A DNA stretch of 64,000 nt, taken from assembly GCF_001306455.1 (NCBI RefSeq), contig NZ_LGTQ01000006.1, positions 124,001-188,000 on the forward strand, given 5' to 3'. Below the pieces are notes generated by a model that ran no database searches, was not told the DNA's origin, and saw nothing but the letters and a program-made list of their open reading frames with translations. The DNA is from Jiulongibacter sediminis (GTDB taxonomy: Bacteria; Bacteroidota; Bacteroidia; Cytophagales; Spirosomataceae). A program made the translations under genes and the position numbers. Positions 1 to 64,000 of this stretch are shown in pieces (the first letter of the stretch is position 1; each line of letters opens with the position of its first letter).

Positions 1-426
1 TCTGGCAGTAAGTTTGACTCCAAAGAGGAACGCAAAAAGCAACGGGATGATTTTTTTGAAACGGCCGGCAAATACCTGAAAGAAGGCACAAGTATTATGC
101 TTGCACCGGAAGGCACGAGCTCCACCACCGAAAACTCTCCGAAACTATTCAAACCCGGAGCATTTTTACTGGCAGCCAAAATGGAGAAAGAACCTCTCAT
201 AGTTCCCGTGGCGGTGGCCAATTTTGACAAAAGGTTAAATAGAACCACCTTTGCCGCAGTCATAAAAAAACCTTTCAAAATCTCTGAAAAAGTAGCTGAC
301 CCGGAAAACAGAGAAGAAATGTCAGCGTTTTTGGAGGCGTATCAAAAGGAGTTTAGAACATATATTGATGAAGCCGTGGAGCTGGCCAACGCCGACTCAT
401 GGTTAAACGCATTAGCACAGGATTAA
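1..426 (+). CDS. 1-acyl-glycerol-3-phosphate acyltransferase family protein, 5' truncated
   Basis: The reading frame is open from the first base, so the N-terminus lies outside the window; 141 residues are visible. It contains the PlsC-type motif 'APEGTSS', matching the FPEGTRS block that binds the glycerol-phosphate head group, followed by a 'FKPGAF' segment and 'PLIVPVAV', the usual hydrophobic VPV block. The HX4D catalytic motif would lie upstream. The family transfers acyl chains to lysophosphatidic acid or related lysolipids at the inner membrane. Its stop codon overlaps the next start (TAATG), so it appears to be the upstream member of an operon running to 2894. The exact substrate cannot be told from this fragment. 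Confidence 0.75.
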   Translation, partial: SGSKFDSKEERKKQRDDFFETAGKYLKEGTSIMLAPEGTSSTTENSPKLFKPGAFLLAAKMEKEPLIVPVAVANFDKRLNRTTFAAVIKKPFKISEKVADPENREEMSAFLEAYQKEFRTYIDEAVELANADSWLNALAQD

Positions 427-1040
427 TGGAAGACGAGTTTAGAGAAGAGGTGACCGCATTGGCGGCACAAAAGCTAAAAAACCACACCGAAAACCCAATC
501 GTATTTTACGGAAGCAGCTCGTTCAGGCTGTGGGAAACCTTGCAACAGGATATACCGGAGCTGACCTGTCTTAATCTTGCCTTTGGGGGTTCTCAAATCA
601 TTCATTGTATCAAATACTACGAGGAGCTGTTGGGCAAAACCCAGCCTCAGAAAATCATGTTTTACTGCGGAGATAACGACATCGCCGAAGATATCGCTCC
701 TGAAGAAATCCTGATGCGATTCCAATCTTTCCTTGAGAAAGTTGACCGGCAGTTTCCTGAAGTTCCGCTTACCTTTCTGAGTATCAAACCCAGTCCTATC
801 AGGGCAGAAAAGCTGGATGTTATTCAACGAACAAATCAACTAACTGAAGCTTTTTTAAGAGACAAGCCACTACGGTACTTTTTGGATATCCATAACCCAA
901 TGCTGGAAAATACAGCGGTTCGCCCTGAACTTTTCACAGAAGACGAGCTGCATATGAATGAGCAGGGTTACAGCATCTGGGCAAGCATTGTCAGAGAGCA
1001 TTTGGGTCTTGAGGCACCTGATTTGGTAGAGAATAACTAA
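426..1040 (+). CDS. SGNH/GDSL-type hydrolase
   Basis: A 204-residue protein. I chose the ATG at 426 because it overlaps the upstream stop (TAATG); an in-frame ATG at 399 would add nine residues inside the previous gene. SGNH signatures are visible: block I 'YGSSSFRLW' near residue 30 with the nucleophilic serine, a glycine in 'LAFGGSQI' (block II), 'GDNDIAED' (block III, Asn) and 'DELHMNEQGY' near the C-terminus (block V, Asp and His). No signal peptide is seen, so a cytoplasmic esterase or lipase-like role is likely. Being coupled to an acyltransferase suggests lipid or acyl-ester metabolism, which is inference. Substrate unknown. Confidence 0.8.
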   Translation: MEDEFREEVTALAAQKLKNHTENPIVFYGSSSFRLWETLQQDIPELTCLNLAFGGSQIIHCIKYYEELLGKTQPQKIMFYCGDNDIAEDIAPEEILMRFQSFLEKVDRQFPEVPLTFLSIKPSPIRAEKLDVIQRTNQLTEAFLRDKPLRYFLDIHNPMLENTAVRPELFTEDELHMNEQGYSIWASIVREHLGLEAPDLVENN

Positions 1041-1052
1041 TTTAGGCGGGCA

Positions 1053-1763
1053 ATGTCTATCTCAACCAAACAACTCACCAAGGCCTACGGTAGCCAGAAG
1101 GCTATCGATGCCATTTCTTTCGATATTCCGAAAGGACAAATCATCGGTTTTTTAGGCCCCAATGGTGCGGGAAAAAGCACCACGATGAAGATTCTGACCG
1201 GCTATATTCAGGCCACAGAAGGTGAAGCTTTCATCAATGGTTTTGATGTTTCTAAAGAACCAATAGCCGTCAAAAACAGCATTGGTTACCTGCCGGAGCA
1301 TAATCCACTTTATCTGGAGATGTATGTCAAAGAATTCCTCGAATTTGCGGGTTCTTTACATGGTTTACGAGGTAAAACACTCAAAAACAGAGTAGCCGAG
1401 GTCATTGAATTGGTCGGTTTAGACAGAGAGCAGCACAAAAAAATTGAACAATTGTCAAAAGGCTATCGCCAACGTGTCGGCTTGGCTCAGGCTCTTATTC
1501 ATGAGCCCGAAGTACTGATTCTCGATGAACCGACAACTGGTCTTGATCCGAATCAACTGGTGGAAATCAGAAATCTGATCAAAGAGGCCGGCAAAAACAA
1601 AACAGTGATTTTGAGTACTCATATCATGCAGGAGGTGGAATCGATTTGCGAAAGAGCCATCATCATCAATCGCGGAAAAATAGTAGCTGATCAAAGTTTG
1701 GCCGAGCTCAAAGCTTCCGGACAAAGTATGGAAGAGGTCTTCAGGAGTCTGACGGGAAACTGA
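1053..1763 (+). CDS. ABC transporter ATP-binding protein, GldA-like, short form
   Basis: A 236-residue ABC ATPase with Walker A 'GPNGAGKST' (residues 35-43), signature 'LSKGYRQRVGLAQ', Walker B 'VLILDEPTTGLD' and the switch histidine in 'ILSTHIMQEVE'. The N-terminal half closely resembles GldA, the ATPase of the gliding-associated GldAFG transporter, and the C-terminus ends with a GldA-like 'MEEVFRSLTG' tail. From memory, GldA proteins are close to 300 residues; here the stretch between the ATPase core and the terminal EEVF motif is nearly absent. No permease gene (gldF/gldG) is adjacent. The next gene overlaps by one base. It may be a GldA orthologue with a shortened C-terminal domain or a paralogue serving another exporter. 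Confidence 0.8.
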   Translation: MSISTKQLTKAYGSQKAIDAISFDIPKGQIIGFLGPNGAGKSTTMKILTGYIQATEGEAFINGFDVSKEPIAVKNSIGYLPEHNPLYLEMYVKEFLEFAGSLHGLRGKTLKNRVAEVIELVGLDREQHKKIEQLSKGYRQRVGLAQALIHEPEVLILDEPTTGLDPNQLVEIRNLIKEAGKNKTVILSTHIMQEVESICERAIIINRGKIVADQSLAELKASGQSMEEVFRSLTGN

Positions 1764-2521
1764 TGATTGAAATCAGGAATGTACATATTGACCGATACAT
1801 CTCACCTCTACGTGAAGGTGGTTCATTACCGGCCATTGTGGAGGCCGACGACGGATTTTTATATGCCCTGAAATTCAAAGGGGCAGGACAAGGCACTAAA
1901 GCTCTGATCGCCGATCTGATCGGAGCCGAACTGGCCCGGCTGGCTGGCTTGAAAGTGCCGGAGGTGGTTTTCGGCTACCTGCCCGATGGCTATGGCCGCA
2001 CCGAGCCGGATGAAGAAATACAAGACCTTCTCAAATGGAGTGTAGGCTTAAATTTCGGGATTCATTACCTTCAGGGAGCCATCACCTTTGACCCGGTAGC
2101 TCACGAAATTGATGAAACTCTCGCCTCCAAAATTGTGTGGCTTGATGCTTTTCTGATGAACATCGATCGTACGGCCAGAAACACCAACCTACTGAATTGG
2201 AAAGACGAAATCTGGCTGATTGATCACGGTGCTTCTTTGTATTTTCACCATAACCCGTCGGCCTGGAAAGAGCAAAGTCAAAGGCCTTTTATCAATATCA
2301 AAGATCATGTTTTGCTGAACAAAGCCACTCAATTGAAAGAGGTGAATGAACACATGCTCGCGGCCATTTCAGAGGAAAATATCAAGGCCGTGGTTGAACT
2401 GATTCCTGAAGAATGGCTGGAAACCGATGACACTATCAGCAAAGAACTTTACCTTGATTTTTTAGGTGCTCGCAGAACAAACAGTGAAGCCTTTTTAAAC
2501 GAAGCCATAAATGCCAGATAA
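1763..2521 (+). CDS. HipA-like kinase domain protein (HipA_2 type)
   Basis: A 252-residue protein whose start overlaps the ABC ATPase stop (TGATG). It shows a kinase-like lobe with 'YALKFKGAGQGTKAL' near residue 35, where a lysine could contact nucleotide, a catalytic-loop-like 'NIDRTARNTNLL' near residues 133-144 (Asp and Asn as in HipA and PI3K-like kinases) and a metal-binding 'IDHGAS' near residue 152. This fits the small HipA-like family found without a HipB partner, which usually sits beside a DUF3037 gene, as here. A Ser/Thr kinase activity is inferred from the retained Asp/Asn residues; the target is unknown. It may act as a toxin or as a regulator. Confidence 0.75.
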   Translation: MIEIRNVHIDRYISPLREGGSLPAIVEADDGFLYALKFKGAGQGTKALIADLIGAELARLAGLKVPEVVFGYLPDGYGRTEPDEEIQDLLKWSVGLNFGIHYLQGAITFDPVAHEIDETLASKIVWLDAFLMNIDRTARNTNLLNWKDEIWLIDHGASLYFHHNPSAWKEQSQRPFINIKDHVLLNKATQLKEVNEHMLAAISEENIKAVVELIPEEWLETDDTISKELYLDFLGARRTNSEAFLNEAINAR

Positions 2522-2894
2522 GCAGGTTTACGAATACGCCATTGTTCGGTTCTACCCGCAGGTAGAGCGTGGGGAATGCATGAACGTAGGCGTGGTTTTG
2601 TTTTGCAAGGCGATGCGGTTCCTGGGCTTCAGATATGCTGTAGACGAAAATAAATTCAGTTCTTTTTCAAAGCATCATACGCTTGAAGATGTCAAACAAA
2701 ATCTGGACGCTTTTCAAAAAATTGTCAAAGGTGAAAAAGACTCCGGGCTCATCGGGGAGCAAGATATGGCCTCCCGTTTTCGCTGGCTCACCGCCAAAAG
2801 AAGCACCATTATTCAGGCCTCTGAAATTCACCCAGGGTATACAGAAAATCCGAAAAAAACCTTAGACCGGATTTTTGAGGAGATGGTGCTGTAA
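2511..2894 (+). CDS. DUF3037 domain protein, partner of HipA-like kinase
   Basis: A 127-residue protein overlapping the end of the HipA-like gene by 11 bases, implying coupled translation. It begins with the DUF3037-type pattern 'YEYAIVRFYPQVERGE' followed by 'NVGVVLF', and carries basic segments 'SRFRWLTAKRS' and the terminal 'TLDRIFEEMVL'. DUF3037 genes are commonly found next to HipA_2-type kinases, so the two probably work as a unit, either as regulator and kinase or as toxin and antidote. No DNA-binding helix-turn-helix is apparent, unlike HipB. Molecular function unknown. Confidence 0.75.
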   Translation: MPDKQVYEYAIVRFYPQVERGECMNVGVVLFCKAMRFLGFRYAVDENKFSSFSKHHTLEDVKQNLDAFQKIVKGEKDSGLIGEQDMASRFRWLTAKRSTIIQASEIHPGYTENPKKTLDRIFEEMVL

Positions 2895-2928
2895 CTGATC
2901 CGATGGATTGAAGTCCTTGCAAAGGGTT

Positions 2929-3894
2929 TTATCGGTCCCTCCCAAACAACCACTCTGCAAAACCTCGAAGAATGGCCTTCCGTTCCTCAGGAACTTCCAG
3001 CTTTTCGATTCCTTCAAAACCTTTGTTAAAACATTTCGTCATCGCTCCTTCGGCGAGTTCTTTGATGCCAAGAGCATTATAGATTTCGATGACGGCCTGT
3101 ACTTTCTTTTGTGGCTCAAAATCTTCGGCCCTGATCCAATGGTGAAGAGCCGAGTCAGCTTCCGATTTTTCGAGGGCCTTAAGCATCAGCCAGGTCTTCT
3201 TGTTTTCGATAATATCCCCACCAATCTGCTTCCCGAATTTGATGGGGTCGCCGTACACATCCAGAATATCGTCCTTGAGCTGAAAGCCAATACCCAAATT
3301 CACCCCGATCTCATACAATTGATTCACAACCTCTTCCGGCTGGCCAGCCGAGCGAGCTCCCAATTCCAAGGCAAAACCGAGCAGAACAGAGGTTTTGAGT
3401 TTAATCATCTCAATATACTCTTCCTCCGTTACCGTTTCGCGGTCCGCAAAATTCATATCCATCTGCTGGCCTTCACAAACTTCTGCCGCCGTTCGGTTAA
3501 AACGTTTCAGGATCGTTTTGAAATCATTTCCGGGGCTTTCTGACAGGAGTTCATAGGCCGCCACCAGCATCACATCACCGGAAAGAATGGCCACATCACG
3601 GTTCCATTTTTCATGGACGGTAGGCTGTCCTCTTCTAAGTGGAGCCTCGTCCATGATATCATCATGCATCAGCGTGAAATTATGGAAAACCTCCACGGCC
3701 ATAGCCGGTTTGAGAGCCTTTTGCCAATCATCCTCAAATAAGTGATAGGCCATCAGAGTAAGAGCCGGTCGAAGACGCTTGCCTCCAAGACTCATCAGAT
3801 ATTCAATGGGCTCATACAGCTCCTTCGGCTTTTCGCCGTATTGGTAAGTATCAAGTTCGTTTTGAAGTACTTCAAGGTATTTCTCTAAGGCCAT
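2929..3894 (-). CDS. Polyprenyl diphosphate synthase (farnesyl/geranylgeranyl type)
   Basis: A trans-isoprenyl diphosphate synthase of 321 residues from the ATG at 3894, which overlaps the stop of the upstream permease (TGATG). A start at 3948 inside the permease gene is less likely. Both aspartate-rich motifs are present: 'LMHDDIMDEAPLRRGQP' (FARM) and 'FQLKDDILDVYG' (SARM), with 'GGKRLRP' near residue 50 for IPP binding. It condenses IPP with allylic diphosphates; the residues before the first motif ('EVFHNFTLMHDD') suggest a short to medium chain product, but the length is not certain. It supplies prenyl units for quinones, carotenoids or cell-wall carriers. It could draw on IPP from the DXS pathway encoded at 40189. 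Confidence 0.9.
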   Translation of the reverse strand: MALEKYLEVLQNELDTYQYGEKPKELYEPIEYLMSLGGKRLRPALTLMAYHLFEDDWQKALKPAMAVEVFHNFTLMHDDIMDEAPLRRGQPTVHEKWNRDVAILSGDVMLVAAYELLSESPGNDFKTILKRFNRTAAEVCEGQQMDMNFADRETVTEEEYIEMIKLKTSVLLGFALELGARSAGQPEEVVNQLYEIGVNLGIGFQLKDDILDVYGDPIKFGKQIGGDIIENKKTWLMLKALEKSEADSALHHWIRAEDFEPQKKVQAVIEIYNALGIKELAEGAMTKCFNKGFEGIEKLEVPEERKAILRGFAEWLFGRDR

Positions 3895-5231
3895 CAGGAG
3901 CTTTGTTCTTTTGCTTTGAGAAGCAAATAAAGCGGATACGTCAGACAAAGAAAAACGATCGCGAATTTACTGTTTTGCCAATCGCCAAAAACGGTGCCCA
4001 GCAAAAAGGCGATGGAGCAAATCAGCATAAACCAGGGCAAAAAAGGATAAAGTGGTACTTTGAACGGTCGTTCTAAATCGGGTTCGGTTTTTCTCAATCG
4101 CAATAGTGAAGCAAAACCCATGGTGTAGGACAATACAAAAAAGAATGTGGCTATGTCAGACAAGCGGCCTGAAGTCTCCTTCCCCGAAATCACTAAAATA
4201 ACGGACAAAAGACCGGTAATCAACAAGGCAATTGCCGGAGTGCCCAGTCCATTGATTTGCAAAGCTTTTTTGAAGAACAATCCATCGCGACTCATGGAAA
4301 AAAGAACCCTTGGGGCAAACATCACCTGAGCATTCATCAGGCCAAGAATGGAAATTAAAAGAAAGAGCGTTACCGCTTTTTGAGAGCCCTCTCCGGCCAG
4401 AAGTCCAATGGCATCTGCAGCGGCCAACTTACTTTGAGACAATTGCTCAACAGGCAAAACATAAAGAATGGCGGCATTGACCAAAAGGTAAATCACAATA
4501 ATGGTGAGTACGCCGGCAATCATTGCTTTGGGTAAGTTTCTGGTGCTATCCGTATTTTCCTCGGCAAAATAGGCCGCCGTATGCCAGCCATCAAAGGTGT
4601 AAAAAATGGCCTGCATAGCTCCCAGAATAGCTACAAAAAGTCCTCCTTTTGCGGCAGATTGCAAAGCCGAAGGGTCAGACCAAACGGCGTCTCCTTTCAC
4701 AAAACAAAAGATTACAAAAGCCAGCAGGGCCAATGCTTTTATGGCCGAAACAACCTCCTGCGACTTCCCTCCGACTTTGGTTCCCAGCATGTGAAAACCG
4801 GTCAAAACAATCAAAATCAGGATAGATGATGCCGTCAGATGTTCATTCACCAACGGAAAAAGAAGACCAAGATATTCACTGATGGTAAAGGCCCCGAAAC
4901 CCAAAGAGGTCACCGTGCCCAGCCAACTCGTAATACCGGTGAAAAAACCCACATAATTACCAAATGCCCGACGGGCATAGACATACCAGGCTCCGGCCCT
5001 CGGCAAAGCAACTCCAAGCTCAATAGCACATAGGACCCCCAGAAAAGCGTACAGACTTACGGCCACCCATACACCCATGATCAATACAGGGTCACCCAAC
5101 AGCTGAGCTACCGGCCCGGGCTTACGTAAAATGCCGGTGCCTATGGTACCACCAACCGTAACAGCAATACCGAATCCCACACCCAGTAATTTAAGCAGTT
5201 GGTTAGACTTTGGAGAAGAGGAATTGGTCAT
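3894..5231 (-). CDS. APC family amino acid permease
   Basis: An integral membrane protein of about 445 residues with roughly 12 hydrophobic segments. The first helix contains the APC substrate-binding pattern 'GGTIGTGILRKPG', and helix 3 onward shows 'PRAGAWYVYARRAFG', typical of the APC/LAT-like superfamily. Helix 6 has 'FYTFDGWHTAAYFAEE', where the family interacts with substrate. The start is ambiguous (GTG AAA ATG); the ATG at 5231 is preferred. It is encoded upstream of, and coupled by one-base overlap to, the prenyl synthase, although no functional link is obvious. Transports amino acids or related amines across the inner membrane; the substrate cannot be assigned. Confidence 0.85.
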   Translation of the reverse strand: MTNSSSPKSNQLLKLLGVGFGIAVTVGGTIGTGILRKPGPVAQLLGDPVLIMGVWVAVSLYAFLGVLCAIELGVALPRAGAWYVYARRAFGNYVGFFTGITSWLGTVTSLGFGAFTISEYLGLLFPLVNEHLTASSILILIVLTGFHMLGTKVGGKSQEVVSAIKALALLAFVIFCFVKGDAVWSDPSALQSAAKGGLFVAILGAMQAIFYTFDGWHTAAYFAEENTDSTRNLPKAMIAGVLTIIVIYLLVNAAILYVLPVEQLSQSKLAAADAIGLLAGEGSQKAVTLFLLISILGLMNAQVMFAPRVLFSMSRDGLFFKKALQINGLGTPAIALLITGLLSVILVISGKETSGRLSDIATFFFVLSYTMGFASLLRLRKTEPDLERPFKVPLYPFLPWFMLICSIAFLLGTVFGDWQNSKFAIVFLCLTYPLYLLLKAKEQSS

Positions 5232-5370
5232 TTTCACTAGTTTTGAACAATTAACAAAGTTTTTTCGGCATGGCCTCTGACAGGATTGGAATAATCATAG
5301 CTCCTCTAAGACAATGAATATTTTAATCGCCAATGGCTCCATTTGACCTTTGAAGATATAAATTTAACAC

Positions 5371-5730
5371 ATGAAAACGCTCTTGTATATTTTCATCGGC
5401 GGCGGTACAGGCAGCATTGCCCGTTACCTGATTGCCCGGTTTAGTGTCAATAACCTGCCGCATCATTTGCCTTTCGGAACCATCATTGCCAATGTGCTGG
5501 CGAGTTTGATATTAGGATTTGTGGCCGTGAAAACCTTTCAGTCAGAGCAGGTCTGGAAACCTATGATAGCCATCGGATTTTGCGGTGGATTCAGTACCTA
5601 CTCTACGTTCAGTAATGAGACTTTTAAGTTACTCCAAAACGCCGAATATGGTACAGCTTTGCTTCATATTGGCCTGAATCTTTTCCTTTGCCTTGGAGCT
5701 ATTGGCTTGGGGATGGCTATAGGGAGATGA
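5371..5730 (+). CDS. crcB: Fluoride ion channel CrcB/Fluc
   Basis: A 119-residue, four-helix membrane protein. Family marks include 'GGGTGSIARY' at the N-terminus, 'FGTIIANVLAS' with the conserved pore Asn, and 'GFCGGFSTYSTFSNE', the Fluc phenylalanine/threonine-rich TM3 break. Fluc proteins form dual-topology dimers that let fluoride leak out of the cell. There is one copy, the usual state for the homodimeric form. I looked for a crcB-motif fluoride riboswitch in 5238-5370 and did not see a convincing one. It is followed by a strong hairpin that ends both this gene and the convergent receptor gene. Confidence 0.92.
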   Translation: MKTLLYIFIGGGTGSIARYLIARFSVNNLPHHLPFGTIIANVLASLILGFVAVKTFQSEQVWKPMIAIGFCGGFSTYSTFSNETFKLLQNAEYGTALLHIGLNLFLCLGAIGLGMAIGR

Positions 5731-5775
5731 AGCATAATCTAAGAGAAACAGATCAGACCCGCTGTGAAAATAATC

Positions 5776-5819
5776 GTGGCACGACCTAGCTCTTCCAAGT
5801 TTAGTCGTGCCACAATTTT
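5776..5819. terminator. Shared terminator between crcB and the convergent TonB receptor gene
   Basis: A perfect 10-bp stem pairs 5776-5785 (GTGGCACGAC) with 5804-5813 around an 18-base loop, and is followed by a T-run on the + strand. On the - strand the flank is A/T-rich, so it could act in both directions between the two convergent genes. Confidence 0.75.
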
Positions 5820-5822
5820 TCA

Positions 5823-8078
5823 TTAAAACCTCAATTTCACCGCCGCCAGGAAGTTAGTACCAGCCTGCGGATACAGGAAGTTATCCGTTATTTTACCACC
5901 ATAGAGATAGCTGTACGTATAACCATTGGACGAATACTTTGTATTGAAAAGGTTATTGACCAATAAACTCAGACCAATGTTTTTGGCCCAAGCACTTTTC
6001 AGATTGGCATTGATTCTTAAATCATTGACAAAATAAGCAGCAATCACACGGTCTTCATTTGAAGTGTTGTCCAGATATTGCTTGCCAACATATTTTGGAA
6101 GCAATGCAATTTCAAGCTCCTTAACCGGTGTAAATCTCAACATACCACCAGCAATGATATTTGGTGAAAAAGCAATGTTTGTATTTTCAAAGGTGTTGAC
6201 CTCGTTTGGACTATCATCATAGCTTGGTACTACCTCAGTAAAGCTTTTGATCTTATTCTGGCTCAAAGTCATATTGGCTGAAAGCAATATTTTCTCACCA
6301 AGTTTCTGAGCTGCCTGAAGTTCAATGCCCGCTCTGAAACTCTCAGGCACGTTCACTCTTACGGCCTCACCAACATTATTGATGGCACCGGTAAGGACCA
6401 GCTGATCTTTGTAATTCATCAAGTACCCATTCAGCTCCAGCTGCGTATTGGGCTTTAAAAAACGATAGCCTAGCTCTAAGTCATGAAGTGTTTCAGGCCT
6501 TGGAGCCTGTGCACCAACTGTGGAAGTTGCGTCTACAATATCCTGACGACTTGGCTCCTTGTTGCCTACAGCAAAAGAAGCATATGCTGAACTGTATTGA
6601 TCAAAAACAAGATTGGTCCCTAGCTTAGGATTCACAAAATTGAAAGAATTTGAAGTATTTACACTTTGCAAAGCATCAGCAATACCGTCTATTTCAAGAC
6701 CAACGGCACGGAATTGCAAGTCTGCAAAAACATTCCAGTTGGCTGTCATTTGATAATACCCTTTTCCGTAGATATTAAAGTCTTTTTTGACACCGGTATT
6801 CTCATACCAACGTTCTCGGATTTCGCTGTTTGAAGCATACTGAGCCCAGATAATCTCCCCGAAATGATCTCCATCGTACTGATTCCAGCCTCCGCCAAAA
6901 GAACCCGTGAGCTTACTACTTTTCCCTTCGTAATCAAGTGACCAAACGGCCCCATAGAAATGATTATCAAGCCATTTTCTTCTGATCAGGTCGGTTTCTT
7001 CAATCGTCGTTTCACCGATAGTTACATTTTCCAAACCGTAATCTGCAAAAGCCGCTCCGTCACGGTATTGCTCGTAATACCCTCTTCCGTACGTATAATG
7101 AAGAGTGGGATTGAATCGCCAGTTGGCTCCAATTTTAAAAGAGCTGATCAGCTGCACATGATCCTGTTGATAGTTATCAACTTCATTATCGTAGCTGTAG
7201 AAATTGTAGGTACGTCCGGTATTCCAGATTTCATTCGCTGTTTGTTCGTCAAGCCAGTTATTGGCGACGAAAGCATCGAATTTGTCTCGGTCGCCTAGAG
7301 CAAGCCCCTCCGGCACACCGTACCAGGATTGATAGGTTTTCTCTTTGCCGCCGAAAACATTAAGACGGACAAAGTTCTGTTTGTCATAAAAACCTCCACT
7401 CAGGTAAAACGAATTGAGGTCAGAGGACGCTCTGTCCACGTAACCATCAGACACAATTTTTGAGAAACGGGCGTCCATCACAAAATGGTCTTTGATAAGA
7501 CCTGTGCTACTCAATGCGTTAATTTTCTTAGTATTGAAGGAGCCAATGGAGGTGTTAATCTCAGAGAATGCCTCACGATTCAGTTGCAAAGTATTGACAT
7601 TGACAGTACCTCCGAAAGCCCCTGCTCCGTTGGTACTTGTTCCCACTCCACGCTGCACCTGAATGCTACTTACTGAGGAAGCGAAGTCAGGCATATTTAC
7701 CCAGAAAACACCTTGCGACTCGGAGTCGTTATAGGGGATTCCGTTCAGAGTCACATTAATTCGAGTGGCATCTGTACCTCTTATTCGGATACCTGTGTAA
7801 CCGATACCCGCCCCAGCGTCTGAGGTAATTACCACCGAAGGCAGTTGATTGAGAAGAAAAGGAATGTCCTGACCAAGGTTCTGTTTTTCCAGTTCTTTTT
7901 TACGAACTGTAGAAAAGGCCATACCGGTCTTTTCGTTGGCACGGGTGGCATTAACCACCACCTCACTCAGGTCAATAGACGAAAGTGTATCTACCTGTGC
8001 GGCAGAAGGTTTTGAGCATAAAAAGGCTGCAATTGCAAAGCCCGTTTTGAGTTTGTTAAAATTGGTTTTGTTGTTCAT
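5823..8078 (-). CDS. TonB-dependent receptor, probable thiamine (or precursor) uptake
   Basis: A 751-residue outer membrane receptor. The ATG at 8078 is preferred to an upstream in-frame TTG at 8093. It has a signal peptide ending around 'PSAAQ', a TonB-box-like 'LSEVVVNATR', a plug domain ('LLNQLPSVVITSDAG', 'GIRIRGTDATRINVTLNGIP', 'IQVQRGVGTSTNGAGAFGG') and a beta-barrel ending in an aromatic 'LAAVKLRF'. There is no N-terminal carboxypeptidase-like domain, so it is not SusC-type. A TPP riboswitch lies in its leader, which points to thiamine, thiamine phosphates or a pyrimidine/thiazole precursor as cargo, in line with the riboswitch-controlled thiamine receptor class of Bacteroidota. No inner membrane partner such as PnuT is adjacent in this window. 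Confidence 0.9.
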   Translation of the reverse strand: MNNKTNFNKLKTGFAIAAFLCSKPSAAQVDTLSSIDLSEVVVNATRANEKTGMAFSTVRKKELEKQNLGQDIPFLLNQLPSVVITSDAGAGIGYTGIRIRGTDATRINVTLNGIPYNDSESQGVFWVNMPDFASSVSSIQVQRGVGTSTNGAGAFGGTVNVNTLQLNREAFSEINTSIGSFNTKKINALSSTGLIKDHFVMDARFSKIVSDGYVDRASSDLNSFYLSGGFYDKQNFVRLNVFGGKEKTYQSWYGVPEGLALGDRDKFDAFVANNWLDEQTANEIWNTGRTYNFYSYDNEVDNYQQDHVQLISSFKIGANWRFNPTLHYTYGRGYYEQYRDGAAFADYGLENVTIGETTIEETDLIRRKWLDNHFYGAVWSLDYEGKSSKLTGSFGGGWNQYDGDHFGEIIWAQYASNSEIRERWYENTGVKKDFNIYGKGYYQMTANWNVFADLQFRAVGLEIDGIADALQSVNTSNSFNFVNPKLGTNLVFDQYSSAYASFAVGNKEPSRQDIVDATSTVGAQAPRPETLHDLELGYRFLKPNTQLELNGYLMNYKDQLVLTGAINNVGEAVRVNVPESFRAGIELQAAQKLGEKILLSANMTLSQNKIKSFTEVVPSYDDSPNEVNTFENTNIAFSPNIIAGGMLRFTPVKELEIALLPKYVGKQYLDNTSNEDRVIAAYFVNDLRINANLKSAWAKNIGLSLLVNNLFNTKYSSNGYTYSYLYGGKITDNFLYPQAGTNFLAAVKLRF

Positions 8079-8194
8079 AATTATTCTTTCCAAGAATTAT
8101 TACGAAGCAATCAAGGAGCAAAATCGCTGTCGTTTTGGTTGACAAAAATTTTGAAATAGTATTGAGGAATCAGTGCGTCCACTAACTCTTCTCA

Positions 8195-8271
8195 AATTCC
8201 CTGCGTCGGTTCTAACCGCATCAGGTTCTATGGGTATGATCTCAGCCCGTTTTGTTAAGGCACCCCTTTTG
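8195..8271 (-). promoter_or_regulatory. TPP (THI-box) riboswitch
   Basis: Read on the - strand, the segment contains the diagnostic blocks in order: GGGGTGCC near 8260-8266, GGGCTGAGAT (8239-8248), ATACCC, GAACCTGATG (8219-8228), then GCGGTTAGAACCGACGCAGGGA (split here as GCGGTTAGAACC and GACGCAGGGA). These match the pyrimidine-sensor and pyrophosphate-sensor helices of the thiamine pyrophosphate aptamer. About 117 bases separate the aptamer from the start codon; I do not see a clear rho-independent terminator there, so control may act on translation or by another structure. The whole gene-free stretch 8079-8393 holds this element and nothing else I can recognise. Confidence 0.96.
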
Positions 8272-8393
8272 AGATTTCTTTGCAAAGATAAACCGATTCT
8301 CATCGCAATACGTTATAATTGGTAAAGAATTAAGACGAAACCCTATCGGGAATGTAGAATTCCACTTTGAAGTTTCACTATTCCAATTTTTGT

Positions 8394-8690
8394 ATGACAC
8401 AGTACATGGTCGAGTTTGATTTACCAACACCCTATTCAGAGGAATTTCTTGCGAAAATCCCTCTGCAAAAAATGGTGGTAGATGAGCTCATGGAAGAAGG
8501 TAAGATTATTTCTTACGCTCTCTCTATGGACCGGGCCAGGCTATGGATGGTGCTGAACGCCGACAGCGAATTTGCTGTGCTGGATGTGATCAATGAGTTT
8601 CCGCTGATTCAGGATATGCATTATATTATTACCGAACTCATGTTTAATCATGCCGGGGCCATACAGGTGCCTGCCTTCTCTCTGAATTAA
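8394..8690 (+). CDS. Muconolactone delta-isomerase-like small protein
   Basis: A 98-residue protein from the ATG at 8394; a TTG at 8367 would extend it by nine residues. The sequence opens with 'YMVEFDLPTPYSEEF', contains 'LMEEGKIISYALSMDRARL' and ends with 'FPLIQDMHYIITELMFNH', a pattern like the ferredoxin-like muconolactone isomerase/YciI fold. True muconolactone isomerases act in the beta-ketoadipate pathway, but no other gene of that pathway is nearby, so the fold is better supported than the reaction. It ends four bases before the RNase gene, suggesting co-transcription. Confidence 0.55.
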   Translation: MTQYMVEFDLPTPYSEEFLAKIPLQKMVVDELMEEGKIISYALSMDRARLWMVLNADSEFAVLDVINEFPLIQDMHYIITELMFNHAGAIQVPAFSLN

Positions 8691-8694
8691 ACCC

Positions 8695-9054
8695 ATGCTT
8701 CGCCTTCTCTCTTTTGCATTTCTCTTTCTATCGGTTTTGAGTTGCAAATTGCCCGATACCGGGCAAAACCAACAAGATATTATACCAAAGGAAGCCTACG
8801 AGACCTGGGCCTATGTCAAAAAGCATGATAAAGCTCCTAAGGGCTACGTTGGCGGAAGACGATTTGGGAACTACGAGAAACGACTGCCTCAAAAAACAGG
8901 AAACGGACAACGAATTAATTATAAGGAGTGGGATATTTATCCCAAAAAGAAAGGTCAAAATCGTGGAGCCGAGCGAATCGTAACGAGCTCTACCGGCCTT
9001 GGATATTATACACCAGACCACTATGAAAGTTTTATTTTAATGAACCCTGAATGA
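8695..9054 (+). CDS. Barnase-like ribonuclease with lipoprotein signal
   Basis: A 119-residue protein. Residues 1-17 form a short signal with a lipobox-like 'LSVLSC', predicting acylation at Cys17. The rest resembles the barnase/guanyl-specific microbial RNase fold: 'GNYEKRLPQKTG' corresponds to the barnase segment around REGKLPGKSG, 'YKEWDIY' carries the general base (Glu78, barnase Glu73), 'GAERIVTSS' the phosphate-binding Arg94 (Arg87) and 'TPDHYESF' the catalytic His109 (His102). All catalytic residues are therefore retained. A barstar homologue follows after 25 bp. Export may make this a surface or periplasmic RNase, for RNA scavenging or competition. Membrane anchoring would be unusual, since classical barnase is secreted free. 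Confidence 0.88.
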   Translation: MLRLLSFAFLFLSVLSCKLPDTGQNQQDIIPKEAYETWAYVKKHDKAPKGYVGGRRFGNYEKRLPQKTGNGQRINYKEWDIYPKKKGQNRGAERIVTSSTGLGYYTPDHYESFILMNPE

Positions 9055-9079
9055 AAATTTTTCTATTCATAATACACTG

Positions 9080-9535
9080 ATGAACAATCTCTTTATTACT
9101 GACAGCCCGAAGCAGTTTGATGACTTTTCGTTGATTGAAATAGACGCCAAACGCTGTAAAACGCTTCGTGACTTCTACGAAACACTGGCTGAGGTCTTGC
9201 ACTTTCCTGACTATTTCGGGTTTAACCTTGACTCCTTTGATGAGATCATAAACGACCTCTCCTGGATTGAGGACGAAAGAATTTTGCTTTACTTCAAAAA
9301 CTCTTCTGACTTTCTGCTTAATGAACGTAATGATCAAAAAGTAATAACCCTATTAGAGTTGCTTGATGCCACCTGCGAAGATTGGAAGTTCATGGATGAA
9401 GATGCCGAAAAAGAAACAATCAATGCAGATAGTGAAGAAGAAGAAGAGGATTACTTCATTCCTAAAAAAGAACTGGCTATCGGCTTCTCAGAGAGTGAGC
9501 GAATGGAGGATTTTCTGGCTGACCTTTTTGGTTAA
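9080..9535 (+). CDS. Barstar-family RNase inhibitor
   Basis: A 151-residue acidic protein without a signal sequence. Residues 19-60 match barstar: 'IEIDAKRCKTLRDFYETLA' corresponds to the first strand and helix, and 'FPDYFGFNLDSFDEIINDL' to the inhibitory helix, where Asp51 and Glu55 align with barstar Asp35 and Asp39. It is longer than Bacillus barstar (about 90 residues) because of a very acidic C-terminal tail around residues 115-130 and a final helix. It should bind and block the adjacent barnase-like RNase in the cytoplasm before export. The pair is a classical toxin/immunity arrangement. Confidence 0.88.
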   Translation: MNNLFITDSPKQFDDFSLIEIDAKRCKTLRDFYETLAEVLHFPDYFGFNLDSFDEIINDLSWIEDERILLYFKNSSDFLLNERNDQKVITLLELLDATCEDWKFMDEDAEKETINADSEEEEEDYFIPKKELAIGFSESERMEDFLADLFG

Positions 9536-9679
9536 ATCAAGATGTGAAGCTCGTTAGTTAGATATCCAGGATTCATTCGGATTTCATCCACTCTATTCTG
9601 CTGCCTCCCTAATAAACGCCTCCTGTGTTTGTTTATCTGTAGTTACAAACCTTCTTAATTCAGGGCTTAGGACACAGCC

Positions 9680-10114
9680 CTACGGCATCAATGTCCTAAA
9701 CCCATTCTCCTGTAAGCCAAACATGTATTGATAAGCTCCGACGGTGGTTTGAATATAAGGGTGTAAATCTTCTTTCTTTACCCCCAAATGGGCCATAGCT
9801 ACCTGGCAGAGGACTATTTTGACTCCATTGGTCTTACATTTTTCAACGAAAGGAATCAAACTTTCATCTTCAGCTAATTCCTTAACAATGGGTCCAACAA
9901 CCACAATCTGAAATTCAGAATCCGTAAACTTTGTCCTAAAGTTTTCTCCATTTCTAACACTGGACTCAAAAATTCGTCGGTTTGAGGCCAGAATGGCATA
10001 TTTCCCATCAGGTTTGATGGAATTCTCCACTTCTTCAATATTCAAGCTTTGTGCATTCGCTGAAAACTGAGAAATGGCCAGGCCGAAAAATACAAGCGTT
10101 ATAATTGTCTTCAT
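9680..10114 (-). CDS. DsrE family protein with signal peptide
   Basis: A 144-residue protein starting at the ATG at 10114 (a TTG lies two codons upstream). Residues 1-20 form a cleavable signal ending 'FSANAQS'. The body has the DsrE/DsrF-like Rossmann pattern: 'FQIVVVGPIVKELAED', 'FVEKCKTNGVKIVLCQVAMA' with a conserved cysteine, and a terminal 'VGAYQYMFGLQENGF'. Exported DsrE-like proteins of this type are common in Bacteroidota and have no firmly assigned role; a sulfur-transfer activity should not be assumed. It lies 30 bp downstream of the large cytochrome/propeller gene and could be the last gene of that operon. Confidence 0.75.
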   Translation of the reverse strand: MKTIITLVFFGLAISQFSANAQSLNIEEVENSIKPDGKYAILASNRRIFESSVRNGENFRTKFTDSEFQIVVVGPIVKELAEDESLIPFVEKCKTNGVKIVLCQVAMAHLGVKKEDLHPYIQTTVGAYQYMFGLQENGFRTLMP

Positions 10115-10144
10115 TTCCAAAAGCGTTTTTTCAAAGATAACTCG

Positions 10145-12748
10145 TTATTTAAACACCTCACTTTCCGGGTTTCCTCCAGAAACCAAATAGGCAAGCAAAT
10201 CCTTCAACTCCTCTTCATTCAGTGAATTGATAAGCCCGGGTAACATCACCGAAACCTTCGAATACTCCATACTTTCAATATCCGCTTTTTTGACTTCAAC
10301 GAGATAATCAGGCGTGTATGGGTTTTGGGAGACGGAATAGGCCTTATCAGTTTCATTGATAATCCTGGCGATGATGGTTTCGCCGTTTTTGAGTTGAAAT
10401 TCAGTAGCTGCGTACTGATCTGAAATCGTTTTACTTGGATCAATGATCGCCTCTAAAATCGCTTCTTTGCTAAAGCGGGTGCCAACTCTGGTGAGGTCCG
10501 GCCCGATGTTTCCCCCTTCGCCCTGCATGCCATGGCAGCGGTTGCAGGTGGTGGCGGTGTACATAGCTTTCCCCCGTTTGAAGTTTCTTTGACTAAGCTC
10601 TTCGGTGGCCACCTTCGAGGCTTCATCCATATTCCACGCCCTCCAAGGGCCCTCAGGGTAATCTTCGAGTTTCAGGTCGTTACCTGAAGAGGTCAGCATA
10701 CCACCGCCAGAGAGTTCATCATACTTTTCTCTTTGCTTTTCAGGTACATTATCAAGAGCCATTTTGCGAGCCCTATCGATGAACCCGATATAACTATTAC
10801 CACCACGGTAACTGAAAGCCTCTTTAAACCATTTGAAATACGTTTCACGCAATTGATTATTCCAACCGTTTTTCGCTTTTGATAATGCCACAGCAAAGTA
10901 TGTTTGCTGCATCGGCGGTACTTTCTCAAGCATTTTGGCAATATCAAGCCCGTATTGAGGATTCCGTAAAATCAAATCGGCCGAGCTTGTGGCTGTTTGG
11001 CCTCCGGCTTGCTGATCTTCTTTTATCGTTTTCATCAAAGTTATGGTCTTCTTAACCACCTGGTCATCATCGAGTTTGACCAAAATATTCACCAATTGAC
11101 GATTGATGGCTGCTGAAGAGTTTGGATAAATTGTGTTTAACTTTTTGGCAAGTGGACCTTTAGCTGCATCATCCGGCACCTCCATTCGATATAGGAAAAC
11201 TTCATACGCTCTCAAAAGGTCAAGAAGCTGATCTTCCGATAAGTTCGACAGCGGTATTTTTCCGAGCTCATTAAAAATAAATTCACTTTTTGATGAGCTT
11301 CTGGTTAAAGCCAAAAGAGCTGAAATCTTCTTATCCGCTGACGACTCTGAAGCAATTTTAGAGGCCCAGTCCTCTACATTTTGATGTTCCAGCAGAATTC
11401 GGGCAGCGTACCGAATGGCCCGGTCAGCATGATCAAGGTTTTGCCAGGCCAAGTCAATATTTCCTTCATTTTGATTCAAAAACTCACTTTCCAGCTTTTG
11501 ACGAAGCTTACTTTCCGCTGTGATTTGAGTTTTCTCAACTTCAGCCCCCATAGGACCTTCATAATAGACACGGTAAAGGTCAGACTGTAACCGGCGACCT
11601 CCGGTCATAAAATATAATGCACCATCAGGGCCAATAACACCATCCGTCAGAGGTAAAGGCACGCCGGATAGAAACTCCTCACGCTCCGCAGTATATGTCG
11701 CCCCTTCGGGTTTGAGATGGATGGCATGCATGATACCGAAGGACCAGTCAAAAGCCAGAAGCGATTGCTTATATTTTGCCGGGAATCTGGCGTTCTTGAG
11801 ATAAATCAAATTAGTAGGCGAACCCTGCCCGATATTCACAACGGCTGGTCTGCTATCTTCAAAATCAGGTGACCATTTGCCATTACCGGTACGCCAGCCG
11901 AATTCGCTGCCTGCTGTGGCATGACAAATACGGGTTGGTCTGTACCAAGGCAATCCAAAATCCCACTCCATATCGGCATCATACACAAAAAGGTCTCCAG
12001 CGTCATTAAAAGCAAGATCAAAGGCATTTCTATAACCGGCACTAACCAACTGCCAGTGATTAGTTTCCGGGTCCACTTTAGCCAGCCAGCCCCCCGGGGC
12101 ATGGCGGTTATTAGCATGACCACGAGGGTCAGGAATTGAAGGGAAAAGGTTATCATAATCCCAGGTTTTGGGCAGTAAGTGCTCGTCCATTTCCGGAAAA
12201 TCGGTGTGATTTCCTGCCAAAACGTACAGCGATTTTTTGTCAGGAGAAAGTACAATACTATGCGGACCGTGCTCTCCATCGCCCACCAGACTTTTCATGA
12301 GTTCTAATTTGTCAAACTCATCATCACCATCGGTGTCAGTCAATCTATACAGGCCGCTTTTTTGAGGAAGATCTTTTGTTGACCGGTTATTGACCATCAC
12401 AAAGAGACTGTTGAACGCATATAAAAGGCCATGAGCTGTACCAATACTTTGCCCAAGTGGCAGCTTTATTTCTTCAATTTCAGGATGCAAATTTGACGAA
12501 CCAATAGCAGGTATTTTCAACCTGAATAAACCACCGTATTGGTCTGAAGTGATCATACGACCTTTATCATCAAAACACATGGCCACCCATGAGCCCATAT
12601 CGTTCTCAGAAGGAGAAAAGATGTGTTCGGCTTTAAAACCAGGCTGTAGTTTAAGATTTAAGGTGTCGGCATTTTCTGGCCGGAACCCCCACAGGCTGAG
12701 GAAGCCGATGGCCAGAAGAATCAGACTCGTTTTCAAAAAGGTTTTCAT
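10145..12748 (-). CDS. PVC-type haem-binding, beta-propeller dehydrogenase-like exported protein
   Basis: An 867-residue protein with an N-terminal signal or anchor helix (residues 5-22). Residues 30-400 form a beta-propeller of the glucose/sorbosone dehydrogenase type ('CFDDKGRMITSDQYGGLFR', 'HGPHSIVLSPDKKSLYVLAG', 'DGVIGPDGALYFMTGG'). A helical repeat region follows. The C-terminal 130 residues hold a c-type cytochrome domain with 'CNRCHGMQGEGGNIGPDL' (CXXCH) and a distal 'KVSVMLPGLINSL' methionine ligand candidate. This architecture is known from Planctomycetes and Verrucomicrobia and occurs in Bacteroidota sugar-oxidation loci. It probably oxidises a carbohydrate in the periplasm and passes electrons to the haem. 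Its start overlaps the preceding dehydrogenase stop (ATGA). Confidence 0.85.
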   Translation of the reverse strand: MKTFLKTSLILLAIGFLSLWGFRPENADTLNLKLQPGFKAEHIFSPSENDMGSWVAMCFDDKGRMITSDQYGGLFRLKIPAIGSSNLHPEIEEIKLPLGQSIGTAHGLLYAFNSLFVMVNNRSTKDLPQKSGLYRLTDTDGDDEFDKLELMKSLVGDGEHGPHSIVLSPDKKSLYVLAGNHTDFPEMDEHLLPKTWDYDNLFPSIPDPRGHANNRHAPGGWLAKVDPETNHWQLVSAGYRNAFDLAFNDAGDLFVYDADMEWDFGLPWYRPTRICHATAGSEFGWRTGNGKWSPDFEDSRPAVVNIGQGSPTNLIYLKNARFPAKYKQSLLAFDWSFGIMHAIHLKPEGATYTAEREEFLSGVPLPLTDGVIGPDGALYFMTGGRRLQSDLYRVYYEGPMGAEVEKTQITAESKLRQKLESEFLNQNEGNIDLAWQNLDHADRAIRYAARILLEHQNVEDWASKIASESSADKKISALLALTRSSSKSEFIFNELGKIPLSNLSEDQLLDLLRAYEVFLYRMEVPDDAAKGPLAKKLNTIYPNSSAAINRQLVNILVKLDDDQVVKKTITLMKTIKEDQQAGGQTATSSADLILRNPQYGLDIAKMLEKVPPMQQTYFAVALSKAKNGWNNQLRETYFKWFKEAFSYRGGNSYIGFIDRARKMALDNVPEKQREKYDELSGGGMLTSSGNDLKLEDYPEGPWRAWNMDEASKVATEELSQRNFKRGKAMYTATTCNRCHGMQGEGGNIGPDLTRVGTRFSKEAILEAIIDPSKTISDQYAATEFQLKNGETIIARIINETDKAYSVSQNPYTPDYLVEVKKADIESMEYSKVSVMLPGLINSLNEEELKDLLAYLVSGGNPESEVFK

Positions 12749-13698
12749 GCGTTTGTCAATTGTAATTTATTGAAGATGCAGCCCTCCTGGGGCTCTTCAT
12801 TTCTTAATAAGGCCAGTACGTTTTGCACGGCATCCACACACATTTTATGGTAGGTTCTGTCTGTTAGGCTGGCCAGGTGTGCAGTAATTAAAACATTGGG
12901 CAAACCAATAAACGGGCTGCCTTCCAGTGGTGGTTCGGGGTTGGTTACATCGGCGGCAAAACCACCCAGTTTTTGATTGACCAAAGCCTCATAAACCGCT
13001 TTTTCATCAATAATGGGCCCACGTGCCGTATTGATAATTAAAGCTGTTTTCTTCATCAATGAGAGCGTCTTTTCATTAATCAGGTTTCGGGTTTCATCAA
13101 AAAGAGGAACGTGCAAGGTGAGAATATCGGCTTCTTTTAGAACATCCTCCAACGATGCGTAAGTGTATGGCAGATAATGCTTTACCGGGTCAGAGTATAT
13201 GATTTTCATACCCATCGCTTCAGCGATTTTGGCCACCTTTTGTCCTATAGTCCCCATACCCAAAACTCCTAGTGTTTTACCATAAATTTCGTCGCCAGAG
13301 AACTCGTTACGCCAGCTCCAGTTACCCTCTTTTACTTTTGAAACGGCCTGAAACATATTTCGCTGAAGCATCAGCATGAGGCTAATGGCATGCTCAGCCA
13401 CTGTTTGAGAGTTTACTCCCGGGTTATTCAAAACTTTTATACCCTTTTGAGTGGCATAATTGATATCCACGTTATCCAGACCTACACCGGCACGAGCCAC
13501 CATTTTAAGCTGTGGTAATTGGTCCATAAACTCAGGGGTAATCTGCCCTTTACCTCTGGTAATGACCGCCTCAACATTTTGCTTATCAAGGCTTTCAATA
13601 TTGAAATCATAAGCTGTCAGAAGTTCTACATCTCCTGCCTTTTGAAGAATGGCCATTGCCGGCTCAGCCAAGGTTTCCAGAAGTACGATTTTACTCAT
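12745..13698 (-). CDS. D-isomer-specific 2-hydroxyacid dehydrogenase
   Basis: A 317-residue cytoplasmic NAD-dependent enzyme. The nucleotide-binding motif is 'LGVLGMGTIGQKVA', the catalytic Arg is in 'INTARGPIIDE', an acidic residue follows in 'VTNPEPPLEGSP', and the catalytic His in 'LITAHLASLT'. It resembles D-3-phosphoglycerate dehydrogenase in the catalytic core but has no C-terminal ACT domain and is embedded in a catabolic cluster, so it more likely reduces or oxidises a sugar-derived 2-oxo/2-hydroxy acid than makes serine. Both ends overlap neighbours by four bases (ATGA), showing a tightly coupled operon. Confidence 0.85.
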   Translation of the reverse strand: MSKIVLLETLAEPAMAILQKAGDVELLTAYDFNIESLDKQNVEAVITRGKGQITPEFMDQLPQLKMVARAGVGLDNVDINYATQKGIKVLNNPGVNSQTVAEHAISLMLMLQRNMFQAVSKVKEGNWSWRNEFSGDEIYGKTLGVLGMGTIGQKVAKIAEAMGMKIIYSDPVKHYLPYTYASLEDVLKEADILTLHVPLFDETRNLINEKTLSLMKKTALIINTARGPIIDEKAVYEALVNQKLGGFAADVTNPEPPLEGSPFIGLPNVLITAHLASLTDRTYHKMCVDAVQNVLALLRNEEPQEGCIFNKLQLTNA

Positions 13699-14186
13699 TT
13701 AGATTCGTGGTAAAGCGTAGCATCTTTGGATTTATAACCTCTGAAATCATTTCGCCCAGAGACATAGATACCATCCTGATAAAGATCGTCCTCGAGGATT
13801 TTTGGATCAATTTTGGTTCCCGGAGGGCAGGATAGTTCCACAAGATTCCCCGAAGGATCACGAATGAAAAATTGCAAAGGGCCATCCGGCAGAACACGGG
13901 CTTTCCCCCATGGGCTGATGTCAATGATTCCCAATTCTTTCATTCTCCAATAGACCTCATTAATGTTTTCCATGTGGAAACAGACATGCCCTCTGAATGA
14001 AGGTTCCTCATCCCACTCGGTCAGATGCAACTGTTCGGTTTCGTTCACTCTGAAAAAGGCCGTGGGATAATCAAATAAAAAGGCCGGAATGACTTCCAGA
14101 CCTAGTTCATTTTCATAAAATGCACAGGCTTCTTCAAGATTTTTTACAATCAACGTCACATGATTTATTCCAATAGTCTTTGCCAT
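13695..14186 (-). CDS. VOC (glyoxalase/bleomycin resistance) family protein
   Basis: A 163-residue vicinal-oxygen-chelate protein with paired beta-alpha-beta-beta-beta modules. Likely metal ligands are seen: His in 'INHVTLIV', His in 'QLHLTEW', His in 'GHVCFHME', and Glu in 'DPSGNLVELSCPPG'. 'FYENELGLEVIP' is the usual first-module signature. These proteins catalyse isomerisation, dioxygenation or C-C cleavage depending on the subgroup. In this cluster it may act on an intermediate made by the enolase-superfamily enzyme encoded two bases upstream. The specific reaction is unknown. Confidence 0.82.
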   Translation of the reverse strand: MAKTIGINHVTLIVKNLEEACAFYENELGLEVIPAFLFDYPTAFFRVNETEQLHLTEWDEEPSFRGHVCFHMENINEVYWRMKELGIIDISPWGKARVLPDGPLQFFIRDPSGNLVELSCPPGTKIDPKILEDDLYQDGIYVSGRNDFRGYKSKDATLYHESK

Positions 14187-14188
14187 AG

Positions 14189-15358
14189 CTAGTTAATTTT
14201 TTGTTTATACTCATTTACAAAATCCCAGTTGGGACTTAGGCCCAGTCCGGGAGCTGTCGGTGCTAAAATGTCCCCATTTACTGCTTCAATTTTCTCATTC
14301 ACGAGCTCATACATCATCGGATTTCCGCCGGATGAGAACTCTATCACCACGGCCGAAGGAGACGCAAAGGCGACATTAACCCCTGCCATAAAAGAGAAGG
14401 CCGATCCCCAGCAATGCGGAGCGAGTTCCAGCTGATAAGCCTGAGTCAAAGCCGATACCCGATGAGCTTCAGTAATTCCGCCAATAATGGCAGAATCAGG
14501 CTGAACTACATCCAGAGCTTTAAGGTCAATCATATCACGCACATCAAATGCGGTATATTCACTTTCGCCTGCGGCAATCGGAATACTTGTTGACGCACGA
14601 ACCTCAGAAGTACCTTGTTTATTATCCGGGCTTACCGGTTCTTCAAACCAGTATAAGTCACAATCTTCCACACCGCGACAAAACTTCTTGGCCTCAGGCA
14701 CACTGAAGGTGCCGTGGGCGTCAGTCATAAGCAGAATATCATCTCCCAAGGCCTCACGGGCGGCCTGAACGCGTTTGATACTTTCCTTCACGGTTTTGTC
14801 CATAACCCCCACACGCATTTTAACGCCTTTGAAACCCTTTGACGTATAACTCAAAAGCTGCTCACCAATTTTATCTGCCGAAGCCCAGCCACCACTGGCG
14901 TAGGCTGGCATTTTATCCCGACAAGCTCCACCCAGAAGATCCATGACCGGAACGCCCAACTGTTTTCCTTTGATATCCCAAAGAGCGGTATCTACACCAC
15001 TCATGGCTGAAATGGTCAAGCCTCTACGACCTAAGATCGGGAACTTTCGACCACGATCAAGAGCATAATGATCACGTGTACCGTTATAAATAATTTCCCA
15101 AAGCCGGCTGATCTGGCCTGCATCCTGACCCACCAAAGCGGGTTTGATTTCATTTTCTATACAGCTGACGATAGACGCACAGGAACCAGAGGAACCTACA
15201 GCCGCTTTAGCCTCACCAAAACCCTGAAGGCCGGTGTCAGTGGTTACGACCACGAGGGTCATATCAAAATCTGTCAGCAGACCATAGTCTGAAGTATGTT
15301 GTTTTTCTTTTGGAATAGGGCAACGAAGCCAAAAGGCTTCAATATTGGTAATTTTCAT
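14189..15358 (-). CDS. Enolase superfamily sugar-acid dehydratase/racemase (mandelate racemase type)
   Basis: A 389-residue enzyme with the capping domain at the N-terminus and a (beta/alpha)7beta barrel. Metal ligands are visible as Asp in 'LLMTDAHGTF', Glu in 'YWFEEPVSPD' and Glu in 'IAAGESEYTAF'. A barrel Lys is in 'GVKMRVGV', and a His base in 'LAPHCWGSAF'. The His at barrel strand 7 region and the KxR segment point to the mandelate racemase subgroup, which includes many acid sugar dehydratases. It would abstract a proton alpha to a carboxylate, commonly to yield a 2-keto-3-deoxy sugar acid. The substrate is not deducible; the neighbours suggest a sugar acid derived from periplasmic oxidation. 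Confidence 0.85.
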   Translation of the reverse strand: MKITNIEAFWLRCPIPKEKQHTSDYGLLTDFDMTLVVVTTDTGLQGFGEAKAAVGSSGSCASIVSCIENEIKPALVGQDAGQISRLWEIIYNGTRDHYALDRGRKFPILGRRGLTISAMSGVDTALWDIKGKQLGVPVMDLLGGACRDKMPAYASGGWASADKIGEQLLSYTSKGFKGVKMRVGVMDKTVKESIKRVQAAREALGDDILLMTDAHGTFSVPEAKKFCRGVEDCDLYWFEEPVSPDNKQGTSEVRASTSIPIAAGESEYTAFDVRDMIDLKALDVVQPDSAIIGGITEAHRVSALTQAYQLELAPHCWGSAFSFMAGVNVAFASPSAVVIEFSSGGNPMMYELVNEKIEAVNGDILAPTAPGLGLSPNWDFVNEYKQKIN

Positions 15359-15382
15359 TCAATCTAATTTCAAATCGTTTTT

Positions 15383-15427
15383 CCGGACCCTGAGTCTGTC
15401 CACAGGACTCTGTGAGTCGAAGGGCCG
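15383..15427. repeat. REP-like imperfect palindrome downstream of the TIM-barrel gene
   Basis: The segment carries CCCTGAGTCTGTCC and, 14 bases later, GAGTCGAAGGGCCG, variants of the extragenic CCTGAGCCTGTCGAAGGG motif common in bacterial genomes. Its ends (CGGACCCT and AGGGCCG) and an inner GTCC/GGAC pair can form a hairpin. A second unit with CCCTTCGACAGGCTCAGG lies at 16352-16379. Confidence 0.5.
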
Positions 15428-15445
15428 TTGACAAACTTTTTTTTG

Positions 15446-16333
15446 TTATGATAAATAAGGTCTTAATGTATCAATCGACTTCTGAGTGAGCATTGAATAG
15501 AACTCCTCGGTGACTGCAGAGCTACCGTGGTCTTCCAGAAATTTCTTTTGCTCCTTGCTTAGGCCAACGGGGCTCTCATCAATAGAATTCGGGTATGGGT
15601 TTGCCGGTGTTCTATCTAATGGTGGACTGAACTCCACAGAAAGAACATCGTCATAACCAATCTCATGAAGCGTTTCTACAGTGGCTTTCCAGTCGATGGT
15701 ACCCATGCCGGGAGCCATACGGTTATTGTCAGCCACATGGAAACCTACCAACCGTCCCTTGGCTCGGCGAATGGCCGCCAGCGGGTCGGTTTCTTCAATA
15801 TTCATGTGAAAGGTATCGAGACAAACTCCGCACTTTTCTCCAGTTGCTTTGGCAAGAGCCAATGCCTGATCTCCGCGATTGATAAAATAGGTTTCAAAGC
15901 GGTTGATGGGCTCAATGCCAATCAGAATGCCGTTTCCGGTGGCATACTCATAAATCTGCTGCATGCCTTCCACGGCCCATTCCCATTCTTCTTCCGGGCG
16001 ACCATCTGGGATGATTTTACCAACAGTGCCGGGCACCACTGAGACCATTTTGCCATCTAGCTCGCTCACCATACGGACCACATCTTTGACATACTGTACG
16101 GAGTCTGCCCTTTGTTTTTTGTCTTTGGCTAGAAGGTTACGTTGCTCCAGCATCAGCGTTACGGAGCCCCAGCAGGTAAGACCGGCGTCATCCAGCAGTT
16201 TCTTAACTTTTTTAGTATCGTATAGTTCAGGACTACCCTGAATTTCCAGACTATGATAGCCCATTTTAGCGATGCGGTTCACGGTGTCTTCAATGGTTTC
16301 AGCCCGCATCCAATTGTGAATAGAAATCTTCAT
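15446..16333 (-). CDS. Sugar phosphate isomerase/epimerase-like TIM-barrel protein
   Basis: A 295-residue xylose-isomerase-like TIM barrel from the ATG at 16333 (an in-frame TTG lies two codons upstream). Metal-binding residues expected for the tagatose/psicose epimerase and hydroxypyruvate isomerase group are visible: Glu in 'LIGIEPINRFE', Asp and His in 'CLDTFHMNIEE', His in 'VGFHVADNNR' and Glu in 'VLSVEFSPP'. 'GMGTIDWKATVETL' is the usual loop before the last strand. It lacks a signal peptide, so it acts in the cytoplasm. Probably it epimerises or isomerises a ketose or keto-acid in the same pathway as its neighbours. REP-like repeats lie on both sides. Confidence 0.83.
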   Translation of the reverse strand: MKISIHNWMRAETIEDTVNRIAKMGYHSLEIQGSPELYDTKKVKKLLDDAGLTCWGSVTLMLEQRNLLAKDKKQRADSVQYVKDVVRMVSELDGKMVSVVPGTVGKIIPDGRPEEEWEWAVEGMQQIYEYATGNGILIGIEPINRFETYFINRGDQALALAKATGEKCGVCLDTFHMNIEETDPLAAIRRAKGRLVGFHVADNNRMAPGMGTIDWKATVETLHEIGYDDVLSVEFSPPLDRTPANPYPNSIDESPVGLSKEQKKFLEDHGSSAVTEEFYSMLTQKSIDTLRPYLS

Positions 16334-16351
16334 TTTCAATAGGTTGTTTCG

Positions 16352-16379
16352 CGGCCCTTCGACAGGCTCAGGTGCCGGG
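16352..16379. repeat. REP-like palindrome upstream of the TIM-barrel gene
   Basis: Contains CCCTTCGACAGGCTCAGG, a motif recurrent in extragenic spaces of many bacterial genomes, flanked by CGGC and GCCG so that the unit can fold into a hairpin. It occupies the gap between the ThuA gene end and the epimerase start and pairs with the related unit at 15383-15427. Confidence 0.5.
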
Positions 16380-16388
16380 TATCGTATG

Positions 16389-17342
16389 TTATGGTATTAA
16401 GATCGGTTTAATTCCAGTTTTGAATTCATTGCCAAAGCCGGAGTTATTTGGCTCGTAAGGTTCTGTAAGTTCAGCGTTAATCCCATTTTCCGGAATTTCA
16501 TCTTCATGACCCAGAGCCCAATAGATTCCATTCAGTGCCAGTTTACGCATGTTCTCAATTTTGAAATCAAAAGGGTGGCCCAGGGTCGTAAAAAATACCC
16601 GTGACGCTTTGCCTGAGGTCCCAGTGTAGGTCTTTGTCCATGCTACAGGATTTGTCAATGGATATTTGTCTAAATCACCATTCATTTCATGGTTTGATTT
16701 CAGCGACCTTCCCTCCAGAAATGGCTTGCTGTCTCCCGCGAGTTTCCAGTCCCCGCCATCTACGTGATAGAGCCAGGAGTAAGCCTCAAAGGGCTCTACG
16801 CCATTGAGAATAGGAGTATCAGCTTCCGGTAGAATACTGACTTCGGTCAGTTTGCCATGACCATCTTCAAAATGCCCGTGATGAGTGATCCACTGCTGCC
16901 CGAAAACCTTGGTTGGCCATTCATTGTTCATTTGCTTTTGAGTGGTGTCATTCTTGTATAAGAAAGTATGCGTTGCTGTTCGGAAACCTACCATTGGTCT
17001 TCCACTTTCTGCATAGTCAGTGATATATTTCAATTCTTCTGGCGGAAGCTCACGGAAACGGGCAAACATAACCATTAGATCAGCGTCTTTAAGAGCCTCA
17101 AGGCCTTCAATGTGGTCAAGACGGTTGGGGTCAATATAGCCGGCAGAATCCACCGAGAAGCAAAGAGAAATCTCGGCACCCATTTCTCTTTTCAGAATTT
17201 TAGCCAGCATGGGCATTGATTCCTCCGAGCGGTATTCTTCATCGCCGATGACGAATACCACTTTGGGCTTTTCTGTATCTTCTTTTTCGGGCTGGCAGCC
17301 AAAGATGAGAGATAATATAAGTAGTGTTAAAAAGTATTTCAT
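16389..17342 (-). CDS. ThuA domain lipoprotein
   Basis: A 317-residue protein starting at the ATG at 17342, which gives a clean lipoprotein signal with lipobox 'LIFGCQPEK' (Cys16). The ThuA-like core, a glutamine-amidotransferase-like fold, shows 'VVFVIGDEEYRSEESMPML', 'ADLMVMFARFRELPPEEL', 'GRPMVGFRTATHTF', 'HHGHFEDGHGKL' and 'RVFFTTLGHPFDF'. ThuA proteins are tied to trehalose and sucrose use through 3-keto sugars and are frequent in planctomycete-like carbohydrate loci, as here. The exact reaction is unproven. It is encoded 10 bases after the large haem/propeller gene. Confidence 0.83.
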   Translation of the reverse strand: MKYFLTLLILSLIFGCQPEKEDTEKPKVVFVIGDEEYRSEESMPMLAKILKREMGAEISLCFSVDSAGYIDPNRLDHIEGLEALKDADLMVMFARFRELPPEELKYITDYAESGRPMVGFRTATHTFLYKNDTTQKQMNNEWPTKVFGQQWITHHGHFEDGHGKLTEVSILPEADTPILNGVEPFEAYSWLYHVDGGDWKLAGDSKPFLEGRSLKSNHEMNGDLDKYPLTNPVAWTKTYTGTSGKASRVFFTTLGHPFDFKIENMRKLALNGIYWALGHEDEIPENGINAELTEPYEPNNSGFGNEFKTGIKPILIP

Positions 17343-17352
17343 TAGGTTTTGT

Positions 17353-20300
17353 TTAGAGCTCCTCTGCTGTGTAAAATCCATTTCGGTTTGCTGTAGCTTC
17401 TCTTACTTTTTTCACCGTTTCCGGTTTTACGGCCTTTGATAAATTGCCAAAGGAACTGCGAATGTAAGTCAGCACATCGGCAATTTCCTGATCATTTAGC
17501 ATTCCGCCAAAAGGTGTCATAGGTACCTGACCGGGGTATTTTTTACCCGCCACTTCAATAGGACCATACAGGCCATGAAGTACAATTTTAATGAGTCGTT
17601 CTTCATCGCCTTGCACCCAATCATTTCCGGCCAGCGGCGGGAAACCCGAACTTTCAAGTCCTTTTCCATCTGGCTGGTGGCAGGTTTCGCAGAAGCCGTC
17701 GCGACTGTATATTTCTTTTCCCGAAAGGAAAGATTTCTGCTCTTCAGAAGAGAGCATAGCTGGCATAGGGCCGTCTTCTTTTTCTTTCGGGATATAAGGC
17801 TCCATATGTGCCAAAATAGCATCATGCTGAGCAGTCATCCAGTCGTCAAGTGGCTTTTGGGCAGCTATGGCCAGAACTTCTTTAGCTGTTTCATTATCAA
17901 GCCAAGATGCGGCCACCATAGCCTCAAGACGCACCCTCCCGTGCTCATCTGCAGCGGCTTTTTTGAGCAGAGCTACCTGATCTTTGACCTGATGGCCAGT
18001 ATATCTCAAAACGCGAACGGCTGAAGCTCTGGCCTTGTAACTTTTGGCATTCAAAAGTGCATTGAGCAAATCCTGATCTACAGCGTTGAGTCCCCATGTC
18101 ACCCATAATGCTTCCAGTATATGGTGCTCGTACTGCGTGTCCGATTTGTCAAGATCAGTTACCCATTTTTTGATGGCACTCAGCACATCACTTTTATTAT
18201 GCTCACGCAATTCGCGGCGACTGCGATAGCGGGTTCTGTATTCGGGTAATTTCAAATTGTCCAGCAAAGTTTCAATTGATGCCCCATCTACTTTGGCCGG
18301 ATCCACAAGTGGGCGGGACGGGTAGGTAATTCGGTATATTCTTCCGTGAACATGATCTCTCAACGGATCGCGGGCATTGTGCTGCATGTGACCCACCAGT
18401 ACATTATGCCAATCTACCAGATATAAAGAGCCATCCGGGGCGAACTCCATGTCTACCGGCCTGAAGTTGGGGTCGTCGCTACGGACTAAATCTAAGCGAT
18501 GTTGAGTACCATAGCCTGTTCCGTCATCAACTACTTTATGCATCTTGGATCCCAAAAAACCGATTGTATTATTTATCAAAACATCCCCTTGCACTTCATC
18601 AGGAAAATGACGGCTGTGTACAAATTCAAGTCCGGAGGTAGGTCTTACCCGATGTTTATCTTCAATCAGATTCTTTGACCGGGGATTACTTAATCCGTAT
18701 TTAGACTTGATGCTTCCCGGCATCATCCACTCCACATCGGGGCTTGAAGTATAGGCGAAGAAGTTTTGACCCCAATGGTCAAAAGCAATTCCCCAAGGGT
18801 TCGGAATAGCAAGCTGAGCCGTTCTTTCCAGTTTTTTCAGTTGTGGAGAATAGCGATAAAAACCACCGTTGGTAGCTCTCACAGTGCCGTATGGAGTTTC
18901 CACGTTGGTATGAAGAAAAACACCTTCGCCCATGTAGATGGCTCCTGAAGGGTCGGCACAGAAAGCACTGATCACATGATGGGTGTCATGGTCATCAAAG
19001 CCGCTGAGCACTATTTCAACCTTATCGGCTTTGTCATCGCCATCGGTATCTACAAAATATTTAAGGTTGGTGCCTTGTGAAATGTAAACCCCATTCTTTC
19101 CGTCAGGAGTAGGAGCAAACTCAAAACCCGCCGGAATGTGTAGTTTATCCGCAAATACCGTCAGCTTGTCGGCTTTGTAGTCTCCGTCTGTATCTTCGAG
19201 AATAATCAGTTTGTCGTTTGGTTTCGGGTCACCAGGTTTATAATGTGGATACGTGGGCATTACAGCCACCCAAAGCCGGCCTTTATTATCAAAAGACATT
19301 TGAGATGGATTCGCCAGCTCAGGGAAATCTTCCTCAGAAGCAAATAGCTCAATTTTATACCCGGGAGCCATGTGAAATTGACTCATGGACTCTTCTCCGT
19401 AAAGGTACCTGGCTTTTCCCGGCAGGGTAAAATTGGTTTCAATGGTGGCCAGCGTTTGAGTATGAGCATCGGCTTTAGCCAGATCATACTCTCCACCCTT
19501 TACCGTTTTCCAGATGAGCGTATCTCTGATAGCCGTCATCTGCCTGATTTTCGTTAGCTCATTCGGGTAATTTTCATTGCCAAATGGCCGGTACCTTCTT
19601 CCGTAAACGTGAACCCCGTTCGGGATTTTGTAATCATTATGCCAGAAGTAATTCTTTTCCAGAACCGCTTCTTTGACCTTATCATATAAGTTTTGGTCTC
19701 CTTTTCTATTGGCAGAACCAAAGACCTTATCGGCCAGCAGAACAGAGAATTTTTGATAACCTTCATCATTAAGCTGAAGGCCATCTATGGTCAGTTTTTC
19801 AGAAGAAAACCAGTCTTTACTTGTACTAAAGGCATTGACATAGAGAACATCATTTTGCTTTGCAACCTCCTCAATAGCCTTGGCATATAATTGAAGGTTT
19901 TTATTTTCCTCAACACCATCCGGCAGATCGAATTCGTCAGAAAGATCCTGAAACGCAATTGGCGAAACCAGTGCCAGTTGCGGAGCAATACTATCATTAT
20001 AGACCATGGAATTGGTATGGTCTATAAAAGCCTGCAGCTCATTTTTGAAATTCTCAAGCCCAGCTTCACCGGCATACGATTCTGAGAAACCAAAGCAGGC
20101 GATAAGTATGTCTGTTTTATGTTTGCTCAGCCATTCATCAGGTGTTTCAAAATGTCCCTGGCTACCGGAGTTTTGAGCCAGATCAGTCTGGAATTTCTCA
20201 GCACCCGGAAACGCCCACGGCGAAACCCGTCCCGAATGTGGCCTGAAACCCGGAGTATCGCCACCATCACACATGTTACGGATGTACAGGTCTTTCTCTG

Positions 20301-20496
20301 GGTATCGCATGTGCATTTCGGTCTCGAAATATCCGAAATTGATCATACGTGAGCAGAGGTTATTGCCAATAAGGGTAATGTGACTGCCTTGCTCCAGCTG
20401 AAGTGCTTTTTCCGGTTGACAAGAAAACATCAAAAAAAGGTAAGCGAGGGTCAGAAAACTCAGTCCAGAGTTTTTTAGGCTATATTGTTTTAACAT
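17353..20496 (-). CDS. Large lipoprotein: SGNH-like, beta-propeller, HEAT-like and cytochrome c domains
   Basis: A 1047-residue protein with lipobox 'FLMFSCQPEK' (Cys26). Residues 35-260 resemble an SGNH hydrolase but the key residues look replaced: 'LIGNNLCSRM' where GDS is expected, 'ACFGFSESYAG' for GxND, and 'IDGLQLNDEGY' for the DxxH block. Residues 380-750 form a PVC-type beta-propeller ('MSFDNKGRLWVAVMPTYPH', 'VDTDGDDKADKVE', 'MEFAPDGSLYLVDWHN'). A HEAT-like repeat region (about 760-910) follows. The last 130 residues are a c-type cytochrome with 'CETCHQPDGKGLES' and 'VPMTPFGGMLNDQEI' supplying a Met ligand candidate. It is the first gene of the cluster and probably a periplasmic, membrane-anchored carbohydrate-oxidising electron carrier. 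Confidence 0.85.
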   Translation of the reverse strand: MLKQYSLKNSGLSFLTLAYLFLMFSCQPEKALQLEQGSHITLIGNNLCSRMINFGYFETEMHMRYPEKDLYIRNMCDGGDTPGFRPHSGRVSPWAFPGAEKFQTDLAQNSGSQGHFETPDEWLSKHKTDILIACFGFSESYAGEAGLENFKNELQAFIDHTNSMVYNDSIAPQLALVSPIAFQDLSDEFDLPDGVEENKNLQLYAKAIEEVAKQNDVLYVNAFSTSKDWFSSEKLTIDGLQLNDEGYQKFSVLLADKVFGSANRKGDQNLYDKVKEAVLEKNYFWHNDYKIPNGVHVYGRRYRPFGNENYPNELTKIRQMTAIRDTLIWKTVKGGEYDLAKADAHTQTLATIETNFTLPGKARYLYGEESMSQFHMAPGYKIELFASEEDFPELANPSQMSFDNKGRLWVAVMPTYPHYKPGDPKPNDKLIILEDTDGDYKADKLTVFADKLHIPAGFEFAPTPDGKNGVYISQGTNLKYFVDTDGDDKADKVEIVLSGFDDHDTHHVISAFCADPSGAIYMGEGVFLHTNVETPYGTVRATNGGFYRYSPQLKKLERTAQLAIPNPWGIAFDHWGQNFFAYTSSPDVEWMMPGSIKSKYGLSNPRSKNLIEDKHRVRPTSGLEFVHSRHFPDEVQGDVLINNTIGFLGSKMHKVVDDGTGYGTQHRLDLVRSDDPNFRPVDMEFAPDGSLYLVDWHNVLVGHMQHNARDPLRDHVHGRIYRITYPSRPLVDPAKVDGASIETLLDNLKLPEYRTRYRSRRELREHNKSDVLSAIKKWVTDLDKSDTQYEHHILEALWVTWGLNAVDQDLLNALLNAKSYKARASAVRVLRYTGHQVKDQVALLKKAAADEHGRVRLEAMVAASWLDNETAKEVLAIAAQKPLDDWMTAQHDAILAHMEPYIPKEKEDGPMPAMLSSEEQKSFLSGKEIYSRDGFCETCHQPDGKGLESSGFPPLAGNDWVQGDEERLIKIVLHGLYGPIEVAGKKYPGQVPMTPFGGMLNDQEIADVLTYIRSSFGNLSKAVKPETVKKVREATANRNGFYTAEEL

Positions 20497-20706
20497 TAGG
20501 GTTTTCGTCCTGAGTTGAATAAAGGATTTCTAAAATAAGAAGAAAGGCGAGATTTAGCTTCATATACTCCACTCTGATTGCAGAAGGCACATGAAATTCA
20601 GGCATTTGATAGAATAAATGCCTGTAAGCGTCGATCAAATACTTTAGCTGACAAACCTTTTGGGTAGCCTGAAGTCAAAGAAGCGAACAACAAAAAACAA
20701 CGTATT

Positions 20707-21096
20707 ATGAAAAAACTAATGATGATTTCGGCCCTGATGGCCCTGGCTTTTGGAACGTATGCACAGCGTGGAGCCAGAAAAGATGTAAAACCTGAAGAGC
20801 GAGCTCAAAAAAGTGCTGAGAAAATGAAAGAAGAGCTGGGATTAAGCGAAGAACAATACCAGAAGGTACTTTCTCTCCATGAAATAAGATCGGCAAAAAT
20901 GGAGCAACGCCATGAAGAAATGATGTCTCGTAGAGAAGAAATGAAAGCTGAACGTGATACTTATCAAAGAGAACTCAAAGGGATTTTGACTGCTGAACAG
21001 TATGCATCTCTTGAGGCCAAACGCGAGGAGCGGAAAGAACAGTTTAAAAAACACCGACTGGAGCGAAGAGATGGCGGAGGCCATCATAGAAAATAG
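20707..21096 (+). CDS. Spy/CpxP-like exported helical protein
   Basis: A 129-residue protein with a signal peptide cleaved after 'AFGTYAQ'. The mature part is charged and helical with 'ERAQKSAEKMKEELGLSEEQ', then 'KVLSLHEIRSAKM' and 'LKGILTAEQYASLEAKREE', where 'LSEEQ' and 'LTAEQ' recall the LTxxQ motif of the Spy/CpxP periplasmic chaperone family. The tail is basic and glycine/histidine rich. It probably binds unfolded envelope proteins or metal, but no regulator gene is adjacent. A GNRA-loop hairpin follows the stop. Confidence 0.65.
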   Translation: MKKLMMISALMALAFGTYAQRGARKDVKPEERAQKSAEKMKEELGLSEEQYQKVLSLHEIRSAKMEQRHEEMMSRREEMKAERDTYQRELKGILTAEQYASLEAKREERKEQFKKHRLERRDGGGHHRK

Positions 21097-21110
21097 AGCA
21101 TAAGGAACAG

Positions 21111-21137
21111 ACCCTGTGAGAAATCGCAGGGTTTTTT
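21111..21137 (+). terminator. Terminator after the Spy-like gene
   Basis: A 9-bp stem (21111-21119 with 21124-21132, one G-U pair) closes a GAAA tetraloop and is followed by a run of T residues, a standard rho-independent terminator. Confidence 0.85.
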
Positions 21138-21209
21138 GTGTCAAAATTCAGCTGAAGATTGAGACGTTTGTGTTAAACTTTACGACCTTTCCTCAAAATC
21201 AATATTGAA

Positions 21210-21785
21210 ATGCTGAAATACCTGACCCTTTTGACCTTTCTTTCATTTGCTTCTTTTTCACAAGACTTACCTTATCGGGAGATTCCTGAATACCCTGAAA
21301 GTTTTTCGGCGAATAATGTCGTAGTGAGGATGATTGAAGGGCTTGCCTTTCGGTATTACTGGGCCACAGAGGGGCTTCGTGAAGAGGATTTAAATTATAA
21401 GCCTTCGGCAGGTGGGCGTACCACGTTTCAGACTATTGAGCACATAAACGGACTGGTGAATGTCTCAAAAAATACAATTTTCAATGTGCCAACAGCATTT
21501 GGCCCACGGCCTGAGAAGACTTTTGAGGAGTTAAGAAAAGAGACTTTATCAAATCTTGAGCTAGCCGCAAACCTGTTGCGTGAGCACCCAGAAACAGAGC
21601 TTGAAGAATTAAAAATGGTTTTTAAATCTGAAAATAGCGAAACCGTGTATCCATTCTGGAACTTGATCAATGGACCTCTGGAAGATGCTGTTTGGCACGT
21701 GGGTCAGGTGATAACTTTCAGAAGGTCATCGGGTAATCCGTATAATAGTAAAGCCGGCGTTTTAACTGGTAAAGTAAGCGAATAA
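21210..21785 (+). CDS. DinB-like fold protein with signal peptide
   Basis: A 191-residue protein with an N-terminal hydrophobic signal ending near 'ASFSQDLP'. The rest follows the DinB/YfiT four-helix bundle: 'VVRMIEGLAFRYYWATEGL', 'TTFQTIEHINGLV' with a metal-ligand His, and 'EDAVWHVGQVITFRRSSG' with the second His and family-typical helix 4. DinB superfamily members bind divalent metal and often act as thiol-dependent transferases. An exported version is uncommon and its role is unknown. It stands alone between the Spy-like gene and a response regulator of opposite orientation. Confidence 0.7.
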   Translation: MLKYLTLLTFLSFASFSQDLPYREIPEYPESFSANNVVVRMIEGLAFRYYWATEGLREEDLNYKPSAGGRTTFQTIEHINGLVNVSKNTIFNVPTAFGPRPEKTFEELRKETLSNLELAANLLREHPETELEELKMVFKSENSETVYPFWNLINGPLEDAVWHVGQVITFRRSSGNPYNSKAGVLTGKVSE

Positions 21786-21848
21786 GCAGTCGTAGAGGTG
21801 TAGACAAATTTCTACATTTCTACACTTTGGCTTTTCAAGATTGTAGAA

Positions 21849-22187
21849 TTATTTAATCAGGTTTACAATGGTAGAAAGCTCAAAAGGTTTTGGAATAAAC
21901 CGGTCAGCCCCGTTTTGCGTAGCTTCATTTTGCAGGGAACTATAGGCCGAAATCATGTAAACCTTAATTTCCGGGAACTGCGTTTTTATACTGTTGATAT
22001 GATTGATTCCTAAACCATCCGGCAGGTTATTGTCCAATAAGACAACATCCGGTTTTGTCCTTTTTATAGCCGTAAGGCCATCTGTAAGGGTGTTTTCGTA
22101 AGAAACATCCATTGAGTTCTTACTTAGGTATCGTTGCAGTAAAATGCAAATATCCTCCTCATCATCTATTATAAGCACACGTTTCAT
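21849..22187 (-). CDS. Single-domain response regulator
   Basis: A 112-residue receiver domain with no output domain. Acidic pocket residues are in 'VLIIDDEEDI', the phosphorylated Asp in 'VVLLDNNLPDG', the switch Ser in 'VYMISAYSS' and the conserved Lys in 'RFIPKPFE'. Such stand-alone receivers relay phosphate or bind a target protein allosterically. No histidine kinase is encoded in the window, so the cognate kinase is unknown. The divergent downstream neighbour gives no clue. Confidence 0.88.
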   Translation of the reverse strand: MKRVLIIDDEEDICILLQRYLSKNSMDVSYENTLTDGLTAIKRTKPDVVLLDNNLPDGLGINHINSIKTQFPEIKVYMISAYSSLQNEATQNGADRFIPKPFELSTIVNLIK

Positions 22188-22313
22188 TTTCCTGTTTGTT
22201 GTAGATTAAGTTTCTCTGGTTAGGCTTTGATTCATGTTACCTTATGATGCCAGAGAATCACTGTTCTCGGTATTCAGAATCAAAAAACCATTCCAAAAGA
22301 CTAATTGTGAACT

Positions 22314-22344
22314 AAAAAAGGAGATAAGCTTAGCTCATCTCCTT
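22314..22344 (-). terminator. Terminator of the OmpA-like lipoprotein gene
   Basis: On the - strand AAGGAGAT (22337-22344) pairs with ATCTCCTT (22318-22325) and runs into TTTTTT. The inner AGCTAAGCT also self-pairs, extending the hairpin. Confidence 0.8.
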
Positions 22345-22366
22345 CAATATTGGTTTTAATCCTTGC

Positions 22367-23077
22367 CTATCGCATTGCCATTTCGTTTCTCAACTCATTG
22401 GATGGGATAATCAGAAAATCCACTCTTCTGTTTTTGTTTTTACTGATACTGGTATTGTTTTTAAAGTCCGGGTATTTCTCGCCATAACTATTCACAAAAA
22501 AGCGGTTTTCATCTATACCACATCCGTGAAGATAATTAGCGGCCATCGCTGCTCTTTTATAAGCCAGTTTGTCGTTATGCTCCGCTGAGCCATCGCTATC
22601 GGCACGGCCTGCAACTAAAATGTAAGTGTCTGGCATTTGCTTCAGGTTATAAGCCAGAGATCTCAATACATCTTTTGATTTCTCATTGAGTGTAAACTCA
22701 TCTGACTCAAAAATATCTCCCTGATCAAGTGCAACAATTACTCCTTCTCCATATTGCAAAACCGATGCTCTGCCATTCAAATTTGAACTGATCATTTCAG
22801 CGTGATGTCCCATGGTATTGGTTAATTTGTAATTCGTAGAGCCTTCACTGGAGTATTTAAGAACTGTGTCAGCCAATGGAAACTCACTCACCAAAGCCAC
22901 TTCAGTGTACTCTTCCTGTCCGGTAGCTACCTGCATTTCTTTGTTTTCGACTTCGCTTGTCATTTCAGTAGTCTCGTCCATTTCCATAGTATCCGTTTCT
23001 GAGTCTGCCTCAGAATTACAGGCTGGTAAAAACAAAACAGACGATACTGCCAATGCAACTAAACTTAACTTTTTCAT
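22367..23077 (-). CDS. OmpA-family lipoprotein
   Basis: A 236-residue lipoprotein: lipobox 'LFLPACNSE' with Cys20, then an acidic, threonine/glutamate-rich linker to about residue 60. Residues 115-230 are an OmpA-like peptidoglycan-binding domain with 'GDIFESDEFTLNEKSKDVL', 'YILVAGRADSDGSAEHND', 'LAYKRAAMAANYL' and 'NKNRRVDFLI'. It should tether the outer membrane to peptidoglycan. A more divergent protein of similar plan is encoded at 29350-29970. Confidence 0.85.
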   Translation of the reverse strand: MKKLSLVALAVSSVLFLPACNSEADSETDTMEMDETTEMTSEVENKEMQVATGQEEYTEVALVSEFPLADTVLKYSSEGSTNYKLTNTMGHHAEMISSNLNGRASVLQYGEGVIVALDQGDIFESDEFTLNEKSKDVLRSLAYNLKQMPDTYILVAGRADSDGSAEHNDKLAYKRAAMAANYLHGCGIDENRFFVNSYGEKYPDFKNNTSISKNKNRRVDFLIIPSNELRNEMAMR

Positions 23078-23223
23078 AATTGTATTTTTTGGTTCTGTGA
23101 ATCGGGTTTGAAAAGTGTGTTCCTGTGGGGAATTGCTAAGTATGATGTAGAATTAGTGCCTCAAACGTGAAGAAAGTGTGGAGGTATAATGTTTTGTGAG
23201 TGTTTTTAAAACAACAGAATTTT

Positions 23224-23694
23224 ATGAAAAAGTTAGTAATTCTTACTTCCCTTATGCTGGCGAGCACTTTAATTTCAAACGCACAATACAAGGCCGCCTT
23301 TGGTGTTCGCTTCAGCGATGGGCCTGCCATATCAATGAAATTTGCTACAGGTAATAATGAAGCTGCCGAGGGCCTTCTCAGTGGATTTGGCAATGGCTTG
23401 AAAGCAACACTTTTATATGAGTGGCATAACCCCGCCTTCGGGACTAACCAGTGGAGATGGTATTATGGAGCCGGTGCTCACCTGGGAGCCTCTCCAGATA
23501 GAAACTGGAGAAACGATCGCCCGGGGCCTGATGGTGAATTTCACGTAGGTGCTGATGGTATCCTGGGACTAGAGCATACCTTCAGGGAGATTCCTCTTAA
23601 CCTGAGCATTGACTGGAAACCCGAATTTAATTTTGTGAACTACACCGGTGTGGCTCTTCCGGTTTTTGGAGCCACAGGCAGGTTGGCATTTTAA
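23224..23694 (+). CDS. Small outer membrane beta-barrel-like protein
   Basis: A 156-residue protein from the ATG at 23224, chosen because it begins directly with the signal peptide (cleaved after 'LISNAQ'). The mature sequence has alternating hydrophobic strands and many Gly/Trp/Tyr residues ('GLKATLLYEWHNPAFG', 'WRWYYGAGAHLGASPD', 'LGLEHTFREIPLNLSI') and ends in Phe, as outer membrane barrels do. About eight strands are likely. Function unknown; such proteins are widespread in Bacteroidota. Confidence 0.6.
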   Translation: MKKLVILTSLMLASTLISNAQYKAAFGVRFSDGPAISMKFATGNNEAAEGLLSGFGNGLKATLLYEWHNPAFGTNQWRWYYGAGAHLGASPDRNWRNDRPGPDGEFHVGADGILGLEHTFREIPLNLSIDWKPEFNFVNYTGVALPVFGATGRLAF

Positions 23695-23722
23695 AGAACC
23701 TGTTTTATAGCTATGGATGGGG

Positions 23723-23749
23723 AGGTCGCCTGAGAGGGCGGCCTTTTTT
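23723..23749. terminator. Terminator between convergent genes
   Basis: AGGTCGCC (23723-23730) pairs with GGCGGCCT (23737-23744, one G-U pair) and is followed by six T residues on the + strand, ending the beta-barrel gene just before the convergent endonuclease-like gene. Confidence 0.75.
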
Positions 23750-23753
23750 CATT

Positions 23754-24719
23754 TTAACTCTGCGGTAAATAGAATTTCACAAAAACTGGGAAGTGATCTG
23801 AGCCGACACTTTCTACACGTTTAAATTCAACAAGCTCAAAAGCCGGCGAACAAAAAACATGATCAAGAGGAATTCTGAACGGAGACCAGGTGGGGAAAGT
23901 AGGGTAAAATCCTCGGCCCTGGCGAGGGTCTTTTATACCGGTAAGCCGTTTGAACTTTCGGGTAACTCCGCTCCAGGCCACGTCATTTAAATCGCCAATG
24001 ACTAGATGGTGCTCAAATTCAGAGCTATGAATGGCCAAAGCCGTTTTCAGAATTTCACGATCTTTCTTTTTGGCATTCAGAGCCTCTCCCGGGACAGGCG
24101 GTTTTGGGTGAAGACCATATAATTTTACGGGTAGTTTGCCCATCTTAAAACTTACTTCTACAGATGGTATATCACCTTTCACCCGGTGGATAATTTCGCC
24201 TTCATCAAATGGGAACTTACTCATCAAAATGAGTCCGTAAGTGTCATCTTTAACTTCTTTTAGAACATATGGGTAATCCAATAAAATGGTACTGAGGGCC
24301 TGATCCCAGCCGTGGTCAGTTTCCAGAAAAAACAGCAGGTCGGGATCCAGCTCTTTGACTTTAGCAATTGACCTGTCGTACTCCCGGTTCTTCTGATAAA
24401 CATTAGATACATAGATACTTAAGGTGTTTTTGTTAATCTTTTCTTCGGTGGCTTTAACGGTGATTTTAGCAAGTCCCAAAAAAGGCATAATGCTGAGTAG
24501 GCAAAAGAAAAAGCTAATCACAGCTAACAGAATAGCCAGATAAGTTTTCCAACCAAAATGATCGGAAAACAACAAAAAGATAATCAATGTCAGATTTAGG
24601 ACAGCGTAAAATGATTTGAAGTAATCCTGTCCGCGAATGAGCCAGAAGTCGTTACCTGTTTCCGGAATAAAGGTACCGAGGGCCAGAGCCACTGCCACGT
24701 AGAGTAAAAGAGTTTCCAT
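23754..24719 (-). CDS. Membrane-anchored endonuclease/exonuclease/phosphatase family protein
   Basis: A 321-residue protein from the ATG at 24719. The first 90 residues contain three hydrophobic helices. The remainder is an EEP-fold catalytic domain: 'DLLFFLETDHGWDQAL' with the catalytic Glu, 'VKLYGLHPKPPVPGEA' with His, 'HHLVIGDLNDVAW' with Asp and Asn, and 'RVESVGSDHFPVF' with the terminal Asp-His. The catalytic set is complete. Such proteins face the periplasm and may cleave phosphodiester or phosphate esters; the substrate is unknown. DNA cleavage should not be assumed. Confidence 0.82.
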   Translation of the reverse strand: METLLLYVAVALALGTFIPETGNDFWLIRGQDYFKSFYAVLNLTLIIFLLFSDHFGWKTYLAILLAVISFFFCLLSIMPFLGLAKITVKATEEKINKNTLSIYVSNVYQKNREYDRSIAKVKELDPDLLFFLETDHGWDQALSTILLDYPYVLKEVKDDTYGLILMSKFPFDEGEIIHRVKGDIPSVEVSFKMGKLPVKLYGLHPKPPVPGEALNAKKKDREILKTALAIHSSEFEHHLVIGDLNDVAWSGVTRKFKRLTGIKDPRQGRGFYPTFPTWSPFRIPLDHVFCSPAFELVEFKRVESVGSDHFPVFVKFYLPQS

Positions 24720-24901
24720 ATATGGCAATATAAAATTTTCGAACCATCAATTCTGTAGAACTATTGACCCATATGAGGTGAGCATTCCCGCATATAGCGG
24801 TTATGGAGCCTGAATGATACAGGAATAACTCTTTTTGCTCATAGACCACTTCCACTATTGGAAAATTGAATTGGGCCGCAAAGCCCTGTAAAACACAAAT
24901 T

Positions 24902-25738
24902 ATGAAAAAGCTGATTTATTTAATCGTACCACTGTTGCTTTCGGCATGTAATGCAGAGCAAACTCAAACAGAAGAGAAGACTGAAAATCAAACAGAACAA
25001 CCAGCCGGAGAGGAATCAAAGGCCGTTAACATTGAAGAAAAAGAAGAAGGCGGTTATGCCAGAGAATCTGCCTGGGATGAGCTCCTGAAAGATCATGTAG
25101 ATGACAAAGGCATGGTAGACTATGGCGGAATGAAGAAGGACAGAGAAAAGCTGGAAGGGTATCTCAAAGAGATTTCAGCTAATGGCCCGGCAAAAAACTG
25201 GTCAAAAGATGAAAAAATGGCGTATTGGATAAACGCCTACAATGCATTTACAATAAAACTAATTCTGGACAATGAAGGAGTAAGCAGTATCAAGGATATC
25301 GGGCCCGCAGCTCAGATCCCCTTTGTAAATACTCCTTGGGATATCAAGTTTATTGAGATTGAGGGTAAAAAGTACGATCTCAATAATATCGAACATGGCA
25401 TTTTGAGAAAGGATTTTAAAAAAGACCCCAGATATCACTTTGCCCTGGTATGTGCCGCAAAGTCTTGCCCGAGATTGAGAAACGAGGCCTACACGGCCAA
25501 AAAGCTGGATAAGCAGCTTGAAGAGGAAGCGGAGGTATTTCTCAATAATGAGGAGAAGAACATCATCAATAATAATGAGGTGAAAATCTCGCCGCTGTTT
25601 AAATGGTACAGCAAAGACTTTGAAAGAAAAATGGGAATCGCTGAATGGATTAACACCTACTCTGATGATAAGGTAGATAAGAAAATGGACAAGTTCAGCT
25701 ATACAGATTACAGTTGGGAACTCAACGGATCCTTCTAA
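24902..25738 (+). CDS. DUF547 domain lipoprotein
   Basis: A 278-residue lipoprotein from the ATG at 24902, which gives a lipobox 'PLLLSACNAE' (Cys17). A Glu/Gln/Thr-rich linker covers residues 18-50. The DUF547 core then shows 'WSKDEKMAYWINAYNAFTI', 'NNIEHGILRKDFKKDPR', 'HFALVCAAKSCPRLRNEAY' and a terminal 'ISPLFKWYSKDF'. The Cys and His residues of 'CAAKSCP' and 'EHG' are typical of the family and suggest a papain-like or metal site. Function unproven. A hairpin terminator follows. Confidence 0.85.
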   Translation: MKKLIYLIVPLLLSACNAEQTQTEEKTENQTEQPAGEESKAVNIEEKEEGGYARESAWDELLKDHVDDKGMVDYGGMKKDREKLEGYLKEISANGPAKNWSKDEKMAYWINAYNAFTIKLILDNEGVSSIKDIGPAAQIPFVNTPWDIKFIEIEGKKYDLNNIEHGILRKDFKKDPRYHFALVCAAKSCPRLRNEAYTAKKLDKQLEEEAEVFLNNEEKNIINNNEVKISPLFKWYSKDFERKMGIAEWINTYSDDKVDKKMDKFSYTDYSWELNGSF

Positions 25739-25762
25739 CCGAAGGTGATTCAATTATAAATC

Positions 25763-25795
25763 AAAAGCCGGTGGACAAAGCGTTCGCCGGCTTTT
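25763..25795 (+). terminator. Terminator after the DUF547 gene
   Basis: AAAAGCCGG (25763-25771) pairs with CCGGCTTTT (25787-25795) around a 15-base loop, with T-rich sequence after it. Confidence 0.7.
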
Positions 25796-25874
25796 ATTGT
25801 GGATTTTTCTCTACGCCCTCCACGCTTTCATCAGCGGTATAAACATTTCAAAGACGAACTCAAAAGGAGCATAA

Positions 25875-26657
25875 ATGGGCAAAAATAAGGATGTATTTAT
25901 AAGTAAGCAGATTGATGAGAAAATCGTCAACTTCAAAAACGGAGTTGATTTTGTGATTACTTTTTTCAGCGAACTTTCATTGAAAAATATAATCTGGACA
26001 GAGCTGTTTAATCAATGCTACCAGATAGGGTTGCGGTCGCTTCCTTTGATCACACTTACCGGTTTTGTGACCGGGCTTGTTTTTACACAGCAATCACGGC
26101 CTTCGCTTCAGGAGTTTGGTGCCACGTCTTGGCTTCCCAGCCTTGTGGCCATTGCTATGGTTCGGGCTCTGGCTCCGCTTGTCACTTCTATTATCGCTGC
26201 TGGCAGAGTGGGTTCAAACATCGGAGCTGAGCTGGGAAGCATGAAAGTGACTGAGCAAATAGCTGCGATGGAAGTATCGTCTGTAAATCCTTTCAACTTT
26301 TTGGTGGTGAACAGAGTGCTTGCGGCCACTATCACTATTCCTATTTTATCTTTTTACACTGCGGCTGTTGGGCTGACCGGCTCCTTCATCAATATCTACC
26401 TTAACGAGCAAACCAATTTTAACGCTTACATCATAAACGCTTTTGACAGCATAAACTTTCTGGATTTGGGCTCCGCCCTGGTAAAGGCCATCTTATTTGG
26501 TTTTACAATAGGCATGGTGGGTTGCTATAGCGGGTATAATGCAGAAAAGGGAACTCTGGGTGTAGGTAAGGCCGCAAATGCCGGAGTTGTAAAATCAATA
26601 TTTATCATTTTTCTCATTGAGATTTTTGTGGTTCAGGTCACAAATTCTTTGAGATAA
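25875..26657 (+). CDS. mlaE: MlaE family ABC transporter permease
   Basis: A 260-residue inner membrane protein with five to six helices. Family patterns include 'LPLITLTGFVTGLVFTQQS', 'VRALAPLVTSIIAAGRVGS', 'GAELGSMKVTEQIAAMEVS' (the conserved coupling helix) and 'GFTIGMVGCYSGYNAEKGT'. It is the permease of an Mla/TGD-type retrograde or anterograde phospholipid transporter. It is followed by the ATPase and the MCE-domain subunit in one operon. A good AAAGGAG lies nine bases before the ATG. No MlaB or MlaC gene is present, which is usual in Bacteroidota. Confidence 0.92.
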   Translation: MGKNKDVFISKQIDEKIVNFKNGVDFVITFFSELSLKNIIWTELFNQCYQIGLRSLPLITLTGFVTGLVFTQQSRPSLQEFGATSWLPSLVAIAMVRALAPLVTSIIAAGRVGSNIGAELGSMKVTEQIAAMEVSSVNPFNFLVVNRVLAATITIPILSFYTAAVGLTGSFINIYLNEQTNFNAYIINAFDSINFLDLGSALVKAILFGFTIGMVGCYSGYNAEKGTLGVGKAANAGVVKSIFIIFLIEIFVVQVTNSLR

Positions 26658-26672
26658 AACCAACCTCAACTT

Positions 26673-27440
26673 ATGAAAGAGAACGTTTTGAGAATCAGAA
26701 ACCTTTACAAATCTTTTGGCGATTTAGACGTGCTAAAGGGTGTTGACCTTGATCTCAATCAAAGTGAAAATCTGGTGGTTTTGGGTAAATCAGGAACCGG
26801 TAAATCTGTACTAATCAAAATCATTTCGGGACTAATTACAGCTGATAGCGGAGAGGTGAATGTGCTGGGTTTTGATATGAACACCATCACCAAAGAAGAC
26901 CTGATTTTCTTGAGACTCAAAGTAGGCTTTTGCTTTCAAAACAGTGCCCTGTATGACAGCATGACCATCGGAGAAAATATTGAGTTTCCGCTCAAATACG
27001 CCTTGAAAACCATCAGCAGACAAGAAATTGAAAAAAGAACCGACCGGGTGCTGGAGGCTGTCGGGCTGAGACAAACAAAGAACCAAATGCCTGCTGAGCT
27101 ATCGGGAGGTCAGAGAAAACGAATTGGCATTGCCCGTACAATTGTCATGAACCCCGAACTCATTCTTTATGATGAACCTACAGCGGGGCTTGACCCCATC
27201 ACCTGTGTGGAAATCAATAATCTGATATTGGAGGTAAAGGAGGAATACCAGGCCAGCTCCATTATCATTACTCACGACCTTACCTGTGCCAAGCAAACCG
27301 GTGACAGGGTGGCTTTACTACTGGAAGGTTCTTTTCAAAAAGAAGGGACTTTCAGTGAAGTATTTAACAGCCATGCAGAAAACAAAGTAAAACAGTTCTA
27401 TGACTACAACTTCATGGAGCAAGAAACCATTAAAATTTAG
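26673..27440 (+). CDS. mlaF: MlaF family ABC transporter ATP-binding protein
   Basis: A 255-residue ATPase with Walker A 'LGKSGTGKSVLIK', Q-loop 'VGFCFQNSALYDSMT', signature 'LSGGQRKRIGIAR', Walker B 'LILYDEPTAGLDPIT' and the switch 'IIITHDLTCAKQT'. The 'SALYDSMT' segment is characteristic of MlaF. It energises lipid movement through the MlaE permease encoded 15 bp upstream, and the MCE subunit starts 6 bp downstream. Confidence 0.93.
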   Translation: MKENVLRIRNLYKSFGDLDVLKGVDLDLNQSENLVVLGKSGTGKSVLIKIISGLITADSGEVNVLGFDMNTITKEDLIFLRLKVGFCFQNSALYDSMTIGENIEFPLKYALKTISRQEIEKRTDRVLEAVGLRQTKNQMPAELSGGQRKRIGIARTIVMNPELILYDEPTAGLDPITCVEINNLILEVKEEYQASSIIITHDLTCAKQTGDRVALLLEGSFQKEGTFSEVFNSHAENKVKQFYDYNFMEQETIKI

Positions 27441-27446
27441 ACAAAC

Positions 27447-28469
27447 ATGGAAACAGCGAAAAGAAATGCAAAAGTAGGCCTGTTTATGATTATTGGCCTG
27501 GTGATTTTCGGTGCTGGTGTGCTTCTGATCAGCAATATGCGGAAAATATTTACCAAGAAAATTGAGGCCTTTGCGGTCTTTCAGGACGTATCAGGCCTTA
27601 CTAAAGGAAACAATGTACTGTTTTCAGGAGTAAAAGTGGGCACGGTTGAAGATCTGGAGTTTGTACCAAATGAAGGGGTAAAAGTCACCTTTCTGATTGA
27701 ACAGAAATCTCAAAAATACATCTATAAAGATGCTGATTTGAAGATCGGCTCTGATGGCCTTATCGGCAATCCATTGCTGGTGATTAGTGGAGGCTCGGCT
27801 TCTGCGGGAGCCATAGAAAATAATCACCAGTTTAAAATCAGCAAAGAAGATACGCAGCAGGATATGCTGGCAACGCTTCAGGAAAACAATAAAAATATAC
27901 TGGCCATCACTGAGGATTTGAAATCACTGATTGGCGGAATAGAGGAAGGGCAGGGGAATCTGGGAAAGCTTATCAAAGATGAATCACTATATAAACAAAT
28001 AGATCAGACCCTCGGGCAGCTTAGAGTCAGCTCATATGCCATCAATGAAATGAGCAAAAACCTAAATCAGTTCAGCTCTACGCTGACAAATCCGGAGTAC
28101 CTTCCATATCAGCTATCTCATGATAACTCAATCATGCCAGCACTGCAGAATACCGTTTCTAATCTGGAAAAGGGAAGCAGTTCTCTTCAAAGTACAGCTC
28201 AAAAAGCCGATAAGCTTGTGGCCAATGTCAATCAGGATTTGAGTCAGATTCTCAGCAGCGACAGTAGTGCTTTGGGTGTGCTGCTCCATGACCCTGAAAT
28301 GGCCGATTACATGAAAAGCACGCTGGTGAATGTAGAAAGCGGTACTGAAAAACTGGATGATAACCTGGAGGCCTTAAAACACAGCATTTTCTTCAGAGGG
28401 TATTTCAGAAAGAAAGAAAAAGCACGTAAAGAGGCTGAAGACCGAGCACGACTTACTTCCGTTCAATGA
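27447..28469 (+). CDS. mlaD: MlaD/MCE domain lipid transport protein
   Basis: A 340-residue protein with one N-terminal transmembrane helix (residues 12-30), a single MCE domain at about 38-115 ('FQDVSGLTKGNNVLFSGVKVG', quoted in part as 'VSGLTKGNNVLFSGVKVG', and 'YKDADLKIGSDGLIGNPLL'), and a long C-terminal helical region with coiled-coil character. MCE proteins form hexameric rings that shuttle phospholipids across the periplasm. The C-terminal helices are longer than in Enterobacterial MlaD and could form a tunnel or needle, as in PqiB-like proteins. The last 25 residues are strongly charged. Confidence 0.9.
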   Translation: METAKRNAKVGLFMIIGLVIFGAGVLLISNMRKIFTKKIEAFAVFQDVSGLTKGNNVLFSGVKVGTVEDLEFVPNEGVKVTFLIEQKSQKYIYKDADLKIGSDGLIGNPLLVISGGSASAGAIENNHQFKISKEDTQQDMLATLQENNKNILAITEDLKSLIGGIEEGQGNLGKLIKDESLYKQIDQTLGQLRVSSYAINEMSKNLNQFSSTLTNPEYLPYQLSHDNSIMPALQNTVSNLEKGSSSLQSTAQKADKLVANVNQDLSQILSSDSSALGVLLHDPEMADYMKSTLVNVESGTEKLDDNLEALKHSIFFRGYFRKKEKARKEAEDRARLTSVQ

Positions 28470-28596
28470 GGTGAAGGGAATCAATTCCCCAGAATCAGAT
28501 AGCATTCTACATTTTGAGTTGCCCATCTGGTCAAAAACAGCATGGAATATTTATTTGATCTAAGAAGACAAAACGAAGAACATAAATTTTAACAAA

Positions 28597-28755
28597 ATGC
28601 TCATTTTTCTTACCACATTATTTCTCTTAGGACTCAAAGGCAAAAAAGTAGCCGGCGTTGAGGGTGATATGGGTACAGAAAGTAATGAGGAAAAGATTTT
28701 TGTTCTACGTAAGAAGCTTTTTTTCAATAAGTTGAAAAAATTTATTCGGAAATAA
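28597..28755 (+). CDS. Possible small membrane protein (52 residues)
   Basis: An ATG-started frame of 53 codons in the 352-bp gap between mlaD and the next gene. It would encode a hydrophobic N-terminus ('MLIFLTTLFLLGLKG'), a short acidic middle and a basic, Phe/Lys-rich tail ('KLFFNKLKKFIRK'). It is followed within 17 bases by a strong terminator, which supports a transcribed unit here. No family is recognised, and it may instead be an untranslated leader or small RNA. The stretch 28470-28596 before it holds nothing I can identify. Confidence 0.35.
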   Translation: MLIFLTTLFLLGLKGKKVAGVEGDMGTESNEEKIFVLRKKLFFNKLKKFIRK

Positions 28756-28771
28756 AACCTACGCTCTTAAC

Positions 28772-28803
28772 AAAAAAAGCTCGCATTTCTGCGAGCTTTT
28801 TTT
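28772..28803. terminator. Strong bidirectional terminator
   Basis: AAAAAAAGCTCGCA (28772-28785) pairs perfectly with TGCGAGCTTTTTTT (28790-28803) around a 4-base loop. A-run and T-run flanks make it effective in both directions, ending the mla or small-ORF transcript and the convergent lipoprotein gene. Confidence 0.92.
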
Positions 28804-28821
28804 GATTGTAAATCTCAAGGC

Positions 28822-29199
28822 TTAGCTTTCAATATCAGTCTTTATTTCTTCTTTTTCGTTTTTTACCTTGGCTTCAAACGTATTCCAATCTTCGACGGCG
28901 TTGTCTTTCAAATCAGATAAGTCTTTCTCAAGTTTCTCTTTCTGCAAGTTTAACTCATCAATGACGTTATTGGCCGCGTTATCGTCATCCACGCTGTTTT
29001 CCGCTTCTTCAATCTTGTCATTGAGCTCTTCAATGGCATCGTTGAGCTCACCTTCCAGTTCGCTCATTTTGTCCTGCGTTTCGTCCATCACTTCTTCCAT
29101 GGTGTCTTCTACATCATCTTGAGTGGTGTTGTTATTACAAGCTGTTGCCGTGATGAGCATAGCTACAAATCCAACACTTAATACTTTTACCTTTTTCAT
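28822..29199 (-). CDS. Acidic coiled-coil lipoprotein
   Basis: A 125-residue protein with lipobox 'LITATACNNN' (Cys21). The mature part is almost entirely a charged helix with heptad-like spacing ('MSELEGELNDAIEELNDKIE', 'LNLQKEKLEKDLSDLKD') and is very rich in Asp and Glu. It probably forms a coiled-coil in the periplasm, in the manner of small stress-linked Bacteroidota lipoproteins. No domain family is recognised. Function unknown. Confidence 0.7.
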   Translation of the reverse strand: MKKVKVLSVGFVAMLITATACNNNTTQDDVEDTMEEVMDETQDKMSELEGELNDAIEELNDKIEEAENSVDDDNAANNVIDELNLQKEKLEKDLSDLKDNAVEDWNTFEAKVKNEKEEIKTDIES

Positions 29200-29349
29200 A
29201 ATCGTTTTGTTTTAGTTCACCCGTGAATCAAAAAAGACTGTTCCGCCCCTTCAGACTGTGGAATCTATGGAACAGTCTTTTCATATAGATTTCTGAAGCA
29301 AAACAATTGATTTTGCAGATGTTAAACTCAAAATAGAAAAGGTAAGATT

Positions 29350-29970
29350 ATGAACAAGATGATAATGAGTGCGGGCCTGTGGCTGATCATATGTGCCTGT
29401 AGTACCGGAAGAAACGCAATAACGACTACACCAAAAACAGATAATAGTAGCTACAAAGTAGTGGACGTACTGGATTCAGATGATGAGTTTCAGACAGTGG
29501 AAAACGCTTATGAGGTCGCAAACCTCGATATGGCCGTTTTTGATAAAAAAAGCCTGATGGCTGAGATTGATGAAATAAACACTTACATGGGCGAAACGGG
29601 CCATGCTTATCTGGCAGACAAAGGCATTGTGGTGTCCTTTGAGCGGGGTGATATTTTTGGCCTGAGCGATTACGTGCCTAGCAATAAGGCTCAGTCTGAT
29701 TACCAGAAGCTGGTAAAAGCACTAAATACTTTTGAGGGAACTGTGATAGTGGCAGGTAAAACCAATTATTCTGCCGATGACAATTCAGCGAATGAGGCTC
29801 ATAAGAGGGCCGTCAAAGTCGCCAAGTTTATTTCAAAGTCTTCTATTGACAAAAATCGAATCTTAATTGACGACCTGGGGGTAAGTTTTTCTTCGGAGAT
29901 GAACAGAAACGCCCGTGTAAAAAATGACGATCGTGTGGTAGAATTTCTGATTATTCCCAAAAGAGTATAA
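29350..29970 (+). CDS. OmpA-like domain lipoprotein, divergent
   Basis: A 206-residue protein with lipobox 'LIICACSTG' (Cys17). Residues 85-205 align by eye with the C-terminal domain of the OmpA lipoprotein at 22367-23077: 'GIVVSFERGDIFGLSDY' against its 'GVIVALDQGDIFESDEF', 'GTVIVAGKTNYSADDNSA', 'AHKRAVKVAKFI' and a terminal 'DDRVVEFLIIP'. The Asp expected for diaminopimelate binding is not clearly conserved ('GKTNYSADD'), though the Arg is. It may be a paralogue with altered peptidoglycan binding. A terminator follows. Confidence 0.7.
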   Translation: MNKMIMSAGLWLIICACSTGRNAITTTPKTDNSSYKVVDVLDSDDEFQTVENAYEVANLDMAVFDKKSLMAEIDEINTYMGETGHAYLADKGIVVSFERGDIFGLSDYVPSNKAQSDYQKLVKALNTFEGTVIVAGKTNYSADDNSANEAHKRAVKVAKFISKSSIDKNRILIDDLGVSFSSEMNRNARVKNDDRVVEFLIIPKRV

Positions 29971-29991
29971 GGTGACAGAGGTATGATTACA

Positions 29992-30034
29992 AAATGCCGC
30001 CCCGGTATCTAACCTGAGGCGGCATTTCATTTTT
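29992..30034 (+). terminator. Terminator after the second OmpA-like gene
   Basis: AAATGCCGCC (29992-30001) pairs with GGCGGCATTT (30018-30027) around a 16-base loop and leads into a T-run. Confidence 0.85.
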
Positions 30035-30098
30035 TTGAGCTCATTGGATCGCAATAGAGCAATAATAACTAGCCTATTCGGGCAGTATCGCTAATTTT

Positions 30099-30623
30099 CT
30101 ATTTTATAGGCACATCCACTGAGGTTTTATCCCAGTTGAGGTTCATGATAACTTCATCCTCAGTTCCAAGTGACATCGAAATGGTAAACATCTCCCGACT
30201 TTCAGAGGTTTGCTCAGCAGGAACCTCCACTCTTATCAGATCATCTTCTTCACTGTAATTAGTACCCCACTGACCGGTTTGTTTATTGAGAATTATGGTC
30301 CAGTCTCCTGGTGTAGGGATAGTCCAAAGCGTGTATTCACCGGCAGGCACACTGGCTCCGGCAAAATCAACATCTCTGCTAAAATTGATCAAAGTTGCCT
30401 CGTTTGCTCCTGTACGCCAAACCTGATCATAGGGCACAAGCTCACCAAAGATAACCCTTCCTTTTACAGCAGGTTGGCAGTAGGTAACTTTAACGCTTAA
30501 ATCACCCGAGGTCAGCTCGGTAGAAGTTCCCGGACTATGGCTTTTGGTCCAGTTCTTAAACACAAAAAAGAGTACAACTAAAACGGCGGCTATCGCCAGA
30601 AGAATTTTGAGTAGTTTAGGCAT
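30099..30623 (-). CDS. DUF2911 domain protein
   Basis: A 174-residue protein from the ATG at 30623 (an in-frame TTG lies nine codons upstream). An N-terminal helix (residues 4-22) anchors or exports it. The DUF2911 pattern is clear: 'VTYCQPAVKGRVIFGELVPY', 'QVWRTGANEATLINFSRDV', 'VPAGEYTLWTIP' and 'WTIILNKQTGQWG'. This family is common in Bacteroidota, predicted periplasmic, and of unknown function. Confidence 0.88.
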   Translation of the reverse strand: MPKLLKILLAIAAVLVVLFFVFKNWTKSHSPGTSTELTSGDLSVKVTYCQPAVKGRVIFGELVPYDQVWRTGANEATLINFSRDVDFAGASVPAGEYTLWTIPTPGDWTIILNKQTGQWGTNYSEEDDLIRVEVPAEQTSESREMFTISMSLGTEDEVIMNLNWDKTSVDVPIK

Positions 30624-30670
30624 GAGGGAAGGATTATTATTGTTTTTCAAGAAACGACAAAGTACTCTAA

Positions 30671-33600
30671 TTAATTCACAGAGAAGTTGAAAGAATCTGT
30701 AACGCCTTCGTCGGTATTATTGGAGGTAGAAAAAACGGACATTCCATTAACAAAAATATTGATGGTATAAGTACCAACGTTTCCACCGTCCTCCAAAACC
30801 GATACTGATGCCACATAGTCTCCCGGTGGTAATTGCATAGGGTATGTTCTCAAACCTCCCTCGGGAGTTGTTCCAAAATCACCCGCTCCGCTAATGTATA
30901 AAGAGAATACATCATCTTTCGCAGACCCGGAATCATAAATTACAATGGTCACATTATAACCGGGTTCTGCACTTACAGGTATCTCATCTTCCTGGCCTTC
31001 TCCATCATTGTCTTTTCCGTCACCAGAAAGCTCATTTCCAGTACCGCCCATGCTTATCAGCTCGGGGTCTTTGTCACTGTCCACCACGGTGCGACCAATG
31101 TCAGCGATATCTTCTTCGTTACAGCCATTCTCTTTAATTCGACTGTTCATTTCTGCCAAAGAACTCTCCTGACCGCTTATCTGATCTAAAAGAGCATTAA
31201 GGTCATACGAACCCAGATTATACTGCCCGGTTTCAGCTTCGTAAGAAGGGCATTGGCTGAGATAGCTTAATTGAAAATACAACTCTTTCCCCTGATCAAT
31301 ACTTCCTCGCAGATTTTCATAAGCACTCAAAGCCTGAGCGTAAGCAAAAGCGGCCATTTGATTTTGACAAAGATCTGATGCCCTGTCATTCACTTCTTTC
31401 AGAAAACGATTTTTAAAGCCGATATAATCACTCTGGAAACTATTGATTTGACCTATAACTGAAGAATATTCTGAAGCCAACGTTGCAAGGTTTTCACACT
31501 CCTCAAGAGCCTCTTCTTCCAATTCCTCTTTTAACTCTTCATCCGAAACACATTTCCCGTTTTCATCAGGAAGGTATCCGTCTTTGCAATCGCAGTTCCC
31601 GGTCGTTGTATTCAATTCAGCATTGGGGTCGCCACATTCATTGACATTGACCTGAGCCTCCGCCGATAACCCTTGTATTGTTGCCGAAATTGTGAACGTT
31701 CCTGAAACATCTCCAATACCACTAGCCCCTGAAAGGCTGACCCTGTTGGTGATATCCAAAGTCTCACCAAGTGCATTGACACCAATAACCACAAACCCAG
31801 GGTTATCCCCCACGCCTATTGTTTGCTCTGCCGGGTCGATACTAATAGCGGTGAATACATCCCCTTCCGGTTGACAATTCCCCTGAAAATCAGGACTGAA
31901 GCCCTCTTTGCATTGACAGTCACCATCAATTTCCTCAGCATTAGGGTCGGCACAGCCACCTACTGCAACTATGGCGGAGGCAGAGACTCCCCGATAGGTA
32001 AAGGTCTTTTGATGAACTCCCTCTTTGCCCGGAAAAAAGGGTTGAGGACTCACCTCTTGAGTAACATCAAAGCTTTCTCCGGTAGAGTCAGTGTAAGTTA
32101 CCTGAAAACTGACCTCCTCTGAAACATCAATCCTTACTGATGACGGACTTACGGTTAAAGTAGCCTGACCTTCAGGAATTTCAGCGTCATCAGGCACACA
32201 AATTCCCTGGTCATTACGGGTATACCCTTCAATACAATCGCAGGTCTCGGTAGCAGAATTCCAGGCGGTGAATGGTTCTGTACAAGAGGTATCAGTGGGC
32301 ACACTATCTGTCTCACTCACTGCCTGTTGCTCAGGAGTCAGGCATTGCGTTTGATCCTCATTCCATTTATTTGGAGATGCACAATCGCAGATATACCCTG
32401 TTTTTGCTTCATTTAAAACTTTGACTGTATTTTCTACCTCGCAGGCCACATCCGCTACACAAATCTGGTTCTCTGAATCCCAGACATAACCTTCTTTTTC
32501 TTCACACTTCTCCTGCTCTATTAGCTCTTCTTCCTCTCCCAAATCTATCCGGAGCGTGAACTGATAATATGTTCTTGAAGGAAGCTCTAACTCAAACTCC
32601 GGAGTAGTACTCACCCCTTCATAAGAAGTCAATATACCTACTCGCCTGTATTGATCAGGATCCATTCTCATATAGAACGAATACCGACCGTTTTCATCGG
32701 TGGTCAGTTTACGGCAATTATCACCGGTAAACATCACCAGAGATGGAAACGGAGGAGTAACTGTAGCTCCTTCAAGAGGTTTCTGAGTACCACTGGAAAT
32801 GACCCGTCCATTGAAATAAACCGGAATATTCTTTTTGAGCTTTTCAATGATGGCGTCTAATTGATTCAGGTTATTACTAGCCCCGGCCCGGAAATAGCGG
32901 TTTTCCAGCAATTGGTCTTCCATTTGTTCTATTAATCCATCGTCAAAGGTTTTTGCACGAGAAAAGTCAAGTTGGTCATTCCCCAGGAGGCGTCTGATCC
33001 AATTAAGGTCAATGTCATCAAAAAGATACTTTTCCAGATCGGCATCATTGCAATAGCTGATATTCTGAAGGCTATTTCTTACACCTTGCTGGATAGCCGA
33101 CGCTTTTTCATTGATCTGTTCCCGATACTTCGCAAAACCTGGCTCTTTAACATAAATGGAATAGATGGTAGCCAGGTCATAGTAATTTTCATTTCCTATT
33201 CGTCTCAGCCACTGGATAATAGCCCAAACATCATCTGCCCCATTTTTACCACTGGTGGCCGGGGCACCATGCCAGCTTTTGTTGAAATAAAAATAGAGAT
33301 TCTTGTTCTCTTCATATATGTGATAATATGGGCCACTACTGATGGAATAAGAGAGTGGACAGGCCGAAACGACATTCGGAAATTTATCTCTGAACTGCTT
33401 TTTCTTTGTGGTAAGAGAATTATACTCTCCCTGATTATTCATACAGCCCTGCCCATAGTTTCTCTCCAGAATACCCCCTGCTCGTTTTGCCGCTGCCAAA
33501 AGCTCTTTACCCACCTCAAAAAGGTTAGCGACTATATCACCGAGTATAGGAATTTCCCCTCCGTAATTTGCTCCAAATTCAAACAGACCTTCTATGCGGC

Positions 33601-34318
33601 CGGTAGGATCATCCTCATTCAAAAGAGAAATCAGATTTCCCGCCATATTAATCTGAGTTCCATATTGATCATTGACTTGGGTGTATATGTTATCCATATC
33701 TCCCACAAAATCCGCGATAGGCCCTTTAAACCCCCAATTACGTACTTCGGCTTCCAGTTTTGATTCAAAATCAGGGGCCTCTTCATCCCATTCCCCTATT
33801 TTTTCAAGACCCTCTGCTATTTTCAGGATTTTAGCATTGGCATGGTTATACAGTCCCTGCAGGTCGGAATATATTTGTTGGCTTTCCTTGTCAATGACAC
33901 TGTCAAAAGCATTCCCGATTTCATTTTCCACACGGGTTTTGATCATATCCTGAAGTCTTCCGCTTAAATCTGCTTTGGGGTCATAATCAGGGTCTTCCTT
34001 AATGTTGGTGTAAATTTCCTTTGCCTTATTGAAATAATCTGTGGGGGTTTCTTCAGGGTCAATCCCCCAAGCCTCGTACTGGGCCAGCATATCTTTCCAG
34101 TACGTTTGCTCCATGACAATATCTTCCGCAGAACCGTAACCTGAATCTAGCCATTCTTCTATCTGTCCCTGAATTTTGGCATTTATCTCTTCCGCAGCCT
34201 TGTTCTTAAAGGTTTCGGGGTCAAAATTATTTTCAACCACACCTTGTCCATATACCGTCAAAGAACAAATAAAGAAGCTTATAATGGGGTATATTATATT
34301 TCTCAATCTCAGTTTCAT
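30671..34318 (-). CDS. Large modular secreted protein with EGF-like and Ig-like repeats
   Basis: A 1215-residue protein with a signal peptide ending 'LTVYGQG'. Residues 25-500 are mostly helical with no recognised family. About 510-600 is a carboxypeptidase-regulatory-like domain ('GRVISSGTQKPLEGATVTPP', 'KLTTDENGRYSFYM'). From about 610 to 950 short cysteine-rich units of pattern CxC-x2-GY/F ('CDCIEGYTRNDQGICVPD', 'CQCKEGFSPDFQGNCQPEG', 'CDCKDGYLPDENGKC') alternate with two BIG/Ig-like domains ('TLTVSPSSVRIDVSEEVSF', 'ISIDPAEQTIGVGDNPGF'). A helical region and a final beta-domain follow. No type IX sorting domain is visible. It starts eight bases after the beta-barrel gene, so the two are co-transcribed. 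Confidence 0.75.
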   Translation of the reverse strand: MKLRLRNIIYPIISFFICSLTVYGQGVVENNFDPETFKNKAAEEINAKIQGQIEEWLDSGYGSAEDIVMEQTYWKDMLAQYEAWGIDPEETPTDYFNKAKEIYTNIKEDPDYDPKADLSGRLQDMIKTRVENEIGNAFDSVIDKESQQIYSDLQGLYNHANAKILKIAEGLEKIGEWDEEAPDFESKLEAEVRNWGFKGPIADFVGDMDNIYTQVNDQYGTQINMAGNLISLLNEDDPTGRIEGLFEFGANYGGEIPILGDIVANLFEVGKELLAAAKRAGGILERNYGQGCMNNQGEYNSLTTKKKQFRDKFPNVVSACPLSYSISSGPYYHIYEENKNLYFYFNKSWHGAPATSGKNGADDVWAIIQWLRRIGNENYYDLATIYSIYVKEPGFAKYREQINEKASAIQQGVRNSLQNISYCNDADLEKYLFDDIDLNWIRRLLGNDQLDFSRAKTFDDGLIEQMEDQLLENRYFRAGASNNLNQLDAIIEKLKKNIPVYFNGRVISSGTQKPLEGATVTPPFPSLVMFTGDNCRKLTTDENGRYSFYMRMDPDQYRRVGILTSYEGVSTTPEFELELPSRTYYQFTLRIDLGEEEELIEQEKCEEKEGYVWDSENQICVADVACEVENTVKVLNEAKTGYICDCASPNKWNEDQTQCLTPEQQAVSETDSVPTDTSCTEPFTAWNSATETCDCIEGYTRNDQGICVPDDAEIPEGQATLTVSPSSVRIDVSEEVSFQVTYTDSTGESFDVTQEVSPQPFFPGKEGVHQKTFTYRGVSASAIVAVGGCADPNAEEIDGDCQCKEGFSPDFQGNCQPEGDVFTAISIDPAEQTIGVGDNPGFVVIGVNALGETLDITNRVSLSGASGIGDVSGTFTISATIQGLSAEAQVNVNECGDPNAELNTTTGNCDCKDGYLPDENGKCVSDEELKEELEEEALEECENLATLASEYSSVIGQINSFQSDYIGFKNRFLKEVNDRASDLCQNQMAAFAYAQALSAYENLRGSIDQGKELYFQLSYLSQCPSYEAETGQYNLGSYDLNALLDQISGQESSLAEMNSRIKENGCNEEDIADIGRTVVDSDKDPELISMGGTGNELSGDGKDNDGEGQEDEIPVSAEPGYNVTIVIYDSGSAKDDVFSLYISGAGDFGTTPEGGLRTYPMQLPPGDYVASVSVLEDGGNVGTYTINIFVNGMSVFSTSNNTDEGVTDSFNFSVN

Positions 34319-34326
34319 AACGGTAA

Positions 34327-36396
34327 TTAATTATAGCCAAACCTCAGTCCTAATTGTGCCGTGAATCGGTCATTTCCAAGAACCGGCGTTCGGGTAAACT
34401 GACTGGTAAGATCTGTGTTATAGGTAAAGTATCTTAATGTGCCGAAGACCTCAGTCTGCCTCATCACTTTGGCTGAAAGATCGGTCTGAAGCTGAAGGCT
34501 TGTCGGGTTTCGCTGATAGATTTCACCAAAGACAATTTCTCCGACATTATTAATAGACTCCACGGCCGCGTTATTCACAAAACCGTACTCGTAAGCACCT
34601 CTCATTTTCCATCGGAGAATTTGTGCAATTAATAGCTCCCCTCTCACCTCAAGCCCCGCTCGCAGGCTATTTTTGTCATTTTTCAAGCTTATTTCATCCG
34701 CTTTAAGGTCAAGGTTATTGTGTAACCCTAGTAATGGCGAAATACTAAACGACTGTACTTTCACCCCCACTTTAGCATAGATATCCGTTGTAATAAAATT
34801 GGTGGCTCCCGGGTACCAATAGCGAATGTTCCCTGTGAAACTGTAATACGTTTTTGAGTTACTTTGGTAATTCATATGCAAATCTGCATGTGAAAAATCC
34901 TGATTATTCGGGAAGTAACGAGCCACCAGCTGAGTGTTCAATTGCTTGTTTCCTGAGCCATATGCCCTAAACCCCTTACCAAGGTTAATTTGATAAAAAT
35001 CGGTTCGTGCGTTATTCGGAAACTGGCGGTATAAGAAAGCAAACTCTGAGGTATTGGATGTTCCGGCGTTGTTTCCTGGCTTACTTCCCCGCATACCAAA
35101 AAAGTACTTGTTATTACTTCTCAAAGGCACCAGATTAAACTGAAAAACTTCTGCATAAGCGGTAATGTTTCTTGACTTACCCAGCTCATTTCCACTTTGA
35201 TACGTTATCTGGGGTTTATATCGGTTATAGTCAAAATAGGACGTTGAAGAGTTACTCAGATCAGCATTGGCTTCAATGTTCAAGGATTGATTGACCCCGG
35301 TGTTCATTAAAGCCCCAAAACTGAGAGCGTGCCTCGTGTAATTATTTTCGACACGATTATTAAACCGATTATTGAGCAACTGATATCGTAGAGACAAGCT
35401 GAGATTTTCAGACAATTCCTCTCGGGCGTTGGCAAATAAATTCAGCCTTTGATAATTATTGATCTCCCTAAAATCATCCTTGTAGTTATTGAGTTTTAGG
35501 CCGGCGTTCAGTGTACGGCCGTCAGAAGAGAAACGGTAGCCCGCACCACCATACGAGTTCCTGTAAATACTTTGTAGGGCCTCTTTTCTTGTGCCGCCTT
35601 CCAGGGTCAGAGCACTGTTGGAGTTGAGTTTGTAGGCAAGTTGTAAGCCCAAATCAGTATTGCCCGTTTTTTGCAATTCGTCAGCAGAAGAGGCAAACGA
35701 ACGGTTAAAGCTAGATGTTCCAAAAGCCAATCGGCCGTTAACCGAAACCCTTTGAGCTATTTGACTGTCAACCTTTTCTTCAACCAAAAAGCCCTCGAAA
35801 TCACGTGCGTAAAGAAGGTCTGAGTACCGTTTCTTTTGCTGAATAGCTTTAAAAACTTCAGAATTTCCATCGTCGGTATCTTTGGCTAGCTTCTCAGCAC
35901 TCTCGTAAAGTTGTATGATGGAGGCATAAGTTTCATTGGCCATACCGAGCAGAGCCGCCTTCTTAGAGCCCGAGGGCAAGCTTATTCCCAAATCATTGGC
36001 ACCGGCACTTTCGGCAAAACGCTCTACATACAATTCAGAAAGCCATCCACGCTGACCGGAGGTGGTTTCTATCTGATAATAGCGGTTTTGGTAATCGAGA
36101 ATTTCATATTCCTGATTTTGAAGAATTTCATCTGGCAAGGGTACTGGGTTTGCAGGATCATTAATAAGAACAGCTGATTGAGAAATAATCCTGATTTTAT
36201 CCTCTTGCAGAACATCAGGGGTTTCTCCATGCCATTGCTCAGAGAGCTTTAACATGGTGTAAAGGCGTGTATTTATTTTTTTCTGTATCGAGACCAGGGC
36301 GTCTGATTTCTCAGATTGAGCCGGAGCTATAACAGACACGAAAAACAGAAGAAAAATAGTCGCCAGTGAGACCGGAGGTCTTGGCATAGTTTTCAT
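34327..36396 (-). CDS. Outer membrane beta-barrel protein with N-terminal SH3-like domain
   Basis: A 689-residue protein with a signal peptide ending 'VIAPAQS'. Residues 45-130 resemble a bacterial SH3 domain ('AVLINDPANPVPLP', 'EYEILDYQNRYYQIET', 'GQRGWLSELYVERF'), a fold that often binds peptidoglycan. From about 210 to the end the sequence has regular amphipathic strands, many Asn/Tyr/Arg residues and a terminal 'FTAQLGLRFGYN', typical of a large barrel of about 18-22 strands. Residues 135-205 are helical. It is the first gene of a two-gene operon with the modular secreted protein, so the barrel may export, anchor or receive that protein. No named family is recognised. Confidence 0.75.
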   Translation of the reverse strand: MKTMPRPPVSLATIFLLFFVSVIAPAQSEKSDALVSIQKKINTRLYTMLKLSEQWHGETPDVLQEDKIRIISQSAVLINDPANPVPLPDEILQNQEYEILDYQNRYYQIETTSGQRGWLSELYVERFAESAGANDLGISLPSGSKKAALLGMANETYASIIQLYESAEKLAKDTDDGNSEVFKAIQQKKRYSDLLYARDFEGFLVEEKVDSQIAQRVSVNGRLAFGTSSFNRSFASSADELQKTGNTDLGLQLAYKLNSNSALTLEGGTRKEALQSIYRNSYGGAGYRFSSDGRTLNAGLKLNNYKDDFREINNYQRLNLFANAREELSENLSLSLRYQLLNNRFNNRVENNYTRHALSFGALMNTGVNQSLNIEANADLSNSSTSYFDYNRYKPQITYQSGNELGKSRNITAYAEVFQFNLVPLRSNNKYFFGMRGSKPGNNAGTSNTSEFAFLYRQFPNNARTDFYQINLGKGFRAYGSGNKQLNTQLVARYFPNNQDFSHADLHMNYQSNSKTYYSFTGNIRYWYPGATNFITTDIYAKVGVKVQSFSISPLLGLHNNLDLKADEISLKNDKNSLRAGLEVRGELLIAQILRWKMRGAYEYGFVNNAAVESINNVGEIVFGEIYQRNPTSLQLQTDLSAKVMRQTEVFGTLRYFTYNTDLTSQFTRTPVLGNDRFTAQLGLRFGYN

Positions 36397-36479
36397 AGTT
36401 AACGGCTGGTTTTCTTAGCTTTCTTGAAAATATTTCTACTCAATGAGCAGAGGTAAGTGATTCACTTTGAGCAGATAAG

Positions 36480-36500
36480 TTACAAAAAAATGTTTTGTAA
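36480..36500. other. Short dyad in the divergent intergenic region
   Basis: TTACAAAA (36480-36487) and TTTTGTAA (36493-36500) form an inverted repeat in the 218-bp space between the divergent barrel gene and mutL. It could be an operator or a weak terminator; no regulator can be assigned. Confidence 0.35.
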
Positions 36501-36614
36501 TAAAATTGTCAACATCCCCAAGAAGGATATGTTTATAAAAAAGGAGACTCTGCTTAAAGAAAAAGAACTATACTCCCCACCTTTGTAATAAACCTGCTGA
36601 CGCGAAAGCACATC

Positions 36615-38477
36615 ATGGACATCATTCATCTTTTATCAGACAATATTGCGAACCAAATAGCTGCAGGTGAGGTAGTGCAGCGGCCAGCATCTGTGGTAAA
36701 AGAGTTGCTTGAAAATGCCATTGATGCTAAATCTTCAATGGTCAAACTGATCATCAAAGACTCTGGCAAAACACTGGTTCAGGTTATAGATAATGGTGTC
36801 GGCATGTCAGTCACTGATTGCCGGATGAGTTTTGAGCGGCATGCCACTTCAAAAATCAGCACGTCTGAAGATCTTTTTGCCATCAGAACCATGGGATTCC
36901 GTGGCGAGGCACTGGCTTCTATTGCTGCTGTAGCCCAGGTGGAGGTTCGCACACGGAGAGAAGAAGATGAACTTGGCACAAGCCTCAGCATTGAGGGCTC
37001 GGAGTTTAAAGGTCAGGAGCCAGTTTCTACCCCGGTGGGCACTAACCTGATGGTAAAAAATCTGTTTTACAATGTACCAGCCCGCCGCAAGTTTCTCAAA
37101 ACCAATCCGGTGGAAATGAAGCACATTCTCGACGAATTTCAGCGGGTAGCCTTGGCTCATCCTGAGGTTGGTTTTGAGGTTTATCATAATGACATAGAAC
37201 TCTATAAATTGCCGGAGGCCAAACTAGCTAAACGTATTGTTGACGTTTTCGGGAAAAACTATCGTCAGCAGCTTGCGGCCTGTGAGGAGAACACATCCTA
37301 TGTAAATATCAGCGGTTATGTGGGCAAGCCTGAGGCCGCCAAGAAAACCCGTGGCGATCAGTACTTTTTTATCAATCACAGGTTTATCAAAAGTCCGTAC
37401 CTGCACCACGCCATCACCGGAGCTTTTGAGGGGACTATTCCGGATGGTCACCACCCGTTTTATGTACTCAATATTGAGATTGACCCCTCACACGTGGATA
37501 TTAACATCCATCCGCAGAAAACGGAAATCAAATTTGATGATGAGAAAGCAGTTTACAGCATTTTACGATCCGCGGTGAGGCAAGCCATTGGTGTTTACAA
37601 CCTGACGCCAAGTATTGATTTTGAGTCAGATATCAATTTTGCCAATCTCACCTCTCAGCCCTTGCCCGAGAAAAGACCGACAGCCTTTCAGCAGTCCGGC
37701 TCAGCCATTGGCAATTTTGAAAATAAGAAATCGTCTGCTGCAAACAGCGATTGGAAGAAACTATATGAAGGCCTTGAAAGTGCTGCCAATTTTCAACGCT
37801 CGGCTCCACAGGTTTCTATGGGCTCAAAGGCCAACTTCAGCACCTCAGACTATACAGAGCCGGTAAAACAACAAAGCGAGTTTGTTAAACCCGAAACCGA
37901 GGAGGTGGATGCTGTGCAAATTCATCAGAAATATCTGGTATTACAGGTTAAAAGCGGGATGTTGCTGATTGACCAAAAGGCAGCCTGGGAGCGAATTCTT
38001 TTTGAGCAATACGAGAAAAACCTGGCGAACAGATCAGGAGCTTCGCAACAATTGCTTTTTCAAAAAACACTCAATCTCAAACCGGAAGAGTTTGCTCTGG
38101 CAGAAGAACTCAAAGAAGAAATTCATGCTCTGGGCTTTGGTTTTGAGGTTTTTGGCAAAAATAGTTTGATCATCAATGGTATCCCGGCCGAGCTGGGTGA
38201 TGAAGAAGGGGCAGCGGCATTGCATGACCTCATCAGACAGTTTAAAGAAAACCAAACCGACCTGAAACTGGATAAAACCCAAAACCTTGCCCGTTCACTT
38301 GCCAAAAGAACGGCCGCCCGCTCTGTCAAAAAAATGGACAAGCGTGAAATCAGCAGTCTGATCAACCGCCTTTTTGAGAGTAGCATGCCCACTTACACGC
38401 CTGGTGGTCAGAAAATAATGAAAATCATACCGTTGGAAGAAATAGCCGAACTCATTTCAGGCTCAGGCGGTTTTTAA
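36615..38477 (+). CDS. mutL: DNA mismatch repair protein MutL
   Basis: A 620-residue MutL. The GHKL ATPase domain is intact: 'IAAGEVVQRPASVVKELLEN' with the catalytic Glu and Asn, 'IDNGVGMS', 'TMGFRGEALASIAAV' and 'VGTNLMVKNLFYNVPARRKF'. The transducer domain has 'VDINIHPQKTEIKFDD'. A variable linker (about 345-430) leads to the dimerisation domain. There the endonuclease motif DQHAx2Ex4E appears as 'DQKAAWERILFE', with Lys in place of His, near residue 453, and the terminal motif is 'YTPGGQKIMKIIP'. No MutH is expected in Bacteroidota. It couples MutS mismatch recognition to strand removal. Two rhomboid genes follow. Confidence 0.95.
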   Translation: MDIIHLLSDNIANQIAAGEVVQRPASVVKELLENAIDAKSSMVKLIIKDSGKTLVQVIDNGVGMSVTDCRMSFERHATSKISTSEDLFAIRTMGFRGEALASIAAVAQVEVRTRREEDELGTSLSIEGSEFKGQEPVSTPVGTNLMVKNLFYNVPARRKFLKTNPVEMKHILDEFQRVALAHPEVGFEVYHNDIELYKLPEAKLAKRIVDVFGKNYRQQLAACEENTSYVNISGYVGKPEAAKKTRGDQYFFINHRFIKSPYLHHAITGAFEGTIPDGHHPFYVLNIEIDPSHVDINIHPQKTEIKFDDEKAVYSILRSAVRQAIGVYNLTPSIDFESDINFANLTSQPLPEKRPTAFQQSGSAIGNFENKKSSAANSDWKKLYEGLESAANFQRSAPQVSMGSKANFSTSDYTEPVKQQSEFVKPETEEVDAVQIHQKYLVLQVKSGMLLIDQKAAWERILFEQYEKNLANRSGASQQLLFQKTLNLKPEEFALAEELKEEIHALGFGFEVFGKNSLIINGIPAELGDEEGAAALHDLIRQFKENQTDLKLDKTQNLARSLAKRTAARSVKKMDKREISSLINRLFESSMPTYTPGGQKIMKIIPLEEIAELISGSGGF

Positions 38478-38492
38478 ACAATACTTAAAATT

Positions 38493-39164
38493 ATGTTTGA
38501 CAGAATAACTCCGATGGTCAAAAATCTGCTGATAGCTAATATCGCAGTGTTTTTATTATCGATGTTAGCGAGAGAGTTCTTCTTCGCAAATTTTTCCTTT
38601 TTCAATCCCATTTTGCCTGGCAATGATCAGCTCTTGAATCCTAACTTTCATTTCTGGCAAATCATCACTTACATGTTTATGCATGGAGGTATTGGTCATC
38701 TTTTCAGCAATATGTTTGGGCTTTTCATCTTTGGCTCTACCCTTGAGACCTACATGGGTTCTAAAAAGTTTCTAACATACTACCTAATTACCGGAATTGG
38801 AGCGGCGGTACTGAATTCGCTGCTCAATACCTATGAAATGACTCAAATGGTGGTAGCCTCTGAGCCTTATTGGCGACAGGCCGTTACGCCTATGGTAGGA
38901 GCCTCCGGAGCTATTTTTGGTATCCTTGTGGCCTTTGGAGTGTTGTTCCCAAATGTCGAATTGATGCTTTTATTTTTCCCGGTTCCTATCAAAGCCAAAT
39001 ATTTTGTAATTTTATATGGTCTGTATGAGCTATACGCAGGTACAGCAGGCCTTCAGCAGGGGGTAGCCCACTTTGCACACATTGGTGGTCTAATCACTGG
39101 ATTCGTCCTTCTGAAGTTTTTTGGGTTTGATCAACGATCAGGCCCGAGTTTCCGTAGATGGTAA
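38493..39164 (+). CDS. Rhomboid family intramembrane serine protease
   Basis: A 223-residue, six-helix protein 15 bp after mutL. The catalytic dyad is complete: Ser139 in 'VGASGAIFG' and His196 in 'FAHIGGLITG'. 'HGGIGHLFSNMFGLFIFG' provides the conserved helix 2 His and Asn that stabilise the oxyanion. Rhomboids cleave transmembrane helices within the bilayer. A second rhomboid-fold gene lacking the dyad starts 15 bp later, so the two are probably made together. Confidence 0.93.
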   Translation: MFDRITPMVKNLLIANIAVFLLSMLAREFFFANFSFFNPILPGNDQLLNPNFHFWQIITYMFMHGGIGHLFSNMFGLFIFGSTLETYMGSKKFLTYYLITGIGAAVLNSLLNTYEMTQMVVASEPYWRQAVTPMVGASGAIFGILVAFGVLFPNVELMLLFFPVPIKAKYFVILYGLYELYAGTAGLQQGVAHFAHIGGLITGFVLLKFFGFDQRSGPSFRRW

Positions 39165-39179
39165 AAATTCTAATAAAGA

Positions 39180-40088
39180 ATGGGGAGTATTGGAGATGAC
39201 ATAAGGCAGGCTTTTAGCAGAGGAAACAGCTCAAGTATTCAGTTGATTCTGGTTAACTTATTTGTTTTCATAGGTCTCTTTTTGGTCAAACTTACCCTCT
39301 CTGTCTCCGCCGAAACAAAGCCTATTGCCGACGGCATGAATGAGAACCTATGTCTCAGTGCTGATGTTCCGGGCTTTTTACTTCACCCCTGGGCTTTACT
39401 TACCTACGGATTTATCAATAGCTCCATTCTGCAGCTGCTTTTTAATTCAATCGCTCTCTACTGGTTCGGCCTTCTGGTCCAAGATTTCATCGGTAGTCGT
39501 AAGCTCATTAACATCTATTTTCTAGGTTACATTTTTGCCGGGGTCTTCTACCTCGTATCGTACAACTTAATCAATATGACCAATGCCACGGTGAGCATGA
39601 GCTCATTGGTGACAGGCTCTAACGCTGCCGTTTACGCCGTCATGTTTGCCACTGTTACGCTGATTCCCGATTATGAGTTTTACTTTTTCAGAAGATTCTA
39701 CATCAAAATAAAATACATTGCTCTGGCCTTTCTGGTGTTCTCTTTTTTCAATCCGACTTCCGGAATTCTCAATCTGGGTGGAGCCGGGCTTGGATACTTA
39801 TACATCAAAATGCTGAGACTCGGTATTGATCTGGGGTCACCAATTGAGGCTGTACAGGATTGGATCGGCAGCATCAGCACCCGTAAACCGCCGAAAAGAG
39901 CTTATAAGTCCAAAAAGTTCAGTCATTCCACAGTTGGTAAGCAGGGAAATTATAATGTCAAGCAGGAAGAAAGCTATATCCCTGATCAGGAAGAAGTGGA
40001 CGCCCTGCTCGATAAAATAAGTGTTTCAGGATATGAGAGCCTGACCAAAAAAGAAAAAGAACGGCTCTTTAGAGCTTCAAATAGCTAA
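39180..40088 (+). CDS. Rhomboid-fold pseudoprotease with C-terminal DUF6576-like segment
   Basis: A 302-residue membrane protein whose helices align with the preceding rhomboid, but the nucleophile motif reads 'VTGSNAAVYAV' (Asn148 where Ser is expected) and the helix 6 motif reads 'ILNLGGAGLGYLY' (Asn198 in place of His). It should be proteolytically inactive. Helix 2 keeps 'LLFNSIALYWFG'. The basic linker after residue 225 leads to 'VDALLDKISVSGYESLTKKE', a DUF6576-like tail found on Bacteroidota rhomboid-like proteins. By analogy to iRhoms it may bind and guide substrates, possibly for its active neighbour, but that is inference. Confidence 0.85.
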   Translation: MGSIGDDIRQAFSRGNSSSIQLILVNLFVFIGLFLVKLTLSVSAETKPIADGMNENLCLSADVPGFLLHPWALLTYGFINSSILQLLFNSIALYWFGLLVQDFIGSRKLINIYFLGYIFAGVFYLVSYNLINMTNATVSMSSLVTGSNAAVYAVMFATVTLIPDYEFYFFRRFYIKIKYIALAFLVFSFFNPTSGILNLGGAGLGYLYIKMLRLGIDLGSPIEAVQDWIGSISTRKPPKRAYKSKKFSHSTVGKQGNYNVKQEESYIPDQEEVDALLDKISVSGYESLTKKEKERLFRASNS

Positions 40089-40137
40089 AGTCTTGGGCTT
40101 TTTATTTTGAGGTGGTATTGAAACATTCGTTTATTCG

Positions 40138-40145
40138 TAGTTTTG
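40138..40145 (+). promoter_or_regulatory. Possible -7 promoter element for dxs
   Basis: TAGTTTTG matches the Bacteroidota -7 consensus TAnnTTTG, with a TTG 17 bases upstream as a candidate -33 element. It lies 43 bases before the dxs start codon. Confidence 0.45.
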
Positions 40146-40188
40146 TCTCAATAAAAGGCTTTTAAGGCCCCGATAAAACCATAAAATT

Positions 40189-42120
40189 ATGCTCGTAACG
40201 CCGGGTAATTTATTAGCTCAGGTTAACACACCGGAAGATCTTCGGAAACTCTCTAAAGATCAACTACCTCAGTTTTGTGATGAACTCCGTCAATACATTA
40301 TTGACACGGTCTCTATCAATGGTGGCCATTTTGGAGCCAGTTTAGGAGTGGTAGAATTGACTGCGGCATTGCACTATGTGTATAATACTCCTGATGACAA
40401 GCTCATCTGGGATGTGGGCCACCAGGCTTATGGGCACAAAATCATAACTGGTAGAAGAGATAAATTTTATACGAATCGTATTTATGGTGGCCTCTCGGGT
40501 TTCCCGAAGATTTCAGAAAGTAAGTACGATGCTTTTGGAGTAGGGCACTCCTCAACCTCCATTTCCGCAGCTTTAGGAATGGCCGTGGGTTCACTTCACA
40601 ATGGCGACAAAAATGCTCAACATATCGCGGTTATTGGTGATGGGGCCATGACCGCCGGGCTCGCCTTTGAAGGTATGAACCACGCCGGCTCTATTCAGGA
40701 TGCCAATTTGCTGATCATTCTCAATGACAACTGCATGTCCATAGACCCTAACGTAGGGGCTTTGAGAGAATATCTGACGGATATTACGACCTCAAAATCG
40801 TATAATAAGGTCAAAGATGAAGTCTGGAATTTGCTCGGCAAAATGAGCACTTTCGGTAAAAGTGCCCGTGAAATTGTTTCAAAAATTGAAACTTCTCTCA
40901 AAGGAGCCGTAACAGGCAATAGCAATTTCTTTGAGGCTCTCAATCTCCGCTATTTCGGCCCTATTGATGGGCATGATATTGACCATCTGGTACATGTGAT
41001 GGAGGATTTGAAAAATATCCCTGGTCCAAAGATTTTGCACTGCTTAACCAAAAAAGGAAAAGGCTATGAACCAGCGGAAAAAGATCAAACCAAATGGCAC
41101 GCCCCGGGACTTTTTGATAAACTGACCGGTGAAATTAAGAAATCAAACTCTCCTATTCCGCAACCTCCGAAATACCAGATTGTATTCGGGAAAAGTATTG
41201 TGGAATTAGCGGAAAAAGACAAAAAAATTGTAGGAGTTACCCCCGCAATGCCCTCTGGCTCTTCACTCAATATAATGATGGAAGCCATGCCTGACAGAGC
41301 CTTTGATGTGGCTATAGCAGAGCAACATGCCGTCACTTTTTCGGCCGGTATGGCTACGAAAGGACTGACGGTATTTTGCAACATCTATTCCACTTTTATG
41401 CAGCGGGCGTATGATCAGGTGATTCATGATGTTTGCCTTCAGAAATTACCTGTGATTTTCTGTCTGGACAGAGCTGGATTTGCAGGTGCTGATGGCCCTA
41501 CGCACCATGGTGCTTATGACATTGCCTTCATGCGATGCATCCCGAACATGATCGTCTCAGCTCCGATGAATGAAGAAGAGCTTCGTAATCTCATGTACAC
41601 TGCAACGCTTGATAAAATTCAGAACGGAACAGATGCCTTCACCATTCGATACCCGCGAGGTAATGGGGTGATGGTAGACTGGCAAAAGCCTTTCAGTGAA
41701 ATAGAAATCGGCAAAGGCCGCAAAATAAAGGATGGTGAAGATGTCGCTGTTCTAACAATTGGTCATGTCGGTAATTACGCCGTCGAAGCCACCAAAGAAC
41801 TGGAAAAAGAGGGGCTTGATGTCGCTCATTACGACCTCCGTTTTGTGAAGCCTCTGGATGAAGAAATGCTTCATGCAGTCTTCCAAAATTTCAATAAAGT
41901 GATCACCGTGGAAGATGGCTGCCTGCAAGGTGGTATGGGTTCTGCTGTACTTGAGTTTATGGCTGAAAACGGTTATTCGGCTCAGGTAAAACGCCTTGGT
42001 ATCCCTGACAGACTGGTAGAGCATGGCGAGCAACTGGAGCTTCAAAGAGAATGTGGTTTTGATGCAGAAGGTATAGCGGATGCTGTTCGGGAGATGGTTT
42101 CGGCCAAAATGCTGGCCTGA
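40189..42120 (+). CDS. dxs: 1-deoxy-D-xylulose-5-phosphate synthase
   Basis: A 643-residue thiamine-diphosphate enzyme of normal length. It condenses pyruvate with glyceraldehyde 3-phosphate in the first step of the MEP isoprenoid pathway. Key features: 'GGHFGASLGVVELTAALHYV', 'WDVGHQAYGHKIITGRRD', the ThDP motif from 'IGDGAMTAGLAFEGMNHAG' to 'LLIILNDNCMS', the activating Glu in 'VAIAEQHAVTFSAG', and 'FCLDRAGFAGADGPTHHGAY'. It feeds IPP to the prenyl synthase encoded at 2929-3894. It depends on TPP, the ligand of the riboswitch near 8200. The following ATPase gene overlaps its stop by one base. Confidence 0.96.
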   Translation: MLVTPGNLLAQVNTPEDLRKLSKDQLPQFCDELRQYIIDTVSINGGHFGASLGVVELTAALHYVYNTPDDKLIWDVGHQAYGHKIITGRRDKFYTNRIYGGLSGFPKISESKYDAFGVGHSSTSISAALGMAVGSLHNGDKNAQHIAVIGDGAMTAGLAFEGMNHAGSIQDANLLIILNDNCMSIDPNVGALREYLTDITTSKSYNKVKDEVWNLLGKMSTFGKSAREIVSKIETSLKGAVTGNSNFFEALNLRYFGPIDGHDIDHLVHVMEDLKNIPGPKILHCLTKKGKGYEPAEKDQTKWHAPGLFDKLTGEIKKSNSPIPQPPKYQIVFGKSIVELAEKDKKIVGVTPAMPSGSSLNIMMEAMPDRAFDVAIAEQHAVTFSAGMATKGLTVFCNIYSTFMQRAYDQVIHDVCLQKLPVIFCLDRAGFAGADGPTHHGAYDIAFMRCIPNMIVSAPMNEEELRNLMYTATLDKIQNGTDAFTIRYPRGNGVMVDWQKPFSEIEIGKGRKIKDGEDVAVLTIGHVGNYAVEATKELEKEGLDVAHYDLRFVKPLDEEMLHAVFQNFNKVITVEDGCLQGGMGSAVLEFMAENGYSAQVKRLGIPDRLVEHGEQLELQRECGFDAEGIADAVREMVSAKMLA

Positions 42121-42917
42121 TGCCTCCTCTATTAAAGTCAGTCAGTATAAGAAATTATCCTCCGTCGCAGGAGTTTCCATTTAATCTACCATTGATTCAA
42201 AATTTGGGTGTTGTTCAATTCAAAAAGAACATCACCTTTTTTGTTGGTGAAAACGGAGCTGGCAAAAGCACACTGCTTGAAGCTATAGCAGCGAAAATGC
42301 GGTTACCAGCCGCTGGTTCAGAAAGTGTAGATTTTGACCCCTCACTGGAAGCTGCCCGATTTCTCGGAAGATTTCTGAGCTTAGGTCAAACCATCAAGAC
42401 CACACACGGCTTTTTCTCCAGAGCTGAAGACTTCATAGGGTTTGTCAAAAATATTCAACGCCAAATTGCCGAACTCAACCGAGAAATAGAGGACATAGAA
42501 AACACCTGGCAGGGCGGCGATATTACATTGGCACTTGGCCCACTCAAAGGAGAAAAGCAAGCTTTGATCAACAGGTATGGCGGGGACCTTGACGCCATGA
42601 GCCATGGCGAAGGTTTCCTGAAATTCTTCCTTTCCAGAATCACGGCGAAAGGCGTTTATCTAATCGATGAACCCGAGGCTGCCCTTTCTCCACAACGACA
42701 GCTTTCATTGATTTCCCTCATCCGCCAAAAAGCCGAAACGCAGGACTGCCAGTTTATCATTGCCACGCACAGCCCCATCATCATGGCCATGCCAGAAGCC
42801 GATATTCTTGAATTCAAAGAAGGACAAATCAACCCGGTTAGTTACCGCGAAACCGAGCACTACCAAATCACGAAACAGTTTCTGGACAGGCCGGAGGCGT
42901 TTTTGAGGGGGTTGTGA
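42120..42917 (+). CDS. AAA family ATP-binding protein
   Basis: A 265-residue ABC/SMC-like ATPase. Walker A is 'FFVGENGAGKSTLLEAIA', the signature-like segment is 'AMSHGEGFLKFFLSR', Walker B is 'GVYLIDEPEAALSPQRQ' and the switch His is in 'FIIATHSPIIMAMPEAD'. A short coiled-coil insertion is seen around 'IQRQIAELNREIEDIEN'. This resembles small stand-alone ATPases related to RecF/OLD but lacks a Toprim domain. Its last 144 bp are duplicated, with 16 mismatches, at 44368-44511, beyond the inserted two-gene module. It is coupled to dxs by a TGATG overlap. Function unknown. Confidence 0.85.
   Translation: MPPLLKSVSIRNYPPSQEFPFNLPLIQNLGVVQFKKNITFFVGENGAGKSTLLEAIAAKMRLPAAGSESVDFDPSLEAARFLGRFLSLGQTIKTTHGFFSRAEDFIGFVKNIQRQIAELNREIEDIENTWQGGDITLALGPLKGEKQALINRYGGDLDAMSHGEGFLKFFLSRITAKGVYLIDEPEAALSPQRQLSLISLIRQKAETQDCQFIIATHSPIIMAMPEADILEFKEGQINPVSYRETEHYQITKQFLDRPEAFLRGL
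42774..42917 (+). repeat. Left copy of a 144-bp direct repeat (ATPase 3' end)
   Basis: The last 48 codons of the ATPase gene. They recur at 44368-44511 with 16 base differences, of which only four codons change the residue. The final part is best conserved: 42867-42908 is identical to 44461-44502. Similarity stops at the stop codon. Confidence 0.92.
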
Positions 42918-42919
42918 AG

Positions 42920-43612
42920 TTATTGAATAAAAGTTTCCATAATTTGGATTATCCTACCTGCTCTCAAAGAGGAATTTGAGGGTTCAATATTACTTATAAT
43001 TTCCTCCTCAATATTCGGTCTTTCCAATAAGCTCCTAATTTCAATTCTAAGATATCCGATCGCCGGATTTTCCCTTAATTGAAGCTCTTCAATAATGTTT
43101 AACCGATTATCAAAAACATAGATGATGTCCTCAAAATCACTATTAAATCGGAAATCTTTACCGTGACGAAACGAGTTCAACGCCTCAAACTTTGATGCCA
43201 GAAAATACTCAAGATTGAAAATCAGGATTTCAATATCTTCATCAAAAGTTATCGTCGAAGTATTCCTCAGTCCCTCTTTGTACCATGAATTCGTAAAACC
43301 AAGAACATTACTATCTTCCGGCATCACATCTACAACTATGTCATGGTATTTGTAGCGGCATATGACTCCTGAATCCATATCATTTTTAAAACCAATTGCT
43401 CTTAGTTTTTCCTCAAGAATAGCATGGTTTGATCGGTTTATAATTTCAATAAGAACGTCTATATCATCCGTAGGCCTTACTTCTCCCCTTGCAGGATCAT
43501 CAGTGTAAAGTTCAACCACAGCCCCACCTACAAAAACGGCTTTATTTTTAAGCTCAGAGAGAGCTTTTGCCACAACTTTCAGGCGTATAATATTCTTGTA
43601 GTTATTCACCAT
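42920..43612 (-). CDS. AbiEii-like nucleotidyltransferase, probable toxin
   Basis: A 230-residue protein of the nucleotidyltransferase fold. 'VFVGGAVVELYTDDPARGEV' (residues 27-46) begins with the GG loop, followed by 'RPTDDIDVLIEI' supplying two metal-binding Asp residues, and 'DIVVDVMPED' the third acidic strand. 'FLASKFEALNSFRHGKDFR' and 'DFEDIIYVFDNR' follow the AbiEii/MenT-like arrangement with a basic helix. Such enzymes add nucleotides to tRNA or proteins to stop growth. The gene begins inside the stop of its HTH partner (one-base overlap at 43612) and ends two bases from the convergent ATPase stop. By eye it is AT-richer than its neighbours, which suggests transfer. Confidence 0.72.
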   Translation of the reverse strand: MVNNYKNIIRLKVVAKALSELKNKAVFVGGAVVELYTDDPARGEVRPTDDIDVLIEIINRSNHAILEEKLRAIGFKNDMDSGVICRYKYHDIVVDVMPEDSNVLGFTNSWYKEGLRNTSTITFDEDIEILIFNLEYFLASKFEALNSFRHGKDFRFNSDFEDIIYVFDNRLNIIEELQLRENPAIGYLRIEIRSLLERPNIEEEIISNIEPSNSSLRAGRIIQIMETFIQ

Positions 43613-44235
43613 TACTCCATTATTCTATTTTTTAGCAATTCTGCTGAAAGGTTGAAAACCCTGGTATTGCCTGTTCTAAGGCCATCCGTTAAAGTCAGTA
43701 GTTCATATAGGTGAGTTTTGTTCTTAATTACATTCGGTACGGTTTTATATAAAGGCTCTATAATTAACCCCCTCACATTACCCTCTGGATGCTCCCAGAC
43801 ATAATTTTCATCGGAAAATATTTTTTCCTTCAACGGAGGTGCCGAATGGGCGGTAGCAAATCCACGGCCAATTCCTGAAGGTCTTGTTGGGAAAACATAC
43901 TTAAGGCCATAGATTAGAAAATCTAAAAAAGCCTGTTTGTTTACAGACTTCATACTTACATCACGTATTAAACCAGAATATTCAGAGCGGCGTAGCGATT
44001 CAGAAATTTCAGATTCACTTAACTGTAAATTATATGCCATTTCTTTATTTGTAACGGGAATGTTGGCAAAAGGCGAGAGGTCTGCAAAGTGTATTTCAAG
44101 GTTTGAATCTGAAGCACCCCCTTTTTTCGATAATTTTTTTTGGGATTCGTTCCATACCCGAATTTTTTTCCAATCTGCCAGAATTGCCAGAATAATCAGG
44201 ACGTCCTGAGGCCGCATTCCACTATGTTTTCTCAT
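43612..44235 (-). CDS. Helix-turn-helix protein, probable antitoxin/autoregulator
   Basis: A 207-residue protein, first gene of the two-gene unit, with an ATG at 44235. A winged-HTH-like stretch is visible at about residues 61-90 ('VTNKEMAYNLQLSESEISES' then 'LRRSEYSGLI'), with DNA recognition likely in 'LSESEISESLRR'. The N-terminus has 'GMRPQDVLIILAIL', a helix typical of dimerising regulators. The C-terminal half ('YVWEHPEGNVRGLIIEPLY', 'LTLTDGLRTGNTRVFNLSAE') has no family I recognise. A perfect 38-bp palindrome ends nine bases before the start codon and is the obvious operator. It is not a standard AbiEi sequence, so the pair may be a variant class. Confidence 0.65.
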   Translation of the reverse strand: MRKHSGMRPQDVLIILAILADWKKIRVWNESQKKLSKKGGASDSNLEIHFADLSPFANIPVTNKEMAYNLQLSESEISESLRRSEYSGLIRDVSMKSVNKQAFLDFLIYGLKYVFPTRPSGIGRGFATAHSAPPLKEKIFSDENYVWEHPEGNVRGLIIEPLYKTVPNVIKNKTHLYELLTLTDGLRTGNTRVFNLSAELLKNRIME

Positions 44236-44243
44236 GTTTACTT

Positions 44244-44281
44244 ATTTGTGATTCGCAATTTGCAAATTGCGAATCACAAAT
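44244..44281. promoter_or_regulatory. Perfect 38-bp palindrome, probable operator
   Basis: The half-site ATTTGTGATTCGCAATTTG (44244-44262) is followed immediately by its exact reverse complement (44263-44281), with no spacer and no mismatch. It lies nine bases upstream of the HTH gene start on the - strand. A dimer or tetramer of the HTH protein could bind here to repress its own operon. Confidence 0.92.
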
Positions 44282-44367
44282 TCAAGCTTCGTCTAAAATA
44301 ACTCAACTCCTGTATACGGTTTTCACCGAAGTAATCAATTCTATATCACAAATGGTCAACACTATTC

Positions 44368-44511
44368 CCCATCATCATGGCCAAGCCCGAAGCGGATATC
44401 CTTGAATTTAAAGACGGGCAAATCACTCCTGTTAGCTACCGCGAAACCGAACATTATCAGATCACGAAACAGTTTCTGGACAGGCCGGAGGCGTTTTTGA
44501 GGAGGTTGTGA
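44368..44511 (+). pseudogene. Remnant 3' end of a second ATPase gene (right copy of the repeat)
   Basis: Encodes 47 residues plus stop, from 'PIIMAKPEADILEFKDGQ' to 'DRPEAFLRRL', matching the C-terminus of the ATPase at 42120-42917 with four substitutions. The differences are mostly at third codon positions, so this copy diverged as coding sequence before being cut off. No start, Walker A or Walker B remains. The gap 44236-44367 holds the palindrome and otherwise nothing recognised, and 44512-44615 holds no feature I can assign. Confidence 0.9.
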
Positions 44512-44615
44512 GAGTCCCTTTCTAAAAGAATTGTGGTAGCTTTTCCACACTTTTTTATAGAGAAATGCCATGGTACGTGCTTTTTTGGTGTGTTATCAAA
44601 CAAATAACACAAATC

Positions 44616-45218
44616 ATGAAAAAGTTAATTACCGGAATCGCTGTACTTACCGCCTTTCTTTTTTCTACTTCTATTTCAAAAGCTCAGGATACATCCTGGG
44701 GTCCAATGGTCGGCCTAAATGCTGCAACATTGGTCGATATGCCACTTAATACTTACAAGCCTGGCGTTAACCTTGGTCTATTTCTGAACCATTCAAACAG
44801 GGAGAGAACGGGGATCAAGGTCGAGGCTACCTATAGTCAAATGGGAACCCTCTTTAATGGTTTTGACCAGCGAGTTGAAATGCACTACATTCAGGTACCC
44901 CTTTACGGAGTGTGGTATCTAAATGACCGCGGAAATGATTTCAGGCCTAAGCTGATGATTGGGCCATATGTGGGCTTTCTGATGAACGCTACAGGAAGTA
45001 ATACGACAGATAATCAATTTATTACTGAAAACTTTAACTCTTTGGATTTCGGAGGAAAAGGAGCCTTCGGTTTTAATTGGAAGATTAGCCCGAGAGTTTG
45101 GTTAAACTCTGAGTTTTATGTTGGGGGCAGCTTCGCTAACATTTACAAAACAGATATTATCAATATCAAAAACCGAAGCTTTGGGTTGAATGCAGGACTA
45201 AGCTTCCCTTTGAATTAA
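44616..45218 (+). CDS. Outer membrane beta-barrel protein (PorT/OmpW-like porin family)
   Basis: A 200-residue protein from the ATG at 44616, which directly begins the signal peptide (cleaved after 'STSISKAQD'). The mature part has amphipathic strands such as 'PGVNLGLFLNHSNRERTG', 'IKVEATYSQMGTLFNG', 'HYIQVPLYGVWYL' and 'FGLNAGLSFPLN' at the end. This fits the PorT-like eight-stranded barrels common in Bacteroidota. The segment 'IQVPLY' is highly typical. Role unknown; PorT itself belongs to type IX secretion, but this protein lacks features that would prove that. Confidence 0.75.
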   Translation: MKKLITGIAVLTAFLFSTSISKAQDTSWGPMVGLNAATLVDMPLNTYKPGVNLGLFLNHSNRERTGIKVEATYSQMGTLFNGFDQRVEMHYIQVPLYGVWYLNDRGNDFRPKLMIGPYVGFLMNATGSNTTDNQFITENFNSLDFGGKGAFGFNWKISPRVWLNSEFYVGGSFANIYKTDIINIKNRSFGLNAGLSFPLN

Positions 45219-45233
45219 AAGATATTGACAAAC

Positions 45234-45268
45234 AAAAATCCCTCAACCGTTACCGGATGAGGGATTTT
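45234..45268. terminator. Shared terminator between the barrel gene and secDF
   Basis: AAAATCCCTCA (45235-45245) pairs with TGAGGGATTTT (45258-45268) with A- and T-rich flanks, suited to end transcription from both convergent genes. Confidence 0.85.
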
Positions 45269-45289
45269 CAATTTAAAAGGCTGATAAAC

Positions 45290-48241
45290 TTAGGCTTTTG
45301 CCTCCGCTGCTTTAAGTCCTTCTTCTTTCTCTTTGGTTAGCTGTCTTTGCATCGCATCTACTACAATAGGAGCAGCAATATAAAGTGAAGAGTACGTACC
45401 CACAATTACACCAAGGAACATCGCGAAGATGAAACCACGGATGGTCTCACCACCGAAAATCAAAAGGATAAGGAGTACCAAAAGCGTTGCAATACCCGTA
45501 ACCGCAGTACGGCTTAATGTGCTGTTCAAGGCATTATTGATAACCGTTGCGATACTTTCATTGGCTTTACGCTTATCATTGAGGTATTCACGAACACGGT
45601 CAAACACTACCACGGTATCGTTCATGGAGTAACCCATCAAAGTCAATACCGCACCCACAAAGGCCTGATCTACATCCAATGAGAATGGAAGAATACCATT
45701 GAAGATGGAGAAGATACCCAAAATCACCAATACATCGTGGAACACCGCCACCACAGCACCAAAACTAAAGGCCACACTGCGGAAACGAATGTAGATATAA
45801 ATAAACGTCAGAATCAAGGAGTAGAAAATGGCTTTCAATGAAGACCAAATCGTATCGTTTGCAATAGTAGGTCCTACTTTTGAGGAACTCACTACCTCAC
45901 CAGCGTTACCGTCAATATTGGCAACAACACCGTTGATTTGCTCCTGAATCTCAAGCTCTACGTTCGGGTCAGTATTCTCAATCTGGTAAGCCGTTGTAAT
46001 CTTAACCTGATCAAAACCACCGAAAGTTTTCACCTCAGCCGTAAAGCCAGCGTCTTCCATGGCTTTTCTTACGTCTTCGGTAGCTACAGTGTTTTCAAAC
46101 TTGGCTACATACGTACGACCACCTTTGAAATCAACACCCAGACCAAAACCTCTTATACCAATAGAGATAGCACCGGCAATGATAATAGCCGCAGAAACCA
46201 TGTAGAATTTCTTACGGTTATCCACGAAGTTGATGTTCGTGTCTTTGAAAAGTTTCTCAGACCAGTTGGTAAAGAAAGTAACTGTCTTACCCTTTTTGAT
46301 ATAGTGTTCAAAAATCAATCTTGAGATGAAAATTGCACAGAAAAGGGAAGTGAAGATACCGATCAAAAGAGTCGTTGCGAAACCAAGTACCAGACCTGTA
46401 CCGAAGATGAAGAGGATTATACCCGTAATCAACGTCGTTACGTTGGAGTCAATGATTGACGGCATCGCAAATTTGAAACCGTTTCTTACTGCAGTTGCAA
46501 AAGGCTTGCCTTCATTAAGCTCTTCCTTCACACGCTCATAGATCAGTACGTTGGCATCCACCGACATACCTACTGAAAGTACCATACCCGCAATACCTGG
46601 TAGTGTAAGGGTAGCACCAAAAGAGGCCATCACACCCAAAAGCAACACAAGGTTAACCACAAGAGCCACGTTGGCAATCCAACCGGCTTTATTATAGTAA
46701 ATCAACACGAAAATAAGTACCGCCAACAAACCAACTACTGATGAAATAACACCGGCACGTACGGCACTGCTACCTACTGAGGCACCTACTACGGCCTCCT
46801 CAATGATGTTGGTAGGGGCAGGAAGTTTACCTGCTTTCAATACGTTTGCAAGGTCACTGGCTTCTTCAAGCGTAAAGTTTCCGGAAATAGACGAGTTGCC
46901 ACCAGTGATCTCCTGATTTACGTTTGGTGCAGAGTATACAAAACCATCAAGAACGATAGCTACTCGCTGGCCTACATTAGCTGCAGTAAGCTCTCTCCAC
47001 TTTCTTGAACCAGTAGCATTCATTTGCATACTAACATCAGGGCGACCGGTTGTAGGATCATAATCCTGACGGGCGTTTGTAATCACATCACCTTCCAGAG
47101 GAGCATTGCCAAGGTTTTTCACAAAATACAAACTCACCAACTCTTCATTAGTTGATGTATTCATGAAAGGCTTAACGTCGTAAACAAAACTTAAGTCGTT
47201 CGGGAAAAGCTGTTTTACAGCATTTCTGTTCAATAGTTCATTTACACGGGTAGTGTCTTTAACTCTAACAGCAAGACCGTTGCCCGTGTTGATAAACAAA
47301 TTGCTCAATGAATTGCTGTTGAACAATGAATCAGTTGCAGCTCCTGTAGAGTCAGCACCAGAACCAGTTAACTGAGCAGCAAGGTCATTTGCTAAAGCCG
47401 AAGTGTCTGTAGCAGCCTCCTGCTCGTCAGCTCTGTCTTCAATGCTGCTTAATCTTGCTTCAAGATCCTGCTGATTCAGGTAACCGGAAAACGCATCAAG
47501 AGATGGCCCGATTTCGTTTGGCTCATAAACCTCTACAAACTCAAGCTTGGCAGCCCCAGACAGTAACTTACGAACACGCTGAGGGTTATCAATACCCGGC
47601 AATTCCACTTGAATACGGTTTGTACCCGGCAGTTTTTGAAGGTTCGGGTTAGCTACACCGAACTTATCTACACGTGTTTGAATAATGTTAAACGCACGGT
47701 CAAAAGCTCCGTCTACTTCAGCTTTCAGATAATTTGATACATCAATATCTGAAGAGTTAAGGCTTAACTCACCACGGTTAGCTGCTGTTGAGAAAATTCT
47801 CGCAAGGCTGGTGTTTGGAGCCAGTTTTTTGAATTCTTCCACAAAAAGATCAACGAAATGATCTGAGCTTGTTACTGCTCTCTCTGCTGCATTGTCAATG
47901 GCCTGTCCAACACGAGGATCACGTGTTCCGCTGGCTAGTGATTTCACGATATCATTAGGAGAAACCTCCAGGATAACATGCATACCACCCTGAAGGTCAA
48001 GGCCAAGACCAAGCTCCTGTTTTGTCAGGTCTTCTAAAGTAGTTCCTAAAAATACAGGTTGCTTCCACAAGGAATCCAGGTAACGCTGCTTTAATTGTGG
48101 GTCAATATTGCCATCAACCGTCATGGCTGCAGCCTCAGCATCATTACGAATACTGTTTGCTTTAAATGTTCTGATCAGATAGTAGGCACTCACGGAAAGT
48201 AATATGACGACAAGTGCCAAAATTCCACCTCTGTTTCTCAT
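45290..48241 (-). CDS. secDF: Fused protein translocase subunit SecDF
   Basis: A 983-residue fusion. The SecD half has one N-terminal helix, 'LGLGLDLQGGMHVILEV', the P1 domain ('LPGTNRIQVELPGIDNPQRV'), 'SGNFTLEEASDLANVLKAG' and helices with 'MSVDANVLIYERVKEELNEG'. The SecF half has 'LGVDFKGGRTYVAKF' and 'LMGYSMNDTVVVFDRVREYL'. SecDF uses the proton gradient to pull preproteins through SecYEG into the periplasm. The fused form is usual in Bacteroidota. An Asp/Ala-rich insert (about residues 270-310) in the P1 region is a lineage feature. It ends in a charged Lys/Glu tail. Confidence 0.95.
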   Translation of the reverse strand: MRNRGGILALVVILLSVSAYYLIRTFKANSIRNDAEAAAMTVDGNIDPQLKQRYLDSLWKQPVFLGTTLEDLTKQELGLGLDLQGGMHVILEVSPNDIVKSLASGTRDPRVGQAIDNAAERAVTSSDHFVDLFVEEFKKLAPNTSLARIFSTAANRGELSLNSSDIDVSNYLKAEVDGAFDRAFNIIQTRVDKFGVANPNLQKLPGTNRIQVELPGIDNPQRVRKLLSGAAKLEFVEVYEPNEIGPSLDAFSGYLNQQDLEARLSSIEDRADEQEAATDTSALANDLAAQLTGSGADSTGAATDSLFNSNSLSNLFINTGNGLAVRVKDTTRVNELLNRNAVKQLFPNDLSFVYDVKPFMNTSTNEELVSLYFVKNLGNAPLEGDVITNARQDYDPTTGRPDVSMQMNATGSRKWRELTAANVGQRVAIVLDGFVYSAPNVNQEITGGNSSISGNFTLEEASDLANVLKAGKLPAPTNIIEEAVVGASVGSSAVRAGVISSVVGLLAVLIFVLIYYNKAGWIANVALVVNLVLLLGVMASFGATLTLPGIAGMVLSVGMSVDANVLIYERVKEELNEGKPFATAVRNGFKFAMPSIIDSNVTTLITGIILFIFGTGLVLGFATTLLIGIFTSLFCAIFISRLIFEHYIKKGKTVTFFTNWSEKLFKDTNINFVDNRKKFYMVSAAIIIAGAISIGIRGFGLGVDFKGGRTYVAKFENTVATEDVRKAMEDAGFTAEVKTFGGFDQVKITTAYQIENTDPNVELEIQEQINGVVANIDGNAGEVVSSSKVGPTIANDTIWSSLKAIFYSLILTFIYIYIRFRSVAFSFGAVVAVFHDVLVILGIFSIFNGILPFSLDVDQAFVGAVLTLMGYSMNDTVVVFDRVREYLNDKRKANESIATVINNALNSTLSRTAVTGIATLLVLLILLIFGGETIRGFIFAMFLGVIVGTYSSLYIAAPIVVDAMQRQLTKEKEEGLKAAEAKA

Positions 48242-48378
48242 AGTAAATGATGTCTTTGGTCCCGAACAAAGACGATTTTAATGTGATAAATCAACTGCCG
48301 GGTACAGTCGATTATAATGTTTATTGGTCAGTAAGTAATATCGAAGAGAGTGCATTGAAGAAGTTCAATGCCACAATA

Positions 48379-48726
48379 TCAGGGAGCATTTATGGCGATA
48401 TGATGCTCAAATAGTTTTTCGAAATAAGAAATTCGATAAACAGGCTTTGAAACAGCCTTAAAAGTGTTTTCAATGAGCAGAACAGCGAAGTCTGCTGCAG
48501 GTACCAGCACAAAGTCGGAACCAAAATCAAATGCAAATGAAGGAATTACATAATCTGACGAAAGCTCAGAAAAGTGAGCCTGCTGCTCATCCTGCTCATC
48601 ATTAGCCTGCGTCTGACTTTCTGCCACTACCTGCTGCTCTATCAGATTTCCAGTGAAAACCGTAGTCAGCATAAAGAGGCTCAAAAAGAGACCAAAGGCT
48701 TTGAATATGTGCTTGTTTTGCTTCAT
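48379..48726 (-). CDS. Hypothetical protein with one N-terminal membrane helix
   Basis: A 115-residue protein from the ATG at 48726; an upstream start at 48804 would add 26 residues but begin in an unlikely amphipathic stretch. A hydrophobic helix spans about residues 8-28 ('FKAFGLFLSLFMLTTVF'). A Gln/Glu/Asp-rich linker follows, then a hydrophobic segment 'SDFVLVPAADFAVLLIENTF'. It has no cysteine and no recognised family. The helix may be a signal or anchor. Confidence 0.5.
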   Translation of the reverse strand: MKQNKHIFKAFGLFLSLFMLTTVFTGNLIEQQVVAESQTQANDEQDEQQAHFSELSSDYVIPSFAFDFGSDFVLVPAADFAVLLIENTFKAVSKPVYRISYFEKLFEHHIAINAP

Positions 48727-48805
48727 TTCAGGCGGCAAACTTACAATCTTTTCTAAGAAAATGTCAAGAAGTGTACCATTTAATCGGTTGAGAAATTTTC
48801 TCAAA

Positions 48806-49267
48806 TCAATCCATCGACCGTATTAAGTCACCCTTTGATACCTCTACTTTAAAGGCTTTGAGTGAGTCGCAGTCCAGCAAAAAATAGTACGCATAAAGGG
48901 TATCATTCAGCTTTTGAGGAGTTGGCTCCACTGTTTGACCGTTCTCCACACTGTATTGCAAAGCCTGTAAAACACCTTCTTCCTTCTCAAATTGAGATCC
49001 ATCAGAAAAAGAAATCGGTTTCAGGTATCGGGCGATCTCCGGCTCCAGCGAGTCAATCTGGCATCCCGTTTCTTGTAAAGTATTCACTGACTTTGTGCCC
49101 ATCTTATTCAGAGAAGCCATAATATCGGCCTCTGAGACTTTCTTGATTTTATACTCCCCCATTTTGGCTTTCACAGCAGACGTGTCTATTTTTTCTACAT
49201 TGCTATTACAGCTTATTATTGCCATTAGAGGGAGAAAAAGAAACTTAATTTTATTTTTGAATAACAT
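48806..49267 (-). CDS. Hypothetical lipoprotein
   Basis: A 153-residue protein; the two adjacent ATG codons at 49270 and 49267 both give a lipoprotein signal with lipobox 'MAIISCNSN'. The mature region contains 'YKIKKVSEADIMASLNKMG', 'TGCQIDSLEPEIARYLKPI' and 'YAYYFLLDCDSLKAFKVEVS', with two further cysteines. No family is recognised. Its start codon lies only 14 bases from that of the divergent serine hydrolase gene, so the promoters of both must lie within the opposite coding region. Confidence 0.6.
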   Translation of the reverse strand: MLFKNKIKFLFLPLMAIISCNSNVEKIDTSAVKAKMGEYKIKKVSEADIMASLNKMGTKSVNTLQETGCQIDSLEPEIARYLKPISFSDGSQFEKEEGVLQALQYSVENGQTVEPTPQKLNDTLYAYYFLLDCDSLKAFKVEVSKGDLIRSMD

Positions 49268-49281
49268 CATCAACACAAAAA

Positions 49282-50412
49282 ATGAACAGGTTAATACTTT
49301 CGCTGGCTTTACTTTTCGCACTGTCATCGGCTGTTGCTCAGCAAACAAACAAGACTTTTAAAAGACTGCTCTACAAAAACAAGCAACTCAAACCTTTTTT
49401 GAAGCAGGCTCAAAAATACCGTATTCAGATCATTTACACGTCAATTGACTCCAACGGATTACCAGGCGAGCCTCAATATTTTAATTACGACCCTGATTTT
49501 TACTTTTACCCGGCCTCTACGGTTAAGCTACCCGCAGCCCTTTATGCTCTTGAAAAACTGAATGAGTTCGGCATAGACAAGTCAGATCCTTATTTCAGTA
49601 CCTCTACATTCGAGAATTATGATTCTGCTGAAGGGGATCAAAGTATCGAGGACTATATTCAGAAAGTCTTTTTGGTATCAAGCAATGATGCCTTTAACAG
49701 GCTTTATGATTTCTTAGGCATAGATTTGATCAACAGGCGTTTTGAGGAAATGGGACTCTCAAACTCGCGAATGACTCATCGACTATCTGTTTCGCTTACT
49801 ACGGAAGAAAACCGAAGAACACTGTACCTTCAAATCGGAGAAAATTATCGTCAGGGCCCGCAAATTGGAGAAGAGTACAAAACAGAAACGCCCATCTGGC
49901 TCGGGAAAAAATACTATGCGGGCGATGTACTGATAAACAATCCAATGGACTTCTCTCTCAAAAACAAGTTTGACCTCTGGGATCAACAGCAGCTACTCAA
50001 ATCCCTCTTTTTCCCGGAAAGTTTAAAAGAGGAAGCTCAATTAAGCATCAATGAAAATGACCTGTCTTTTGTCAAAGAAATGATTTCGGCCGTTCCCCGA
50101 AATTATGGTTATGACGAAGCCAAATTCCCTGATGGATCGGGCAAATTTCTAATATATGGCGATAGAAAAGACCGAATTCCTGAACACCTCAAAATCTATA
50201 ATAAAATCGGCGGAGCGTATGGTTTTTTGATCGATAACGCTTTTGTAGAAGACTCAAAAAACGATGTCCACTTTTTACTTTCGGCAGTAATCTATGTCAA
50301 TGAAAATGACACTCTCAACGACGACACCTACGAATATGATAGCAAAGGCCTACCCTTTCTAGGAGAGCTCGGCAGACATATTTATAAATTTGAACTCAGC
50401 CAGAAACCTTAA
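49282..50412 (+). CDS. Serine hydrolase, class A beta-lactamase-like
   Basis: A 376-residue protein with a signal peptide ending 'SSAVAQQ'. The active-site SxxK motif is 'YPASTVKLPAAL' near residue 77, the SxN-like motif is 'VSSNDAFNRLYD', and 'YNKIGGAYGF' matches the KxG triad. This is the class A beta-lactamase/PBP-like fold, but long insertions around residues 190-260 make a true beta-lactamase less likely; a peptidase or esterase acting in the periplasm is possible. It diverges from the preceding lipoprotein with almost no spacer. Confidence 0.75.
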   Translation: MNRLILSLALLFALSSAVAQQTNKTFKRLLYKNKQLKPFLKQAQKYRIQIIYTSIDSNGLPGEPQYFNYDPDFYFYPASTVKLPAALYALEKLNEFGIDKSDPYFSTSTFENYDSAEGDQSIEDYIQKVFLVSSNDAFNRLYDFLGIDLINRRFEEMGLSNSRMTHRLSVSLTTEENRRTLYLQIGENYRQGPQIGEEYKTETPIWLGKKYYAGDVLINNPMDFSLKNKFDLWDQQQLLKSLFFPESLKEEAQLSINENDLSFVKEMISAVPRNYGYDEAKFPDGSGKFLIYGDRKDRIPEHLKIYNKIGGAYGFLIDNAFVEDSKNDVHFLLSAVIYVNENDTLNDDTYEYDSKGLPFLGELGRHIYKFELSQKP

Positions 50413-51476
50413 ACGAACTCGCTGCCTTTCTCCTCAGCATCAGCGACAAACTGTTTGACTTTTTGCTCATCTTCCATTTTGCAGATCATGAGTACGTTAT
50501 CAAACTCAGAAACAATGTAACCGTCAAGTCCATTGAGCACTACAAGCTTGTCTTTGGGAGTTTTAACCACGCAATTCTTTGAATCGTAGGCAATCACATT
50601 GCCATCAATGGAGTTTGATTCCTCATCAAGGTTTGAGTTTTCATAAACCGACCGCCATGTACCAAGATCAGACCAACCAATGTCAGACTTTACCACGAAA
50701 ACATTATCGGCTTTTTCCATCAGGCCGTTATCTATAGAAATTGAGCGGCAGCGACTGTAAGCAGCTTCCAATTCCGTTTTCTCATCAGCCGTGTAGAAAC
50801 ATCTTTGAGCCGAGTTAAAGGCGTCGGCTTCTTCAGGTAAATATTTTGAAAATGCAAAAGTGATGGAAGAAACAGACCAAACGAAAATGCCGGCATTCCA
50901 GGTGTAATCTCCGCTATCAATAAACATTTTGGCCAGTTCCAGATTGGGTTTTTCAGTGAAGGTTTTCACCTTCTTTACTTCGCCTTCATCTTCGGCGAAT
51001 TGGATATAACCGTAACCCGTATTCGGATGAGTTGGCTGAATGCCAAGTGTAACCAAAGCGTCATTTTTTGAGGCATAATCCAAAGCAATGCTGATTCGCT
51101 TTCTAAACTCTTCCTCTTTGAGAATAATGTGATCGGCAGGGGCTACCACAATATTGGCCTCTGGGTTCTGCTTCTGGATTTTATAACTGGCGTATCCAAT
51201 ACACGGTGCAGTATTTCTTCTCCCCGGCTCACAAAGGATCTGATCATCTGAAAGAAAAGGCAGCTGCTTTTTTGTAAGACCCTTATACTCCTCACCGGTT
51301 ACAACATAAATATTTTCTTTTGGGCAAATTCCCTCAAAACGATCGGCAGTTTGCTGAATCAGCGTTCTACCTGTGCCAAGTACATCATGAAATTGTTTAG
51401 GAAAAGACTTTCGGCTGAATGGCCAGAATCTGGTGCCTATTCCGCCGGCCATAATCACTACATAATTATTCTTCAT
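50409..51476 (-). CDS. manC: Mannose-1-phosphate guanylyltransferase
   Basis: A 355-residue nucleotidyltransferase that makes GDP-mannose from mannose 1-phosphate and GTP. Signature 'MAGGIGTRFWPFSRKSFPKQ' is at the N-terminus, with 'VVAPADHIILKEEEF', 'TFTEKPNLELAKMF', 'YTWNAGIFVWS' and 'FVVKSDIGWSDLGTWRSVYE'. It lacks the C-terminal isomerase domain, so it is the single-function form. GDP-mannose feeds glycan and lipopolysaccharide synthesis. It overlaps the end of the upstream DUF3089 gene by 11 bases, and its 3' end meets the convergent hydrolase gene with a 4-base overlap. Confidence 0.92.
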   Translation of the reverse strand: MKNNYVVIMAGGIGTRFWPFSRKSFPKQFHDVLGTGRTLIQQTADRFEGICPKENIYVVTGEEYKGLTKKQLPFLSDDQILCEPGRRNTAPCIGYASYKIQKQNPEANIVVAPADHIILKEEEFRKRISIALDYASKNDALVTLGIQPTHPNTGYGYIQFAEDEGEVKKVKTFTEKPNLELAKMFIDSGDYTWNAGIFVWSVSSITFAFSKYLPEEADAFNSAQRCFYTADEKTELEAAYSRCRSISIDNGLMEKADNVFVVKSDIGWSDLGTWRSVYENSNLDEESNSIDGNVIAYDSKNCVVKTPKDKLVVLNGLDGYIVSEFDNVLMICKMEDEQKVKQFVADAEEKGSEFV

Positions 51477-52581
51477 GAGTTTGGTTTTGAGTTAAAAAAG
51501 TGGATAGCCGCAAAGCTACATTTTCTCGGATATTCATCCAATATAAATTGATGTCTGCCCTGTGCCAGATCTTGGTTTTGATAAACATACGGCCTACAAT
51601 GTGCGGTTTGCTGATCCAGAGCATCCCGTCATGTACCTGAGCATCTACAGGGTTTTTGACAAACTTAAATTTCAGGCCTACTCCCCCGCTGTTTTCAAAA
51701 CGATCAGCATACGTGTCATCTGTCCGCCAGGTTAGCGGGTTGGTACATACAGCTTCATCAAGGCCATTTTCGTAATATGGTGGATAAAAGTCTTTGGCAA
51801 ACGTATTCCAGGTTACAAAGCCTCCCACATCCGACGGGGAGTTGCTAGGTTTAATGGTTTCAAAATAATCAGGAGGTGTGGCAATACCGATCAGGTAAGC
51901 CTCTACCAACTGCTTTTGCAAAGATTTACCATCAAAAAACTCTCTCAAAAGACGGCCGGCATGCACAGTCCCTTGAGAATGACCTGCTATGACAATTGGC
52001 CTGCCCTCATTAAAATTTTCGAGGTAATACTCAAAGGCAGATTTTACGTCTGCATAGGCCAGGTCAAGGGAGGCATCTGCACTCATTTTATCTTTGGTCG
52101 TAAAGGCCGAATAGTGAGCCTGCCGGTACCTCGGGGCATAAACTTTACATGAGCCATTGAAAGCCGTGGCCTGATTTAAGATCGTTGATTGATCAATCTT
52201 CAGATTGAGTTCGGCATCATTAACATCAGCATTCCAGCGATACTCGTTTTGAGGTTCAAAAGTGTAAATCGTTGGGTAGATAAAAAAAACATCCGCCTTT
52301 GCAATAGATTGCAAATCCTGAAGACCGGATTTTCCTGGAACCGAATCAGCCATGTCTTTCATCTGAGGTAAAGCAGCCCAATAAAGCTGATCAGAATAAT
52401 CAGGTTTTGGAGGCTCTAAGGCCTCTTTATAATCCACTTTTACACTAAAAACACCTTGTGACTTGACGGAAAATGAAAGAAGTGCCGTCATAAAAAAAAC
52501 AGAAATAAAAACTTTCTTCAACTTTAGAATTATTTTCTGTTTGAATTGTATAATATAAATATTTCTTTTGCTTTTAATCAT
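51466..52581 (-). CDS. DUF3089 alpha/beta-hydrolase-like exported protein
   Basis: A 371-residue protein. A hydrophobic segment at about residues 23-40 ('KVFISVFFMTALLSFSV') serves as signal, preceded by a basic 22-residue stretch; the start is therefore a little uncertain. The core shows 'ADVFFIYPTIYTFE', 'YAPRYRQAHYSAF', the nucleophile elbow 'IVIAGHSQGTVHAGRLLREF' and a later Asp/His region 'DAQVHDGMLW'. This matches DUF3089, an alpha/beta hydrolase family of unknown substrate. It precedes manC in the same orientation with an 11-base overlap. Confidence 0.83.
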   Translation of the reverse strand: MIKSKRNIYIIQFKQKIILKLKKVFISVFFMTALLSFSVKSQGVFSVKVDYKEALEPPKPDYSDQLYWAALPQMKDMADSVPGKSGLQDLQSIAKADVFFIYPTIYTFEPQNEYRWNADVNDAELNLKIDQSTILNQATAFNGSCKVYAPRYRQAHYSAFTTKDKMSADASLDLAYADVKSAFEYYLENFNEGRPIVIAGHSQGTVHAGRLLREFFDGKSLQKQLVEAYLIGIATPPDYFETIKPSNSPSDVGGFVTWNTFAKDFYPPYYENGLDEAVCTNPLTWRTDDTYADRFENSGGVGLKFKFVKNPVDAQVHDGMLWISKPHIVGRMFIKTKIWHRADINLYWMNIRENVALRLSTFLTQNQTHEE

Positions 52582-52627
52582 ATAGCCTAACCTATAAAGT
52601 CACTAACGTAAGTAATCAAACTTCTAT

Positions 52628-55600
52628 ATGAACAAACCTAAACTAAAAAAGTTGATACCCTTAATAATCTTATTATTAGGCGTATCATCGTTGAGCTATG
52701 CTCAAACCCGAATTTCCGGAACTATCAGTGATGCCGGAACAAAAGAACCGCTCATTGGTGTGAGTGTTCAGGTCAAAAACAAAATCATCGGAACCATCAC
52801 GGATATCAAGGGGCAGTTTGAGCTCAATACCTCCACGCCGCTTCCGTTTGAGCTCGTGATTTCCTCCATAGGATACCAGACACAGGAAGTTCAGATCACC
52901 TCTGACAATTCAGACATCACCATTTCACTGGAAGAGCAGGCCATTCAGGGCCAGGAAGTGGTAGTGGCGGCTTCCAGAGTGGAAGAAAGTGTCATGAAAT
53001 CACCTGTGGCGGTTGAGAAAATGGATTTACGCCAGATTCAGCAAAACCCTACCTCGTCTTTCTATGATGGCCTTGCCAACTTAAAAGGGGTGGGCATGAC
53101 TACTCAGGGTTTGCTCTTTAAATCTGTCAATATGAGGGGTTTCAGCGGAACCGGTAACCCACGTACAGTACAGATGATTGATGGAATGGACAACTCCGCT
53201 CCCGGCCTGAACTTCCCGATTGATAATATCGTGGGTATGCCTGAGTTGGATGTAGAAAGTGTTGAAGTGGTACCTGGTGCAGCTTCCGCTCTTTACGGAC
53301 CAAACGCCCTGAACGGCCTTATTTTGATGAACTCAAAAAGTCCGTTTTTGTATCAGGGCCTAAGTGCCAATGTTAAATCAGGAGTGATGTCTGCCAGCAA
53401 CAGAGATGTTACTACCACTCCTTTCTATGATTTATCAATGCGATATGCCAAAGCATTCAATGATAAGTTTGCATTCAAAATCAACCTTGCTTACATCGCC
53501 GCTGACGACTGGCAAGCCACTGATTATACCAACCTGAACGTAGGTGGAACCCAAAACGGAACTCGCGGAGCGGGAGTAAATCACGACTACGACGGAATGA
53601 ACATCTACGGCGATGAAGTACAGACTAATATGACTGGTGTTGCTGATGCTCTCATTTCTGCCGGTTTGATGGCCCCGGAAGCAAAAGCTTTGATCCCGGA
53701 TCAGGTAGTGAGCAGAACAGGTTATCTGGAAAGAGATTTAGTTGACTACAATACCAAGAGTTTTAAAACCAATATTGCTCTTCATTACAGAATCAATGAA
53801 AGTATTGAGGCCGTTGGTCAGTTTAATTATGGTTACGGTACTACAGTTTACACAGGTACAGGTAGATATTCATTAAGAAATTTCAACCTTTCTCAAACCA
53901 AACTGGAACTCCGCGGGGATAATTTCACCGTCAGAGGTTATACTACTCAGGAAAATTCAGGGCAGTCTTACCTAGCTGGCTTAGCTGCCGTTTCAATGCT
54001 AAATGATTACAAACCACATACGAGCTGGTTTGGCCAATATGTAGGAGCCTTCGCACAAGCTAGAGCCGGAGGCCTTGGTGAGGCTGAAGCTCATCTCGCA
54101 GCCCGTGGTTTCGCTGATCAGGGTATGCCGCAGCCGGGTACTACTGAGTTCCAATCTTTGCTTGATAAATACAGAGACCTTGGCATTGCCGATGGTGGTG
54201 GACGTTTCCTTGATAAAACAGACATGTACCATGCTGAAGGTTTCTATAATTTCAAAAATGAAATCAAGTTTATCGATCTTTTGGCCGGTGCTAACTTCAG
54301 ACATTATAGACTACAATCTGAAGGAACGCTTTTCGCTGATACTAAAGACGGCAGAAACGGAGTGATTCCTATCAACGAATACGGTGCTTTTCTTCAGGCC
54401 GGTAAAAGCCTTTTTGAGGACCACCTGAAACTTACAGGATCAGTACGTTATGATAAAAACCAAAACTTTGATGGTCAAGTCACCCCTCGTATCTCAGCAG
54501 TTGGGTCATTTGGAGATCAAAACGTGAGAGTTTCTTACCAGACAGGTTTTAGAATTCCGACGACTCAGAACCAGTACATTGACCTGACAACGCCAAATGG
54601 TACTTTGATTGGTGGTTTGCCTGAGTTTGATGATCGCTATAACCTGGGAAGTGGAATTTTGAGACAAAACCTTTCTACCGCAAACATTGCGGCTACTATC
54701 GCTGCAAACCCTTCAATTGTTCAGAACGCCCAGGCATACGCCACTCAAGCTGTAACCGCTGCCTTGCCACAAATTACAGAGGCTGTAACTCAGGCTGTAG
54801 TTTCTCAAACTGCTGCTATCACGGCAGGAGTAACTCAGGCCGTAACTGCAACGATTACCGAGCAAGTTACTGCACAAGTAAATGCTGCAGTGGCCGCTGG
54901 TCAAATTCCGGCAGATCAAGCCCCGGCTCAGATTCAGGCCGGTGTAGCTCAAGCTCTTTCATTGCCTTCTACTCAGCAGTTGATCGCCACAAATGTGGAG
55001 AGTACAATTACCTCTATGATTGAGCAGAACGTGCAAAGTACCGTGGTTTCTCAAATTACTGCAACTACCCAGCAGGTAGTTCCGGCCTTTGCTTTGGCCG
55101 CACTTTCAAAGTACCAATACCCAGGTCTTTCTCCTGAAAGAATCAAATCCTGGGAAATTGGATACAAAGGGCTAATCGCCAGAAAATTGTTTATTGATGC
55201 TTACTACTATCAGAGTATCTATACCAATTTTATGGGAGGTACGGTAATCGTGGTACCTACTTCTCCTGCGGCTCCTGGTCTTCCAATTGAGTCCGGAATC
55301 GGTGTCGGTAATTTCAACGGTTATTCAAGAGTAGCCAATACAACTGAAGAAATCAAAGTGAAAGGTTGGGCTCTGGGTGCCAATTACAGCATTAAAAATG
55401 GCTATAATGTCGGTTTTAATGTTTCAAATAACGAGCTGGTTAACTTTACGCCTACTCCTGAGCAGCAATACGCCGGCTTTAATACACCGACATATCGCTA
55501 TAATGTGAGTTTTGGTAAACGCATTGGTAGTGGAGATCGTTTTGGCTTTAATATTAATTACCGTTATGCTGATGAATATCTGTGGCAATCCAGCTTTGTG

Positions 55601-55822
55601 ATTCCTACCACCACTACGGCACCATTATTCTCAAATACAACAGTACCGGCCATCAAAAACCTAGACGCTCAGGTGAGCTTTAAGCTGCCTGCTATCAAGT
55701 CAATTTTGAAAATTGGTGGTACTAACATTGGTGGCAAGCCTTATATTCAGGCATTTGGCAGTGCGTCTATTGGTTCAATGTATTATGCATCAATCACATT
55801 TGACGAATTATTAAATAAATAA
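52628..55822 (+). CDS. TonB-dependent receptor with carboxypeptidase-like N-terminal domain
   Basis: A 1064-residue outer membrane receptor. A signal peptide ends 'SLSYAQTR'; residues 28-105 form the carboxypeptidase-regulatory-like domain ('ISGTISDAGTKEPLIGVSVQ'). The plug begins near 'QGQEVVVAASRVEESVM' and includes 'NMRGFSGTGNPRTVQMIDGM' and 'VEVVPGAASALYGPNALNG'. The barrel follows. An unusual Ala/Thr/Gln/Val-rich segment of about 135 residues (roughly 688-825) interrupts it just before 'LSPERIKSWEIGYKG'. The barrel ends 'MYYASITFDELLNK'. The substrate is unknown; no SusD partner follows, so it is not a SusCD system. A strong terminator follows. Confidence 0.9.
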   Translation: MNKPKLKKLIPLIILLLGVSSLSYAQTRISGTISDAGTKEPLIGVSVQVKNKIIGTITDIKGQFELNTSTPLPFELVISSIGYQTQEVQITSDNSDITISLEEQAIQGQEVVVAASRVEESVMKSPVAVEKMDLRQIQQNPTSSFYDGLANLKGVGMTTQGLLFKSVNMRGFSGTGNPRTVQMIDGMDNSAPGLNFPIDNIVGMPELDVESVEVVPGAASALYGPNALNGLILMNSKSPFLYQGLSANVKSGVMSASNRDVTTTPFYDLSMRYAKAFNDKFAFKINLAYIAADDWQATDYTNLNVGGTQNGTRGAGVNHDYDGMNIYGDEVQTNMTGVADALISAGLMAPEAKALIPDQVVSRTGYLERDLVDYNTKSFKTNIALHYRINESIEAVGQFNYGYGTTVYTGTGRYSLRNFNLSQTKLELRGDNFTVRGYTTQENSGQSYLAGLAAVSMLNDYKPHTSWFGQYVGAFAQARAGGLGEAEAHLAARGFADQGMPQPGTTEFQSLLDKYRDLGIADGGGRFLDKTDMYHAEGFYNFKNEIKFIDLLAGANFRHYRLQSEGTLFADTKDGRNGVIPINEYGAFLQAGKSLFEDHLKLTGSVRYDKNQNFDGQVTPRISAVGSFGDQNVRVSYQTGFRIPTTQNQYIDLTTPNGTLIGGLPEFDDRYNLGSGILRQNLSTANIAATIAANPSIVQNAQAYATQAVTAALPQITEAVTQAVVSQTAAITAGVTQAVTATITEQVTAQVNAAVAAGQIPADQAPAQIQAGVAQALSLPSTQQLIATNVESTITSMIEQNVQSTVVSQITATTQQVVPAFALAALSKYQYPGLSPERIKSWEIGYKGLIARKLFIDAYYYQSIYTNFMGGTVIVVPTSPAAPGLPIESGIGVGNFNGYSRVANTTEEIKVKGWALGANYSIKNGYNVGFNVSNNELVNFTPTPEQQYAGFNTPTYRYNVSFGKRIGSGDRFGFNINYRYADEYLWQSSFVIPTTTTAPLFSNTTVPAIKNLDAQVSFKLPAIKSILKIGGTNIGGKPYIQAFGSASIGSMYYASITFDELLNK

Positions 55823-55858
55823 GACTTCACTTTTGTGAAACAATATTTTGATAACCTG

Positions 55859-55889
55859 AAAAAGAGCCTTATTCCTAAGGCTCTTTTTT
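55859..55889 (+). terminator. Terminator after the large TonB receptor gene
   Basis: AAAAAGAGCCTTA (55859-55871) pairs with TAAGGCTCTTTTT (55876-55888) around a TTCC loop, followed by further T residues. Confidence 0.92.
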
Positions 55890-55919
55890 ATTGCCCTGCA
55901 TTCATGATCCATTTTTTTG

Positions 55920-58214
<2,295 letters not shown>

Positions 58215-58237
58215 GACAAGTCGATTTTAAAACCTTC

Positions 58238-58278
58238 AGCAGCCTTTCTGATTCACTCGGAAAGGCTGCTTTTGTTTT
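58238..58278 (+). terminator. Terminator after icd
   Basis: AGCAGCCTTTC (58238-58248) pairs with GAAAGGCTGCT (58260-58270) around an 11-base loop and is followed by TTTGTTTT. Confidence 0.88.
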
Positions 58279-58329
58279 AGGCATGATGTTTGAACTTTTG
58301 AATTAGCACCCAAAAGATTTTGTCAAGAA

Positions 58330-60216
58330 TTGAAGGCTTTCAGATTAATACCACTACTCTTTCTTACTATTAATGTTGCGGCACAGACCGTTTATCACGT
58401 AGGCTCCCAGTTTTCATTTGGAGGCTCAGAAAATGATAATGCCTATGCCATAGCCCAAACGGCTGACGGAGGCTTTATTCTCGCCGGCTCCACAAACTCA
58501 AACGATAGTGAAGATGTGCCTCTTTCTCTGGCTCACCGTGGAAATGGCGGAACAGACTTTCTTGTTTTGAAAATCAATTTTCAGGGTACTATTCAATGGA
58601 TCAAAACTTTTGGTGGCACCAATGACGACGTTGCCACTGACATCGCCCGCACGAGTAATGGTGAGTACGTTATTGTAGGAAGCTCCCGCTCAACAGATGG
58701 AGACGCTAATTTCAACGGGCCAAACGGCGGGATCCTCATTATCAGACTGAAAGAAGACGGCAGTTTAGTTTCAAAAAGAATATTACCGGGCGGACGAAGA
58801 TTTACGGAAGCTACCTACCACTTTGCGAGCGAGTTTTCGCAACCTTCGGTGAAAGTTGACGGCTCAGGTAACATTTTTATTGGTGGTACATACGAGATTG
58901 GGTCAAACCCCTATCTGGCCAAGCAGTTTTACTTAACCAAGCTTACACCTACAGGTGACACCCTCTGGGAACGCTATTTCGGTAGCCCGCTGGATGATCA
59001 GATGGAAGACTTCATCATTACCGGATCGGGTGAAATCGTCATGGTCGGCAGCACAACGGCCCTGGCAAACCAAGTTTCAGGAGCTGGAAATGGCAATCTG
59101 GACTATCTGGTGATCAAGGCTAACTCCAATGGTCAGCTTCTATGGCAAAAGGGATATGGAGGCAGCAACATTGATGCTTTACATGGTATTACAGAAAATC
59201 CTAATGGAAGCGGCTATATCCTTGTCGGCGAATCTACCTCAACAAACGGCATAGTGACAGAGAGCTTCGGCCAGAAAGATGGACATATCATCGGAATTAA
59301 CTCTTCCGGGGATTTGCGATGGCAAACTAAAGTAGGTGGCGATGGCAACGATAACCTTTTCAATATTATCAAGGAGTCAAACAGCAGTTTGCTGGCATTT
59401 GGTACCAGTGATTCCAGAATCCGAGGCGTTCAGAATAAAGGCTCACTTACAGATGTTTTTACGGTTAAAATTACCCCATCGGGTGTTATTGAGGACTTAG
59501 GAATGTTTGGTGGTGAAGACATTGATGTGGCACGTGCAGGTATATTAATGACTGACGGAACCATTGCTCTTGCCTGTATCAGCCGATCTGAAGCTGAGGA
59601 TCTTTCTCACAATAATGGTGAAAACGACTTCTGGTTTTTAAACCTCACTCCTCCTGATCCTATCGAATTTGAATATTTCAGAGGTGAACTGGTTGATAAA
59701 TCACAGGTTAACCTTAACTGGAAAACCATCTATCAGGATGGAGCTGATGTTATTCGTCTTGAAAAAAGCATGGACAATAAGAATTTCGCCCGCCTTCAGG
59801 ATTTCAATGCATCGACAAATACCACGAGCGGAGCTAATTATAGCTACATCGATAATAATATCGGATACGGCACCTTCTATTACCGCCTTAAGTTTTTCAG
59901 CAAGCAAGGCAAAGAGTTTAAGGGACCTACCGTAAGCATCAATAACGCCCCACTATCGATTTCTCCTCAGGTTTCAGGTACAGAAGATTGGGTTTTCTAC
60001 CCAAACCCGGCCAAAGAGAAAATAATTGTGCCTGTAAAAGACCCTTATGCCCGTTTTGATATGTATGATGCGGCAGGCAATAGAAAGTCTTTTTATGCTC
60101 AATATGCCCCATATACCGGCTGGACTTTCGACCTGCGGGAAATGAGAGGAGGTACGTATTTACTCAAAGTTCAATCTGGTGAACTCTCGGCTACCAAACG
60201 CTTTGTGATACGTTAA
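58330..60216 (+). CDS. T9SS type A sorting domain protein with beta-propeller-like repeats
   Basis: A 628-residue secreted protein. The start is a TTG at 58330: the frame upstream has a stop at 58291 and no ATG before the signal peptide (ending 'LTINVAAQT'). Residues 20-440 are repeats of about 60 residues with patterns like 'TADGGFILAGSTNS', 'GTIQWIKTFGGTNDDVATD' and 'LWERYFGSPLDDQMEDF', forming a propeller. A fibronectin-like domain follows (about 450-535). The last 80 residues are a type IX secretion C-terminal domain ('WVFYPNPAKEKIIVPV', 'LREMRGGTYLLKVQSGEL'). It should be secreted across the outer membrane and attached to the cell surface. Confidence 0.85.
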   Translation: MKAFRLIPLLFLTINVAAQTVYHVGSQFSFGGSENDNAYAIAQTADGGFILAGSTNSNDSEDVPLSLAHRGNGGTDFLVLKINFQGTIQWIKTFGGTNDDVATDIARTSNGEYVIVGSSRSTDGDANFNGPNGGILIIRLKEDGSLVSKRILPGGRRFTEATYHFASEFSQPSVKVDGSGNIFIGGTYEIGSNPYLAKQFYLTKLTPTGDTLWERYFGSPLDDQMEDFIITGSGEIVMVGSTTALANQVSGAGNGNLDYLVIKANSNGQLLWQKGYGGSNIDALHGITENPNGSGYILVGESTSTNGIVTESFGQKDGHIIGINSSGDLRWQTKVGGDGNDNLFNIIKESNSSLLAFGTSDSRIRGVQNKGSLTDVFTVKITPSGVIEDLGMFGGEDIDVARAGILMTDGTIALACISRSEAEDLSHNNGENDFWFLNLTPPDPIEFEYFRGELVDKSQVNLNWKTIYQDGADVIRLEKSMDNKNFARLQDFNASTNTTSGANYSYIDNNIGYGTFYYRLKFFSKQGKEFKGPTVSINNAPLSISPQVSGTEDWVFYPNPAKEKIIVPVKDPYARFDMYDAAGNRKSFYAQYAPYTGWTFDLREMRGGTYLLKVQSGELSATKRFVIR

Positions 60217-60259
60217 GCGAATCTTTTCCTAATTTCGCCCTGTAAAAACAGGGAACCCT

Positions 60260-61252
60260 ATGAACAAAACGATCAACTGGGGCATTATCGGTATTGGTAA
60301 AATTGCCGAGAAATTCGCTTCAGATCTGGCCACCATTGAAGATGCCAAATTAACCGCAGTAGCCTCGACATCAATTGACCGTGCCACAGCATTTGCACAA
60401 AAACATAATGCAGCACACGCCTATGGAAGCTACGAGCAGCTTTTTGAAGCTCCCGAGCTGGATGCCGTTTATATTGCTACGCCTCACAGTCTTCATCATG
60501 AATGCACTATGCTCTGCTTGAAAAATAAAAAAGCGGTGCTGTGCGAAAAGCCCTTTGCTATGAATGAAGCAGAAGTCAGAGAGATGATTGAAGAAGCAGA
60601 AAAACAGGACACGTTTCTAATGGAAGCCTTATGGACACGTTTTTTGCCAACAACCAAAAAAATACTGGAACTTATCAATGAAGGTGCAATTGGCGATGTC
60701 AAAACCCTACATGCCGACTTTGGGTTTATACCACCCTATCTGCCAGAACGCCGCACACTGAACCCGGCTTTTGGCGGAGGAGCATTTTTAGATATTGGAA
60801 TCTATCCGGCATTTCTTTCCCTCCTCATTTTGGGTTACCCTTCGCAGATATTGGCAGCAGCCACCTTAGGCCCCACCGGTGTTGATGAAACCACCACTTT
60901 TGTTTACAAATATGATGATCTGGCCACTGCCAGTCTGAACTGTACTTTTGGAGCAAATACGGAGACTGATGCCATTATTTATGGCTCAAAAGGCCGGATT
61001 CATATAAAAAAGAAGTTTCATGAAAGTCAGGAGATTGAGCTTATCCCCGATGAAGGCGAGCCTCAAACATTCTCTTTCCCGAGAACAACTTTTGGCTATG
61101 ATTACGAGGCCCGAGAGGTCAACGAATGCCTGAGAGCGGGTAAAAAACAAAGTGACCTTTGGAGTCTCAAAGACAGCTTACGGCTGATTCACCTGCTGGA
61201 TATGACCCGCCAGAAAGCCGGTATCTCCTATGAAACAGATCGCTCGTTTTAA
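60260..61252 (+). CDS. Gfo/Idh/MocA family oxidoreductase
   Basis: A 330-residue NAD(P)-dependent enzyme. The Rossmann motif is 'WGIIGIGKIAEKFASDLA', the nicotinamide-site motif is 'AVLCEKPFAMNEAEV' (EKP), and 'FLMEALWTRFLPTTKKI' is typical of the dihydrodiol dehydrogenase/glucose-fructose oxidoreductase-like subgroup. 'FGGGAFLDIGIYPAFLSLLI' supplies the substrate-site Asp and Tyr. The substrate is probably a sugar or inositol-like polyol, not identifiable here. No signal peptide, so cytoplasmic. Confidence 0.87.
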   Translation: MNKTINWGIIGIGKIAEKFASDLATIEDAKLTAVASTSIDRATAFAQKHNAAHAYGSYEQLFEAPELDAVYIATPHSLHHECTMLCLKNKKAVLCEKPFAMNEAEVREMIEEAEKQDTFLMEALWTRFLPTTKKILELINEGAIGDVKTLHADFGFIPPYLPERRTLNPAFGGGAFLDIGIYPAFLSLLILGYPSQILAAATLGPTGVDETTTFVYKYDDLATASLNCTFGANTETDAIIYGSKGRIHIKKKFHESQEIELIPDEGEPQTFSFPRTTFGYDYEAREVNECLRAGKKQSDLWSLKDSLRLIHLLDMTRQKAGISYETDRSF

Positions 61253-61285
61253 TCGTTAAACAGTAGCAAGAAAAATACAATACGA

Positions 61286-62272
61286 ATGAGATTTACCATT
61301 TATGCTCTCCTTTTTGCCTTTTCATCGGTGGCTTTATTTTCCTGTGGAGAGGACTCCGAAAAAAGCTCTGAAGCCCCGGAGGCGGAGGTTAAATTCGTCA
61401 GGTTTGACAAAGAGCTAATGAGTTTGCAAAGCAAAGAGGAGCTTCAGTCTTTTTTGGCTGAAAACCCCTGGTACTCCAAAAGCCTCTATCGTGCTTTCCC
61501 TGAAGACACGTCCTTTGTTAGTCACCTTTACGACATTATCTCGCACCCTGGTTCAAGAGCATTTTATGAAGAAGTTGACAGCACTTTTGGAGATTTGTCT
61601 GACTTGAAAGCACAGTTTGGAAAGGCTTTTGGAAACATCAAGGCTACTTATCCTGACTTTAAGGTGCCTTCGGTATATACCACTTTTACAGGGCTTGAAA
61701 ACGACCTTTTTGTTGGTGACTCCATTGTCATTATTTCGCTTGAAGCTTTCGCCGGACCTGAGGCTAGCTACAGGCCAGATCAGCCCGCTTATATTCAAAA
61801 CAGATACCAGCGGGAGTATATCGTTCCTACGGTCATCCGACTTATGGCTGGTCCATATATTGAAAGCAATGCAGGAAGCGATCTGTTGAATGACATGATT
61901 TTCTTTGGAAAGTCCTTTGAGTTTACCAAGGCCATGATGCCGGGAGTTGCCGATTCGCTGATTATTGCTCTGCCTGACAGCTCATTGCAGGGCAACTGGT
62001 ATAATCAGGATATTATCTGGGCTCACTTTATTGATAAACAACTGCTGTATGAGCAGAATCACCGAACCAAGGAAAAGTACATTGGCGAACGCCCTAATGT
62101 ACCTGAAATAGGCCCCGCCTGCCCGGGAAGAGTGGGTCAGTGGCTAGGCTGGCGAATCATTGACAAATTCAGAACTGAAAACCCGGATGTTTCGTTGCAG
62201 GAGTTACTTAAAATCAAAGACCCGCAGGAGATTCTTCGCGAATCAAAATACCGCGGGCTTGTGGAGGAATAA
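61286..62272 (+). CDS. gldB: Gliding motility lipoprotein GldB
   Basis: A 328-residue lipoprotein with lipobox 'VALFSCGED' (Cys20). The core follows GldB: 'VKFVRFDKELMSLQSKEEL', 'HPGSRAFYEEVDSTFGDL', 'NDLFVGDSIVIISLEAFAG', 'YIQNRYQREYIVPTVIRLM' and 'ACPGRVGQWLGWRIIDKF'. GldB is needed for gliding and for stability of the type IX machinery in Flavobacterium; it is also found in non-gliding members of the phylum. The stop is directly followed by the start of an ABC exporter gene. Confidence 0.88.
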   Translation: MRFTIYALLFAFSSVALFSCGEDSEKSSEAPEAEVKFVRFDKELMSLQSKEELQSFLAENPWYSKSLYRAFPEDTSFVSHLYDIISHPGSRAFYEEVDSTFGDLSDLKAQFGKAFGNIKATYPDFKVPSVYTTFTGLENDLFVGDSIVIISLEAFAGPEASYRPDQPAYIQNRYQREYIVPTVIRLMAGPYIESNAGSDLLNDMIFFGKSFEFTKAMMPGVADSLIIALPDSSLQGNWYNQDIIWAHFIDKQLLYEQNHRTKEKYIGERPNVPEIGPACPGRVGQWLGWRIIDKFRTENPDVSLQELLKIKDPQEILRESKYRGLVEE

Positions 62273-64000
62273 ATGGCAAAAGAAAGAAAAGGTGTTTTAG
62301 AGGAGGTTGCTCCAAAAGACAAACGGAAGATAAGTCGGGAAGGGCTTCAAAAGGCCAGGAAGCTATTTAGGTACATACTCCCTTATAAGTGGACTTTTGT
62401 TATTGGTTTGGTATTTCTTGTGCTTTCTACGAGTACCACTCTGACTTTTCCCAGCCTCATTGGCGAAGTAACACGGGTGATCGAGGGCGGTTCTGATTAC
62501 AGCCTGAATCAAGTGGTTCTTTTCTTTGGACTCATTCTACTGCTTCAGGGAGTTTTCTCCTTTTTCAGAGTATACTTCTTTGCAATAGTTAGTGAAAACG
62601 CCTCTGCAGATGTCAGAAGGCATGTCTACAATAAATTCATCAGCCTGCCGATTTCGTTTTTTGAGAAAAATCGAGTTGGCGATCTTTTGAGTAGAATTAC
62701 TGCTGATGTTAGTGCTTTTCAAAGTATTCTTTCCCTTACACTGGCCGAGTTTTTCAGGCAAATAGCCACTTTGACCGTAGGTATAGGTATCATTTTCTAC
62801 ATTTCCTGGAAACTAACCTTATTTATGCTGTTGACCTTCCCCGTAGTAGTGGTGGCCGCCTTTTTCTTTGGAAAGTATATACGGGTACTGAGCCGAAAAG
62901 TACAGACTACGCTGGCTGAGGCCAATACTCAGGTGGAAGAAACCCTTCAAAGCATTACCGTAGTTAAGGGCTTTACCAATGAAAAACTGGAGGCTCAGAA
63001 ATACGGAAACTCTATGACGGACATTGTGAAACTGGCCCTCAAAGCCGCAGCCATCAGAGGTGGTTTTATTTCTTTCGCTATCGTTGGTCTGTTTGGAGGT
63101 ATCATGCTTGTGGTTTGGTACGGTGGCGGTTTGGTTGAAAGTGGGGAAATTGCACTGGCAGATTTGATGTCTTTCCTATTCTACACGGCTTTTATCGGAG
63201 CCTCACTGAATGGGCTGGGCGATATCTATGCCCAGATTCAGCGAAGCATCGGTGCGTCAGAGCGTTTACTTGAAATTCTGGAAGAAGATGAAGAAGTTGA
63301 ATTGGATGAAACACATGAACTAATTGACCTGAAGGGCGAGATCAACTACCAGGACGTCACATTTGCCTATCCGTCAAGATCAGACGTTACGGTGTTGGAT
63401 GACTTCTCAATGAATATTCAACCCGGAGAAAAAGTAGCTCTGGTGGGTCAAAGTGGTGCCGGTAAGTCTACCATTGTTCAGCTTTTGATGCGTTTTTACG
63501 ATCTTCAGGAAGGCGATATTCTTATTGACGGTCAATCCTCAAAAACGTATAATATCACTGCACTGCGTGAGCAAATGGCTATTGTTCCGCAAGAGGTTAT
63601 TCTGTTTGGCGGCTCAATTGAAGAGAATATTCGTTACGGAAAACCAGACGCCTCAGATGAGGAAGTTAGATTGGCTGCTGAAAAAGCCAATGCCCTGGAG
63701 TTTATTGAGCGTTTTCCGGACGGAATGAAAACCATTGTGGGCGAACGTGGTGTTAAACTTTCAGGTGGGCAGCGTCAGCGACTGGCGATTGCGAGGGCTA
63801 TTCTGAAAGATCCAGTAATTTTGCTGCTGGATGAGGCTACGAGTGCTTTGGATTCTGAATCAGAATATCTGGTACAGGAGGCTCTAGACAAATTGATGGA
63901 AAACAGAACGACCATCATCATTGCTCACAGGCTGGGCACGGTCAAAAACGTCGATCAGATTTACGTGATTGACAAAGGCCGGGTGGCTGAAAAAGGCACC
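62273..64000 (+). CDS. ABC exporter (MsbA-like), fused permease and ATPase, 3' truncated
   Basis: An open frame of 576 codons that runs off the window end; the ATG directly follows the gldB stop. Residues 35-330 hold about six transmembrane helices ('WTFVIGLVFLVLSTSTTLTF' near the start). Then the ATPase has Walker A 'ALVGQSGAGKSTIVQLLM', signature 'LSGGQRQRLAIARAIL', Walker B 'ILLLDEATSALDSESE' and switch 'IIIAHRLGTVKNVD'. Half-transporters of this type form homodimers that export lipids, such as lipid A precursors, or drugs. The missing C-terminus is short. Coupling to gldB may be positional only. Confidence 0.9.
   Translation, partial: MAKERKGVLEEVAPKDKRKISREGLQKARKLFRYILPYKWTFVIGLVFLVLSTSTTLTFPSLIGEVTRVIEGGSDYSLNQVVLFFGLILLLQGVFSFFRVYFFAIVSENASADVRRHVYNKFISLPISFFEKNRVGDLLSRITADVSAFQSILSLTLAEFFRQIATLTVGIGIIFYISWKLTLFMLLTFPVVVVAAFFFGKYIRVLSRKVQTTLAEANTQVEETLQSITVVKGFTNEKLEAQKYGNSMTDIVKLALKAAAIRGGFISFAIVGLFGGIMLVVWYGGGLVESGEIALADLMSFLFYTAFIGASLNGLGDIYAQIQRSIGASERLLEILEEDEEVELDETHELIDLKGEINYQDVTFAYPSRSDVTVLDDFSMNIQPGEKVALVGQSGAGKSTIVQLLMRFYDLQEGDILIDGQSSKTYNITALREQMAIVPQEVILFGGSIEENIRYGKPDASDEEVRLAAEKANALEFIERFPDGMKTIVGERGVKLSGGQRQRLAIARAILKDPVILLLDEATSALDSESEYLVQEALDKLMENRTTIIIAHRLGTVKNVDQIYVIDKGRVAEKGT

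Follow-up and report, generated by a model that had tools for sequence, protein, structure and literature searches.

Part of the eight-gene cluster described here is a real, repeatedly conserved gene set, and it holds a four-enzyme core operon, P3-P4-P5-P6. The cluster belongs to Jiulongibacter sediminis (contig NZ_LGTQ01000006.1) and lies in the window, the whole 64,000-nucleotide stretch of DNA that was analyzed. Its eight ORFs all occupy the minus strand, from position 20496 down to 9680 (Table 1), with intergenic spacings from P1 to P8, in order of transcription, of -29, 49, 87, 2, -4, -4, and 24 nt. These coordinates and gaps agree with the description in an earlier note of eight co-directional genes, most of them overlapping or nearly so. 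The same note treated the eight as one unit, which did not hold: only P3 to P6 are consistently kept, DsrE was found nowhere but in the window among the loci searched, and P1, ThuA, and P7 are optional. The core may well serve the catabolism of a sugar acid or keto sugar acid by epimerization, reduction, and dehydration; its substrate, the order of the steps, the reaction of P5, and the mode of transport are given below as we infer them.

Table 1. Features of the gene cluster, with positions in the window
Feature	Positions	Strand	Profile evidence or remark
P1, optional: GDSL-like + DUF7133 + HEAT + cytochrome c protein	17353..20496	-	Pfam/NCBIfam profiles
P2, optional: ThuA-family protein	16389..17381	-	ThuA 38.7 bits (cut-off 33.4)
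P3, core: ketose/keto-acid epimerase-like TIM barrel	15446..16339	-	AP_endonuc_2 151.8 bits
P4, core: mandelate-racemase-subgroup, sugar-acid-dehydratase-like enzyme	14189..15358	-	MR_MLE_N + MR_MLE_C
P5, core: VOC protein with conserved C-terminal tail	13695..14186	-	Glyoxalase 46.8 bits (Pfam cut-off 20.6)
P6, core: D-2-hydroxyacid dehydrogenase	12745..13698	-	2-Hacid_dh; 2-Hacid_dh_C 203.3 bits
P7, optional: second PVC-type protein, C-terminal cytochrome c	10145..12748	-	TIGR02603
P8, last gene: DsrE-family protein, not conserved with the cluster	9680..10120	-	DrsE_2 32.1 bits
Short repeated element, P2-P3 gap	16354..16372	-	17-base form recurs in the genome

The 17-base form of the element between P2 and P3 occurs at seven genomic sites (at most one mismatch), and a reversed-pattern control at none. 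Folding of the two longer gaps was no better than that of shuffles (z -0.35 and -1.42). Six minus-strand terminator-like sites were found inside the cluster, every one within an ORF; the scan returned 19 sites over both strands versus 12.3 in shuffles.

The core recurs with its order intact. P3-P4-P5-P6 are arranged identically in 42 of 45 distinct Bacteroidota loci, one of the others being permuted and two truncated at contig ends, and in three of four planctomycete loci. Removed before counting were L086 (contig shared with L042), L012, L013, L016, and L017 (genomes shared with L047, L020, L027, and L029), L001-L010 (shorter forms of other loci), and L019 (a 37% P4 match); L049-L066 served only as a contrast set. 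The distributions of P4 and P5 orthologues coincide: each is present in the same nine of 119 relatives, host included, at 79-100% and 63-100% identity, respectively. By comparison, neither P5 nor P6 was matched at E 1e-8 for any of 18 remote homologues of P4, which share 27-35% identity and in some cases lie on short contigs. Homologues dispersed among unrelated partners, which the earlier note had named as evidence against its reading, were thus not what was seen for the four core genes, but were for DsrE. The distribution is patchy (13 of 395 in the phylum sample), and Verrucomicrobiota, the phylum of a Limisphaerales record, yielded 0 of 240 at E 1e-70 in a sample without a positive control genome. 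Median pairwise identity is 0.76 for P4, 0.69 for P3, and 0.50 for P6, the least conserved core gene. Gene distance correlations in Bacteroidota (P3-P4 0.74, P4-P6 0.73, P4-P1 0.79, P3-P7 0.91) do not separate core from accessory genes.

Partial forms exist in other lineages. Rhizobial megaplasmids carry P3-P4-regulator-P6 adjoining a sugar ABC importer, and a P5 match was absent at E 1e-5 from four rhizobial loci, among them L110 (near L112), which entered this check only and stands outside the counts. One planctomycete and Diaphorobacter have P4-P6 but neither P3 nor P5; in the latter, a plasmid has P6-P4 next to genes for a FadR-type regulator and a tripartite tricarboxylate transporter. 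The rhizobial and Diaphorobacter loci are a manual selection out of 438 and 870 matching plasmid records. Since P5 is missing in rhizobia and P4-P6 stand alone elsewhere, P3 and P5 may be dispensable for the core chemistry. Taken together, the loci suggest a transferable four-enzyme module, its order kept in many Bacteroidota and some Planctomycetota and partial in rhizobia, a view that shares the tentative standing of the catabolic reading to which it belongs.

P3 probably starts at its third codon (MKISIHNW). Its nearest solved structures are D-tagatose 3-epimerase (1.1e-27) and TM0416, and its best NCBIfam models are 5-keto-L-gluconate epimerase (147.3 bits) and D-psicose 3-epimerase (136.9 bits), both below the equivalog cut-off of 300; rhizobial and planctomycete P3 proteins have the same two best models. 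Residues E143, D175, H201, and E236, aligned with 4xsl, are invariant (51/51), and P3 thereby carries what we take to be the metal-ligand set of ketose 3-epimerase-like TIM barrels. P3 resembles the family of IolO (5-keto-L-gluconate epimerase) and the ketose 3-epimerases in these four residues and in alignable NRFE and NR-APG stretches. It differs in a conserved C-terminal stretch with DHGS (270-273, 51/51) and in its score, which is less than half the cut-off.

P4 exceeds the Pfam cut-offs for MR_MLE_N (66.1 versus 22 bits) and MR_MLE_C (207 versus 29.4 bits). Nine of its residues are invariant (K180, R182, D213, H215, E239, E265, D288, H315, and E340; 53/53). We take D213, E239, and E265 to be metal ligands, K180 and R182 the strand 2 bases, and D288 and H315 the His-Asp dyad, so that both domains and all ligand, base, and dyad residues of the mandelate racemase subgroup of the enolase superfamily are present. 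Domain architecture and metal and acid-base residues are shared with galactonate and arabinonate dehydratases. P4 nevertheless forms a separate, highly conserved subfamily (K180-x-R182, D213-x-H215) and scores below the cut-offs of the two best NCBIfam models, arabinonate dehydratase (219.6 versus 650 bits) and galactonate dehydratase (218.6 versus 311 bits). The high identity of P4 and P3 is consistent with one defined substrate.

P5 belongs to the VOC superfamily by both Pfam domain and fold. H9, H54, and H67 (48/48) and E117 (47/47) are invariant, and the conserved tail spans residues 126-163. The fold resembles FosX, glyoxalase I, and ChaP (against 3ghj, VIA-align Z 12.3, rmsd 2.5, 109 aligned), and Foldseek and VIA-align return generic VOC neighbors that pick out no one reaction. 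Ten NCBIfam VOC equivalogs matched, all below cut-off (top 26.2 versus 114.95 bits). A D-2-hydroxyacid dehydrogenase would carry GxGxxG and a catalytic Arg, Glu, and His; in P6, G147, G149, G152, R226, and H274 are invariant (51/51), and the Glu column holds E in 36 of 51. No core protein reaches an NCBIfam equivalog cut-off, so the substrate is not fixed by these models. Inspection by eye revealed no signal peptide in P3-P6. The cytoplasmic conversion of a sugar acid suggested in the earlier note remains the best reading of P3, P4, and P6, but not for eight genes as a unit.

A possible, still tentative scheme is that the core breaks down a sugar acid that is taken up or used in keto-acid form. 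Acting on a 2-keto (ulosonic) sugar acid, P3 would invert the carbon beside the carbonyl, as metal-dependent C3-epimerases do, and P6 would reduce the 2-keto group to a 2-hydroxy (aldonic) acid with NAD(P)H. Abstraction of the C2 proton by P4, with loss of the C3 hydroxyl, would then yield a 2-keto-3-deoxy acid. P5, as a metal-dependent VOC enzyme, could carry out a further proton-transfer or scission step, after which general KDG-type kinase or aldolase enzymes encoded elsewhere would take over; the core itself has no kinase or aldolase gene. P1 (mostly with ThuA; about a third of Bacteroidota loci) and P7 (a quarter) could plausibly act outside the cytoplasm on the parent sugar or glycoside, oxidizing it or opening it and passing electrons to cytochrome c, and uptake may proceed through an MFS carrier. 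These would be candidate roles for P1, ThuA, and P7 in the pathway. What the comparison itself establishes is the content and order of the genes, their co-occurrence, and the intactness of the catalytic residues.

The accessory genes behave differently from the core. P1 matches DUF7133 (230.4 bits), HEAT_2, cytochrome c, and the PVC-type heme-binding CxxCH model TIGR02604 (204.4 bits, cut-off 122.2), its GDSL match being sub-threshold (23.2 versus 32.9). P7 exceeds TIGR02603 (105.5, cut-off 68.15), falls below TIGR02604 (79.4, cut-off 122.2), and contains cytochrome c. The two thus fit the earlier identification of a pair of PVC-type cytochrome c proteins, and such proteins (TIGR02603/TIGR02604) with ThuA have the same domain content; the difference here is their place as optional neighbors of a cytoplasmic core. 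By eye, the N-termini of P1 and P2 are lipobox-like and that of P7 signal-like. The predicted model of P1 is of low confidence (pLDDT 49.1, pTM 0.36). Eight ORFs in the host genome, P1 included, exceed the TIGR02604 cut-off.

P1 adjoins the core in at least 15 of the 45 Bacteroidota loci, ThuA (as a P2 match) in at least 13, and P7 in at least 11, lower bounds because several loci are short. The position and orientation of P1 relative to the core vary, none of 11 flavobacterial core loci has P1, P2, or P7, and no rhizobial locus has P1 or P2. Among relatives, P1 (at least 55% identity) is present in 7 of 9 with the core versus 48 of 110 without it, a non-significant difference (Fisher p = 0.079; the tally includes G066, whose P1 is fragmented). 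As 48 of the 55 relatives with P1 thus lack the core, P1 was dropped as a core marker. ThuA adjoins P1 in 14 of 18 P1 loci sampled away from the core; P1 and ThuA are a wider module. Co-location in a third of loci favors coupling of periplasmic oxidation by P1 and P7 to the core, a coupling that we infer and hold at that strength because the genes are optional and the association of P1 does not reach significance. DsrE has no match in any other searched locus at E 1e-3 and was rejected as a cluster member. With regard to P1 and P7 as candidate PQQ-dependent sugar dehydrogenases, neither the host nor any control genome matched pqqC, the PQQ-synthesis gene looked for; UPF0261 (Tm-1-like) was absent from the host and matched in one positive control genome.

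Transporters and glycoside hydrolases are absent from the cluster in the window, as had been claimed, and present in some related clusters. An MFS gene lies in the Sphingobacterium cluster L038, with a homologue in planctomycete L119; the search with this single example matched no other of the 45 Bacteroidota loci. The nearest MFS homologue of the host is elsewhere in the genome, where its neighbors are two Gfo/Idh genes and a TIM barrel gene. Single examples of a rhizobial permease, solute-binding protein, and SusD were likewise unmatched in the 45 loci. The rhizobial importer, presumably of the CUT1 type, would be compatible with a neutral sugar or a glycoside as well, and the rhizobial regulator is nearest to the NanR, LldR, UxuR, GlcC, PdhR, and ExuR models, all under cut-off. 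The Sinorhizobium meliloti locus tags of the rhizobial genes are our guess from SMa1334, as it appears in an excerpt of PMC3462710. An apiosidase-like hydrolase gene sits 3' of P6 on the same strand in 3 of the 45 Bacteroidota loci, all three among the 11 flavobacterial ones (L036, L040, and L045); these three are not core-only. The only homologue of this gene in other fetched loci is a 23-25% match in the remote L057, and the breadth of the Pfam family makes apiose no more than a lead.

It is conceivable, if unlikely, that P1 and ThuA act in C3-oxidation and cleavage of a glycoside and that the core handles the released 3-keto sugar or its acid, with P3 isomerizing or epimerizing the 3-keto sugar. 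Imperialibacter L021 encodes, close to P1 but on the other strand, a protein with a 3-keto-disaccharide hydrolase domain, the only such match in the 45 loci. ThuA accompanies the core in the 13 loci counted above, and L022, L015, and L047 have further ThuA-family genes. P3 matches 3-keto-D-glucoside 4-epimerase 6wn6 (E 5.8e-15), far more weakly, however, than it does tagatose epimerase. P4- and P6-type enzymes normally require a carboxylate, the window cluster has no Gfo/Idh gene by Pfam, and the flavobacterial and rhizobial core loci do without P1 and P2. On the other side, periplasmic 3-ketolactose pathways are known in Bacteroidetes, according to an excerpt of PMC9007349.

A role in salvage or detoxification appears improbable. 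The core would clear a damaged or dead-end sugar-acid metabolite, P5 acting on a reactive dicarbonyl like glyoxalase or FosX and P6 reducing. The resemblance of P5 to these folds and the patchy distribution would suit such a role, as would the 11 flavobacterial loci without P1, P2, and P7, eight of which, by eye, list no hydrolase or sugar transporter gene among their neighbors. Importers, P1, ThuA, and the apiosidase-like hydrolase of three flavobacteria point instead to catabolism, the hydrolase having slightly lowered our estimate, and the identity of P4 and P3 suits one defined substrate. Very improbable is a pathway for an aromatic or other non-sugar acid, in which P4 would be a cycloisomerase of the muconate type and P5 a dioxygenase of the extradiol type. 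P4 does match mucon_cyclo (muconate cycloisomerase, 115.8 bits), P5 weakly matches biphenyl-diol dioxygenase (23 bits), and the H-H-E set of P5 is invariant. The sugar-acid dehydratase models nonetheless score about 100 bits higher for P4, P3 groups with keto-sugar epimerases, and no aromatic-degradation genes were noticed by eye in the neighbor lists.

The catabolic reading has a partial parallel in the kgu (2-ketogluconate utilization) operon of Pseudomonas, kguE-kguK-kguT-kguD, which includes a putative epimerase of unknown function and a 2-ketoacid reductase, as set out in an excerpt of PMC11678583. Both systems, as far as that excerpt goes, combine a putative epimerase with a 2-ketoacid reductase, a putative one in the core, in a single operon that would act after extracytoplasmic sugar oxidation, and the MFS carriers of L038 and L119 add to the likeness, which is one of gene content. 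In place of the kinase of kgu, the core has the dehydratase-like P4 and the VOC protein P5, and the oxidation proteins are PVC-type cytochrome c proteins. The epimerase, kinase, MFS carrier, and reductase of kgu are not all found here, as the window cluster has neither kinase nor carrier. No published description of this gene set or pathway was found in the open-licence literature, in line with the earlier remark that the pathway as a whole was unrecognized.

A bolder and rather unlikely proposal is a so far undescribed catabolic pathway common to Bacteroidota, Planctomycetota, and, without the VOC protein, rhizobia. P5, as a dedicated VOC metalloenzyme with its conserved C-terminal tail, would perform a step new to the breakdown of sugar acids; it might, for example, cleave or rearrange a 2-keto-3-deoxy acid in place of an ordinary aldolase. 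The substrate may be unusual and perhaps branched, the apiosidase-like neighbor being the sole hint, and some lineages would have wired the pathway to PVC-type cytochrome c oxidation outside the cytoplasm.

For enzyme discovery the core makes a clean target, with four enzymes that look soluble by eye, probably one substrate, and a strictly ordered operon that keeps its active sites intact in distant phyla. Genomes for comparison are at hand, in which the core is accompanied by a hydrolase, by an importer, by oxidation proteins, or by hardly anything. Because PVC-type cytochrome c proteins (DUF7133) recur beside it together with their DUF1501/PSD1 companions, solving the core would hint at the role of both, and it would help to show what the linked ABC system brings into rhizobia.

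Coordinates, gaps and domain assignments of the eight cluster genes and other features are collected in the table. By eye, the N termini of P1 and P2 are lipobox-like and those of P7 and P8 signal-like. A search of the window for tRNA genes found none. The element in the P2-P3 gap recurs in a 17-base form at seven places in the genome with at most one mismatch (control, 0), and a stretch in the P3-P4 gap appears by eye to be partly related to it.

Features of the cluster and of comparison loci (P1-P8 assigned with Pfam and NCBIfam; L-numbers denote comparison loci; L124 and L125 are other stretches of the host genome)
Feature	Location	Assignment or content	Gap to next gene (nt)
P1-P8	window 20496-9680, minus strand	eight ORFs in transcription order	
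P1		DUF7133, HEAT, cytochrome c; sub-threshold GDSL match; above TIGR02604 cut-off	-29
P2		ThuA	49
P3		AP_endonuc_2	87
P4		mandelate racemase subgroup	2
P5		Glyoxalase/VOC	-4
P6		D-2-hydroxyacid dehydrogenase	-4
P7		TIGR02603 cytochrome domain	24
P8		DsrE	
P2-P3 gap element	window 16354-16372	short repeated element	
P3-P4 gap stretch	window, about 15375-15425	partly related stretch	
P5 C-terminal tail	window 13698-13811	residues 126-163	
Hydrolase after P6	L036:6899-8554	apiosidase-like	
Hydrolase after P6	L040:12714-14384	apiosidase-like	
Hydrolase after P6	L045:13010-14644	apiosidase-like	
Repeated-word ORFs	L089:12228-17521	adjoin core	
P1 + ThuA pairs	L093-L108	recurrent, outside core	
Probable host sugar-oxidation locus	L124:8760-13842	MFS, two Gfo/Idh, TIM barrel	
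Second host enolase-superfamily locus	L125:1899-9219	TonB-receptor-like, SusD-like, then enolase-superfamily gene	
Tm-1-like (UPF0261), PEP-hydrolase-family, cupin genes	L080:15007-17647; L112:6188-8286	near core genes	

The four central genes, P3 to P6, form a conserved core. P4 was searched in three sets. The 119 relatives (E 1e-60) gave 10 matches, nine at 79-100% identity, the host among them, and a tenth at 37%; a phylum sample of 395 genomes (E 1e-90) gave 13, again counting the host; and a named genome collection gave 47 loci, with identities of 67-86% in L020-L048 and 27-35% in L049-L066. When the eight proteins were placed on these and other loci, 53 were counted after one duplicate was dropped, of which 45, the window included, belong to Bacteroidota in the GTDB sense. 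The one-strand order P3-P4-P5-P6 is found in 42 of the 45; the others are a Lewinella locus (L041) with the permuted order P4-P5-P6-P3 and two loci (L023, L044) whose contigs end within P5 or after it. In Emticicia CRIBPO (L022), which is among the 42, P3 and P4 stand 4 kb apart, and the interval encodes a PSCyt1/PSD1 protein as well as a DUF1501-like one. Full-length P5 orthologues (63-100%, E ≤1.2e-73) occur in exactly the same nine of the 119 relatives as the P4 orthologues; at E 1e-12 the only additional P5 matches (30-39%) come from three more genomes and from second copies within three of the core genomes. For the 18 distant P4 homologues, some of which lie on short contigs, neither P5 nor P6 was matched, and P3 gave one weak, partial match. 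In the P4 tree, the sequence from L079 (genome G226, which belongs to the host's taxonomic order) pairs with a Maribacter sequence within the Maribacter group (support 95/88); this nesting points to a probable horizontal transfer of the core. In a high-GC genome (L089), ORFs of repeated peptide words adjoin the core and resemble, by eye, a translated CRISPR array.

The flanking genes are optional. Among the Bacteroidota core loci, P1 is carried by 15/45, P2 by 13/45 and P7 by 11/45, counts that are lower bounds because some loci are short; P8 (DsrE) was found beside the core in the window only. None of P1, P2 or P7 occurs in the 11 flavobacterial core loci, and P1, where present, lies upstream or downstream of the core or in opposite orientation. 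At E 1e-80, P1 is present in 56 of the 119 relatives; identity is at least 55% in 55 of them, 48 of which have no core. Of 18 P1 loci sampled away from the core, including three in core-bearing genomes, 14 have ThuA adjoining P1; a TonB-receptor-like cluster accompanies 10 of the 18 and a SusD-like one eight. In four loci (L093, L094, L097, L098) TonB-receptor-like and SusD-like genes lie directly upstream of ThuA-P1, one representative of each having been confirmed. Since P1 is common in genomes without the core and has ThuA beside it away from the core, P1-ThuA is a module in its own right. Eight core-bearing Bacteroidota genomes searched whole contain P1, at 61-63% in seven and 43% in one; in two of them (L035, L038) the detected P1 is the core-adjacent copy.

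Candidate active-site residues of the core enzymes are mostly conserved. P4 retains K180, R182, D213, H215, E239, E265, D288, H315 and E340 in 53/53 sequences; its best NCBIfam scores are 219.6 for arabinonate dehydratase and 218.6 for galactonate dehydratase, both below cut-off, as compared with 115.8 for muconate cycloisomerase. In P3, E143, D175, H201 and E236 are present in 51/51 and align with tagatose 3-epimerase. P6 has R226 and H274 in 51/51 and the expected Glu in 36/51, and P5 has H9, H54 and H67 in 48/48 and E117 in 47/47. A predicted P5 model (pLDDT 83.3) places the VOC fold at residues 8-125 and the conserved tail at low confidence; invariant residues of this tail, outside the fold, include R145, D147, R149 and G150.

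The core extends beyond Bacteroidota. P4 was found at 48-64% in 4 of 199 genomes from the phylum of a Rhodopirellula record, with P3-P4-P5-P6 in order in three and P4-P6 in one. The core of one of the four (L119) has around it an MFS gene that matches the MFS of Sphingobacterium L038 at 33% across 355 residues, a P1 homologue (39%) and, on the other strand, ThuA. Rhizobiaceae plasmids encode P3 (53-54%), P4 (50-51%) and P6 (31-33%); a FadR/GntR regulator lies between P4 and P6 in L109, L110 and L112, and L113 has a gap of equal size. On a Diaphorobacter plasmid, P6-P4 is accompanied by genes for a FadR regulator and a tripartite tricarboxylate transporter.

Enzymes of the P4 subgroup have carboxylates as established substrates. 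The nearest models of the rhizobial regulator are NanR, LldR, UxuR, GlcC, PdhR and ExuR, all below cut-off, and the MFS protein of L038 is nearest, very weakly (35 of 395 bits), to a D-galactonate transporter. L037 alone among the loci searched has an SMP-30/gluconolactonase-type gene after the core. Together these lines of evidence suggest a sugar-acid substrate, and a catabolic module for a sugar acid is a credible, if tentative, general reading of P3-P4-P5-P6. The exact order of steps proposed, epimerization by P3, reduction by P6, dehydration by P4 and a further VOC step by P5, is less probable than this general reading.

Neighbouring genes offer further hints. In three flavobacterial loci, an apiosidase-like hydrolase with DUF5060 (PF13204 at 201-205 bits, cut-off 26.5) directly follows P6 on the same strand, a possible substrate clue; none was detected by homology in the other core loci. 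When single example proteins were used to probe the 45 Bacteroidota loci by homology, only L038 had the L038-type MFS and only L021 a 3-keto-disaccharide hydrolase; no locus matched SusD, the rhizobial permease or the rhizobial binding protein. Elsewhere in the host, an MFS gene (44% to the Sphingobacterium cluster MFS) is divergent to a pair of Gfo/Idh genes and a gene for a xylose-isomerase-like TIM barrel, probably forming another sugar-oxidation locus. Some 20-28 kb away from the cluster lie genes that by eye are TonB-receptor-like and SusD-like; they precede the gene for a second member of the enolase superfamily, whose long N terminus looks like that of a Tat-exported protein.

Genes bordering the rhizobial core encode a cupin, a sugar ABC importer and one protein each of the Tm-1-like and PEP-hydrolase families. 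The Tm-1-like gene (48-51%) and the PEP-hydrolase gene (59-60%) likewise adjoin the core in L080, from a genome of family f43, and were found beside the core in none of the other loci searched. The presence of the Tm-1-like, PEP-hydrolase and cupin set near the core in both the f43 genome and rhizobia is a cross-phylum link between two gene sets.
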